Made by a program: the position numbers and the translations under genes
Assembly: GCA_030645995.1 (NCBI GenBank)
Contig: JAUSMU010000200.1
Span: 1 to 64,000, forward strand
Length of the DNA: 64,000 bases
Source: Gammaproteobacteria bacterium
Lineage (GTDB): Bacteria > Pseudomonadota > Gammaproteobacteria > Pseudomonadales > Pseudohongiellaceae
Reading direction: 5' to 3'
The notes under the pieces: model-generated
The model's database searches: none
The model's input: the letters and a program-made list of their open reading frames with translations, nothing else
Told to the model about the DNA's origin: nothing
In this document: one piece after another, positions 1-64,000 of the stretch
How the letters are laid out: each line of letters begins with the position of its first letter
How positions within the stretch are numbered: the stretch's first letter is position 1

Positions 1-183
1 AATGTTCGTTATGATCGCTTGGTGGTCTTCACTGTTAAGAACATCTGCGAACTGGCGGTGATCTTGGTCGATGAGGGTGTTATAAAGCAGTGGCCCGGCG
101 GGCACAGGAAGTTACGTGCGATTGAAGAGGGTGTAATGGTCAATTTTAAGAAGATCCACAAGAAATACCATATAGATCCATAA
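1..183 (+). CDS. 3' end of an unidentified CDS truncated by the window edge
   Basis: Open frame from base 1 to TAA at 181-183 (NVRYDRLVVFTVKN...HKKYHIDP); family not recognised. Confidence 0.4.
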   Translation, partial: NVRYDRLVVFTVKNICELAVILVDEGVIKQWPGGHRKLRAIEEGVMVNFKKIHKKYHIDP

Positions 184-328
184 GTTACTATTTCCGGTAA
201 TCTTTATTACCGGAAATAGAAGAATTTGGAGATAGTCCTCACTATTTGTAAATAAAACAAATATATAAGAAAATTACATAATGTAATTTAGAGTTTGAAG
301 CGCTGGTAATCTTCCGCCAAAATGTCTC

Positions 329-359
329 TTGACCTTCCCATTGTGGTAAGCCTGATGAT
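329..359 (+). promoter_or_regulatory. Putative CueR/MerR-type promoter upstream of the host copper ATPase
   Basis: TTGACCTTCCCATTGTGGTAAGCCTGATGAT: TTGACC -35 with ACCTTCC...GGTAAG dyad and long spacer. Confidence 0.5.
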
Positions 360-423
360 GCTGACCGTTTCAATAGTTTTCCCCGCCAAACCATACAAAT
401 TTTGACTCTGGGGGTCAGCAATC

Positions 424-2694
424 ATGGCGTCAACAGAACCTGAAGTGTGTGAAATCGATCTGAATGTCTCCGGCATGACTTGCGCGTCCTGCGTCGGGCG
501 TGTCGAAAAAGCACTCAAGAATGTGCCTGGCGTCATGAATGCCAGTGTCAATCTGGCCAGTGGCCGGGCTCACGTGAATCTCTCAACAAGCGGTCCAACG
601 GCCAGCGATTTGACGAAAGCTGTCATCAACGCCGGCTATGAGGCGACCGTTGCGGTAGACCGCAAGGCAGATGCCCAGAAGCGCGAGCGGCAGCTCAAGG
701 AGGAGCTGCAGTCCCTGAAGCGCGCGTTCTTGATCTCGGTGCTGTTCACGCTACCGGTATTTCTGCTCGAAATGGGCGGTCACGTCCTGCCGGGCTTTGC
801 GGACTTTGTCCACGGCACCCTTGGACATCGCAACAATTGGATCGTGCAGTTTGTGCTGACAAGTATCGTGCTGTTCTGGCCTGGCAGACGCTTCTTTCTG
901 CTCGGCGTTCCCGCGCTTTTGCGTCTGGCTCCGGACATGAATTCACTGGTGGCCATGGGGACCAGTGCAGCGTGGGGATATTCGACCGTTGTCACTTTTT
1001 CCCCCAGCGTTCTGCCTGGGGATTCAGGAAATGTCTATTTTGAGGCGGCTGCGGTCATAGTCTGCCTGATTCTCATGGGGCGTTTTCTTGAAGGCAAGGC
1101 TCGTGGGCGCACCGGCGAGGCCATCGCCAAACTGCTGACGTTACAGCCGGAAACTGCAATGGTGCTGCAGGGTGATCAGGTCGTGGAAACAGCGATCGAA
1201 TCGATTCGTCCTGGAGACACGGTGCAGGTCCAGCCTGGCGAGCGGATTCCTCTGGATGGGCAGCTTGTCGATGGCCACTCCTTCGTGGATGAGTCGATGC
1301 TCACCGGCGAGCCACTGCCCGTCAAGAAGGAACCGGGCGCGGCCGTTACCGGTGGCACCATCAATAAGACTGGCGCCTTCAGTTTCCGGGTTCTTCGCGT
1401 AGGTGAAGACACGGTGCTGGCGCGGATAATCGCGATGGTAGAGAGCGCACAGGGTTCCAAGCTCCCCATCCAATCCCTTGTGGACAAAATCACACTCTGG
1501 TTTGTGCCCGCTGTGATGTTGGTGGCGATCTCCACGTTCCTGTACTGGCTTCTGGCGACGGACGCGGGACTGGGTACTGCGCTGGTTCATGCCGTCTCGG
1601 TGCTGATTGTCGCCTGCCCGTGCGCCATGGGTTTGGCAACGCCTGTATCGATCATGGTGGCGACGGGGCGTTCCGCAGAGATGGGTGTGCTGTTCCGCAA
1701 CGGCAACGCGCTGCAAATGCTCAGTCAGACTCGCACTATCGCCTTCGATAAAACCGGCACCATTACGCAGGGCAAGCCCGAGCTGACCGATTTGCTTGCG
1801 CAACCAGGTTTCGATGCTGCTGAAGTATTGGCGATCGCAGCCGCCGTTGAAGAAAAATCGGAGCACCCTATTGGTCTCGCTATTGTCGCCGCCGCTCGGT
1901 TGCAGGGATTGAGCCTGCCGCCGGTCAAGGATTTCGAGGCCCTGCCCGGCTATGGTCTGCGCGCCTGTGTCAACGGAGAAAGAGTCGACATCGGAGCGAG
2001 TCGCCTTCTGGAAAAGCTCGGTCTGGACGCACGTGCGGCATTGCCCGCTGCTGTCGAACTTGCTGAACAGGGCAAGACCCCGTTGTATATGGCGATTGGT
2101 GGGCGCTTGGCAGCGGTCATTGCTGTGGCCGATACCGTCAGAGCGTCCTCCCCCGCCGCGTTGCAGGCGCTGCGCCGTGCAGGTTTCAGAACCGCCATGA
2201 TTACAGGTGACAATGCGCGAACGGCACAGGCGGTCGCCAAGACGCTGCAGCTGGATCAGGTCTTTGCTGAAGTGCTGCCTGAAGGCAAGGTCGCAACACT
2301 GAAGTCATTGCGTACCGAAGGGACGCTGCTCACGTATGTTGGCGATGGCATCAATGATGCGCCTGCGTTGGCCGAGGCCGATATCGGCATTGCGATGGGC
2401 AGTGGCACTGACATCGCCATTGAGAGTGCTGACGTAGTCTTGATGACGGGCGAGCTCGGCGCCGTGGTAAATGCAGTCATGCTGGCGCGCGCCACGATGC
2501 GCAATATCAAGGAGAATCTGTTCTGGGCTTTTGCCTACAACGTGGCGCTGATTCCACTAGCCACTGGCGCGCTTTATCCTGCCTACGGGTTGCAGCTGTC
2601 ACCCGTATTTGCCGCCGGGGCGATGGCATTGTCCAGTGTGTTTGTGCTGGGCAACGCGCTGCGCCTGAAGCGCTTTCGGCCTGCACAATTATGA
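424..2694 (+). CDS. copA: Copper-translocating P1B-type ATPase with N-terminal HMA domain
   Basis: GMTCASC HMA motif, ACPCAMG (CPC), DKTGT phosphorylation motif, [10 protein letters not shown]. Confidence 0.93.
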
Positions 2695-4053
2695 GGGCGT
2701 GCGCATGGTGACGAATTCTTCTGCCACGGTCGGGTGAATCCCCAGAGTCGCATCGAAATCCGCCTTGGTGGCGCCAGCGTTGATAGCCACTGCCAGACCC
2801 TGCACGATCTCTCCGGCGTCGGCGCCCAGCATATGAATACCCACGACACGATCCGTGTCGGTATCGACCAGCAGCTTCAGGAAGGTCTTCTCGTGACGAC
2901 CGCTTAGCGTATGGCGCAATGCCGTGAAATGGCTTCTGTAAATAGCCAGATGGGGATACTGCTGACGGGCGCCCTCCTCGTCCAGACCAACGGTCGCAAT
3001 ATTGGGATTGCTGAAGACAGCCGTCGGAATGTTCTCGTATCGCATTGCCCTTCTCTTGCCAGCATCAGTTTTGCCGAAGAGCCGCTGCGCAAGGATCTGC
3101 CCCTCGGCAAGGGCGACGGGCGTCAAGGCAACCCGATCAATCACGTCGCCTACGGCATGAATGTTGGGGACGTTGGTCGTGAAATCGTCATTCACGATAA
3201 TGGCGCCATTTTCCCCAAGCTCGACACCCAGCGCTTCCAGCCCCAAGTTGGCGGTGTTGGGGTTGCGACCCGTCGCGAACATCACGGTATTTGCTGTCAG
3301 TACAACGCCGTTGGACAACAACACCTGCAATCCGCCATCCGCAAGCTTGTGGATTCTCACAACGTCGGTTTCCAGCTGAAGCGTCGCGTACTTTTGCAGT
3401 TCAACGACGAAAGCACCGGCAATCTCTGCGTCGAAACCACGCAACAGAGAAGGGCCTCTGTGCACCAATGTGGTAGAGACCTTCAGCCCTGCCAGAATTC
3501 CTGCAAACTCCACTGCAATGTAACCGCCACCCACAATCAGTATCGACTCAGGCAACGCGGTCAGTGAGAACAGCTCATTGGAAGTGATAGAATGCTCTTT
3601 GCCTTCGATATCCGGGATGGCGGGCCATCCGCCAGTGGCGACTAGAATTTCCTTTGCAGTGATCGTCTTCTCACCGAGAGCGATGGTGTGTTTATCCACG
3701 AAGACAGCACGCTGTCGATGAACTACGACACCTGCTCCTTCCAGCAATTTAAGATACACAGCATTCAGACGCTGAATCTCGCGATCCTTGTTGTCGCGCA
3801 AGGTTGGCCAGTGGAAGTGCGGTTCGCCGGGCAGCTCCCAACCGTAACCGCGTGCATCCTCGAAGTCCTGTGCATAGTGCGAGGCATAGCTGAAAAGTTT
3901 TTTGGGTATGCAGCCAACGTTGACGCAGGTGCCCCCTAGATAGCGCTCTTCGGCCAGACCGACTCTGGCGCCCAGTCCTGCCGCGATGCGGCCAGCGCGG
4001 ACGCCGCCGGAGCCCCCACCGATCACGAAAAAATCATAATCAAAATCAGTCAA
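2689..4053 (-). CDS. gor: Glutathione-disulfide reductase
   Basis: FAD/NAD disulfide reductase with [15 protein letters not shown] active site and C-terminal [12 protein letters not shown]. Confidence 0.9.
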
Positions 4054-4134
4054 TTGCGTTGCACCTTTCGATGGAGGATGAATATTGCCAGCTCTTGAGA
4101 ATAGCTTTTTGTGCAGCTATGATCCCAGAATAAT

Positions 4135-4527
4135 TTGAGTGGATACAGACTTAATATGGAAATGCAAATTGATGCAGGAGTCCCTGCCACCGATGAGATG
4201 GACGGCAAACCGACCGCTGCCAAGCCGCGCCTGTCTGTGAAGGACGTCGCAAAGAGGTCTGCCATCGCCATTCCTGCTGAGTTCAGGGCGCAGGGTGACA
4301 AGTTTGTGGTGCGCCTGCCAGCGAATCTGCGCAAGAAGATCATGCAGATTTCCCGTCGTCATCGTCGCAGCATGAATTCCGAGATCATTCTGCTGCTGGG
4401 GCATTATCTTGAGGAGCAGGGACTTATGGCGGGCGAACACAAGGAACCGCTGGACTCCAAGCTCAGCCGCAAACTACGCAGCATGCCCGTCGAGAAGCTG
4501 GAGGCGCTGCTTGCGCTACTGGATTAA
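4135..4527 (+). CDS. Arc-like ribbon-helix-helix DNA-binding protein
   Basis: FVVRLPANLRKKIMQISRRHRRSMNSEIILLL resembles an Arc RHH domain. Confidence 0.65.
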   Translation: MSGYRLNMEMQIDAGVPATDEMDGKPTAAKPRLSVKDVAKRSAIAIPAEFRAQGDKFVVRLPANLRKKIMQISRRHRRSMNSEIILLLGHYLEEQGLMAGEHKEPLDSKLSRKLRSMPVEKLEALLALLD

Positions 4528-4539
4528 GCAGCTGCGGCG

Positions 4540-5211
4540 TTGGTGCCAAGGAACATCATGTCTTCAAGTCAGCAGATTGGTTTCGAATTCTCAGAAGCGA
4601 TCTGCGATGCTTCGCCTATCGAACTCAAGGACGCCTCATTGGTGTATTTCCCTCATGCGTTTTCTGCAGGTGAGGCAGATGCGCTGCTGGAATATTGTCT
4701 GCTGAAGCTACCGTGGCGGCAGGATTCGTTAACGATTGGGGGTAAGCGGGTCGCCATACCGCGATTGCAGAATTGGTTTGGAGATCCCGAAGCGCACTAT
4801 TCCTACTCCGGCCTGGCGTTGACGCCCCTGCCCTGGACGGCTCAGATACTGCAGATCAGGGATCATGCTGGAGTTATTGCCGGGCAGTCGTTCAACGCGG
4901 TACTCGCCAACTACTATCGCAATGGCAGAGACAGCGTAGGCTGGCACAGTGACGATGAGAGGGAGCTGGGTCCGCAGCCTGTAATTGCCTCCGTCAGCCT
5001 GGGTGCTACGCGAGTGTTCGAAATGAAGCATCGCTACGACAAATCCCTCAAGACTCTGCGTCTTCCCCTTACCCACGGTAGCGTGCTGGTGATGAAGGGT
5101 GAAACTCAACAGTTCTGGCGACATCAGCTGCCCAAAGATGAGGAAATCACCCAGCCGCGTGTGAATCTGACTTTTAGAAAGATATTAGTATATAAAAACA
5201 TAATGTTATGA
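4540..5211 (+). CDS. AlkB-like alpha-ketoglutarate-dependent dioxygenase
   Basis: NYYRNGRDSVGWHSDDERELG (HxD) and C-terminal RVNLTFRK. Confidence 0.88.
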   Translation: MVPRNIMSSSQQIGFEFSEAICDASPIELKDASLVYFPHAFSAGEADALLEYCLLKLPWRQDSLTIGGKRVAIPRLQNWFGDPEAHYSYSGLALTPLPWTAQILQIRDHAGVIAGQSFNAVLANYYRNGRDSVGWHSDDERELGPQPVIASVSLGATRVFEMKHRYDKSLKTLRLPLTHGSVLVMKGETQQFWRHQLPKDEEITQPRVNLTFRKILVYKNIML

Positions 5212-5252
5212 GGCTTATTTCATGTTCATGAACACGAAAGGTCGGTCCCGCA

Positions 5253-6389
5253 GTGGAGCACTTTGAGCTATGTATCGTAGGTGCTGGCGTCGTTGGACTG
5301 GCCCTGGCAGAGCGCTTTGCCCACACCCGGCCGCGTACGTTTTCCATTCTGCTGGTTGACAGCAACGCTTCCTTTGGGCGGGAGACCAGCAGCCGAAATA
5401 GCGAAGTTATTCATGCCGGTATTTACTACACTCCCGGCAGCCTCAAGGCACAACTCTGTACAGAGGGACGGCACCTTCTCTATCAGTACTGTCAGGCACA
5501 TGGCATCGCGCATCGCCGGATCGGGAAGTTCATCGTCGCACAAGAGCACGAACTGGAGAGTCTTGAGCGCGCTTTTCATACCGCCATGCAGAATGGCGTC
5601 GAAAATCTCCAGTGGGTGAGCCAGCAAGCGCTGTCGGAGATGGAACCCCTCGTGCACGCGAGCCACGCCCTGTATTCCCCAGGCACGGGAATCCTCGACA
5701 GTCACGGTCTGATGAGCACTCTGTTGGCTGAGGCCGAGCGGGCTGGCGTTCAGTATGCCCCGCTCACGAGAGTCGTTGCTGTGCAGGCACAGGATGGAGG
5801 CTTCATAGTGCAGACAGAGTGTGGTGTACCGGGACATCTGGAGAATTTTGAATTTCGCTGTCGGTATCTCATCAATGCGGCTGGTCTGCATGCACAGGAA
5901 CTTGCGAAACGCATTGAAGGGCTGGATAAGTCCAATGTGCCTGCGCTCTTTCTGAGTCGAGGGTGCTATTTCAGCCTCGCTGGCAAGGCACCGTTCCGGC
6001 ACCTGATTTACCCGGTACCCGATCAGAACCAGCGCGGCTTGGGGATTCACGCCACGCTCGATCTGGCAGGTCAGGTTCGATTTGGGCCCGACGTTGAGTA
6101 TGTCGAAGAGATTGACTACAGGGTGCCAGAGGAGCGACGTGAGATTTTCGTGGAGGCGATCCGTCGCTATTATCCTGGATTGCGCGCCGATCAATTGCAT
6201 CCTGACTACTCAGGAATACGCCCGAAACTGAGTGCCCCCAATGGAGGTGTCGCAGATTTTCTTATTCAAGACGAAACCACGCATGGCCTGCCAGGTCTGG
6301 TGCAGCTGTTCGGCATTGAATCGCCGGGCCTGACTGCCAGCCTGGCGATTGCCAGATTGGTTGCCGACAAAGGGATGCTTCAGGAATAG
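5253..6389 (+). CDS. L-2-hydroxyglutarate oxidase-like FAD-dependent oxidoreductase
   Basis: N-terminal GAGVVGLALAERFA Rossmann motif; RNSEVIHAGIYYTPGSLKA is typical of the LhgO family. Confidence 0.8.
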   Translation: MEHFELCIVGAGVVGLALAERFAHTRPRTFSILLVDSNASFGRETSSRNSEVIHAGIYYTPGSLKAQLCTEGRHLLYQYCQAHGIAHRRIGKFIVAQEHELESLERAFHTAMQNGVENLQWVSQQALSEMEPLVHASHALYSPGTGILDSHGLMSTLLAEAERAGVQYAPLTRVVAVQAQDGGFIVQTECGVPGHLENFEFRCRYLINAAGLHAQELAKRIEGLDKSNVPALFLSRGCYFSLAGKAPFRHLIYPVPDQNQRGLGIHATLDLAGQVRFGPDVEYVEEIDYRVPEERREIFVEAIRRYYPGLRADQLHPDYSGIRPKLSAPNGGVADFLIQDETTHGLPGLVQLFGIESPGLTASLAIARLVADKGMLQE

Positions 6390-6439
6390 GCGCCCTCCAA
6401 GGCTGACAGCTGCTCTTCAGGTATCGGTATTCAGTCCTT

Positions 6440-7015
6440 TCAGTACTGCTCTTCTTTGGTTTTTATCGTGGCATATACCTCAGCGGTGCCATCAGCCTTG
6501 ATCAGCAGTACCTCATACGGTTGAAACTGGTCCCCTATCTCCATGCCCGGACTCCCCATTGGCATGCCGGGGACAGCGAGACCCACTGCGTAATCCGGTT
6601 GCTCATCCAAAAACCGCTGAATGATCTTCGCGGGCACGTGTCCCTCGAAGAAGTACCCCTGCTCTGAAACTGCGGTATGGCAGGATTGGTAAATGGGTGG
6701 GACGCCACGATTGAGCTTCTCCAGAGCGAGATTCTCGGGATGATTGATCTGTGCCACGAAGCCGCGATCGTTGACGTGGTCGATCCACAGTTCGCAGCAT
6801 CCACAGGTTGGATCTTTGAATACCTGCAGGACTGTTTTTGCGACCTCTTCCTTTGCACTGTCTTTCTTGGCAACCACCTCCGGTTGGCTTGCCTGGCTTG
6901 CGGCGTTGACGTTGTCCTGTTGGCAACTGGTCAATACCAGTGCCAGCACCAAAGGGAACAGACATCTGAGTCGGTACAGATTGTTTGCCGGGAATTGAAA
7001 GTGTTTGAACTGCAT
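6440..7015 (-). CDS. DUF411 family metal-binding protein
   Basis: Lipoprotein-like signal; VFKDPTCGCCELWIDHV and GHVPAKIIQRFL motifs. Confidence 0.8.
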   Translation of the reverse strand: MQFKHFQFPANNLYRLRCLFPLVLALVLTSCQQDNVNAASQASQPEVVAKKDSAKEEVAKTVLQVFKDPTCGCCELWIDHVNDRGFVAQINHPENLALEKLNRGVPPIYQSCHTAVSEQGYFFEGHVPAKIIQRFLDEQPDYAVGLAVPGMPMGSPGMEIGDQFQPYEVLLIKADGTAEVYATIKTKEEQY

Positions 7016-7021
7016 AAAGCC

Positions 7022-7387
7022 TCACATTGTATGGGTCAGTTTTTCGGAATTGAGTTGGCCTGCCAACAGTGTCTCTATTTTCTTGCGCACATTGCCTTCA
7101 ACATCCTTGAACTGGATGCCAATGCCGGTTGCCCGATTGCCCTGAGCGCGACGAGGCGTAATCCAGACGACAGTGCCTGCGACAGGGATCCGGTCGCCTT
7201 CGTCCAAGAGTTTCAACAACATGAAGACATCGTTCCCCAGTTCGTAGGTCTTGGTAGTGGGGATGAAAAGCCCGCCATTGATGATGTGGGGCATGTAAGC
7301 GGCATAGAGAACAGTACTGTCCTTGATGGTTAGCGACAGAATGCCATGCTTGGCTGGTTTGTTTTCGCTTTCGGCGGTACTTATCAT
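7022..7387 (-). CDS. PilZ-domain protein
   Basis: Position after holB and PilZ-like sequence (GGLFIPTTKTYELGNDVFMLLKL...VVWITP). Confidence 0.8.
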   Translation of the reverse strand: MISTAESENKPAKHGILSLTIKDSTVLYAAYMPHIINGGLFIPTTKTYELGNDVFMLLKLLDEGDRIPVAGTVVWITPRRAQGNRATGIGIQFKDVEGNVRKKIETLLAGQLNSEKLTHTM

Positions 7388-7388
7388 C

Positions 7389-8429
7389 TCAATGCCCTGG
7401 CTTGGTGTCGGCTCGCTGAACTAGTTTGCGTAGCCGCAGGAACAGGTCTTCCAGCATCAACTGGCTGTTCGGATTAGAAGTGCCGGCCAGCTGGGCCTGC
7501 ACCACAGCAACTTCATTGTAGAGTGAAAATAGTGATCGTGTCGGTAGATTCGCGTCACTCGCCTGCCCCAGCAAGGTTGCCGCAGCATTCCTCAACGCCT
7601 CCCCCTTGAGCACGTCCTTTCGACCACAGAGGCGGTATTTGGTCAAGGAGCTAAGCCAGAACCCCAGTACCCGCAGTACCTCGGACGGTTGGGATTTGGC
7701 ATAGCGTGCTGCCAGCGCCAGTGGCTGGATGCGGCCCTGAATCAGCTGCAACAAGGCTTCGCCGATTTCCTGCACCTGAGTACTGCTCCCGGAGGTGTAC
7801 ATGGCTCTGGCGGCGAATGGACGCCCCTGGGTCAATTCGAGCAGCAGTTCGAGTTCACTGGTGGGCTCCTTGATTTGCTCTCCCAGCCAGGCGAGAGATT
7901 GCCAGTTCGCTGGTCTGGGCAGGTTCAGCACCTGGCAACGGCTGGCGATTGTGGCGAGTACGGCTTTGGGGCGGTCCGTCAGCAACAGAAACAGTACGTC
8001 GGCAGGTGGCTCTTCCAACCCTTTCAACAATGCATTGGCCGAGCTGATGCCCAGACTTTCAGCGGTATCGAGGATGATAATACGGCGCCCAAACGCGTGA
8101 GAGCTGGTTTCCAGAAATGATTTCAATTCCCGGATCTGGTCGACTTTGATGACCTTGCCACCATCCTCAGCCTCCACCAGCAGCAGATCGGGGTTGTTGC
8201 CAGCTTCGTTCAACAAACAAGTGGAGCAGCTGCCGCAGGGAGCATTGGCCTCGGGATTCCGGCACAGGAGGAATTGCGCGAGCATGGTCGCAAAATAGCG
8301 TTTGCCCGTGTCGGCATCGCCTCTGAACATGAAAGCATGAGGCATCTTGTCTCTGCGACACTGTCTGAGCACCAGCTCCCATGCCTCCTGCTGCCATGGC
8401 AGCGTTTTTTGCAGTATCGGAGATTTCAC
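7389..8429 (-). CDS. holB: DNA polymerase III subunit delta'
   Basis: AAA+ clamp-loader motifs, zinc module [27 protein letters not shown]. Confidence 0.9.
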
Positions 8430-8749
8430 AACTTGGTTTCCAAGTGTTTGCGGATTTCAGTTTGTACGCTTTCCAGTGTCATGGCCGCATCAATCACGAC
8501 GCAACGATCGGGGTCCCTGTTGGCGCGCGTCAGGTAAGCTTCCCGTACACGATTGAAGAATTCGACTTTCTCCTGTTCGAAGCGATCCAGCTCTCCCCTC
8601 TGGCGTGCCCGCAGCAGGCCAATCTCGGGCGCCAAATCCAGAATGTAGGTAATGTCCGGCCGCAACTCACCCTGCACCATTGTCTCCAGAGCCGCAATTG
8701 TGCTTATCGACAACCCCCTACCGCCACCTTGATAAGCATAGGTCGCATC
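8426..8749 (-). pseudogene. tmk: 3' fragment of thymidylate kinase, separated from its 5' half by the island
   Basis: [32 protein letters not shown]...[26 protein letters not shown] matches the Tmk C-terminal half; P-loop half is missing. Confidence 0.93.
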
Positions 8750-8780
8750 TTGTTTTACGCTTCCCAAAAATGTAAACGTG

Positions 8781-8808
8781 TTGAAATTATATTCCAGGGG
8801 CATACAAT
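8781..8808 (+). promoter_or_regulatory. Putative sigma70 promoter for the kinase-recombinase operon
   Basis: TTGAAA (8781-8786), 16 bp, TACAAT (8803-8808), upstream of ATG at 8861. Confidence 0.5.
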
Positions 8809-8813
8809 GTAAA
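8786..8813 (-). promoter_or_regulatory. Putative outward sigma70 promoter reading into tmk'-holB-pilZ
   Basis: Minus strand TTTACA (8808-8813), 16 bp, TATAAT (8786-8791). Confidence 0.6.
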
Positions 8814-8860
8814 CCTATACACACAAGTAGATTCTAGGAAGTTAAGGCAGCGAGTATATC

Positions 8861-9670
8861 ATGAGGAAAATCATAGGACTTGCTGCAAAAGCCAGATCCG
8901 GGAAAGACACAGTTGCTTCCATGCTTATGAAGCAAGAAAGTGTTTCTGCTTACGCGCTTGCAGATCCTCTCAAAATCGCATGTCAAGCTCTTTTTGGATT
9001 AACAGACAAAGAGACATGGGATGATGAGATCAAGGAAAGGAAAATCCCATTATGGGGTAGATCTCCGAGGGAGTTCTTCCAGCTCGTAGGTACGGACTGG
9101 CTACGTAATTTAAATCCCGAGCACTGGTTACTCAGGGCTGACCAGGTCTTAAACCATGGTGCGGAAGGAAGCGATTTGGCTAGCGATGCGGATCTCGCTG
9201 ATTCCAGCGCGCATTTCTATCTTGCTGCACAAGCCGTTTTTGGGCTGTCCCATCCAGAGGCGTGGGACTTAAGGAATCAAGACCTGCCTATTGGCTTCTG
9301 GGAGATGACTCCTAATGAGATGACTAGTTTTCTGAAAAAGAAAGCACGGTCAAGCTTCAAAGACTATGACGAGCTTCGGTCTCAAAGACCGGTTAACAAT
9401 CCTACTCGCACATTGCCCAGATGTAACAGTGATGTGGTTATCATCAAAGATATTCGATTTGAAAATGAGGCTGCATTCCTCAGAGAAAGAAAGGGAGTCA
9501 TCTGGCACATCGTTCGAGACAAAAAAAATGAAGTGAACAGCCATAGTTCCGAAGCAGGCATCCAGGTTCAGCCCTCTGATGTAACTATCGATAACAATGG
9601 AACACTACAAGATTTACAGGCCGTTGTTGACTTCAACTGGAGGTCCTTTTCTGATCTCAGATATTTTTGA
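8861..9670 (+). CDS. Deoxynucleoside monophosphate kinase, phage T4 gp1-like
   Basis: P-loop GLAAKARSGKDTVA, ALADPLK, FFQLVGTDWLR, and VIHVVR/EAG/ITNDGSLEEL-like tail (VIWHIVRDKKNEVNSHSSEAGIQVQPSDVTIDNNGTLQDL) align by eye with remembered T4 gp1. Confidence 0.85.
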   Translation: MRKIIGLAAKARSGKDTVASMLMKQESVSAYALADPLKIACQALFGLTDKETWDDEIKERKIPLWGRSPREFFQLVGTDWLRNLNPEHWLLRADQVLNHGAEGSDLASDADLADSSAHFYLAAQAVFGLSHPEAWDLRNQDLPIGFWEMTPNEMTSFLKKKARSSFKDYDELRSQRPVNNPTRTLPRCNSDVVIIKDIRFENEAAFLRERKGVIWHIVRDKKNEVNSHSSEAGIQVQPSDVTIDNNGTLQDLQAVVDFNWRSFSDLRYF

Positions 9671-11834
9671 TGTAAAAGGGGTAGAGACGGCTGACGGGAG
9701 GTTTGTTTATGCCCGGTACCTTCAGCATTACTCTTTTGATGCAGAAAATTCTTTGCATGAAGATTTGCATCGGGTCTTTATTACTTCATTGTCTGAAAAG
9801 AGCTTCGCTGCTGCGTACGCTCTAAACCAAGCGATTGAGGCGTTTCTTGATTTCATTTCTAAGCACAACCCAGAACAACCAGAATCGCTGAGAATATCCT
9901 CCTTAGAAGCGCTTAACACAGAAAACTTCAGAGCTTTTATTAAGTACCTAAGAAAGTCCAATCTCAGGGTAGAGAACGCTGTATTCCTCAAGGCAGCAAT
10001 TCACACTTTTGCTGATCATACCCCCACCTTTAGACGCCCTATATTACCCATGGTTGGGGTAGAAAAAGGCCCACCAACCGAGCCATTAAGCGATGAGTGC
10101 TTCGAGCAGCTTCAAGCCGCTCTGTTCACTGAAATAGACCGCCTTTACCAGAAAATTGCGTTTATTCAAGAGGTAGAACAGGCAGTACCCTACACATGGG
10201 AAGAGGCGATGGCTGAGATCTTCCCCGGTAAAACAAAAGCAAACGTGTTTAAGTCCTGGGAGGATAGATCCACTAAAAATAAGCGTCTACCGAGAGAAGC
10301 ACAAATTCGTAATCTCCTTAAAGACTGCAGTGACGCGGAGCTCCGTAATTTAGCTCTCTCCCCTGCCCTAAATATAACTAGAGATTTCATATCAATCTAT
10401 GAACGCGACCGCAATCTATTAGACACTCAAAATGTTGTTGACGACCAGTACAAGAGGGGACTACGCAATTGGGATTTCGATATTCGACGCGCCTTGAAAA
10501 CAGTTCTTATGTCCGGCTACCCCATGAAGATGAGTCTGGATTATATTGCTGAAAATTACAGACATGACAATCTCATTGGACTTGATGATTGCAAGACAGT
10601 TCAAGATTTATTCATGCTTCGCATGGTTCGGAGTGGCACTAAGTACAAATATGAGGAAGCAGGGGGTAATTGGGACGGGTTTTTATCCAAATATTTCCCT
10701 TCGATGACTGATGCGGCCGCTTTGTATTTGATGATTGCGGTCCAGTCTGGCTGGAACAAAGAGACGGTATTTGCACTCGACTCAGAGAACTTCGAACATG
10801 CACTTGCCGGTGTTTTACATGAAAGCCAAACGCTTATTTACTCAGAGAAAAATAGAAGCCAGGGCACAAAGCTCCCCTATTCCGACCCAAAACAATTCCT
10901 CGCCCCTAGCAACCGGGATGATAAATATTCAATCTATAATATCATCCAGCTGTGTAAGAAGATTTCAGCTCCTCTTCACGGGTACGAATTCGACTTCATG
11001 CATGCATACCATGACGAAAGTGATTTAAACCCTCTTTTCTTGTGCATTAGGTACTGGGCCGACTGGGTTTCCAAGGGAGGTCGACATACCTCACTCTCTC
11101 AGAACAAAGCGTTCTCGACAGGCATTGCGCACTTCTTAAAAAAGAATGGCATCTCTGAGAACGGAAAGCCTCTCTCTAGGCCTTCTGATATCACACTAAA
11201 AACGCGAGTTACATGGATAAATCAAAAGCGAAAAACACTCCCTCTGTCTGTTATGCGTTTGATTCAAGGACACGAGTCGGAAGATACAACCGATGTGTTC
11301 TACGACAGTTCTGGTATTGCCATGCAAGCCAGGAAAATACTCCTGCGTGATGAGTTAGAGGACATAACGCGTCTTCTTAGAGCCAGGAAGTTTGAGGGCT
11401 TGGTGTCTAGTAACACAGATCACAAAGTGACAGCATCACTGAGAGTCTTTCACATACCCAGTCATGAAAAGGATTTATGGGGCTGCTCGGATCAATACCG
11501 CCCAACATGGCGTGGACATGATCTATATGTCGGCAAGGGCGCTAAATGTAGCAAGATCTCAAAGTGTATCTTCTGCCAGCAAGTTCGTCTCTTTGATGAC
11601 TCTGTGCCTTACCTTTTGACGCGTCTAGACCAACTCATTGACGCCTTCAATATCGACGAAAAAAACGACAGTGATCTTGCTCAAGAGTACGAAATAATTC
11701 GAGGTATCTTAGATGGCTGGGATGATGATGACTTGATGAAGGAGTCAACACGCTTTATTAGGCGAAACCCTAGTCTGCTTCCATCTGATCTGAATGACTT
11801 GCAGATTATATTTGAGGATGAGGAAATTGCCTAA
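9597..11834 (+). CDS. Large tyrosine-recombinase-like protein (first recombinase)
   Basis: IQGHESEDTTDVFYDSSG box II-like segment; C-terminal CSKISKCIFC Cys cluster; overlaps adjacent recombinase genes. Confidence 0.7.
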   Translation: MEHYKIYRPLLTSTGGPFLISDIFDVKGVETADGRFVYARYLQHYSFDAENSLHEDLHRVFITSLSEKSFAAAYALNQAIEAFLDFISKHNPEQPESLRISSLEALNTENFRAFIKYLRKSNLRVENAVFLKAAIHTFADHTPTFRRPILPMVGVEKGPPTEPLSDECFEQLQAALFTEIDRLYQKIAFIQEVEQAVPYTWEEAMAEIFPGKTKANVFKSWEDRSTKNKRLPREAQIRNLLKDCSDAELRNLALSPALNITRDFISIYERDRNLLDTQNVVDDQYKRGLRNWDFDIRRALKTVLMSGYPMKMSLDYIAENYRHDNLIGLDDCKTVQDLFMLRMVRSGTKYKYEEAGGNWDGFLSKYFPSMTDAAALYLMIAVQSGWNKETVFALDSENFEHALAGVLHESQTLIYSEKNRSQGTKLPYSDPKQFLAPSNRDDKYSIYNIIQLCKKISAPLHGYEFDFMHAYHDESDLNPLFLCIRYWADWVSKGGRHTSLSQNKAFSTGIAHFLKKNGISENGKPLSRPSDITLKTRVTWINQKRKTLPLSVMRLIQGHESEDTTDVFYDSSGIAMQARKILLRDELEDITRLLRARKFEGLVSSNTDHKVTASLRVFHIPSHEKDLWGCSDQYRPTWRGHDLYVGKGAKCSKISKCIFCQQVRLFDDSVPYLLTRLDQLIDAFNIDEKNDSDLAQEYEIIRGILDGWDDDDLMKESTRFIRRNPSLLPSDLNDLQIIFEDEEIA

Positions 11835-13851
11835 AGTACCTGATGTAGAAGATTATATTGATCCTGTAGGATATTCTCTTGATAGTGAGAATATTGCCAA
11901 AGAAGAGTTTGATTATCTAATTCTTTCTACTGAAGTGGAAAGCGATGTTAGAGGCACTTCGTTAAAGCGGAAAGTACATGAATCAACCAATCTAGATTTT
12001 CCGGTATCCGACTACTCAAGCTATAAAGACGACTGTTGGACTTTGGAATATCAAACAGGGAGAAGTCCAGTAAGAGTTCATTTCCAGAGCATGGTGCCAG
12101 ACAGCATAGAACTGGCGCGTGCACTCATTTACTACTCAATTCCAGACTTTTGTCCGACAGGTGGTATCAAGAGTTACTCTACTATTCCGACACGCTCAGT
12201 CGGCTTAAAGCTACTGTATCGGTACGTATTCGAAGACAATAAGCTCTCATTATTTGATGGAGGAATTCAATGCATCACTCCTATCCTGCTCAACAGTGCG
12301 CTTGATAAGGCAAAGGAAAAAAACCCGAATTCACATTATCGAGGTCTTTACGCCATGCTACGCCTGTGGACCAACCTGTCTAATCAACGGTTGATACCAG
12401 ACCATCTGTGCCTAGAAACAAATTTCGATCTAGTCGACACCAAAAAGCGTCGGAAGGATGTGCAACAATCTTTTCAAGGCTCTATACAAAGCTGGATCCC
12501 GTATTCAAATCGAGATATTGAGAAGTTAATGAGCTACACCCTTTTCTGGCTAGAAAAGGGTCTTCCCTCTCTTAAGAACGTTCGAAATTATTTAGGAAAT
12601 CTCACGTTAAGGACGTCTAAGAAAGGCAAGGGCGACGTCTACGTTTCTCCAAGCTTCGATAGAGGCTTCGAGCACGCTATGGATGTTGTAATTGATGATT
12701 TACGGATAATGGATTTCAAAGTGAATCGAAACTACTCTGGCGGACAAGTGGATTATCGCTGGAAATCGTTCTATGCCATCTCCCTAGACCATATCCGCAA
12801 TTCACTTTTTATTATGGTAGCGATGCTTCTCGGTATGCGCAATAGAGAGCTATGCCAACTTACCCTAAATGACTTCTACCGAGATCATTCGGGCAATTTT
12901 TGGGTTGATATAACACGGTTTAAAACCGCCAAAGATCCTAACTTCCAAGGTAAAATCGAGTCAATGCCATGTCCTCAGTTTTTAGGGGAATGCGTTGAGC
13001 AATACAAATATCTTAAAGACATCGCTGGATTTGAAAAGGAAGGCTGTCTTTTTCAATCCAACAAGAGCCGAAGAGTTGTCAATAATTTAATCAGCTCAAA
13101 CCTAAGAATCATTACAGACGAACTGTCTAAACTGATAGACGTTGATCGCATTCACGTACACCGTTTCAGAAAGACAACAGCAGAGATATTGATCAACAGA
13201 AGCGAATACAGCATAGACTTGATCAGGATGTTGTTTGGGCATCAAAGCTACAGGATGACTCTTAAATATATCGCACGTAATCCTTTTATGGTTCGTCAAG
13301 TTGCTGAGGCATTTGAAGTAAACTTCACTGAAGGATTTCACGAGGTAATTCAGCAGATCAGACAGGACTCCTATTCTGGAAAGCCTGCTGATCGGCTCGC
13401 CAACGCCATTATTGCACATCCAGAGAAATTCAACGGTAAAAAGCTTAAGATGCAGATACTCAATTATGTCTCGCACCTTCTTTCAAGTGGCGATATTGTT
13501 TTGATTTCTAGAACAGCATTAGGAAGTTATTGCCTCTTCAGCCGTAATACGGCTTCAGACACTCCGCTCCCCTGTCTGGAAGGCCGCCTTGTAATCGGCG
13601 ACATTACTCCTGATATATCAAATTGCCAACTCCACTGTGATCACTGCGTGGTTGTTAGCGAAACCAGCAAGGCAATCACTCGAAATATCGCTTTCTATGA
13701 AGCTCTGCTTGAATCAAAAAGTCTCGGAGTACGGGCTGAAAAAACCCTACGACAAAAACTTATGGTCAATGAGAAACACCTTGAAAACCTAACTAATAAC
13801 AAACTAAGGGTCAGTAGTGCGCTAGGTCTCATCAACACGGTGACTCTGTGA
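11794..13851 (+). CDS. Tyrosine recombinase, Tn554 TnpB-like
   Basis: LLGMRNREL (Arg I), HVHRFRKTTAEIL (HxxR), LFGHQSYRMTLKYI (GH...Y), C-terminal CQLHCDHC. Confidence 0.82.
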   Translation: MTCRLYLRMRKLPKVPDVEDYIDPVGYSLDSENIAKEEFDYLILSTEVESDVRGTSLKRKVHESTNLDFPVSDYSSYKDDCWTLEYQTGRSPVRVHFQSMVPDSIELARALIYYSIPDFCPTGGIKSYSTIPTRSVGLKLLYRYVFEDNKLSLFDGGIQCITPILLNSALDKAKEKNPNSHYRGLYAMLRLWTNLSNQRLIPDHLCLETNFDLVDTKKRRKDVQQSFQGSIQSWIPYSNRDIEKLMSYTLFWLEKGLPSLKNVRNYLGNLTLRTSKKGKGDVYVSPSFDRGFEHAMDVVIDDLRIMDFKVNRNYSGGQVDYRWKSFYAISLDHIRNSLFIMVAMLLGMRNRELCQLTLNDFYRDHSGNFWVDITRFKTAKDPNFQGKIESMPCPQFLGECVEQYKYLKDIAGFEKEGCLFQSNKSRRVVNNLISSNLRIITDELSKLIDVDRIHVHRFRKTTAEILINRSEYSIDLIRMLFGHQSYRMTLKYIARNPFMVRQVAEAFEVNFTEGFHEVIQQIRQDSYSGKPADRLANAIIAHPEKFNGKKLKMQILNYVSHLLSSGDIVLISRTALGSYCLFSRNTASDTPLPCLEGRLVIGDITPDISNCQLHCDHCVVVSETSKAITRNIAFYEALLESKSLGVRAEKTLRQKLMVNEKHLENLTNNKLRVSSALGLINTVTL

Positions 13852-14825
13852 GTGAAGATACCCGTAATAGACTAATCAAGCTGATTGTTCGGGAACGCAT
13901 CGAAAATCCCTCAAAGAAGCTCCTAATAGCGGACATCTGTAAACGGGCTTCGATCACACGACAATCCTTCCATCGCTACCATAACGACCTAAAACCTTAC
14001 ATAAAGGGCGAAAGAGCTATCAGTGAACTTTTAGCCGAGATCGATGAGCAATCGGATAATGAAATTCTGAATGATTTCTATCGAAAAAGTGTTGAGCTGG
14101 ATCGAGAAATTTCTCGCATAAAAGATTCCCATAGACGTGAAATAAAGGCTCTTGAGAACAGGCTGACTACAAGCCTGATGAACGACGATATCTCCCTATT
14201 CAACAGTGAAGAGTTACGGATTCGGTTAGACAAACAAAGTCTGCATAACAATAAACTGGTTCAAAGGATAAAAAATTTAGAGATGGAGTTGGCAGTAACC
14301 AAAAGTCATGTGCAAACAGTGCCTCATAAGAACCCTCTAACCGAGTTTACAGTTATTAGCGAGGACCTCAATCCAATCTTCAAAAACTATGCAGCAAAAA
14401 AAGACATTGAGCTATTTGAAAGCGAAAAGGATGCTGCCATAGAACAGATCATAAAGAGCACGAATAAGCTATGTAGCTATAACACGGTGGTCGTTGTATT
14501 CGTAGACCGATATCTGTGTAGCTTTGAAAAATTTGTCGACAACTACATCTTTTCAAGCCAATCACCCCACCTTTTTGTGAGACTGCCTGTCCATACACGG
14601 ACCGAATTGCGAATAGCGCTGAAAAAATTCAATACCAAGGCTGTTCTTAAACTTTATATGCCCTACGCGGACAGCGAGACAACCCAGAAAGCTCAGCGTC
14701 GATTCTATTATAATGAGGTGCCTAGTATAGAGCTTGAGGCTGCTGACAAGGCATATCTCCCCACCATAAGTGACCAGTTTTCTCTTCAATCCATTAGTTC
14801 ATTTAAAGTGAATTCGAGCGACTGA
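13848..14825 (+). CDS. HTH/coiled-coil accessory recombination protein (TnpC-like)
   Basis: IADICKRASITRQSFHRYHNDLKPYI HTH, then coiled coil; start and stop overlap flanking recombinases. Confidence 0.65.
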   Translation: MSEDTRNRLIKLIVRERIENPSKKLLIADICKRASITRQSFHRYHNDLKPYIKGERAISELLAEIDEQSDNEILNDFYRKSVELDREISRIKDSHRREIKALENRLTTSLMNDDISLFNSEELRIRLDKQSLHNNKLVQRIKNLEMELAVTKSHVQTVPHKNPLTEFTVISEDLNPIFKNYAAKKDIELFESEKDAAIEQIIKSTNKLCSYNTVVVVFVDRYLCSFEKFVDNYIFSSQSPHLFVRLPVHTRTELRIALKKFNTKAVLKLYMPYADSETTQKAQRRFYYNEVPSIELEAADKAYLPTISDQFSLQSISSFKVNSSD

Positions 14826-16108
14826 TGATCCGCTTCCAAACGTTTCCAATAGCATATGAAAACATTGATACTTACAGTATTGTAGAACACTACGTTGTGA
14901 AAGCTTTAAACGTAAAAGGAAAAGATATCCTGCTAAGCTTCCCCAACATTTATTTGTTCAAAGAAACCGCTGACTCACTAAATACATCAAAGCGATATGC
15001 CAATGTAATAACCATGTTCTATACGTTCCTTTCAACCACCGATAAGTTTAGAGACATTAATGTGGGCGAATACCATGTCATTGCTGATAACAATGACATC
15101 CGTCGATGGCAAATAGAGCGGCAGACCAAGAGAGTTGCCCATCAGTCGGAAAGCCCAACCTCAAAAACTATCTTCGAGGACGCTAGGGTTGTCTTGTCAT
15201 TTTTTATGTGGATTGAGAAGGTAGGTCAAATCACCAATGTAAACGTTGAGACGAAGACTTGGGTAGCACGTTTTAAAAGCAGAAGGATGCTGCATCACAT
15301 TCAAAAAGAGGCCAAGATCGCAATTGATGCAAAAAACATACAAGCTCTAGACAAGGCCAGCAGGCAAAAGAAGAGCAAGTCACTGATCACTGACAGAGAA
15401 ATTGAGGCACTGCTGAAGTCGTACGTTGACCCCGTCTACCCCGCTCTCTTCCTGTTAGGACTCGGAACCGGAATGAGGCCGGTCGAACTGGTAAAGTTTC
15501 CTTACATTGGAACGGGAAAGAACAAGGACATACTACCATTCCCGGAAATGGACAATGTTAAAGCCACGGTTGCATTCGAAGTTACCGGCAAGGGCAACAA
15601 AACACGTGATGTTATCGTTAACCTGAAAGACCTGTGTGATTTATACGAGCTTTACACAAAGCCTTACTACCAGGAGCGACGAAAGCTGTATTCCCTTATT
15701 CATGAAAAGGATTGCTCCCCGTCCATCCTCTTTCTCAATAAGAATGGCTATCCGGTCACACCTAAAATGATCTCTCGGATCACCAACAATGCAAAGAAAA
15801 AAGCAAAGAAGATCTATCCGGATTTTCGAGAAAAAATTACGTTTTATGAGGCAAGGCACTGGTGGCCTACTATGTTCGCCATCGAGTTTTTCAAAGAGAA
15901 GCTCCTTACCGGATCAGCAGAAGCTCTCTACACAGCGTTTGCTCAAGCATTGACAGAACAATTGGGGCACAACGATATCGAAACCACATACAAATACTAC
16001 ATCGATATGGCACGACTCGTATATCAGGCTCAATCAGGCAGTGTTCATGAACTGCTCACCAACCCAGTTAAGTCGGTTCGTGAAAGGCTTATAGAAATGC
16101 AATCTTAA
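14825..16108 (+). CDS. Tyrosine recombinase/integrase
   Basis: LGLGTGMRPVELVKF, YEARHWWPTMFA, EQLGHNDIETTYKYYID. Confidence 0.9.
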   Translation: MIRFQTFPIAYENIDTYSIVEHYVVKALNVKGKDILLSFPNIYLFKETADSLNTSKRYANVITMFYTFLSTTDKFRDINVGEYHVIADNNDIRRWQIERQTKRVAHQSESPTSKTIFEDARVVLSFFMWIEKVGQITNVNVETKTWVARFKSRRMLHHIQKEAKIAIDAKNIQALDKASRQKKSKSLITDREIEALLKSYVDPVYPALFLLGLGTGMRPVELVKFPYIGTGKNKDILPFPEMDNVKATVAFEVTGKGNKTRDVIVNLKDLCDLYELYTKPYYQERRKLYSLIHEKDCSPSILFLNKNGYPVTPKMISRITNNAKKKAKKIYPDFREKITFYEARHWWPTMFAIEFFKEKLLTGSAEALYTAFAQALTEQLGHNDIETTYKYYIDMARLVYQAQSGSVHELLTNPVKSVRERLIEMQS

Positions 16109-16652
16109 CTGGTGACGATTCAAGCCCCAGAACCCCGCATGCATCTGCGTTAGCAGAAAACCTGACATCATAGGTGTCTTAAGTCAGCGTTAGCGAATGC
16201 CATCCCCTTGAATCCTGATGGCATTTGAAGAAGTAGTTCTGAACAGTCTCAGTTGCGTCCAGATAGCGGTAGTTTCCTGTACATTTTGAAATCGTATATA
16301 TATTGCCATCAGGTACTATTCTGTCAAATACCCCGTCAACCTTTCATAGTCCCGTAAACGTCAATGAATCAAAGGATCGGTTAAGCCCTTGTTTCTACAG
16401 ATGACCAGAACCTAAGCTTGCAGCGACGAGATGCGCTCCAGGTATCAGGAGTTCTGAGTATCTATGAGGAGACGTCGGGCCGACCACATGCACGCCCCCG
16501 TTGCGGTACGACCGATACTCGTGATGAACATGTATGAACACTATGACATGGACTTCGGTGCTGCCGCCGCGCAGTAAATCGATGCCTTCATTCTCAATAT
16601 CAGCTGGAGCGTAGCAGCAGAAAGATTAACTCTTGCGCGACAGGGATAGCGT

Positions 16653-17933
16653 TTATACGCTGAAAACAGGGGCGAAGCCGCCGCCCGGCGTGCGGAAGTT
16701 GGTCGTCTGGCCCTGATAGAGCCGGGCAGCAGTCAGCAGGATGGTGCCATCGTAGGTGTAGAGGCGGATGTCTGCCTTGCGCGCCTCCTTGCTGCCATCT
16801 ATTTCGATCATGCGTTCACTGGGTGGTGCGAATTCCTGCGCAACGTAACCGCCCTTGACGATTTCCTCCCACGTACCGCGCGTGAGTTTGTCGCCGCGAT
16901 AGACGGCCTTGCCACCGTAACCGGCTGCGGGCTTGAAGAAGAGTTGCTTGCGCCGAGCCCACAATTGCCCGGCTTTTTCCTGCGTGACAACTTCTGTTTT
17001 CAAGACATTGCCGAGAGCCTTGAGTGACGATTCATCAATACCCCAACTGGCGAGCATATCGCTGTCAGACAGTACAATCAGATTGCGCTTGTCGGCGAAT
17101 AGCGCGTGTACACCGGGATGCGGCGTCAGGACTACCGCATTATCCAGGTACGCATGCCGCAATGCAGCGTGCGCGGAATCGTCGAGCGCAAAATCCACCA
17201 ATCGGTTATAGATCATGTCGACAGGATTGCCGTTGGCCAGCAGCTTCTTGTCGTCGTACTCAAGCGCGGCGGCGTCCACTATCACGGCTTCCACGGCGTG
17301 CCGTTCGAAGAAATCCCGGGCCAACTGGAATTCAGGGTAGAGATATTGCTCCTCGGGCTTCTCGTCCACAATTGCAACACGAATCGGTGTACCTGTGCGC
17401 CCTGCCAGATGCCATTCATTGAGAAACATGTTCCAGAACGCGGTGTCGAATTTGTCCGCATCGTCATTTAGATTCATGCAGAATTCCATCTCCATGCAGC
17501 ACGCGCGTTGCGCATTGGCCAGTGCCGCATTCAGAAAGGCGCCTCCCGCATTGGTGTTGATCTCGATCAGCCGCGGCCCTTTGGCTGAGAGATGAAAGTC
17601 GTAGCCCATGAACACGCCAAGTGGACCAAACTGATGTCGCGCAATGGAGGGGGACTGGGCGGCAATCTGCGCTTGATACTGAGGCAACCGCGCAACCGCT
17701 TCGATGGCCTTGACCGTAGCCAGCATCTGGCTCAGTAGGTCAGACGAAAGAAACATAGGCGCATTGGAAAACAGATTTGGCCGCGCATCTATGAGCTCCT
17801 GGTTGATGGTCTTGCCGGAGTCTCTCAGAAGAGCGTCATGCAATGCCGGGCGATCGAGAGTGATGCAGAAGCACCCCTTGTTCAGCGCCTCGGCGACGGA
17901 TTCCGCAAATGATGGAGGTGGTGTTGAGGTCAT
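16653..17933 (-). CDS. Circularly permuted ATP-grasp-like protein
   Basis: AAGYGGKAVYRGDKLTRGTWEEIVKGGYVAQEFAPPSER and C-terminal ADIRLYTYDGTILLTAARLYQG. Confidence 0.55.
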   Translation of the reverse strand: MTSTPPPSFAESVAEALNKGCFCITLDRPALHDALLRDSGKTINQELIDARPNLFSNAPMFLSSDLLSQMLATVKAIEAVARLPQYQAQIAAQSPSIARHQFGPLGVFMGYDFHLSAKGPRLIEINTNAGGAFLNAALANAQRACCMEMEFCMNLNDDADKFDTAFWNMFLNEWHLAGRTGTPIRVAIVDEKPEEQYLYPEFQLARDFFERHAVEAVIVDAAALEYDDKKLLANGNPVDMIYNRLVDFALDDSAHAALRHAYLDNAVVLTPHPGVHALFADKRNLIVLSDSDMLASWGIDESSLKALGNVLKTEVVTQEKAGQLWARRKQLFFKPAAGYGGKAVYRGDKLTRGTWEEIVKGGYVAQEFAPPSERMIEIDGSKEARKADIRLYTYDGTILLTAARLYQGQTTNFRTPGGGFAPVFSV

Positions 17934-18006
17934 GTTAGAAAGCCATTGATTTGGGAAAAGTCCCTTGCCGACACTGTATGCGCCCGATCACACCCACTTT
18001 CAACCC

Positions 18007-18030
18007 TGTAGGAGCGACCTTGCTCGCAAA
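18007..18030 (+). repeat. Pseudomonas-type REP-like sequence
   Basis: TGTAGGAGCGACCTTGCTCGCAAA resembles REP elements common in Pseudomonas genomes. Confidence 0.5.
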
Positions 18031-18085
18031 GAATTCCTCGCGAACCATTCCACTCAGGTAATTGAACCGCGCACACAGCAGCCCT

Positions 18086-20305
18086 CTAATCCAACGTCAC
18101 AACACGCAACCGCAACGCGTTGGCAATAACACTGACCGAGGACAGCGCCATCGCCGCAGCGGCAATGATCGGCGAAAGCAGAAGCCCCGTGAGTGGGTAC
18201 AGAACGCCCGCAGCAATCGGAATTCCGACGATGTTGTACACAAAGGCGAAGAACAGGTTCTGGCGAATATTCCTCATCGTTGCCCGCGACAGTTTTCGCG
18301 CGGCCACAATACCCGTCAGATCGCCTCGCAGTAGCGTGACACCAGCGCTTTCTATCGCCACATCTGTACCAGTGCCCATCGCAATGCCGACATCGGCGGT
18401 AGCAAGGGCAGGCGCATCATTGACACCATCTCCCGCCATGGCGACCACGCGACCTTCATCCTTGTAACGCTTCACGACCTTCGCTTTATCTTCGGGCAAA
18501 ACCTCTGCTTCCACTTCGTCGATATTGAGCTTGCGGGCAACTGCCAAGGCCGACGTTCGATTGTCGCCAGTGAGCATGACCACGCGAATACCCGCTGACT
18601 GCAACGCACTGATCGCCTCCGCTGTTGTCGCCTTGATTGGATCGGCTATGGCGAGCAATCCTGCAAATTTTCCGTCTGCAGCGGCGAAAATCACCGTAGC
18701 GCCATCTTCGCGCAGTTGCTCTGCCTCATCCTCGTGAGCACTGATATCGACTCGTTTGAATTCCATGAGTAAACGATTACCAAGCAGCACCTCTCGGCCT
18801 TCAACGTTACCGATGACGCCTTTGCCATTGGGCGAATCAAAATCTGTGGCATCCGGCAACGTCAGTCCCAGCGACAGTGCCTTCTCGACTATGGCATTGG
18901 CCAGCGGATGCTCGCTGCCCTTCTCGAGACTGCCCGCCATTCGCAAAAGCTCCTCCTCTGTCAGCCCATTGACGGGCCGCACGCCAGTCACCTGCGGTTT
19001 GCCTTCAGTCAGTGTGCCAGTCTTGTCTATGACCAGCGTGTCAACTTTCTCCAGCCGTTCAAGCGCTTCCGCACTGCGAATCAAAACGCCGCTCTGTGCC
19101 CCGCGACCGACCCCCACCATGATGGACATCGGCGTAGCCAGACCCAGGGCGCAGGGACAGGCGATGATCAATACACTGACTGCCGCAATCAGCCCGTAAG
19201 CCATGGCAGGAACTGGCCCCAAGAGCGACCACCCCGCAAAGGAGACCACTGCAATCAGAACGACTACAGGAACGAATCTGCCAGCCACCGTGTCAGCGAG
19301 CCCCTGTATAGGTGCTCGACTACGCTGGGCGCCAGCCACCATCTGGACGATCTGCGCCAACATGGTGTCCCTGCCCACCTTGTCTGCCCGCATCACAAAT
19401 GACCCCTGCTGATTGATCGTGCCACCTATCACATGATCGCCGACCTTCTTGGTGACAGCCATGGGCTCGCCAGTCACCATCGATTCATCAACGTGTGATC
19501 CACCTTCCAGCACCTCACCGTCCAGTGGTACCTTGTCGCCAGGGCGTACCCTCAACCGGTCACCGACGTTTACCTGATCCAGCGCGATGTCCGCCTCGCC
19601 TCCCTGTTCGTCAAGCCTGCGGGCTGTTGCCGGTGACAAATCCAGCAAGGCTCTGATGGCACCTGAAGTCTTTTCACGAGCCCGCAACTCCAGTATCTGA
19701 CCGAGCAGAACCAATACGATGATGACAGCACCGGCCTCGAAATACACGGCGACGGAACCATCCACCTGCCGAAAGGCCTGAGGAAATGCACCTGGCACTA
19801 ATGTGGCGGCAAGGCTGTACAGCAATGCCACCCCTGTGCCAAGCGAGATCAGCGTAAACATGTTCAGATTGCGACTGAGCAAGGACTGCCATCCTCGCAC
19901 GAAGAATGGCCAGCCCGCCCAAAGTATGACTGGCGTTGCAAACCCCATCTGCACCCAGTTCGACAATTGCGGGCGAATCAGGTGATCGAGACCGAACAGA
20001 TGACCACCCATTTCGAGTACCAGCACCGGGACAGAGAGCACCAGGCCAATCCAGAAGCGGCGAGTCATGTCGATGAGCTCGGCAGAAGGACCAGTGTCTT
20101 CGCCAGTGACCTGTTCCGGCTCCAGAGCCATCCCGCAAATGGGGCAACTGCCCGGTCCGGGCTGACGAATCTCCGGATGCATGGGGCAGGTGTAGAATGC
20201 TGAACCCGACAACGTTTTTTTCTGCCCATTGTCGCCTGAGTGATGAGCGGGTAGCTGGTGGGCGTGGTGACCTGAATGTCCTGACATGGTGCGCCTCCTT
20301 ATCAA
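18086..20305 (-). CDS. copB: Copper/silver P1B-type ATPase with YHS-like metal-binding N-terminus
   Basis: [50 protein letters not shown]. Confidence 0.9.
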
Positions 20306-20349
20306 ATTGAATCCGGTTTATTTACCTGTGAAGAATGTAACGTGACCCT

Positions 20350-20799
20350 ATGAACAATCACCTGCTGACACTGCATCCAATGCTGGCGAGATATTTCCTG
20401 GTAATCGCGCCGGCACACCTGCTTTGGGAGTTTCTCCATCTTCCCTTCTACACTCTTTGGGACACGGGGTCTGCAACTGAAATTCTATTCGCGGTCATTC
20501 ACTGCACTGGCGGTGATCTGCTGATAGCTGCAATTGCGTTGACGTTGGCAGTCATTGCCTTTGGAAAGCATCAATGGCCTGAACAACATTTTCTGCGTGT
20601 CGTCATTGCCGCTATCGCTTTCGGACTCTTCTACACGGTCTTCAGTGAGTGGTTGAATGTCGATATCCGCAGAGCCTGGGCCTATAAAGACACCATGCCA
20701 CGACTGCCAGTGCTCGGCACAGGTTTAACTCCCGTCCTGCAGTGGCTCACGGTGCCGACGCTGGCGTTCTGGATTGTCCGTAAGGCAAGGTCAGAGTAA
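20350..20799 (+). CDS. Conserved integral membrane protein
   Basis: 149 aa, several TM segments; partial second copy at 30140-30382. Confidence 0.7.
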   Translation: MNNHLLTLHPMLARYFLVIAPAHLLWEFLHLPFYTLWDTGSATEILFAVIHCTGGDLLIAAIALTLAVIAFGKHQWPEQHFLRVVIAAIAFGLFYTVFSEWLNVDIRRAWAYKDTMPRLPVLGTGLTPVLQWLTVPTLAFWIVRKARSE

Positions 20800-22165
20800 A
20801 ACGGGTTTTTCCCCCGGTAGACGTAACCATCACATCACCGCCGTGCGCCTGGGCGATGGATTTGACAATTGCCAGCCCCAAACCTCCCCCTTCGCTGCTG
20901 CGCCGTCTGGCTGGATCAATGCGATAGAAACGTTCAAAAATCAGCGATCGATGCTCAGCCGAAATTTCCGGACCAGGATTTTCGACATCGATCTGCACAC
21001 CTTTTGAATTTCTTGTACAAGTGACAGTCACAGCTTCGCCACTCGCTGTGTGCAACAGGGCATTGCTCAGCAGATTGCTGAACGCACGCCTGAGCATCAA
21101 ACGGTCTCCCTGCACAGTGATATCGTCTCCCACCAACTCGAAACGGACATTGCGGTCCTCGGCCCAAGCCTCGAAATATTCGAACAATCCTGTCAACTCT
21201 CGACGCAGTTCTACATTGGCTGACTCGGGCTTGATGAGATTGTCATCGGCCTGAGCCAGAAACAACATATCAGCGACCATCTTGCCCATGCGCTCCAGTT
21301 CTTCGAGATTGGAGTAGAGGATTTCCCGATACTGTTCCGCACTGCGAGGCATCGACAACGCGACTTGCGTCTGCGTTGTCAAATTCGTGATCGGCGTGCG
21401 CAACTCATGGGCGATGTCGGCGGAGAAGTGCGAAAGGCGACGAAAATTTTCTTCCAGCTTTTTCAGCATCACGTTGAAGGACAACACCAATTCGCCGAGC
21501 TCTACCGGGGCCTGTGTGGGGTCCAGTCGCACATCCATGCGCTCCGAAGTCACTGAGAGCATTCTGGCGCTGATACGGCGAATGGGGGCGTGCGCCCTCT
21601 GCACCGCAAACCACGCTACCAGAATGGTCACTATGCTTGCCGCTACGCTGATCAACCATAAATCACGATCCAGTTGATCGAGGTAATGCAGATGAAAGTC
21701 CATCGCCATGGCAACAACGACAGTGTAGCCATTCACGCTCAGGACAATGCCGCGATAGGTACCCTGCTGTGCTGTCCAAATCTGCAAGGCTTCGACAGCA
21801 ACGCTACTGGTTTGCTCCACCTCAAGAGCCATGGACACCAGCTCTGAACCCGCCGTGTCGTGCAGCACCTGCTGTGTGCCATCAAGAACGGTGAAGAGCA
21901 CACCATGATGACCAACGCCAGCGGCAGCAAGTTGCTCGTGCAAGTTCTGTGGGTTGTTCACGACGTCCGCGCTTTCCAAAACCAAACGCAGGGCACTGAC
22001 TACTGCTTCGATTTCCCCGAAATCCTGCTCCACAAAATGCTGGTCAATCGAACGCTCCACGAGCCAGGCAAACACCAGAAATGCTGTCGTGGTAGCGATG
22101 CCGACGAAAGCGGTGACACGCAGCGCCAGTGAGGCAGACCAGTGCTGCAAGAAATCATTCTTCAT
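20747..22165 (-). CDS. cusS: Heavy-metal sensor histidine kinase
   Basis: [21 protein letters not shown]-box, [19 protein letters not shown]-box. Confidence 0.9.
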
Positions 22166-22838
22166 CGCCAGTATCCACCAGGTAACCCATCCCTCTCACT
22201 GTACGAATCAACCGTGTCGAGAACGGGTCGTCCACCTTGGCACGCAGACGCCGGATCGCGACATCGATCACGTTGGTGTCGCTGTCGAAATTCATATCCC
22301 AGACGAGGGACGCAATGAGAGAGCGTGGCAGGACTTCTCCCCGATGTCTCGCCAGCAATTCCAGAAGAACGAATTCCTTGTTGGTGAGATGCAGACGGAC
22401 GCCAGCACGCGTGGCGCGACGGCGCGGTAGATCCAGCACCAGATCGCCTACCTCCAGGCGGTCGGAAGTCAGAGTGCCTCCCGCACGCCTCAGCAGTGAA
22501 CGCACTCGCGCAAGCAACTCGGAGAAGGAAAAGGGTTTCACGAGATAGTCGTCTGCCCCCAGCTCCAGCCCCTTGACCCGATCCTCCACACTGCCTTTGG
22601 CGGTGAGGAACAGCACTGGCGTAGCTTTGCCAGCGTCTCGAAGCGAGCGGACAATCTTCCACCCATCGACATCGGGGAGCATGACATCCAGCAAAATCAG
22701 ATCGTAGGTCTGGGTGGACGCGAGGTGGTAGCCATCGAGCCCATTGCGCACGAGGTCCGCTACAAACCCAGCTTCAGTCAGGCCCTGTCGAATGTAGTCA
22801 CCAGTCTTTATCTCGTCTTCCACTATCAGGAGTTTCAT
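22155..22838 (-). CDS. cusR: Heavy-metal response regulator
   Basis: OmpR-family receiver and winged helix; overlaps the kinase gene. Confidence 0.92.
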
Positions 22839-22955
22839 GGGGTGCGTGACTCTTTGCGCAGGAGATTTGCGGGCATATGTTGAGAGTGGTTCCGCGCGGT
22901 AACGACTTTATGCACTCACTATAGCCACCTCAGCCTGACTCCGCCATGACGACAA

Positions 22956-22973
22956 CATTACAGACTTGTAATG
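22956..22973 (+). promoter_or_regulatory. Putative cop box
   Basis: Near-perfect dyad CATTACAGACTTGTAATG between cusR and copA. Confidence 0.75.
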
Positions 22974-23081
22974 CAAGGGTCATGCTGTCGACAGCAACGG
23001 CCATCTAAGCTCCCCCCCAAGCTAAACAATTTGTTCGCGGGCACCTGCTGCCTTGCTGCAAGCCAACATGAGGTAAAAACA

Positions 23082-24776
23082 ATGGCAGGAAACGAAAGTT
23101 TGAACAGTGCTGGCAGAACCCTGTCCCGCAGGCGTTTCGTGCAGGGACTTGCCGCAGGCGGCGTACTGCTGAGCACGGCAGCACTTTCCAGCCGCGCGCT
23201 GACTGCTCAGGGCGAACCTGTTACTGGCACCCGCGCTGCGCCAGTGCTCAGCGGTACTGAGTTCGAACTGGTCATCGAAAATTCACCCGTCAACTACACT
23301 GGTGAGGTCGCCACCGCAACCACAGTCAACGGCTCTATCCCCGCACCTACCTTGCGCTGGCGGGAGGGCGACACGGTGACAATCCGCGTCGTCAATCGCC
23401 TGCAGGAGTCCACCTCCATTCACTGGCATGGCATCATCCTGCCCTTTGACATGGATGGCGTGCCTGGCATCAGCTTCAACGGCATCCCGGCGGGCACCAC
23501 GTTTACCTACCAATTCAAGATCGTGCAATCCGGCACTTACTGGTATCACTCCCACTCCGGCGGCCAAGAGCAGCACGGGATGTATGGCGCCATCATCATC
23601 GAACCGGCAGACGGCGAGCGCATTCAGGCGGATCGCGACCATGTGGTGCTGCTCTCCGACTGGACTGATCGTGACCCGATGGCGCTGTTTGCCAAACTCA
23701 AGGTGCAAAGCGACTACTACAATTTCAATCAACCGACAGTGCCAGACTTCATGCGCGATGTCGCCCGTGATGGCCTTGGCGCTGCACTGGACGAGCGCCG
23801 CATGTGGCAACAGATGCGCATGAACCCGACCGATCTCGCTGACTTGTCGGCCGCCGCGCTCACCTACCTCTGCAACGGCACGACTCCGGCAGGCAACTGG
23901 ACAGGCCTCTTTCAACAAGGCGAGCGCGTGCGACTGCGCTTCATCAACGGCTGCGGGAATACGTTCTACGACGTGCGCATTCCGGGGCAGACGCTGATGG
24001 TGGTGCAGGCCGACGGGCAGGACATCGAGCCGGTGGAAGTCGACGAGTTCCGCTTTGGCCCGGGCCAGACTTACGATGTGCTTGTCACTCCCACCGCTGA
24101 TGCCTGCACTCTGTTCGCCCAGACCATGGATCGCAGCGGCTATGCCTGTGGCACGCTGGCCGTGGCAGCAGGCATGCGTGCTCCGATACCCGAGTTGGAT
24201 GAACCCCTGCCGCTCACGATGGCGGACATGATGGGTTCCATGGTGATGCCCACCACGCCGGTGCGGCACGCCTCTACGGAATATGGACCGAGCACTGACG
24301 CGCGTGTCGACACTCCCTCCGTTGCGTTGAACGATCCCGGCATCGGCCTGCGCGACAATGGCCGCCGTATCCTGACCCTCGCAGATCTGCACACCCTCGG
24401 TGGCCCCTTGGACTCCCGGCCTGCGGAACGCGAGATAGAGTTGCATCTGACAGGCAACATGGAGCGTTACACCTGGTCCTTCGACGGCGTCGAATTCGGA
24501 CAGTCAACGCCGGTCCATTTCCGTCATGGCGAGCGCCTGCGTGTGATCCTGCACAACGACACCATGATGACCCATCCGATGCACCTGCACGGTATGTGGA
24601 GTGAACTGGAAAATCCGGACGGCAGCTTTCAGGCACGCCTGCACACGATCATGGTACAACCGGCGCAACGCATCAGTTTTCTCGTCACTGCCGATGCGCT
24701 CGGACGCTGGGCATGGCATTGCCATCTCATGTTCCATATGGACGGTGGTATGTTCCGCGAGGTAATCGTCGCATGA
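23082..24776 (+). CDS. copA: Tat-exported multicopper oxidase, copper resistance
   Basis: SRRRFVQGLAAGG Tat signal; HWHG, HSHSGGQEQHG, HPMHLHGMW, HCHLMFHMDGGM copper sites. Confidence 0.92.
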   Translation: MAGNESLNSAGRTLSRRRFVQGLAAGGVLLSTAALSSRALTAQGEPVTGTRAAPVLSGTEFELVIENSPVNYTGEVATATTVNGSIPAPTLRWREGDTVTIRVVNRLQESTSIHWHGIILPFDMDGVPGISFNGIPAGTTFTYQFKIVQSGTYWYHSHSGGQEQHGMYGAIIIEPADGERIQADRDHVVLLSDWTDRDPMALFAKLKVQSDYYNFNQPTVPDFMRDVARDGLGAALDERRMWQQMRMNPTDLADLSAAALTYLCNGTTPAGNWTGLFQQGERVRLRFINGCGNTFYDVRIPGQTLMVVQADGQDIEPVEVDEFRFGPGQTYDVLVTPTADACTLFAQTMDRSGYACGTLAVAAGMRAPIPELDEPLPLTMADMMGSMVMPTTPVRHASTEYGPSTDARVDTPSVALNDPGIGLRDNGRRILTLADLHTLGGPLDSRPAEREIELHLTGNMERYTWSFDGVEFGQSTPVHFRHGERLRVILHNDTMMTHPMHLHGMWSELENPDGSFQARLHTIMVQPAQRISFLVTADALGRWAWHCHLMFHMDGGMFREVIVA

Positions 24777-25813
24777 GAAATATCAAACACAGTGCGTACT
24801 TGTTCACCGCCGCCTCTCTCGTCAATGCGGGCTTGTTCAGCGCAGGCTTGTTGATTCCGGCACCTCTGCTGGCACAGCCTGCGGTGGATCATTCGCAGCA
24901 TACGACACCGGCACAGGCACCAGCGCTTGCGCCTGCGACAACCCCTGCGGTCGATCATTCGCAGCACACCGCTCCTGTCAGTGCACCGGCTGTCGATCAT
25001 TCGCAACACACGGCTCCCGCAGCAGCAACGACCCCAGCGGTAGACCACTCGCAGCACATGATGACTCCATCCGGTGACGCGGCGAGTGCTCGCGACCCGC
25101 ACGCCTACTCTGGTGGTTATCAGCGTGGCAGCGGTCTGTACGCGCTGGAGCAGGGACATGAACAGTTGCATATGGCCGATACCCACCGCTTTGGGGCCAT
25201 CATCATCGATCAGCTTGAGCGAACCAACGGCGATGACGAAGCGATCATCTACGACCTGCAAACCTGGATCAGTCAGGGATATCAGCGCGTCACGTTGAAA
25301 GCTGAAGGGGACATCGAAGGGAGCACACTGGAAGAGTCGCGCACGGAACTGTTGTGGAGTAGAGCTCTTTCACCCTTCTGGGACACACAGTTGGGCCTGC
25401 GTCATGACACAGGGGCGCAACCCGATCAGAGCTGGCTGGCTGTGGGCATGCAGGGCCTGGCACCGTACTGGTTCGAGATCGATGCAACGGCTTACCTCGG
25501 CAGCGGTGGTCAGACATCATTGCGGCTCGATGCGGAGTACGAGCTGTTGTTGACACAACAACTGATTCTGCAACCTGCAGCAGAACTCAATCTGTACGGA
25601 AAACGCGACGCGGAACGCGGTGTGGGCAGCGGCCTGTCCGACGTCACGGTGGGATTGCGGCTGCGTTACGAGTTCACTCGTCAATTCGCGCCGTATGTCG
25701 GTGTCGAATGGGCAGAAAAATACGGAGATTCAAAAGAATTCATGCGTGCTGCCGGAGAAAAAAGCAGTGGCACGAGATGGGTAGCAGGCGTGCGTTTCTG
25801 GCTTTCAAATTGA
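24773..25813 (+). CDS. copB: Outer-membrane copper resistance protein B
   Basis: ATGA overlap with CopA; VDHSQH repeats; C-terminal beta-barrel (APYVGVEWAEKYGDS...GVRFWLSN). Confidence 0.9.
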   Translation: MRNIKHSAYLFTAASLVNAGLFSAGLLIPAPLLAQPAVDHSQHTTPAQAPALAPATTPAVDHSQHTAPVSAPAVDHSQHTAPAAATTPAVDHSQHMMTPSGDAASARDPHAYSGGYQRGSGLYALEQGHEQLHMADTHRFGAIIIDQLERTNGDDEAIIYDLQTWISQGYQRVTLKAEGDIEGSTLEESRTELLWSRALSPFWDTQLGLRHDTGAQPDQSWLAVGMQGLAPYWFEIDATAYLGSGGQTSLRLDAEYELLLTQQLILQPAAELNLYGKRDAERGVGSGLSDVTVGLRLRYEFTRQFAPYVGVEWAEKYGDSKEFMRAAGEKSSGTRWVAGVRFWLSN

Positions 25814-25850
25814 AAATTTTCTTAACAACCACTCACAGGAGAATACCGTC

Positions 25851-26255
25851 ATGACAGTTCGAACAACATTTACGCAACGAGGGTTTCGCTCACTCGTGCT
25901 GGCCACACTGACAATGATGTCCGTCGGTGCGTGGGCGCACACAGAGCTGACAGCATCTGAGCCTGCCGCTGATGCGCAGTTACAAGCCGTTCCACAGCAA
26001 CTCAAGTTGACGTTCAGCAGCCAGGTGCAATTGATGAGCGTGAATCTTGTCAAAGGCGACAGTGAGAAAGTCGAATTGGATTTCACTCGCAGCAGTGAAT
26101 CCATGCAGAGCCACAGCATATCCTTACCTGCACTCGAGGTTGGGCTCTACACTGTCTCATGGGGAGTGCTGGGCAGTGACGGCCACCAGGTACAAGGCAA
26201 GTACAGTTTCTCTATTGGCTCAGAACAGGGTGACCATCAGGACCACGTTCATTGA
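25851..26255 (+). CDS. copC: Periplasmic copper resistance protein C
   Basis: Signal peptide followed by HTELTASEPAADAQL... and DGHQVQGKYSFSI. Confidence 0.9.
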   Translation: MTVRTTFTQRGFRSLVLATLTMMSVGAWAHTELTASEPAADAQLQAVPQQLKLTFSSQVQLMSVNLVKGDSEKVELDFTRSSESMQSHSISLPALEVGLYTVSWGVLGSDGHQVQGKYSFSIGSEQGDHQDHVH

Positions 26256-27145
26256 TGTGGCCACCGGGCATTTGGGAGTTTCTGACACTCACCTGCAAGC
26301 TGCTGATATACGCAAGCACTGCAGCTGCGGTAGGAGGAACGTTTTCCGTCAGACTGTTGGCAGACCACCGCGACAGTCAGATTTCCATACGTCGGTATAT
26401 TCGCTGGAGTTGCGTTGCGGGTCTGGTTGCCAGCAGCGCTTCTTTCTTCTTTCAGGTGGGCGCCATTGCTGATCTCGGTCTGCGGGGCATGTTCGATGTC
26501 GATCTCATCGGTATCCTGATTCAGACCTCGAACGGCTCGTCAGCTTTCACGCGTACTGCTGGATTCGCCATGATGGGTCTTGCTGCTGTCGAGTCGGTTC
26601 CCACATCAAAATTCCATGGGATCACCCTCGGTAGTTGTTTGACCATTGGCGGGATAGTGCTCCTGCTCTACTCATTTACCACAAGTGGGCATTTGGCAAA
26701 CGCAGACGTCCTCGTCCAGCTCGCTCTCGTTTTACACGTCATGACGGTCTCACTTTGGATCGGATCCTTGTACCCGCTTTTACGCTTCAGTCAGACACAC
26801 GAACCATCCTCAATCCAACAGATCATGCATACCTTTGGCAAAGTGGCGACCTGGATTGTTTCTGTACTCCTGTTGTGTGGACTGTCCCTTGCCTGGTTGT
26901 TGTTGGGAGGCGTAAGCGATCTCGTTACAACGAACTATGGTAGAGGACTGGGGGTTAAAATAGTCCTCGTTGTCACGTTGCTGCTGATAGCTGCCAGAAA
27001 CAAATTGAGATTGACTCCCGCTATGTTGCAACCAGGAATTGGTGCCAGGTTGTCGCTGGCTATTCGCATCGAAATTCTGATTGCCTTGTTGATTTTGCTG
27101 ACTACGGCGATTATCACAGTGATCATTGGCACCGAAGCAATCTAG
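26252..27145 (+). CDS. copD: Copper resistance membrane protein D
   Basis: Polytopic membrane protein directly after copC; LVLHVMTVSLWIGSLYPL motif. Confidence 0.87.
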   Translation: MMWPPGIWEFLTLTCKLLIYASTAAAVGGTFSVRLLADHRDSQISIRRYIRWSCVAGLVASSASFFFQVGAIADLGLRGMFDVDLIGILIQTSNGSSAFTRTAGFAMMGLAAVESVPTSKFHGITLGSCLTIGGIVLLLYSFTTSGHLANADVLVQLALVLHVMTVSLWIGSLYPLLRFSQTHEPSSIQQIMHTFGKVATWIVSVLLLCGLSLAWLLLGGVSDLVTTNYGRGLGVKIVLVVTLLLIAARNKLRLTPAMLQPGIGARLSLAIRIEILIALLILLTTAIITVIIGTEAI

Positions 27146-27320
27146 TAATTTTTCACTGCTTGGTCGGTCATCTTGCGGAGGGTTTGTGCAATTGCAGACA
27201 CAAGCCGGGACCGGCACTAATCCGGTATTGCGATTAACGGGGTGACACAGGCGAAGGCGTACTTTTCATACTTGGATCTTGCCCCCCTGCGGGTATTCCC
27301 GATAACCACTGTCGCTAAAG

Positions 27321-27770
27321 TCAAACCCTGTCGTGACTTCCCCGCGCCGATGCCACAAGCCCCGCTCCCTCTTGCAGTGACGCAATCAGCGGACACGAAA
27401 CGCTGCCTTTTCGCGCCCGACAGGCGCACACGAGTTCAAACAGCACGGCCTCCAAGCGTGCCAGGTCGATCATTTTCTCCCGCACATCCTTGAGCTTGTG
27501 CTCGGCCAGGCCACTGGCTTCCTCGCAATGGGTGCCATCCTCCAACTGCAGCAGCTCGGCGATTTCGTTCAGACTAAAGCCCAAGCGCTGGGCCGATTTC
27601 ACAAAGCGCACACGGGTTACATCGGCCTCGCCATAGCGACGAATGCCCCCATAGGGCTTGACTGGTTCCGGCAGCAGACCCTTGCGCTGGTAAAACCGGA
27701 TGGTCTCCACACTGACCCCGGCCGCCTTGGCAAAAGCGCCTATGGTCAGATTCTCAAAATCAGCCTGCAT
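27321..27770 (-). CDS. merR: Mercury resistance regulator MerR
   Basis: Mer[22 protein letters not shown] and [19 protein letters not shown] Hg-binding cysteines. Confidence 0.95.
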
Positions 27771-27775
27771 ATCGC

Positions 27776-27806
27776 TTGACTCCGTACATGACTACGGCAG
27801 TAAGGT
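27776..27806 (+). promoter_or_regulatory. PmerT with MerR operator
   Basis: TTGACT-19 bp-TAAGGT containing CCGTACATGACTACGG, close to the Tn21/Tn501 mer promoter. Confidence 0.9.
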
Positions 27807-27841
27807 TACGCCATCCAATACAAGTTCTAAAGGACAACCCT

Positions 27842-28192
27842 ATGTCTGAACCACAATCCGGCCGCGGCGCGCTCTTCGTCGGCGGGCTGGCCGCCATCCT
27901 CGCCTCTACTTGTTGCCTCGGACCTCTGATTCTGGTCACCCTGGGATTCGGCGGTGCATGGATCGCTAATCTGATGGTGCTGGAGCCCTACCGCCCAATC
28001 TTCATCGGCGCAGCGCTGGTGGCGCTGTTTTTTGCGTGGCGGCGCATCTATCGCCCGGCACAAACCTGCAAACCGGAAGATGTGTGTGCGATTCCCCAAG
28101 CACAAGCCACTTACAAGCTCTTTTTCTGGGTCGTAGCCGCGCTGGCTCTGGTCGCACTCGGATTTCCCCATGTCATGCCATTGTTCTATTAA
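27842..28192 (+). CDS. merT: Mercuric transport protein MerT
   Basis: ASTCCLGPL and MerT-like body; start at ATG 27842. Confidence 0.95.
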   Translation: MSEPQSGRGALFVGGLAAILASTCCLGPLILVTLGFGGAWIANLMVLEPYRPIFIGAALVALFFAWRRIYRPAQTCKPEDVCAIPQAQATYKLFFWVVAALALVALGFPHVMPLFY

Positions 28193-28207
28193 TCACAGGA
28201 GCTCATC

Positions 28208-28492
28208 ATGAAAAAATTGTTTGCCTCTATCACTCTCGTTGCCCTCACTACTGTTGCCTCCCCTTTGTGGGCCGCCACCCGTACAGTCACGCTGTCCGTA
28301 CCCGGCATGACCTGCCCCACCTGCCCGCTCACCGTCAAAGTGGCGATTTCCAGGATTGAAGGCGTTAGTAAAGTTGACGTTACCTTCGAGCCACGCGAAG
28401 CGGTTGTCACCTTCGATGATGCCAAAACCAGCGTGCATGAGCTGACCAAGGCGACTGAAGATGCGGGCTACCCGTCCACCGTCAAGCAATGA
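28208..28492 (+). CDS. merP: Periplasmic mercury-binding protein MerP
   Basis: VPGMTCPTCPLTVKVAISRIEGV. Confidence 0.95.
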   Translation: MKKLFASITLVALTTVASPLWAATRTVTLSVPGMTCPTCPLTVKVAISRIEGVSKVDVTFEPREAVVTFDDAKTSVHELTKATEDAGYPSTVKQ

Positions 28493-28538
28493 ACCACTGA
28501 GTCCAAGCTACGCGATCATGGGGCTGAACGCCCATTGA

Positions 28539-30104
<1,566 letters not shown>

Positions 30105-30139
30105 GATAGAGAAAATGCTCAATCTCAATAAACGCCTTC

Positions 30140-30382
30140 ATGGTGTTCGGGAAGCGCCGATGGCCTGAACAGCATTTTTTGCGCGTCGCCATTGCCACTA
30201 TCGCTTTCGGGCTCGTCTACACGGTGTTCAGCGAGTGGCTGAATGTTGATATCCGCAGAACCTGGATCTACAAAGAGTCCATGCCACGACTGCCATGGCC
30301 GGGTACAGGACTGACTCCCGCTCTGCAATGGCTCATCGTGCCAGCGTTGAGATTCTGGTTTGCACGTAAGGCAAGGTCATAG
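30140..30382 (+). pseudogene. 5'-truncated second copy of the membrane protein at 20350-20799
   Basis: RWPEQHFLRVAIATIAFGLVYTVFSEWLNVDIRR... matches the C-terminal half of the 20350 ORF. Confidence 0.8.
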
Positions 30383-30784
30383 CGCTGTTGCTTTCGGCGT
30401 TTGCAATGACTTCAGAATCCGGCACTGACTCACATTGTGCTCATCGCACGACAACGCCAGTCGTGCCAGATCTTCCTCCAACAGTTGCAACTCCCTGATA
30501 GTGCCCCTGACGCTTTCCAGTTGATCCCGCACGATCTGATCCACCTCTGTGCACGGAGCACCGCCGAATGCCTGCACCTTGACCAATTTGCGAATGCTGT
30601 CGATGGAAATCTTCAGATCACGGCAGCGTCTGATGAAGCGCAGCAGGTCTAGTGAACTCTGCCCGTACTCCCGATAGCCGTTATCCGCCCGGACTGCGGC
30701 GGGCAACAAACCGATATCTTCGTAATAGCGGATGGTCTTGGCGGAAACGCCAGACTGCTGAGCTAGTTTATTGATCTTCATCAT
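30377..30784 (-). CDS. MerR-family metal-responsive regulator (CueR/PbrR/CadR-like)
   Basis: MerR HTH; APCTEVDQ...LALSCDEHNVSQCRIL cysteines. Confidence 0.88.
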   Translation of the reverse strand: MMKINKLAQQSGVSAKTIRYYEDIGLLPAAVRADNGYREYGQSSLDLLRFIRRCRDLKISIDSIRKLVKVQAFGGAPCTEVDQIVRDQLESVRGTIRELQLLEEDLARLALSCDEHNVSQCRILKSLQTPKATAL

Positions 30785-30789
30785 GACGC

Positions 30790-30820
30790 TTGACCTTCCA
30801 GTAACAGGAAACTTTATCGT
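30790..30820 (+). promoter_or_regulatory. Putative MerR-family regulated promoter for the CDF gene
   Basis: TTGACC-19 bp-TATCGT with TTCCAGTAACAGGAA dyad. Confidence 0.65.
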
Positions 30821-30876
30821 ACTCCCAGTTGTCGCATGAAGCGATCAACGATTGTCATTGATGAGGAGAAAAGATC

Positions 30877-31518
30877 ATGTCCGGATGCTGTGCTCGCGAA
30901 GCTGTCGAGCGGCGCCAACGCCAGTTGCTCTGGGTGGTATTGACGCTTAATGCCACGATGTTCGTAGTCGAGTTCATCGCGGGGTGGCTCGCCCACTCCA
31001 CCAGTCTGCTGGCAGATTCGCTGGATATGCTGGCAGATGCCGTGGTCTATGGCATCAGTCTGTACGCAGTTGGCCGTGCCGTTTCACTGAAAGCCAGGGC
31101 GGCCCTGACCAATGGCTGGCTGCAGCTCACGTTGAGTCTGGTGGTTCTGGTGGACGTCGGCAGACGTCTGCTTGGCGACTCTACTCCGGAGCCCATGATG
31201 ATGAGTCTGGTGTCACTCATGGCTCTGGCGGTCAACATCACCTGCTTCGCCATGTTGTACCGCTTTCGCAGTGGCGACATCAATCTGAAGGCCAGTTGGA
31301 TCTGTTCGCGCAATGACATGATGGCGAACGTTGGCGTTATGATCGCAGCCTTGATGGTGAGCCGAACCGGGCGGGCCTGGCCGGATCTGCTGGTGGGAAC
31401 GCTGATCGCCGCTATTGTGATGCGCTCTGCCATTCAGATCATTCGGGAAGCCAGAGGGCTGCAGACGACGGACTCAAGCGATCTCGTTTGTGAGAAGGAT
31501 ATGGCAAAGCCGGTTTGA
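30877..31518 (+). CDS. Cation diffusion facilitator-type transporter
   Basis: LNATMFVVEFIAGWLAHSTSLLADSLDMLADAVVYGISLYAV. Confidence 0.88.
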   Translation: MSGCCAREAVERRQRQLLWVVLTLNATMFVVEFIAGWLAHSTSLLADSLDMLADAVVYGISLYAVGRAVSLKARAALTNGWLQLTLSLVVLVDVGRRLLGDSTPEPMMMSLVSLMALAVNITCFAMLYRFRSGDINLKASWICSRNDMMANVGVMIAALMVSRTGRAWPDLLVGTLIAAIVMRSAIQIIREARGLQTTDSSDLVCEKDMAKPV

Positions 31519-31591
31519 CCTGGCTTCAACCGCAGTGCTAAAGTCCTACTCACTGACAGCTGAGATCAATTGCGTGTACAAGAAACTCGTC

Positions 31592-31909
31592 ATGGCACTT
31601 CTGCTAATTCTCAATCACTCCTTGATGATAGGAGTGACTGAGGCTGCGCATACGCCCGACGAGGAGCATCCCTACGGACACACCGTTGACTACGACCACA
31701 CAGACGAACATGTGGAGCATTCGCCTGACGACGGTCATGACTTCCACGAACAACATCACAAACACGGCGCTCATGTTCATCTTGGCTTTGCGCTCCCTGC
31801 CAACGTTGATGTCTCTGTGCAGCCCGTTGGTGCAGTGCTCATGATGAATCACAAGTTCCTCCTCTCCGGTTTGACCTACGCGCCTCCCGTTCCACCGCCC
31901 ACTCGCTGA
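31592..31909 (+). CDS. Small His/Asp-rich exported protein, CzcI-like position
   Basis: DYDHTDEHVEHSPDDGHDFHEQHHKHGAHVH; directly upstream of czcC. Confidence 0.55.
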   Translation: MALLLILNHSLMIGVTEAAHTPDEEHPYGHTVDYDHTDEHVEHSPDDGHDFHEQHHKHGAHVHLGFALPANVDVSVQPVGAVLMMNHKFLLSGLTYAPPVPPPTR

Positions 31910-31968
31910 ACTTCCGAAAATTCCCCATTTTCAATTCGGTTCTATTACGGAACCGATGACTGGAGTTC

Positions 31969-33321
31969 ATGCTCATGAAAAGTTTTTCAGATGCAAGGCT
32001 GCTTCGCAGTAGCCTTCTGCGTCCAATATTCAGCAATTTTCCTCAGCGGCTGAGGAAGCGTTTGCAGCCATTGTTTGTCAGCATCGTTCTGATCGTCACC
32101 AATGGCTCACTGGCCAGTGCGGCAGACGGCACCCTCACGCTCGAATCGGCCATGGAGCTCACTCTCGCGCAGAATCCTCAGTTGCGGGTCTTCGATTTCC
32201 GCGTTGAGGCGCTTCAGGGGCAGGCGGAAACCGCTGCACTCAAACCTGCGCTCGAAATAGGGGCCGATATTGAAAACATTGTCGGCACCGGCAACGTTCA
32301 AGGCTTTGATGGTGCCGAGCTGACGGTTTCTGTCTCCTCCGTGATTGAGCTTGGCAACAAGCGCGACGCGAGAATGGCATCCATCGGCGCCCGACGGGGA
32401 CAGTTGGATGCAGAGCGTCAAATTGATGCTCTGGATCTGCTGGGCGAGTTAACCCGCCGTTACATTGACAATCTAGCTGCACAGAGTCGGCTTTCACTGG
32501 CCCAGGACGAAGTGAGCATCGCCAGCGAAACATTACAGATTGTGCAAGATCGCGCAGCAGCAGGCGCCACGCCTGAATTAGAGGTTCTGCGGGCCGAGGC
32601 TGCTCTATCTCAGGCCGAACTCCTTGTGTCGGCCGAAGAAAGTCGACTCAGATATGCCCAGGTTGCCTTGGCTGCGCTGTGGGGCGAAACAAATCCCACT
32701 TTCGAGTCCGTGACGGGAGACCTCTACCAGATCGAACAGACGGTGGGTTTTGAGAACCTCTTCGCACGCGTCGAGCAGAATCCGTTCATTCAGGTGTTCG
32801 CCAGCGAGGAGCGCTTGCGCGAGGCTGAAGTGCGCCTGGCCAGAACGCAGTCGATAGCCGATCCACGCTGGTCGCTTGGCGCACGAAGGCTGCAGGAAGG
32901 CGGTGACATAGGCTTGGTCGCTGGCTTCAGCATTCCGCTGTTCAGTGCAACGCGCAACAGTGGGGCCGTGCGGTCGGCAATCGCAGCACGCGATGAGGTG
33001 GAAGTGCGACGAGACGTGGCGTTGCTCAATCTGCGCACACAATTGTTCAATGCCTTCCAGAACCGGCAGCAGGCACTTGTGACCATCGATACATTGCAGA
33101 CTCGCACCATCCCTCTGCTGACGGAGGCACTTTCTGAGACACAAACTGCATATGAGAATGGGCGATACAGCTATCTGGAGTGGGTGACTGCCAGACAGGA
33201 ACTCCTTAACGCCCGCAGCACGCTCATTGATGCGGCAACCGCCGCTCTGCGTCACGGCGCCGACATCGAGCAGTTAACAGCTGAGCCCCTGCTCGCTCCC
33301 TTCATTGATCAGACCAATTAA
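31969..33321 (+). CDS. czcC: TolC-family outer-membrane efflux protein, CzcC-like (copy 1)
   Basis: Outer-membrane efflux repeats; first gene of C-B-A RND operon. Confidence 0.87.
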   Translation: MLMKSFSDARLLRSSLLRPIFSNFPQRLRKRLQPLFVSIVLIVTNGSLASAADGTLTLESAMELTLAQNPQLRVFDFRVEALQGQAETAALKPALEIGADIENIVGTGNVQGFDGAELTVSVSSVIELGNKRDARMASIGARRGQLDAERQIDALDLLGELTRRYIDNLAAQSRLSLAQDEVSIASETLQIVQDRAAAGATPELEVLRAEAALSQAELLVSAEESRLRYAQVALAALWGETNPTFESVTGDLYQIEQTVGFENLFARVEQNPFIQVFASEERLREAEVRLARTQSIADPRWSLGARRLQEGGDIGLVAGFSIPLFSATRNSGAVRSAIAARDEVEVRRDVALLNLRTQLFNAFQNRQQALVTIDTLQTRTIPLLTEALSETQTAYENGRYSYLEWVTARQELLNARSTLIDAATAALRHGADIEQLTAEPLLAPFIDQTN

Positions 33322-33333
33322 CAGGATCAAACC

Positions 33334-37468
<4,135 letters not shown>

Positions 37469-37509
37469 GCTGGTGAGAGGCCAGATGAGCACAAAGGGGA
37501 GATCGCAAG

Positions 37510-38106
37510 ATGAGTGATGAAAAGCTGGAGATACGCACTGCAGAACAACGAAAAATCCTCTGGATAGTGCTTGCTCTCAATGTGGTGCTGGCAATCACGT
37601 TTTTGATTGCCGGCTTGAGCGCGGATTCCAGCGCTTTGATCGCCAATGGGCTCGATAACGCTTCAGACGGTGTCGTCTACATCATCACTCTGCTGGCGCT
37701 GAACCGGCCCCCTGTATGGAAGCGCGCCGCCGCGCGCGTTTCCGGGGGCCTTCTGATCCTGTTCGCCGTCGGAATCCTGTTTGACGTGGGCCGACGGTTC
37801 CTGAGCGATCCCGAACCGTTGGGCTACAACATGATGGTGATGGCGGTCGTTGCTGCAGCAGTGAATGCACTGTGCGTTTGGCTGCTCAGGAAAATTCACG
37901 ATGCCGAGGTCGATGTCCGGGCGGCCACGACCTTCAGTACCAATGATTTCATGGCGAACGCGGGCGTGCTGGTTGGCGGCGGACTTGTGCTCTGGACGGG
38001 GCAGGCGTGGCCCGATTTGGTGGTGGGACTGGCCGTTGCGGCGATTGCTCTTAAAGGAGCGATCAGCATCCTGCAGGACGCCCACAGCGAGGCGGGCAGA
38101 TCATAA
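37510..38106 (+). CDS. CDF-type cation transporter
   Basis: AEQRKILWIVLALNVVLAITFLIAGLSADSSALIANGLDNASDGVVYIITLLAL. Confidence 0.85.
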   Translation: MSDEKLEIRTAEQRKILWIVLALNVVLAITFLIAGLSADSSALIANGLDNASDGVVYIITLLALNRPPVWKRAAARVSGGLLILFAVGILFDVGRRFLSDPEPLGYNMMVMAVVAAAVNALCVWLLRKIHDAEVDVRAATTFSTNDFMANAGVLVGGGLVLWTGQAWPDLVVGLAVAAIALKGAISILQDAHSEAGRS

Positions 38107-38208
38107 ATTTTCGAGTCACTCATCTTTGTGTCATTCATTGCCGTCCATCACAAGTGGATCGTGTCGCTCAAAGAGCGACCGGTTTCCTTATCCTCCACTG
38201 ATCGTACT

Positions 38209-39456
38209 TCAATGTTCCCGGACATTGCTGATTACGAAGCCGCTACGGGGCAGTGCCGGCAGCCGCGACCAGTCTATATGCGAATCCTGCTCAGGCACGT
38301 CATAACTGATCCGGCGTGTGAGGATATCAGCCGCCTGCTTCATGAGTGCGATCGTAAACCATTCCCCGGGACAGCGATGATTGAGGTGATGATCCCCGCC
38401 ACCCTGTGGAAGGAAATTGAAGGAACTTCCATCCCATCGGTTGAATCGCTCCGGCTCGAACTGCTCTGGCCGCTCCCAGGTTCGCGGATCGTGGTTGGTC
38501 CCATACAAGTCAAGAAACACTCGTCGATCTTTCGGAAATCGATAGCCGTTCCATTCGAACGCTTGCCGTGTCCGCGCAGCCACGGCCGGGAAGAAGGGGT
38601 AATACCTGCGAACCTCCTGGACGAATAGGTCGACGTAGCCATCATTCCCGGGGGAAAGTCTCTCCCGCAAATCAGGTCGCATGAGCAGAGCGTGAGCGAC
38701 GAAGACGATATAAACCGAGACCGCGACCGTCGGTCTGATCACATTGATCAGCTCAACGGCCGCAATGCGCGGGGGCAGTAATTTGTCGTCCAAATCCCGA
38801 TGCCACGCAATCAAGTGGGCAGCCGAATGTTTCGGCGGCTGAATACGCCCACTGCGGATCTGTTCGACGACATCTTCCATCCAGCGATTGACCCGCTTGC
38901 GCGCCCACCGGGACCGTAAATGCCTGAGACCCACGGACCCTGCATGATCAAACAAGGCGGCGGTTTCTCTGGTTCGGGTATCGATCTGCAACTCTACAAG
39001 TGGAACGCCGGCCCAGGCGCACACAGCACGCATCAGAACTTCATGAAGTTCGGTATAGAGCACAACCTTCTGCATTGATGCCCATCTGTGGACGCCACGT
39101 TCCCATTCCCCGGCGCTGCTCTCCAGCAATTGCTCAATTTGCTCGTGTGAGGTCAGCGTCATGAACATCTGTTTGCGGTGCCGGTGTGCCTCGTCGTCGA
39201 GACCCTGCACGCCACCCTGGCCGAGCAGGGTCTTTTGAATCGCTTTGGGCATCGCACCGTGGCGCTGGAATCGGTCCGAATCATAGAACAGCCGCGCTGC
39301 CTCGGGGCCTGTCATGCAGATTACCTGGCGGAGTCCAAGCCGCGTCTCGAATAGATCCGCCCGAACGTCCCTGCAATGCCTGGAGATAAATCTGTAGGGA
39401 TCCCTGATCAATGCGAAAGTACTGTCGAAGCTGGGGTCCCGTGGAATTCGTGGCAT
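38209..39456 (-). CDS. Cytochrome P450, CYP152-like peroxygenase
   Basis: PQGGGDHHLNHRCPGEWFTIALMKQA heme loop; FQRHGAMPKAIQKTLLGQGGVQGLDDEAHRHRKQMFM. Confidence 0.87.
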   Translation of the reverse strand: MPRIPRDPSFDSTFALIRDPYRFISRHCRDVRADLFETRLGLRQVICMTGPEAARLFYDSDRFQRHGAMPKAIQKTLLGQGGVQGLDDEAHRHRKQMFMTLTSHEQIEQLLESSAGEWERGVHRWASMQKVVLYTELHEVLMRAVCAWAGVPLVELQIDTRTRETAALFDHAGSVGLRHLRSRWARKRVNRWMEDVVEQIRSGRIQPPKHSAAHLIAWHRDLDDKLLPPRIAAVELINVIRPTVAVSVYIVFVAHALLMRPDLRERLSPGNDGYVDLFVQEVRRYYPFFPAVAARTRQAFEWNGYRFPKDRRVFLDLYGTNHDPRTWERPEQFEPERFNRWDGSSFNFLPQGGGDHHLNHRCPGEWFTIALMKQAADILTRRISYDVPEQDSHIDWSRLPALPRSGFVISNVREH

Positions 39457-39612
39457 CTGCTTTACTCCTTATAGATACGAAGCATCGCTCAGCCGGTTTC
39501 CCGGACATAGCTCCGATTGACATGGCTTTTGAACGGCTCCGAAAAGGCGGCCAGAAGCCCTCTGCCGTCTTGCCTAGACGCTGGCAACAGCGCTAGGCAT
39601 TACCCAATGTCC

Positions 39613-43681
<4,069 letters not shown>

Positions 43682-43693
43682 GATGTGATCCTG

Positions 43694-45007
43694 TTAGTTA
43701 GTCTGATCAAGAGGAGAGAGCAGAGGCTCTGCCGTTAACTGTTCAATCTCCGCTCCATAGCTCAGTGCTGCGGCGGCGGCGTCAATGAGCGTTGCCCTTG
43801 CGTTGAGAAGTTCCTGCCTGGCCGCCACCCATTCGAGGTAGCTGTAGCGCCCACTTTCGTAGGCTGCCCGGGTCTCTGACAGCGCCTGGTCCAATAACGG
43901 GATCGTATTGGTCTGCAGTGTATTAATGGTGGTAATTGCCTGCTGACGGTTCTGGAAGGCATTGAACAGCTGGCTGTGCAGATTGATCAAAGCTGCTTCC
44001 CGCCGCACGCCAACCTCCTCGCGTGCCGCAACAGCAGAACGCTCGGCTCCCCGATTGCGTTCTGCTGTGAACAACGGGATGCTGAAACCTGCCACCAGAG
44101 CCATATCGCTGTTTTCCTGGAGTCTTCTGGCACCTACGGACCAGCGCAGATCGGACTCTAACTGCGTCCTCGCCAGCCGCAGTTCAGCCTCGCGCAAGCG
44201 TTCCTCGTGGGCAAATGCTTCAATAAAGGGATTCTGCTGAACGCGCGCAAACAGTTCCTCGAAGCCGCTTTGCTGTTCGACCTGAAAAAGGTCTCCCGAC
44301 ACAAGCTCGAAGTCGGGTTCCGTGTCACCCCAGAGCGCCGACAGGGCAACCCGGGCATAGCTCAACTGGTTCTGCTCCGCAGAGACCAGTAGTTCGGCCT
44401 GTGAAAGAGCAGCCTGGGCACGCAGAACCTCGGCGTCAGGCGTGGCCGCGGCTGCTGCTCGCGTCTCTACAGACTGGATTGTCTCGCGGGCAAGGCTTTC
44501 AGCGTCCTGCGCCAGCGAAAGTTTTTCCTGCGCTACCAGAACGCCGATATATCGACGCGTCACCTCGCCCAGGAGATCCAGCGCGTCAATCTGGCGTTCT
44601 GCGTCCAGCTGGCCCCGCCTCGCCCCTACAGCCGCCACTCTCGCTTGCCGTTTATCACCCAGTTCAATTACTGAGGAAAGCGAAATAGTCAGCTCAGCAC
44701 CGTTGATGCCAGTGAGACTGCCGGTACCGTTGATGTTTTCGATGTCGGCCCCTATTTCGAGAGGTGGGTTGAGGGCAGCGGTATCGGCTTGGCCCCGAAG
44801 TGCTTCATCGCGAAACTCAAAAACCCGAAGCCGAGGATTTTGCGAAAGCGTCCGTTCTATCGCTGATTCGAGCGAGAGCGTGTCGTCTGCCGAGCCGGCA
44901 ATGACTCCATGGCTAAAGCTCAAAATGACACTGACGAGCAGAAGTCGCCAGCGGACCACCAGTTGAGGCGAATTGCCGATGGGCAGCGCCTTGAAAAAGA
45001 TAACCAT
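43694..45007 (-). CDS. czcC: TolC-family outer-membrane efflux protein, CzcC-like (copy 2)
   Basis: Similar to 31969-33321. Confidence 0.87.
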   Translation of the reverse strand: MVIFFKALPIGNSPQLVVRWRLLLVSVILSFSHGVIAGSADDTLSLESAIERTLSQNPRLRVFEFRDEALRGQADTAALNPPLEIGADIENINGTGSLTGINGAELTISLSSVIELGDKRQARVAAVGARRGQLDAERQIDALDLLGEVTRRYIGVLVAQEKLSLAQDAESLARETIQSVETRAAAAATPDAEVLRAQAALSQAELLVSAEQNQLSYARVALSALWGDTEPDFELVSGDLFQVEQQSGFEELFARVQQNPFIEAFAHEERLREAELRLARTQLESDLRWSVGARRLQENSDMALVAGFSIPLFTAERNRGAERSAVAAREEVGVRREAALINLHSQLFNAFQNRQQAITTINTLQTNTIPLLDQALSETRAAYESGRYSYLEWVAARQELLNARATLIDAAAAALSYGAEIEQLTAEPLLSPLDQTN

Positions 45008-45078
45008 TTAGTAAATCCTGCGTGGAATTTATGCAATACGGGCCGAATACATTCGGTCCGCCCTTGAGGGCAGCAGGA

Positions 45079-45432
45079 TCAGACTATCGGAGGACGAAAA
45101 GGGGAAGCAGGGGTATCTGAAGGGAAAAATAACGCGTAACCGGACTGCGTCAACATGGACATATGCACGACCTGCTCAGCATAATTGCTGACGATGGCGA
45201 CACAGGCGACACCATGGCAGTGGCAGCATTGATCACAGTCTGCCGGATCGGCAGAGAGTGAGGCGTCAGGCATCTCTAAAGCCAGATTCCCGTAATCAGC
45301 GAAATTCTGATCGGAGTTGACTTCAAGATGCTGGTCGCGCGACTGCTGATTCTGTTGGCTGTCGGCCATAGCAACAACTGATTGCAGGGCAACCAGCGCG
45401 ACTAAGAAAATTGACAGCCAATATTTGAACAT
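45079..45432 (-). CDS. Small Cys/His-containing exported protein, CzcI-like position
   Basis: Signal peptide, CDQCCHCHG, C-terminal SPFRPPIV; upstream of czcC copy 2. Confidence 0.55.
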   Translation of the reverse strand: MFKYWLSIFLVALVALQSVVAMADSQQNQQSRDQHLEVNSDQNFADYGNLALEMPDASLSADPADCDQCCHCHGVACVAIVSNYAEQVVHMSMLTQSGYALFFPSDTPASPFRPPIV

Positions 45433-45508
45433 TAGAACTGGTTCTTCATTCCATTAGGGCCAAGCATTGGTCCACTATTCGCGGATAGTATCCGATAAGT
45501 TCCCCTGT

Positions 45509-45540
45509 GAACAGACATTGCGAGGAACAGACATTGCGAG
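45509..45540 (+). repeat. Tandem direct repeat, 2 x 16 bp
   Basis: GAACAGACATTGCGAG twice. Confidence 0.8.
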
Positions 45541-45692
45541 ATGTCGCTTGTAGGCTTTGGACTGCATTCCCTTCCTTGACGTCGATCACCGTTAGCGAGA
45601 TTCTCCTACACTCAGGGATATACCTGATTCCCTTGATCGGCGAAGGGTGCTTTCATACTTTTTCCCTTCCACTCATTTTCAGGAGATCCAGT

Positions 45693-46022
45693 ATGTCCCA
45701 TCAAAGGTACGCTTCATGCATAGATGCTTGCAATACCTGTGCAGACGCCTGTAATCATTGTTCTGTCGCCTGTCTGAGCGAACCAGACATTGCAAGGATG
45801 GCGGACTGTATCCGTGCCGACATGGACTGCGCGGAAGCGTGCCGGTTCGCCGCTGCCGTCATGGCGCGTGGAAGCGATTTCGTCGCGGAAGTCTGCAGAA
45901 TGTGTGCAGAGATTTGTGAACGATGCGCCGCCATGTGTGACCAGCACTCGGCAAGTCATTGCCAAGAGTGTGCTAAAGCCTGCCGGGACTGCGCAGCGGA
46001 ATGCCGCAAAATGGCAGCCTGA
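45693..46022 (+). CDS. Four-helix-bundle copper-binding protein (DUF326/Csp-like)
   Basis: Repeated CxxxC pattern: CIDACNTCADACNHCSVAC...CQECAKACRDCAAEC. Confidence 0.85.
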   Translation: MSHQRYASCIDACNTCADACNHCSVACLSEPDIARMADCIRADMDCAEACRFAAAVMARGSDFVAEVCRMCAEICERCAAMCDQHSASHCQECAKACRDCAAECRKMAA

Positions 46023-46079
46023 TAGTAGCCAGACATGGCCGTGACGGAGGCACTGTCGCATCTTCAATGTATGCCTGAC

Positions 46080-46740
<661 letters not shown>

Positions 46741-46742
46741 CC

Positions 46743-46766
46743 TGTGGGAGCAGGCTCGCTCCTACA
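46743..46766 (+). repeat. REP-like hairpin after cusA
   Basis: TGTGGGAGC-AGGCTC-GCTCCTACA. Confidence 0.5.
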
Positions 46767-46767
46767 G

Positions 46768-49700
46768 TCAGTGGTTTGCATGGACGTCTCGCTGCCGCAG
46801 CAGTCGATAGGCCGCAGGCAGCACCAGCAGTGACAGCAGCGGCGCGCTGATCATGCCACCCACCATGGGCACAGCGATGCGGCTCATGATCTCGGCGCCG
46901 GTGCCGCTGCCCCACACGATGGGCAAGAGGCCGGCGATGATCGTCGCGACTGTCATGATCTTGGGGCGCACACGCATAACGGCACCCTGGTCGATGGCGT
47001 CCAGCAGCGCTTTCTCGCTACGATCCCCTGCATCGATGCGCGATTGCCATGCCTGCTTGAGATAGATCAGCATCAGTATCCCGAACTCCGCCGAGACGCC
47101 GGCCAGTGCGATAAATCCAACGCCAGTGGCGATGGAGAAGTTATAGCCCATCAGATACAGCAGCCATATACCGCCAGTGAGAGCAAAGGGCAGCGTGAGC
47201 ATGATGAGCAGTGCCTCGTCCAAGCGGTTGAACGCCAGAACCAGCAGGATGAAGATGATCAGCAGCGTGCCCGGCACCACCAGTTGCAAGCGTGCATTGG
47301 CGCGTTCCATGAACTCGAACTGGCCCGCGTAGGTGAGACTGACCCCCTGTTGCGGTGTCAACTGCTGCGCGATTGCGGTCTGCAGATCGGTGACGGTGGC
47401 GGCAAGATCGCGACCACGCACGTCGATGTACACCCAGGTGTTGGGGCGGGCATTCTCGCTGCGAAGCATCGGCGCGCCGTCGGTGACAGTGATGTCTGCC
47501 ACCGTGTCGAGGGTGATCTGCTGCGCCGCGACGCCGTCACCATTATCCAGCGCGGTGTCAGTCACCGGAACAATGATGGGCAGACCCTTCAACCTCTCCA
47601 GACTGTTGCGCCAGTCCTGTGGGTAGCGCAGGTTGATCGGAAAGCGCTCGCGACCCGCCACGACCTCACCGATGTTCTCGCCTCCGATCAGGCCCGAGAC
47701 CACTTCCTGCACGTCGACAACGTTGAGTCCGTAGCGCGCTGCCGCCGCACGATCGATATGAATATCCACATAGCGACCACCACTCAGCCGTTCGGCCAGC
47801 GCAGAGGAGACACCCGGCACTGTCTTCGCGATGCGTTCGACTTCCTGCGCCGCCGCATCGATGTGTTGCAGATTATGTCCGGCTACCTTCACGCCAATCG
47901 GGCTCTTGATGCCAGTGGCGAGCATGTCAATGCGATTTCTAATCGGGGGAATCCACAGATTGGCGAGACCTGGCACCTGCACTGCGCGATCCAGCTCCTC
48001 GATCAGCAGCGCCATCGTCATACCGGGGCGCCACTCTTCCTGCGGTCTGAACTGTACCGTGGTTTCAAACATCTCCAGTGGGGCGGGGTCGGTTGCCGAT
48101 TCGGCGCGGCCCGCCTTGCCGAATACGTGCAACACTTCTGGCACAGTGCGGATCATGCGGTCGGTCTGTTGCAGCAGCTCCGCCACTTTCTGAGCGGACA
48201 AACCCGGCAGGGCACTGGGCATGTAGAGCACGTCGCCCTCGTCCATCGGCGGCAGGAACTCTCCGCCGATGCGACTCACAGGCCAGGCACTGCTGAGAAA
48301 AACGATGAGCGCAATCAGCAGCGTACTCTTCGGATAGCGGATCGCGCCACCGAGCACCGGCCGATAGACTGCGATCAGTCCACGACTCAAGGGATTGCGC
48401 TTTTCATCGGGAATACGGCCGCGAATCCACAGCCCCATCAGAACAGGAATCAACGTGACGGAAAGCCCTGCTGCTGCCGCCATCGCATAGGTCTTGGTGA
48501 ACGCGAGCGGTCCGAACAGACGCCCCTCCTGCGCTTCCAACGTGAAGACGGGGATGAACGACAGCGTGATGATCAGCAAGGAGAAGAACAGCGCGGGTCC
48601 CACTTCCACTGCAGCATCGGTAATGACTTGCCAGCGCTCCTCACCGCGCAACTCTTCATGCGGATGCCGGTGTTGCCACTGCTCCAGTTTCTTGTGTGCG
48701 TTCTCGATCATGACAATGGCACCGTCCACCATGGCGCCGATGGCAATGGCGATCCCGCCCAAGGACATGATGTTCGCATTGATGCCCTGCTGACGCATGA
48801 TGATGAAGGCAATCAGAATACCCAGCGGCAGCGACACGATAGCCACCAGCGAAGAGCGCAGGTGCCACAGAAACAGCACACACACCAGCGCCACGACAAT
48901 GAACTCCTCGATCAGTTTCGACGTGAGGTTGTCGATGGCACGATCGATCAAATGACTGCGATCGTAGGTCGTGACGATCTCCACGCCTGGCGGCAGGCTC
49001 GTCTGCAACGCATCGAGCTTTTCCTGCACAGCCGCGATGGTTTCACGGGCATTGCCCCCGGAACGCAGAATCACTACACCGCCCACGACCTCGCCCTCGC
49101 CGTCCAGTTCGGCTATGCCACGGCGGATCTCGGGACCGCGCCGTATCAGCGCCACGTCTCCCAACGTCACCGGCACGCCCGCAACGAGACGCAACGGAAT
49201 CATGCGAAAGTCCTCAAGTGTTTGCAGGTAGCCGTCGGCGCGCACCATCAGTTCCGTTTCACCAAGCGTCAGTACGCCACCACCCGTCTCGGCGTTGGCG
49301 CGCTGGATGGCCCCAGTGACGTCCTGCTGACTGATACCGCGATTGGCCATCTGCTCCGGGTCGAGTATCACCTGATACTGAGCGACCATGCCGCCGATGG
49401 CGGCGACCTCTGCCACGTTCGGCAGCGGTGCCAGTTCGAAGCGCAGGAACCAGTCCTGCAATGCGCGCAGCTGCGACAGGTCGTGCTGACCGGTGCGGTC
49501 CACCAGCGCGTATTGGTATATCCAACCGACACCGGTGGCATCAGGCCCGAGAGAGGACGTCGCCGTGGCGGGCAGCTGCGCCTGAATCTGGCTCAGGTAT
49601 TCCAGAACCCGCGCGCGCGCCCAGTATAGATCCGTGCCGTCCTCGAACAACACATAGACATAGCTGTCGCCGAAGAAGGAATAGCCACGCACGGTGGCGG

Positions 49701-49935
49701 CACCCGGCACGGACAGCAAGCGGCTGGACAGCGGATAGGTGATCTGGTCTTCCACCAGTTGCGGTGCCTGGCCGGGATAGGTCGTGCGCACGATCACCTG
49801 CACATCGGAGAGATCGGGCAGCGCGTCGACGGGCGTCGTGCTGATGGCCCAGACGCCCCAGGCGCTGACCAGCAACGTGACAAGGAGCACCAGCAGACGC
49901 TGGGAAACGGACCAGCGGATCAGAGCGGCGATCAT
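46768..49935 (-). CDS. cusA: Cu/Ag HME-RND inner-membrane pump
   Basis: 1055 aa; [26 protein letters not shown]4-like motif. Confidence 0.93.
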
Positions 49936-51500
49936 GGCGTGACTCCTGGCGCGTTGTCAGTCTGCAGAGGAGTCAGTCTCTCCACCACAAGGCCGTTGTC
50001 GCTCGCGCGCAAAGCAATGCGGACGGCATCCCCCACTGCGAATCCAGCGATGACGGATTCATTCGCCAGCGTGAAACTCATGGTCATGCCTGGCATGGGG
50101 AGGGTGGGGAAATCGCCGTGGGAGAGACGCACCTGCCCGTCGGCTATCGCCTCGATGCGGCCATCGGCTTCATGCAGGACAACATCGGCCATAGTGGTTG
50201 CAGCAGGGGTTGAACCGGTAGCTGCTGCGGCGGTGGATAACGTGGTTGATGCAGGCGCCGCGGGTGCCATTGCACCGTTTGCGGCAACTGGCAGAATGCC
50301 CCGCAACTGCGCCTCGGAGTCGAGCAGGAACTGGCCGCTGACGACCACCTGTTCGCCCTCGCGCAGACCATCCACGATGATCGTCTGCTGACCATTCTCA
50401 CCTCCTATGTGCACTTCCTGTGGCCGGAAATGACCCTCGTCTTCCGCTACCATTACAAGCGTCATGCGGCCTGTATGCAGCACCGCTTCGGTAGGCACGA
50501 GCAGGACGTCCTCTTCCGTCTGGCCTGCCAGCAGCACTCGAGCCGAGAGACCGGGGCGCAGCGTGCCATCGGCATTGTCCAGCTCCAGCCGGGCACGCAG
50601 CGTGCGACTCGCGGCGTTGAGAGTCGGCAGCACCTCGCTCACCTGCGCCTGCCTGTTGCGGCCCGGGTAGGCAGCGAATTCCACGATCAGCCTGTCTTCG
50701 GCTCGAATGCTGTCAGCGAGGGACTCGGGAACGGCCACGTCCAGCCACACCGTTTCCAGACCATTGATGATGACCAGGGTTTGCCCGGCGCTCAACGTCA
50801 TGCCGGGTCGTACGTCCACACTCTGCAACACCCCCGTGATGGGGGCCGTGACGATATAACGGTTCTGCACCGCATTGCCACGCTCCACTTCCTGCAGAAG
50901 TGCCGCAGGCATGCCCAGCAGCAATAACCGTTCACGGGCCGCCGAGGCAAGCGCATCCTGACCACTTGACTGCAACGCCAACAACTCATGCTGAGCCGCC
51001 ACCCAGTCGGGCACCAGCAGCTCCACCAGAGGAGCGCCAGCCTGCACCAGATCGCCAGCGGCCAGAGGCCAGACGCGTTCGACGAAGGCAGTGGCGCGAG
51101 TCTGCACCAGATTACGAAGACGTTCGTTGAGCACGACCACACCACTGAGTTCGGCGTTGCGCTGCAAGCGGCCACGCGTGACTGGTGCGGTACGCATGCC
51201 AAGGTTTTGAATGGCACCGGGATCAATGTTCAGCACCGTGCCGCTCCCTCCCCCATTGGCGAAGCGGGGCACCAGTTCCATATCCATGAAGGGAGATTTA
51301 CCGGGTTGATCGAAACGCTGCTGCGGGAACATCGGGTCGTACCAGTAGAGCACCTCACCCGCGCCGGAATTCGCGGCGGATGTCGGCATCATGTCATCAG
51401 GAGAATGGGACGACAGGGACATGCCGATGAAGATACCAAGCCCTGTGAGCGCCAGGACTCCCACTCCGATCACGAGCAGCTTCGGGAAAATATTATTCAT
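49932..51500 (-). CDS. cusB: Cu/Ag RND periplasmic adaptor with C-terminal CusF-like domain
   Basis: [28 protein letters not shown]-terminal [19 protein letters not shown]. Confidence 0.92.
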
Positions 51501-52797
51501 GGGAGGTCTCCTGCTGATCCGCTGTGGAATCCAATTGGCTGCCAACAGCATCGCTGTTGTAAGTGAGGTAGAGTTGCACGCGCAGCAATGTCAGCTCTTC
51601 TTCGAGCGCCAAAAGCGCCAGTTCGCTTTCAAGCACGGCGGCACGTGCGTCGATGACTTCTGTGAGACTGCCCTGATTGCCTCGCCAAGCAGCAAGAAGC
51701 AACTCGGCCTGCTCGCGGGCGAGGGGCACGACAGTTCCACGCTGACGCAGCAATGTGCGCTCCAGGCGTCGCTGACGCGCCATATCGGCCTCCACCATCG
51801 CGGCGTGATCACGGCGCATCAGTTCGACATCGGCCTCAACAGCGCGCTTCTCTGCCTGTCTTGCAGCAATGCGGGGCGACTGGCGCCTGTTGGCGAACAG
51901 GGGCAGGTCGATGCTGAACTCCACCATCAGCATGTCTTCAAAGTTCCGCGCGCGGCGGGCGTAGGCGACCCCTACCGACCAGTCAGGTTTACGGTCAGCC
52001 TCGGCGCGGGCGATCTCGGCATCGAGCAACTTCAAACCGGGTTCGAGGAGGGCAAGTTCGGCGTGCTGATGCAGACTGGAGATCAGGTGATCGCCATCCA
52101 CTTGCCACTCCGGTGGCTCGCCGCTCAATGGGACATCGGCAAGCTCCCCGATGCGTGCACGAAGGGCAGCGACAGCACGCTCCTTCTGCTCGAGCAGTTC
52201 GTCGCGGCGATTGTGCAGGGCAGCTGATTCCTGACGCACCATGACCGAATCAACGGCACTCCCGCTGCCACCCGCTAGCGAGGCTTGCACAGCCTGCAAC
52301 TGCAACGCGTTCTCCGCCAATACCGCATCCAAAGCAGCGAGTTTGCGCTCGCTGCTGTGAAGGCGAATCCAGGCATCTGAGGTTTGCTGCAGGACCTGCA
52401 CGGTACTTAGATTCTGCTGCGCGGAGACCAGGACCAGTTGGGCCTCGGCGATGGCGGAGTCGGCCCGACGCTTGGCCCGGTGAGGCACTTCCTGCATGAA
52501 CCCGATGCGACGCATGGTCATGAAGTCGCCGTTGAAGCGGAAGCGGTCCATGCCCTCGATCGGCAGATTCTCGATACCAAAGCTGAGCGTCGGGTCCGGC
52601 AGCTCGGCAGCCGGGATGAGCAGTTGCCGGCTTGATTCCTGCCGCGCAGCATCGGCCGCCAGCGCGGGGCTCTGTCGCAGTGCAACGCTCAGTGCTTGAT
52701 TGAAGGTCAGCTCGAACGTGAACTCCGCAGCGAAAGCCGACGGCGTGAAAATAGAGAACAGCAGCAAGACTGCTGTATAGACAATTCTGGTAGACAT
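51493..52797 (-). CDS. cusC: TolC-family outer-membrane efflux protein
   Basis: Outer-membrane efflux repeats; start overlaps cusB. Confidence 0.85.
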   Translation of the reverse strand: MSTRIVYTAVLLLFSIFTPSAFAAEFTFELTFNQALSVALRQSPALAADAARQESSRQLLIPAAELPDPTLSFGIENLPIEGMDRFRFNGDFMTMRRIGFMQEVPHRAKRRADSAIAEAQLVLVSAQQNLSTVQVLQQTSDAWIRLHSSERKLAALDAVLAENALQLQAVQASLAGGSGSAVDSVMVRQESAALHNRRDELLEQKERAVAALRARIGELADVPLSGEPPEWQVDGDHLISSLHQHAELALLEPGLKLLDAEIARAEADRKPDWSVGVAYARRARNFEDMLMVEFSIDLPLFANRRQSPRIAARQAEKRAVEADVELMRRDHAAMVEADMARQRRLERTLLRQRGTVVPLAREQAELLLAAWRGNQGSLTEVIDARAAVLESELALLALEEELTLLRVQLYLTYNSDAVGSQLDSTADQQETSHE

Positions 52798-52879
52798 GGC
52801 TGGATTTCCTGAAAGTGAACACACATGTGCAGCAGACTATCCCGTGACGGGAACAAGCTGTGCGCAGTCGGATCGACAG

Positions 52880-53326
52880 TCAGGCGGACATTGGAGGGCG
52901 CCAGAGATCGGGTGGGGAGAACGCTCGGGTGGAGGGAGGATGCAGCCAGTGACCGGTGCTGGATGGCGATGTGGCGGACGTCGCTGTGCGGTTTGGAATG
53001 GAAAGGGTAATCATGGAACCGCAGGATTGGCAGTCCGGCATATCGTTACAATCGCTGCGGGTAATGTCGTCAGCATCGCAGCAATCTGCCGCGGCCGAAG
53101 TTGACTGGCCTGTCCCGCCGTCGACTGACACAAATGGGGTCTGTCCATGGAGCATCGTCGAGTGATCATGGCCACCCTGCTGCATGCTCATCGGCATCAT
53201 TTTCATTTGCTGCATGTCCATGCCGCAATCCGCGACACCGTTAGCCGAAGCAAACGACAACCCGCTGCCCTGCAGAACGAGGCAAAGAATCAAGGCGATC
53301 AACAAACTGTAGCGTTGTGTGGGCAT
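52880..53326 (-). CDS. Small Met/His/Cys-rich exported protein
   Basis: DCGMDMQQMKMMPMSMQQGGHDHSTMLHG, C-terminal PPDLWRPPMSA; upstream of cusC. Confidence 0.55.
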   Translation of the reverse strand: MPTQRYSLLIALILCLVLQGSGLSFASANGVADCGMDMQQMKMMPMSMQQGGHDHSTMLHGQTPFVSVDGGTGQSTSAAADCCDADDITRSDCNDMPDCQSCGSMITLSIPNRTATSATSPSSTGHWLHPPSTRAFSPPDLWRPPMSA

Positions 53327-53499
53327 GAATGCAGGCTACTCCTGTAGTACGTCGACTTCAACTCCCGACGGCTACCTCCGTGTGAGAGCGCGAGCGCGAT
53401 AGCTTGGTTGCAGTTCAGCGCGACATTGATCAAGGTCAGCCAGTGGTCTTCGACTTCAAACCCCTCGCGACGTAGCAGGTCCTTGGCCTTGAGGCTGGC

Positions 53500-54092
53500 T
53501 TGATAAACTCCAGTTCCACACAGTGCTCTTCTGCCCACTGTGCCAGTGCGATCGAGATGAACTCCGGCCCATTATCCATTCTCAGTTTCTGAGGATAAAC
53601 GCGCCAGCTCACCAACCTTTCCAACACCCTGATCACACGCGCGGCCGGTAAACTCAGATCAATCTCAATGGCTAGTGCTTCACGGTTAAAATCATCCACC
53701 ACATTGAACGTGCGGAACCTCCTGCCGCAGAACAATCCGTCACTCATGAAGTCCATCGACCAGCACTGGTTCGCCGTCGCAGGAACGCACAGAGGCTGGG
53801 GGTGACGAGTAGGCAAACGCTTCTTGCCTCTGCGTCGCTTGTTCAGTTTCAGGCTGCAGTAAACGCGATGAACACGCTTGTGGTTTCATGCGTGACCCCA
53901 TCGACGCAGTATCTTGAACAGCTTTCCGAAGCCATGTGCTGGGTAGCGTTCGTTGGCTTCCTGTAACTGCTGAACAACTGGTTCGTCTCGATGTGGATCA
54001 GGCTTATAGCGATACAACGAATCACTGATGCCAACTACTCGACAGGCTCTGCGCAAACTTGCACCGTGCTCCTCTCTGGCGTAATCCACCAG
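53500..54092 (-). pseudogene. IS3-family transposase OrfB, truncated, with in-frame stop
   Basis: NQCWSMDFMSDGLFCGRRFRTFNVVDDFNREAL DDE core; TGA at 53886-53888 interrupts the reading frame. Confidence 0.85.
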
Positions 54093-54112
54093 CTCTCGTC
54101 GAATCGCTGGCT

Positions 54113-54379
54113 TTACAGCTTTTTTTCTACAATGTCCTTGAGAATCTTGTGATCCAGGCTTAATTCGGCGTACATCTGCTTGAGTCGGCTATTCTCCTCC
54201 TCCAGTTCCTTGAGCCGCTTTACATCAGAGGCCTCCATACCGCCGAATTTGCTCTTCCAGTTGTAGTAGGTCGCATCCGAGATGCCGTGCTCACGGCAAA
54301 CCTCCTTGACCAGTCTGCCGCCTTCCACTGCTTTCAGAATCTTGACGATCTGTGTTTCCGTAAATCTCGACTTCTTCAT
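54113..54379 (-). CDS. IS3-family transposase OrfA
   Basis: MKKSRFTETQIVKILKAVEGGRLVKEVCREHGISDATYYNWKSKFGG. Confidence 0.92.
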   Translation of the reverse strand: MKKSRFTETQIVKILKAVEGGRLVKEVCREHGISDATYYNWKSKFGGMEASDVKRLKELEEENSRLKQMYAELSLDHKILKDIVEKKL

Positions 54380-54419
54380 TCTCCGTTCTCCTTGTTGCGT
54401 AGTTTACGCCGGAGAGCTC

Positions 54420-54781
54420 TAATTACGAATGCCACTATTTTATGGGAGAGTTACACTACGGTAATGCGGTTTTCGGATGCAGACGACGAAGATCATTCAA
54501 AAAGTTGGGCACCCTCAGCGATGAAACTCATTGAAGAAGCCCCAGACCAAGTTTCCGTGCTTGAAGTATCTTTGAAACGTTCTACGCCGATCGGCTACGG
54601 TGGTTCGCTCGCGGACACGCTTATGACGCGTCTGCGTTTGTTCGAAACACTGAAACAGCATCCTAGAGTTGAAGTCGCTGCTTGGGCCTGGAGGCGCCAG
54701 GCGGAGTATGCTGCAAAAATTGAGCTTCAACGTGACTACGAAGCAACGAACGATAGAAAACGTGATCAATCCTTTGAGTGA
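54420..54781 (+). pseudogene. 3' fragment of an unknown gene truncated by the IS
   Basis: Open frame emerging from the IS edge: FSDADDEDHSKSWAPSAMKLIEE...KRDQSFE. Confidence 0.5.
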
Positions 54782-54857
54782 GTTAAGAGGTTAGAAATCA
54801 GATCCGCTTGCGATGGCCCGATGTCGATAAGTCTGAAAACCCATCACCTTTCGATAG

Positions 54858-55250
54858 TCATTCAGTTACGGGCTGCTTTGTGAGCACACCTGTAAAGCGC
54901 CCGCTACAGAACCATTCACCCCACAACTCGGAATCTACACCCGACTGCAACCAATGCACCCAATGGCCGTTACATACCGGTTGCATAATTGTAGTCAAAG
55001 GTCTTTTCTGCAAGTTTGTCGCTCTATCCTCCTTGATAATGCCGACGTATACCTCTTTGCCATTGTCATCGTAAATTGTTAGCTGATCGCCGTTCTCGAG
55101 AAACACAAGTTCATCGTAGCCACTCTTGTCGTATTGCTCCAATACCCAGTACGAACCTTCGCAACCGGTTTCGAAGAAGTGGGCCAGAACGCCATAGTAT
55201 GTGTTCATAACGGACTCATTTTGGGCCGACGTTAAGTAATGCCTCGTCAT
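54858..55250 (-). CDS. Hypothetical protein
   Basis: 130 aa ORF without strong competing frame. Confidence 0.55.
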   Translation of the reverse strand: MTRHYLTSAQNESVMNTYYGVLAHFFETGCEGSYWVLEQYDKSGYDELVFLENGDQLTIYDDNGKEVYVGIIKEDRATNLQKRPLTTIMQPVCNGHWVHWLQSGVDSELWGEWFCSGRFTGVLTKQPVTE

Positions 55251-55262
55251 GTTGGCCTTAAT

Positions 55263-55832
55263 TCAAATCAGCCCGAGCTGTAGAGCAAATTCGCTTTTCT
55301 GAATAAAGGGCAGCAGTCGAGCGGTGTTTTTCGCATCAAAAATTGCACGGTGGGGTGTTCCCTCAAAGCAGATGCCGTGGAAATTTAAAGCATTCTGCAA
55401 ACCAGTATGAGACCGTATTTTATTGGTTCGCCGCCAAGCCTTTTTTAAGTTCACATGCGCTAGCTTGGTAAAGAGGGAGCTGCTTTGAGTTCGTTGCTCC
55501 TGATTCATCAGCAATTTTCGGTCAAAATTTCCCCAACTTGACCAAAAAGCATTTCGGCTTGCGCACCATTCATCAAGTAACTGCATTGCATCCTCAAACA
55601 GTGGCGCTAGATCAACATCCTTTTGTGAGATGTTCGTCAGCTGTCGGCAAAAGGGGCTCAGACTTGGATTTTTAGTAGGCCGAACAAATGTCGAGAATTC
55701 ATCGACGGCGTCGCCACCTATATTACAAAGGACACAACCAATTTCGATGACTTCCATGTCGTCGATAGCCGGAGTTTGTCCATCCTCCCAACAGGTCGCC
55801 TCCAGATCACAAATTACCAGGAGCTCTTGCAT
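55263..55832 (-). CDS. DEDDh 3'-5' exonuclease
   Basis: ICDLEATCWE, VIEIGCVL, HRAIFDAKNTARLL. Confidence 0.85.
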   Translation of the reverse strand: MQELLVICDLEATCWEDGQTPAIDDMEVIEIGCVLCNIGGDAVDEFSTFVRPTKNPSLSPFCRQLTNISQKDVDLAPLFEDAMQLLDEWCASRNAFWSSWGNFDRKLLMNQEQRTQSSSLFTKLAHVNLKKAWRRTNKIRSHTGLQNALNFHGICFEGTPHRAIFDAKNTARLLPFIQKSEFALQLGLI

Positions 55833-55916
55833 AGTTACTCACCTTTGTAAGTCACGGTTCTATCGTGAATCATCTTGAATAGCGATCGAATGACTTTCTC
55901 GTGCAGTATCTGGTCA

Positions 55917-56444
55917 TCAGATAATTTCATTGGCATTCATCCATTGCTTAAGGGTGTCATGTTGCTGCTTGTTGGAAGTGGCGAGCCACTGGTGAAGGCG
56001 CTGGCTTAGCGCGGGCCCGTCAATCTCAACCATGAGCTCGCTCAGAATGATGGTGGGTACGGCGCCGCGGACGAATACCGCGTGATATACCATGTCACAC
56101 ACCGCTCGCTCGGTGGTGGCGCAAAGATGTGTCGGCCAGTCCAGAGCGTGCTTGTCGATAAACCAGCGCACATCAATCAGGTCGCTGGGAGAGAGATCAG
56201 GTGAGGAGGTGTAGTTTTCGCCGGCCACCACCAACTTTTTGGAATGCAACATGGCCTGGGTATGCCAGTCTGCGACATCGCCGTGCTTATCCGGGATATT
56301 GAGCGCGCTCCAGCCGCTGATGTAGCGGACAACTGTACCGTCTGGAATAAGGGACTCGCAAAAGGTGTGCATTGGGGGTGGGTGTATGTCACCGAAGCTG
56401 GTCATTTTTTTTAAATAGCTTTCATTTTCTGTAATCATTTTCAT
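55917..56444 (-). CDS. Hypothetical protein, possible partner of the adjacent AbiEi-like protein
   Basis: 175 aa ORF overlapping the AbiEi-like ORF by 23 nt. Confidence 0.55.
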   Translation of the reverse strand: MKMITENESYLKKMTSFGDIHPPPMHTFCESLIPDGTVVRYISGWSALNIPDKHGDVADWHTQAMLHSKKLVVAGENYTSSPDLSPSDLIDVRWFIDKHALDWPTHLCATTERAVCDMVYHAVFVRGAVPTIILSELMVEIDGPALSQRLHQWLATSNKQQHDTLKQWMNANEII

Positions 56445-56841
56445 ATCTCACAGTTCTGATCCCAACCGCAATTTTCCGTGAAATCCGGCGTTTTCCGGTA
56501 TTAAAAGCCGTGTGGACGGGGACGTCAGGTGTCCGCCCTTCAGCGTAAGCTGCTTGAGCGCTGCCAAGTTTTGGCTCGACACCCATCCTAATAAGCGCCT
56601 CCTGGGCCAGTTCTGCCAATGTTACTCGCGGCACTGGTTTTCCGGACAACACACTGGGCCTGGCTTTTGCGTATACGCCGTATCCCAGACGAACAATCCT
56701 TCCCTCGGCAATCAAAACTTTAAACACTCGGCCAATCTGGCTATGGCTACCCATTGACCTAAAGTCAGTACGCATGACGACCTCTCCTTTACGGGAAGTG
56801 AGGGATCTGACTATTCTTTGCTTGACGCTGAATCGTTTCAC
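56422..56841 (-). CDS. AbiEi-like/DUF6088 winged-helix protein
   Basis: RGEVVMRTDFRSMGS-type N-terminus, GRIVRLGYGVYAKAR. Confidence 0.6.
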   Translation of the reverse strand: MKRFSVKQRIVRSLTSRKGEVVMRTDFRSMGSHSQIGRVFKVLIAEGRIVRLGYGVYAKARPSVLSGKPVPRVTLAELAQEALIRMGVEPKLGSAQAAYAEGRTPDVPVHTAFNTGKRRISRKIAVGIRTVRYENDYRK

Positions 56842-56934
56842 AGCCCCCCCCGTATAGGTGAACTTACTGAGTAGGTAAGAGTGCTTATGTGATCAAGGCT
56901 AAAGAGCACTGATCCTTGAAATTTAAGTTATGTA

Positions 56935-57360
56935 CTAATCAGACGAGAAATCATTGTAGACCGCTGGAATGACTGTGAGGCGGACACCAGGGCCACATAG
57001 AATATAGTTTGTGTTCTTCGAACTGAAAATGCATTGATAATGGAATGCCTCTAGGAGCGTGGTTCGCACAAAAGAACCTTCAACCCAACGATTCCTTTCG
57101 TCAAAAATAATCTTGTTTGCGTATAAAAAACAGGGCTTAACACCAGCTTCCTCGATCTCTTGCGCTTGACGCGGATCAATCTCGACATCTGCCCAACACC
57201 AGCGCGCAACAACGCAACACGGTTTATTTGGAAAGAGCTCTCTAGCAAGTGCAATAGCTTGTTCAACCATTTCCTCGCTACAGCCATAGTCACAGTAATC
57301 GCCCTGCTCATTTAACAGTTGTGAGAACTGTTCGAGCATCAAGTCACTTCTTCGTGTCAT
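56935..57360 (-). CDS. Hypothetical protein
   Basis: 141 aa ORF overlapping the phosphoesterase by 17 nt. Confidence 0.55.
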   Translation of the reverse strand: MTRRSDLMLEQFSQLLNEQGDYCDYGCSEEMVEQAIALARELFPNKPCCVVARWCWADVEIDPRQAQEIEEAGVKPCFLYANKIIFDERNRWVEGSFVRTTLLEAFHYQCIFSSKNTNYILCGPGVRLTVIPAVYNDFSSD

Positions 57361-58168
57361 CGTCGGTGCCTGTGTCTAAGACGATCAATCTACTAGGGTC
57401 ATACCTCGGGATGCGCCCATCCTCTGATGGATAGCCGAGCTGATTGCTGACGATCCTGGTTCGGCCAAACTCTAGATCATTACTGAAATGATTGTGGCCG
57501 TAAATCCAGAGCGCCGGTTGATAACTGTTTATCAAGAATTCCGCGTTCGCATTGAAATATGCAGTGAGAGGACTTACCATAAAGTTTGGATTAGCAGTTG
57601 CCATTCCAGGCGGAAAATGGGTCACGACAATTGTTCTTTGAGGGTCGCAAGCCGCCAATTGCTCGTCCAGAAATCGATGACTTTCCTGAAATTTATTGGA
57701 GACGAATTTCGGACTTATTGGTGATCCCGCACGGGTTCTAATAAAACGAAAGTCCGATATAAGCTGCTCAGCTTGTTCCATTGCCAATTCCGAGTCACCC
57801 AAGATAGAAAAATCCGTCCACAGAGTACATCCGAGAAACTTGATACCGAATAGTTCGACGGAATCGTTCTCTAGAAAATGAATTCGATCTTGGTGGGTGC
57901 ATATTTTGCGATAGAGATCGATCTGATCATCGATACTGTTGCCATAAAACTCGTGGTTGCCAGCGATCCACACGATATGTGTCTCCGGATACCACTCGGC
58001 CAGGTCGAAGGCTACATCAGCGGCCTGCATACCCACAGCAATGTCTCCTGCCAGGACGATTACATCACTCTCTGGTGGAAAGTTTAACGCCCTAATGCGG
58101 CGCTGAGTTCTCGTGGGAGGTAGGTGAAGGTCAGAGGCATACGCGATAGAGATTTTTGGATTTTTCAT
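57344..58168 (-). CDS. Calcineurin-like metallophosphoesterase
   Basis: ASDLHLPP, VLAGDIAVG, IAGNHEFYG, VTHFPPG, YGHNHFSND. Confidence 0.92.
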   Translation of the reverse strand: MKNPKISIAYASDLHLPPTRTQRRIRALNFPPESDVIVLAGDIAVGMQAADVAFDLAEWYPETHIVWIAGNHEFYGNSIDDQIDLYRKICTHQDRIHFLENDSVELFGIKFLGCTLWTDFSILGDSELAMEQAEQLISDFRFIRTRAGSPISPKFVSNKFQESHRFLDEQLAACDPQRTIVVTHFPPGMATANPNFMVSPLTAYFNANAEFLINSYQPALWIYGHNHFSNDLEFGRTRIVSNQLGYPSEDGRIPRYDPSRLIVLDTGTDDDTKK

Positions 58169-58225
58169 GTCAGAATTTTCATTTCCTTACGCATAGATAA
58201 AATTCAATTGATGATTGAGTGACCA

Positions 58226-59614
58226 TTACACAAATAAGTTCAAAACTCGCTGAGAATACATGTCAGACAGAGAAAGTCTCACAGATATATTTGATTGCAT
58301 ATTGTGGTTTTTACGCTCTTCGGTCTCTGCTTCTGAATATCCAGAATCCAAATTTAACTCTATCGGATCTGTTAGGGCGTGGCCAAAAGTTGCATCATGC
58401 TCTCCACCATTTGAGTGTGCGATGTACAATTTACTGACAACGGACTGATCCGATGGAAGATCGATCTGGATACGGTGACAGTATTCCTCCAGTTTCGGTT
58501 CAACGTATAAATACAGCCACGCAGTCTCGTCGGTGGAATTGCTGCGGCGAAGGATGCGTCCTAAAACTTGGCGCAGATAGAGCTCCGTTCGTACCCGACT
58601 CAAATAACAACAGACTTGTAGTCGAGGTATATCAGTGCCTTCGCTAATCATACCCACCGATACAATCCAGCGCGCATCCCCGCGTCTAAAATCGTCTATC
58701 GCTTTTTGAGAACCGCTGTTCTGATAGGAGACCACTGTCGAGGTCTCTCCCTGTCTGAGGAGAATTTCCGAAATCTGGTTTGCATGCGCCACCGTAGACG
58801 CAACAATGAGTCCTGCTGCGTTAGGCTTGTCGATACGAAGAGAGTTCAATCGCTGATTCGCGATCTCTAGCATCTTTCCTATTGCAGCATCCTCCTCCAG
58901 CAGGTGTTGGTAGCGGGTATCAGAATTCAGGAGTAGATCTCGGATACTGCTGAAGCATTCCGAATAGAATTCAGTATTTGAAGTCTCGGTGCGTTCTATA
59001 TGCTGATTGTCGAGCAATATAATTCGAGGCCTTCTGCAGACCTTGTCCTCTATGGCCTGGTCCAGACCGTAGACATAATCTCTGACTAACTCGCCCTCTG
59101 GCACCGTGTAACGCGCCAAAGCGACCAACCCATCATCTGTGCGCCAAGGAGTGCCGGACAGCGCCAGAGTGTACCGAGCCTTAGCCTGAATTTTGTCCGC
59201 AATCTGCTGCCCCCAAACATTCCCCGAAAGTGCTTCTTGACTTGCGCAGTGATGAATTTCATCGAAAATCACCAGTACACGGTATTGGTCAAAGAGACTC
59301 CAGAATCGCTCATCTCTAAAGGCCATTGCCTGGTAGGTATATGCACACCCCAAAGAACCCAACTGCCCATCAAAAGGTGATTGGAATATTTCTTCGAGAG
59401 TCATGGTAAATGCATCTGCGACTTGTATGGTCGGCGCGAAGACGAGAATCAAATCGATTTGATTCTCTACGTGTAGCTGTTTGGCCAACTCTGCCGACAT
59501 TCGAGTTTTGCCCGCTCCAGGAGTGGCCTGACAGAGAAAATGCCTGCTCGTTTGGAAGTGACTCAGCGCTGATCTAATGCAGTTTGACTGCCACGCTCGT
59601 AACCCGGCTGTCAT
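58226..59614 (-). CDS. SF2 DEAD/DEAH-type helicase
   Basis: CQATPGAGKTRMSAELA (Walker A), VIFDEIHHC (DEIH), ALSGTPWRTD, QVLGRILRR. Confidence 0.92.
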   Translation of the reverse strand: MTAGLRAWQSNCIRSALSHFQTSRHFLCQATPGAGKTRMSAELAKQLHVENQIDLILVFAPTIQVADAFTMTLEEIFQSPFDGQLGSLGCAYTYQAMAFRDERFWSLFDQYRVLVIFDEIHHCASQEALSGNVWGQQIADKIQAKARYTLALSGTPWRTDDGLVALARYTVPEGELVRDYVYGLDQAIEDKVCRRPRIILLDNQHIERTETSNTEFYSECFSSIRDLLLNSDTRYQHLLEEDAAIGKMLEIANQRLNSLRIDKPNAAGLIVASTVAHANQISEILLRQGETSTVVSYQNSGSQKAIDDFRRGDARWIVSVGMISEGTDIPRLQVCCYLSRVRTELYLRQVLGRILRRSNSTDETAWLYLYVEPKLEEYCHRIQIDLPSDQSVVSKLYIAHSNGGEHDATFGHALTDPIELNLDSGYSEAETEERKNHNMQSNISVRLSLSDMYSQRVLNLFV

Positions 59615-60207
59615 TGGTGTTCTGCTAATATTTTGACAGTCTGCTCCAGAGCCCTGAGTTGCCCCATTAGGTTTGAACTTTTGTCTCTGGATTTATGGTA
59701 AGTGCTCTCCAGTTTTTCCCTCAGACAGGGATGCTCTGCCAAAATAGATTTGTACGTTTCCGCCTCCCCAAGCGTGGCAATGAATTGCATCCGGATCTCA
59801 TTTAGATTGGTCTCAATCTCATGGAACGAACTGGCAGTAGGTGAGGTAGATGAAGCTGCCACACCATTTGGCGTCTTGGCAGTCGGTAGAGATACGTCCA
59901 GTCGCCCGAATACGGGTTCAACCAGATTCAACGTGAAGTTCTGGGGAAGGTCCTGGACACGATATTGGGCATTCCTGCTCATGTGTTCGCCTTCCTTAAG
60001 CACCCAGCCAACCCTTACCAAACGTCCCACCTGTTTATATACATAGCGTCGGAGCTCTCTCGATGAGGCCGGCAATCGTCCGGAAACGCACCGCTGATAC
60101 TCAATTCGCAGCTGGGTAACCGTAAAAATAGAAAAGCTTGGCGCTTGTATAATTTCAGCCAGTACTCGATCTAATGCGAATGTCCGTGATTTCATTAAGC
60201 GTCTCAT
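59611..60207 (-). CDS. Hypothetical protein co-operonic with the helicase
   Basis: 4-bp overlap with helicase start; N-terminal wHTH-like, C-terminal coiled coil. Confidence 0.65.
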   Translation of the reverse strand: MRRLMKSRTFALDRVLAEIIQAPSFSIFTVTQLRIEYQRCVSGRLPASSRELRRYVYKQVGRLVRVGWVLKEGEHMSRNAQYRVQDLPQNFTLNLVEPVFGRLDVSLPTAKTPNGVAASSTSPTASSFHEIETNLNEIRMQFIATLGEAETYKSILAEHPCLREKLESTYHKSRDKSSNLMGQLRALEQTVKILAEHQ

Positions 60208-60234
60208 TGTGGGCCGAAAAGATCGCGAAAAAGA

Positions 60235-60284
60235 GGATTATAATCCGTGGTTGTATAGTCCGCAATGCTGCATATTCGCAGCAT
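60235..60284. promoter_or_regulatory. Putative XRE operator region
   Basis: Palindrome GGATTATAATCC (60235-60246) and inverted repeat ATGCTGC-N6-GCAGCAT (60265-60284) in the divergent intergenic region. Confidence 0.45.
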
Positions 60285-60513
60285 GGATCTGGCATTATTA
60301 TTAGGTAAAAGAATTCGCGATAAGCGCAAATCTGCGGGAATCGCCCAAGAGAGCCTAGCCCTTGCGTGTGGGCTGGACCGCAGTTATATGGGGAGGATTG
60401 AGCGCGGAGAGGTTAATATCACTGTGATGTCTCTGTGCCAGATCGCCCAAGCCTTAAATTGCTCGGCCCAAGAGCTTCTGCCTGAATGTAGATTCGGCCT
60501 TCAAAAGATGTAA
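60283..60513 (+). CDS. XRE-family HTH regulator
   Basis: LGKRIRDKRKSAGIAQESLALACGLDRSYMGRIERGEVNITVMSLCQIAQAL; start may be 60265 or 60283. Confidence 0.87.
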   Translation: MDLALLLGKRIRDKRKSAGIAQESLALACGLDRSYMGRIERGEVNITVMSLCQIAQALNCSAQELLPECRFGLQKM

Positions 60514-60661
60514 TGCATTTTGCGTAGTCTTGTTTCGACGAGGCGTGGGAAGATACAGCAGTTCGAGTTTAAGCACGATGAATGGTCGATAGCGTCACGT
60601 AATAATGAAATATGACGTTAAACACAGCAGATGAACAACAATGAACGTTTTGACTAGAAGG

Positions 60662-60885
60662 GTTTACATATTAGTCAAATTCAAAAGGCCTGAAGCGCTC
60701 CGGCGGAGGTGAATCTAGTTTACATTTTTCACTCAGACGTCAATTATGCGAAAGGTTTACATTTTAGAGGTGGTTTCGAGCCTAAGGTCAGATAAATGCA
60801 TAAAGCAAAAGCCGACTTACAAGCCAAAAACGCGCTTCTAAGGGCGTTTTTGCGCTCTACTCACTCAGGAACTTGATTGTTTACA
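60662..60885 (+). repeat. Right-end GTTTACA repeats (four copies)
   Basis: Copies at 60662, 60718, 60755 and 60879; the 60718/60755 pair has the same 37-bp spacing as the left end, opposite orientation. Confidence 0.72.
60825..60852. terminator. Possible bidirectional terminator just inside the right end
   Basis: CAAAAACGC-N10-GCGTTTTTG; GC part of the stem is short. Confidence 0.35.
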
Positions 60886-61221
60886 TAGGTCCCTTGAGGA
60901 ATATAAACTTGCGGTAAATCTGTCACAGACGACCCATTTGCCTTCCTGCAGGGCCGGGGCAATCACATGGTGAATGTGCTGTGCTCTGGCGGCGAAGATA
61001 AGCAACAATTCTGTGAGTTCGCAGATGTGCTCATCACGCTTGTGCAACAGGAGTTGACGAATCAATTCAGCGACTGGCGTGCCGCCTGGTTCGCGAGTCA
61101 CGATGTAGGGAATCTGTGCCGCTTCCAACATTGATGTGATGAATTGAATATTGGTCGTCTTGCCGACGCCCTCTACACCTTCGATCGTGATGAATCGGGC
61201 TTTTGTAATGTTGCTGATCAT
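60865..61221 (-). pseudogene. tmk: 5' fragment of thymidylate kinase; host part 60913-61221, then element-derived tail
   Basis: [17 protein letters not shown]...[18 protein letters not shown]...WVVCDRFT, then non-homologous [15 protein letters not shown] and stop. Confidence 0.93.
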
Positions 61222-61242
61222 TGGGGATCAAATCCAAAGTCA

Positions 61243-62280
61243 TTATTGCGGACGGTTGTCCAGGAGGTAGCGTCTTACCGCCGCGTTGTGTTCTTCCAGT
61301 GTATTCGAAAAATGATGGCCGCCGTCGCCACGCGCAACAAAATACAGGGCTGTATCATCACTTGGATGTAATGTGGCATGCAATGCATCTCTCCCCGCCA
61401 TCGCTATCGGTGTCGGTGGCAATCCATCGATGCGATAGGTGTTGTACGGGGTTGTGGCGTCGAGATCCACACGGCGAATATTGCCGTTGTAGGCGTCGCC
61501 CATGCCGTATATCACTGTCGGGTCAGATTGCAGGCGCATGCCTGATTGCAGCCTCCGAATGAAGACCCCTGCAATTTGCTCGCGCTCACTGAGTAATCCC
61601 GATTCTTTCTCGACAATGGACGCTAGGACGAGTGCTTCGTAGGGCGTGCTGAGTGGCAGATCTGCGTCCCTCTGCTCCCACTCTTCTGCAAGGACCATTT
61701 GGAGTTGAGCCGCCGAGCGCCGCAAGATCGAAATATCCGTGGCCCCGGATGTGTAGAAATATGTGTCGGGGAACAGGAGTCCTTCCAGGCTGACTACCGG
61801 TCTCTGCACCGAGGTCGGCAATGCAGCCTGTATCATTGAGAGAATCTCTAACTCACTCTTGTCTTGCAGTGTGTTCAGCAGTTTGGGACTGCTCCACAAC
61901 GTGTTCAGGGCCTGCCTGACGCTGGTGCCTTCGATGAACACTATGGGATATTGAATGGATTGGCCTGACATGAGGTGAGCGAGTGCGCTTCTCGGGCTCA
62001 TGCCCACCCGTAGAGCATACTCACCTGCTTGCAGCCCGGTATCGAAACCATTGTAGCGAGCCCAGAGGCTGAACAGTCTCGGTCGTTTCAAGGCAGCCAA
62101 AGAGGCAAGCTGATTTGCCACCTGTTGCATTGAGCTGCCCGGGCGGACGTCGATAACCACCTCGGTGGTGATTGCCAGTGGCGAGTCCAGGAAGTCGACA
62201 AACTGGACGTAGAAGATCGCGGCACCCAGCACCAGCAGCGTTATCAGGCCGAGAATGTAGCGGATCAGTCGTTGTTTCAT
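61243..62280 (-). CDS. mltG: Endolytic murein transglycosylase
   Basis: YceG-like: LASIVEKESGLLSEREQIAGVFIRRLQSGMRLQSDPTVIYGMG. Confidence 0.92.
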   Translation of the reverse strand: MKQRLIRYILGLITLLVLGAAIFYVQFVDFLDSPLAITTEVVIDVRPGSSMQQVANQLASLAALKRPRLFSLWARYNGFDTGLQAGEYALRVGMSPRSALAHLMSGQSIQYPIVFIEGTSVRQALNTLWSSPKLLNTLQDKSELEILSMIQAALPTSVQRPVVSLEGLLFPDTYFYTSGATDISILRRSAAQLQMVLAEEWEQRDADLPLSTPYEALVLASIVEKESGLLSEREQIAGVFIRRLQSGMRLQSDPTVIYGMGDAYNGNIRRVDLDATTPYNTYRIDGLPPTPIAMAGRDALHATLHPSDDTALYFVARGDGGHHFSNTLEEHNAAVRRYLLDNRPQ

Positions 62281-62283
62281 GGA

Positions 62284-63111
62284 TCAGAAAGTATCACTCA
62301 ACAACCCTTGAGCCTCGCGAGTCACAGGGCCGATTGGAAAACTCACGTTGTCACCTGCGGTTGCTAGCGCCACCACTGGCCATACGCCCAGTACGCTGTT
62401 GCATACAAAGAGCTCGCTGGCACCGCTTAATTCACCAATGTGAATGGGCCGCACGTCGACCGGCCTCCCGTGGCTGGAGAAATGTTCTAGAACCACGTCA
62501 CGCATAATGCCTGCGATGCCTGCTTCAGTCAGTGCCGGGGTAGTAATCTTCCCGTCGAGAACCGCAAAGACGTTGGTTTTGATTCCCTCGATCAGATGCT
62601 CTGCATCATCACACATCAGGCCTTCAGAGGCTGTTTCGGTAAGCTCCATGCTGGCCATGACCTGATCGAGTCTGTTCAGGTGCTTCATTCCAGCTAGAGC
62701 GCTGTTTCTGGAGACAGGGTGGCGGCAATGTTGCGCTTGAATGCCGTCAATAGCATTTCTTGCATAGCCGTCAGGGAAACTGTGCAGTTGCACGATTCGG
62801 GTCGCAGAGACTATGGGGGGGGGAGTGTAACCACGCCCGCCCGACCCTCGGGTGACGATTATCTTCAGGATGTGACTGCACTGATCATGACTCTCGATGG
62901 AACTCAGCACCTGACTGACTTCAGCTTCCAGCAACTGAAAGTCGCAGGGGATTTGCAATCTCTTACAGGAGGCTCTGAGCCGGGTCAGGTGTCGATCCCA
63001 GAACAACGGAGTTCTGGCCTTGATCTTCACCGTCTCGAAAAGACCGTCTCCATATTGCACCGCTCGATCACCGATTGGCAGGAAATTCTGTGCCTGGCCG
63101 TTTACCAGCAT
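62284..63111 (-). CDS. pabC: Aminodeoxychorismate lyase
   Basis: Class IV aminotransferase fold: RAVQYGDGLFETVKI...GIAGIMRDVVLE. Confidence 0.9.
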   Translation of the reverse strand: MLVNGQAQNFLPIGDRAVQYGDGLFETVKIKARTPLFWDRHLTRLRASCKRLQIPCDFQLLEAEVSQVLSSIESHDQCSHILKIIVTRGSGGRGYTPPPIVSATRIVQLHSFPDGYARNAIDGIQAQHCRHPVSRNSALAGMKHLNRLDQVMASMELTETASEGLMCDDAEHLIEGIKTNVFAVLDGKITTPALTEAGIAGIMRDVVLEHFSSHGRPVDVRPIHIGELSGASELFVCNSVLGVWPVVALATAGDNVSFPIGPVTREAQGLLSDTF

Positions 63112-63171
63112 GAAGTCTCCGTAATCGATACGGCCCGCACCGTCGATGAGTCGACAGACGGGCGCAGAAAA

Positions 63172-63990
63172 TCATTGCAGGCGAGTGAAAACCAGGCTGC
63201 CGTTGGTGCCGCCAAACCCGAAGGAGTTGCTGAGTGCAACATCCAGTTTCGCGTCTCTTGAGGTGTGCGGAACATAGTCGAGATCGCATTGTTCGTCGGG
63301 ATTGTCGAGGTTAATGGTCGGGGTGATGATCTGGTCGCGTAAGGAGAGAACGCAAACAATCGCCTCCACGGCGCCGGATGCCCCCAGCAAATGCCCAAGC
63401 ATGGATTTCGTTGAACTGATCGCCAGGCCGCTGGCGTGTTGCTTGAAAACACTCTTGATGGCCAGTGTCTCAGCGATATCACCGGCGATTGTCGAAGTGC
63501 CATGGGCGTTGATGTAATTGACCGCGGAGTGGTCGAGCCGTGCACTTTGCAGAGCGTTGCGCATGCACAGGGCAGCACCCTTCCCTCCCTCGGATGGAGA
63601 GGTGATGTGGTAAGCGTCGCCGCTCATTCCGAAGCCGCTGAGTTCCGCGTAAATTTTAGCGCCGCGACGTTTAGCGTGCTCATACTCTTCCAGGACCATG
63701 ATCCCGGCGCCATCACTCAGGACAAATCCATCGCGATCCTTGTCCCATGGACGGCTGGCGCGTTGCGGCTCGTCGTTGCGAGTAGAGAGTGCTCGTGCCG
63801 CACAAAATCCGCCTAATCCAACCGGTGAGGTTGCCATCTCGGCTCCACCGGCCAGCATGACATCTGCCTGCCCGTGGCTGATCATGTTGGCAGCAACACC
63901 GATGTTATGAGTGCCTGTGGAGCACGCCGTCGTAATGGCGATATTGGGGCCTTGAAAGTTGTAGCGAATGGAGAGCGTTCCGCCCAGCAT
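63172..63990 (-). CDS. fabF: Beta-ketoacyl-ACP synthase II, runs past the window edge
   Basis: [56 protein letters not shown]. Confidence 0.93.
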
Positions 63991-64000
63991 GTTGATGATC

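Follow-up and report, generated by a model that had tools for sequence, protein, structure and literature searches.

The island described here breaks the thymidylate kinase gene (tmk) of its host, and it is highly probable that a deoxynucleoside monophosphate kinase (dNMPK) encoded by the island supplies the dTMP kinase activity. The island lies within the window, that is, the whole 64,000-nucleotide stretch of DNA that was analysed. We propose that a tyrosine-recombinase island of this kind would enter the essential tmk gene at a fixed codon position, just after DRF-T, and break it, and that its boundary-adjacent first gene, a T4 gp1-type dNMP kinase, would supply dTMP kinase activity during integration. 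Transcription of holB, the essential gene downstream, would probably be maintained from a promoter-like stretch at the edge of the island, and precise excision across six codon-aligned base pairs should return an in-frame tmk.

The sequence-only reading had presented such a strategy as undescribed for tmk. It has in fact already been proven for PP_1964 of Pseudomonas putida KT2440 (Wirth et al. 2023 mBio, PMC10653934). In this strain, a 65-kb island splits tmk, and the last gene of the island, PP_1964, is a T4-type dNMPK whose inactivation was possible only with E. coli tmk supplied and which complements an E. coli tmk strain (PMC10653934). Through base editing, island replacement, and complementation of an E. 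coli tmk strain, that study found the tmk halves dispensable and the dNMPK essential, so that essentiality and dTMP kinase function are established for an island of the same architecture as the one in the window (PMC10653934).

The split tmk and the island kinase

The target gene, the island, and its kinase are located as follows.

8426-8743, minus strand: 3′ half of the host tmk, abutting holB (PF02223 positions 92-185; joins the 5′ half in frame)
8750-60906, no strand: inserted island of 52,157 bp, delimited by junction analysis
8861-9670, plus strand: dNMP kinase of the T4 gp1 / DNMK family, the predicted replacement dTMP kinase of the island (Pfam DNMK, PHROG 139, and 1dek sequence and fold matches)
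60913-61221, minus strand: 5′ half of the host tmk, 103 codons to CDRFT, adjoining mltG (PF02223 positions 1-91)

A PF02223 search of the genome recovered Tmk pieces at 60907-61185 (minus strand, profile positions 1-91) and 8453-8743 (minus strand, profile positions 92-185). These halves flank the island, and the dNMPK is the first gene inside its left end, as the sequence-only reading had placed it. When the flanks are joined they encode a 210-aa Tmk with 93.8% identity to the congener Tmk, indicating that the insertion was precise and that the target gene was whole beforehand. No full Tmk was found elsewhere in the host by PF02223 (502-contig draft genome). Meanwhile, full-length Tmk is present in 12 of 13 congeners, and the remaining genome is 76% complete.

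The only other PF02223 match in the host is a weak dCK-type kinase on contig C401. Its score of 34.6 bits is above the cut-off, which would allow that this or another host kinase supplies dTMP kinase and that the dNMPK has a different role. We consider this very unlikely: the C401 kinase adjoins panB, with poly(A) polymerase in the neighbourhood, and most relatives have a low-scoring counterpart of it alongside their full Tmk, for which reasons it was rejected as the missing enzyme. KT2440 also has a second gene with a thymidylate kinase annotation, PP_3363, which is non-essential (PMC10653934). The island dNMPK remains the preferred source of the activity.

The 8861-9670 reading frame encodes a product of 269 aa that contains the motifs SGKDT, ALADPLK, and LVGTDWLR, on which the gene had been read as a T4 gp1-like dNMP kinase. 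Homology searches agree with this assignment. The product matched Pfam DNMK (PF21448) with an E-value of 1.4e-24 and 87.4 bits (curated cut-off 27.1 bits), PHROG 139 (deoxynucleoside monophosphate kinase) at 4e-45, and T4 gp1 itself (1dek) at 8e-10 by phmmer and 3.6e-24 by family profile. It also keeps the residues that are invariant across phage and island dNMPKs, namely RSGKDT, R70, Q74, G77-T78, W89, and D197, as well as R199, E203, R219, H228, and E231.

The comparison of folds with T4 gp1 made use of an AlphaFold model with a mean pLDDT of 84; an earlier model built from six close sequences (pLDDT 51) was set aside. 1dek ranked first in PDB (E=1.3e-8, probability 1.00) with other P-loop kinases behind it, and a true Tmk (3lv8) came at rank 20 (E=0.06). 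Because the fold matches reach TM-scores of no more than 0.44-0.50, which is modest, most weight is given to the sequence evidence, and the fold match serves as support rather than as standalone proof. The substitute had been described as having an unrelated fold, which does not hold: T4 gp1 and Tmk belong to different families, and both are P-loop NMP kinases.

By profile and fold search the window enzyme and T4 gp1 belong to one protein family, with the P-loop and C-terminal block kept. They differ in that the gene of the window enzyme sits in an island and not in a phage, and in that island dNMPKs have an extra stretch of approximately 85 residues (about 105-190), absent from the phage relatives compared. 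The extra stretch comes with an apparent internal repeat, in which residues about 39-71 and 121-153 of the window dNMPK resemble each other (39% over 33 aa). A scan of viral contigs with the island kinase found no relative, and a plasmid search with it retrieved two dNMPKs only, both distant. It is very likely, as judged from these matches and the genomic context, that the window kinase is a dTMP kinase standing in for the split tmk. The claim that it replaces the broken gene draws strong support from homology, from the co-occurrence in seven of seven genomes presented below, and from the KT2440 genetics (PMC10653934); it is from these that we infer the activity of the window enzyme.

Architecture and junctions of the island

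The kinase gene is followed by four genes, hereafter the quartet, and by a region of cargo.

9597-11834, plus strand: large quartet protein with an uncertain start, at most 745 aa long (homologues 48-50% identical in related islands)
11794-13851, plus strand: tyrosine recombinase, 685 aa (PF00589, E=1.1e-14)
13848-14825, plus strand: 325-aa member of the quartet (weak match to an HTH of the resolvase type; homologues in related islands)
14825-16108, plus strand: tyrosine recombinase, 427 aa (PF00589, E=3.6e-7)
18086-52824, no strand: cargo with copper resistance, RND pumps, and others (Pfam matches)

The large quartet protein gave no match in a Pfam search, and its conserved C-terminal block is Tyr-recombinase-like by eye. 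The 427-aa recombinase is the best conserved member of the quartet (61-64% in related islands). Among the cargo, copper resistance is represented by a P-type ATPase, a CusS/CusR-type sensor pair, a multicopper oxidase, CopB, CopD, and Cus-type efflux, and the other genes include two further RND pumps, a pyridine nucleotide-disulphide oxidoreductase, and a P450. No conjugation genes were found among the 19 larger cargo proteins searched. The right end of the island (57344-60513) encodes a calcineurin-like phosphoesterase, a DEAD/ResIII helicase, a 198-aa partner without assignment, and a small HTH_3 regulator, which possibly form a defence module.

The following features were identified at the island ends.

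8744-8749, minus strand: left-junction overlap of 6 bp, which here has the host sequence GATGCG, codons D-A (against intact congener tmk and joined flanks)
8771-8777 and 8808-8814 (8771-8814), plus strand: left-end TGTAAAC repeats with 37-bp spacing (repeat search)
8781-8808, plus strand: TTGAAA-16-TACAAT, a promoter-like site that reads inward to the dNMPK gene (10 of 12 consensus positions)
8786-8813, minus strand: TTTACA-16-TATAAT, a promoter-like site that reads outward to holB and the tmk 3′ half (agrees with the consensus at 11 of 12 positions)
60662, 60718, 60755, and 60879 (60662-60885), minus strand: right-end TGTAAAC repeats, inverted relative to the left end (repeat search)
60907-60912, minus strand: right-junction overlap of 6 bp, which here has the non-host sequence GCAAGT, codons A-S (against congener tmk and joined flanks)

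A codon-aligned 6-bp overlap occurs in the window island, in six related islands, and in the variant genome G360 (both junctions against the host tmk), some of the 3′ junctions of related islands having been read by eye. The versions at the two ends are unequal in the window and in genomes G416, G418, and G420. G416 displays TTATCG, its own tmk version, and GATGCA at the tmk 5′ junction, and G360 has GGCGCA at both junctions. The non-host version may have been carried over from the tmk of an earlier host. Joining the flanks with either window overlap yields an open 210-aa Tmk, and the codon-aligned overlap implies that precise excision should give the host its reading frame back.

TGTAAAC occurs in 10 copies in the window, six of them near the island ends, against a chance expectation of 3.3 for the whole window. 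The outward TTTACA, followed by 16 bp and a TATAAT-like hexamer, is found at the holB-facing end of all seven dNMPK islands, with position and spacing kept. The outward site may keep the essential holB expressed.

Recurrence of the island and a variant with another kinase

One scan of genome contigs with the 427-aa recombinase yielded seven loci. In seven genomes including the window, tmk is split at one shared site (profile positions about 90/91). In each of these seven split-tmk genomes a dNMPK adjoins the tmk 3′ half and a full-length Tmk is missing, in a sample that is small (seven genomes, window included) and was gathered via the recombinase. Quartet homologues are found in the related islands, Psychrobacter and Acinetobacter among them. 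Two Psychrobacter hosts have identical dNMPKs next to tmk 3′ halves at dS 2.6, and in two other hosts the dNMPKs are 96% identical and the tmk 3′ halves 49% identical. Such near-identical kinases beside divergent tmk halves show that there have been several independent insertions at the shared codon. The dN/dS of the kinase is about 0.12-0.15 in moderately diverged pairs, which is indicative of purifying selection; the closest pairs have too few changes to judge.

The survey of other islands in tmk also uncovered a variant. The element of G360 has the same four genes as the window quartet (34-51% identity), and its insertion splits tmk at the codons for the P-loop. The 3′ fragment of the host tmk is open and 85.5% identical to the congener Tmk. 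In the kinase slot, this element encodes a full-length Tmk (L052 11474-12100, L059 5746-6348), which is just 37.5% identical to the congener Tmk and is hence regarded as foreign. No dNMPK was found in the G360 genome. The slot can thus be filled by a replacement from either family of TMP kinases, the Tmk version being represented by one case. We found no earlier description of a tmk island carrying a Tmk in openly licensed papers, and the G360-type variant is apparently undescribed.

These comparisons bear on two alternative explanations. According to the first, each half of tmk is expressed on its own and the two products come together as a working split thymidylate kinase, in which case the dNMPK would be incidental cargo. 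Both halves do retain open reading frames in the window and, with no internal stops, in the other split genomes; recent insertion and the need to read into holB explain this equally well. The cut also separates the DRF motif from the remaining catalytic core, the G360 element carries a whole Tmk despite the open 3′ fragment of its host, and in KT2440 it is the dNMPK and not the halves that is indispensable (PMC10653934). An active split enzyme is therefore extremely unlikely.

The second alternative holds that the dNMPK is ordinary phage-derived cargo without a tie to tmk, associated with it by chance or through the ancestry of one island lineage. dNMPKs are indeed common in phages, and the islands all belong to one recombinase lineage. 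However, the dNMPK accompanies the insertion in tmk in all seven genomes, although the insertions were repeated and independent, G360, likewise inserted in tmk, holds its foreign full-length Tmk in that very slot, and the sole quartet-bearing genome with an intact tmk has no dNMPK. We give this explanation almost no credence, and supply of dTMP kinase by the island enzyme stands as the best explanation.

The last genome mentioned is Thalassotalea sp. ND16A (G419, L063), in which the quartet genes lie on a 4.8-kb contig; they are the remains of a decayed copy or else belong to an element at another site. An Acinetobacter locus (L064) was considered as a quartet element lacking a dNMPK and was rejected: its genome does contain a dNMPK together with a split tmk (contig C36), which IS insertions have perhaps separated from the quartet. 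Phage-type dNMPKs elsewhere in the order were also rejected as counter-examples, as all six genomes concerned keep a full Tmk; mltG, holB, and Tmk gave no match next to these dNMPKs in the stretches examined. No further quartet elements were found among 10 genomes of the genus to which G236 belongs (presumably Pseudomonas), 369 of the class, or 140 of the G360 family. Pseudomonas megaplasmids (hits H33-H40) encode integrases that are distant relatives, at 25-26% identity, and that perhaps belong to a wider family of four-gene recombinase elements.

Implications and comparison with known systems

Based on these findings, we tentatively suggest an element family specialised for codon-aligned tmk sites, with an interchangeable kinase slot as an addiction device and mismatched overlaps recording the tmk of the previous host, a scheme that we regard as possible and somewhat doubtful. 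The slot would hold a phage-type dNMPK at the DRF-T site and a foreign Tmk at the P-loop site. If true, it would act as an addiction device because the host relies on the kinase of the element unless precise exit restores tmk.

The present data move a one-strain case (KT2440) toward a rule, in which an element of this kind disrupts an essential gene and brings the enzyme with it. They offer a clean natural example of enzyme replacement through horizontal transfer, and the kinase that such islands bring is a reason why a host would not easily lose them. To judge from the G360 variant, it is the activity that is required, and not the enzyme family. It follows for genome annotation that a split tmk need not signal lost function.

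Tn916-type conjugative transposons use a tyrosine recombinase and a short coupling-sequence overlap, and their ends need not match. The window island resembles them in its tyrosine recombinase and in a short 6-bp overlap that may differ between ends, but it has a fixed, codon-aligned site in an essential gene and two recombinases in a four-gene block. ICEs of the SXT/R391 type, which insert in prfC, are an example of elements that rebuild the gene they enter. In both cases element DNA pays for the entry into an important gene, whereas the window island leaves tmk broken and brings a separate, whole enzyme.

The closest parallel is the KT2440 island. Both islands split tmk between mltG and holB, have a dNMPK as terminal gene, include four conserved neighbours with two tyrosine recombinases among them, carry metal-resistance cargo, and reside in hosts without another working Tmk. 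They differ in host and in cargo (copper and RND efflux in the window, arsenic in KT2440). The window kinase and PP_1964 are homologous at the family level, and the islands were matched by architecture rather than by direct alignment with PP_1960-PP_1964. Similar tmk islands have been seen in Pseudomonas, Halomonas, Acinetobacter, and Psychrobacter (PMC10653934), and the text of Wirth et al. 2023 consulted here makes no mention of a variant whose slot is filled by a Tmk and whose insertion site is the P-loop (PMC10653934). By its architecture the window island is a new member of the KT2440-type tmk islands, whose principle is already known. To this, our analysis adds the present member, evidence that insertion has recurred together with the kinase, a variant that carries a Tmk, and an overlap that preserves the reading frame.
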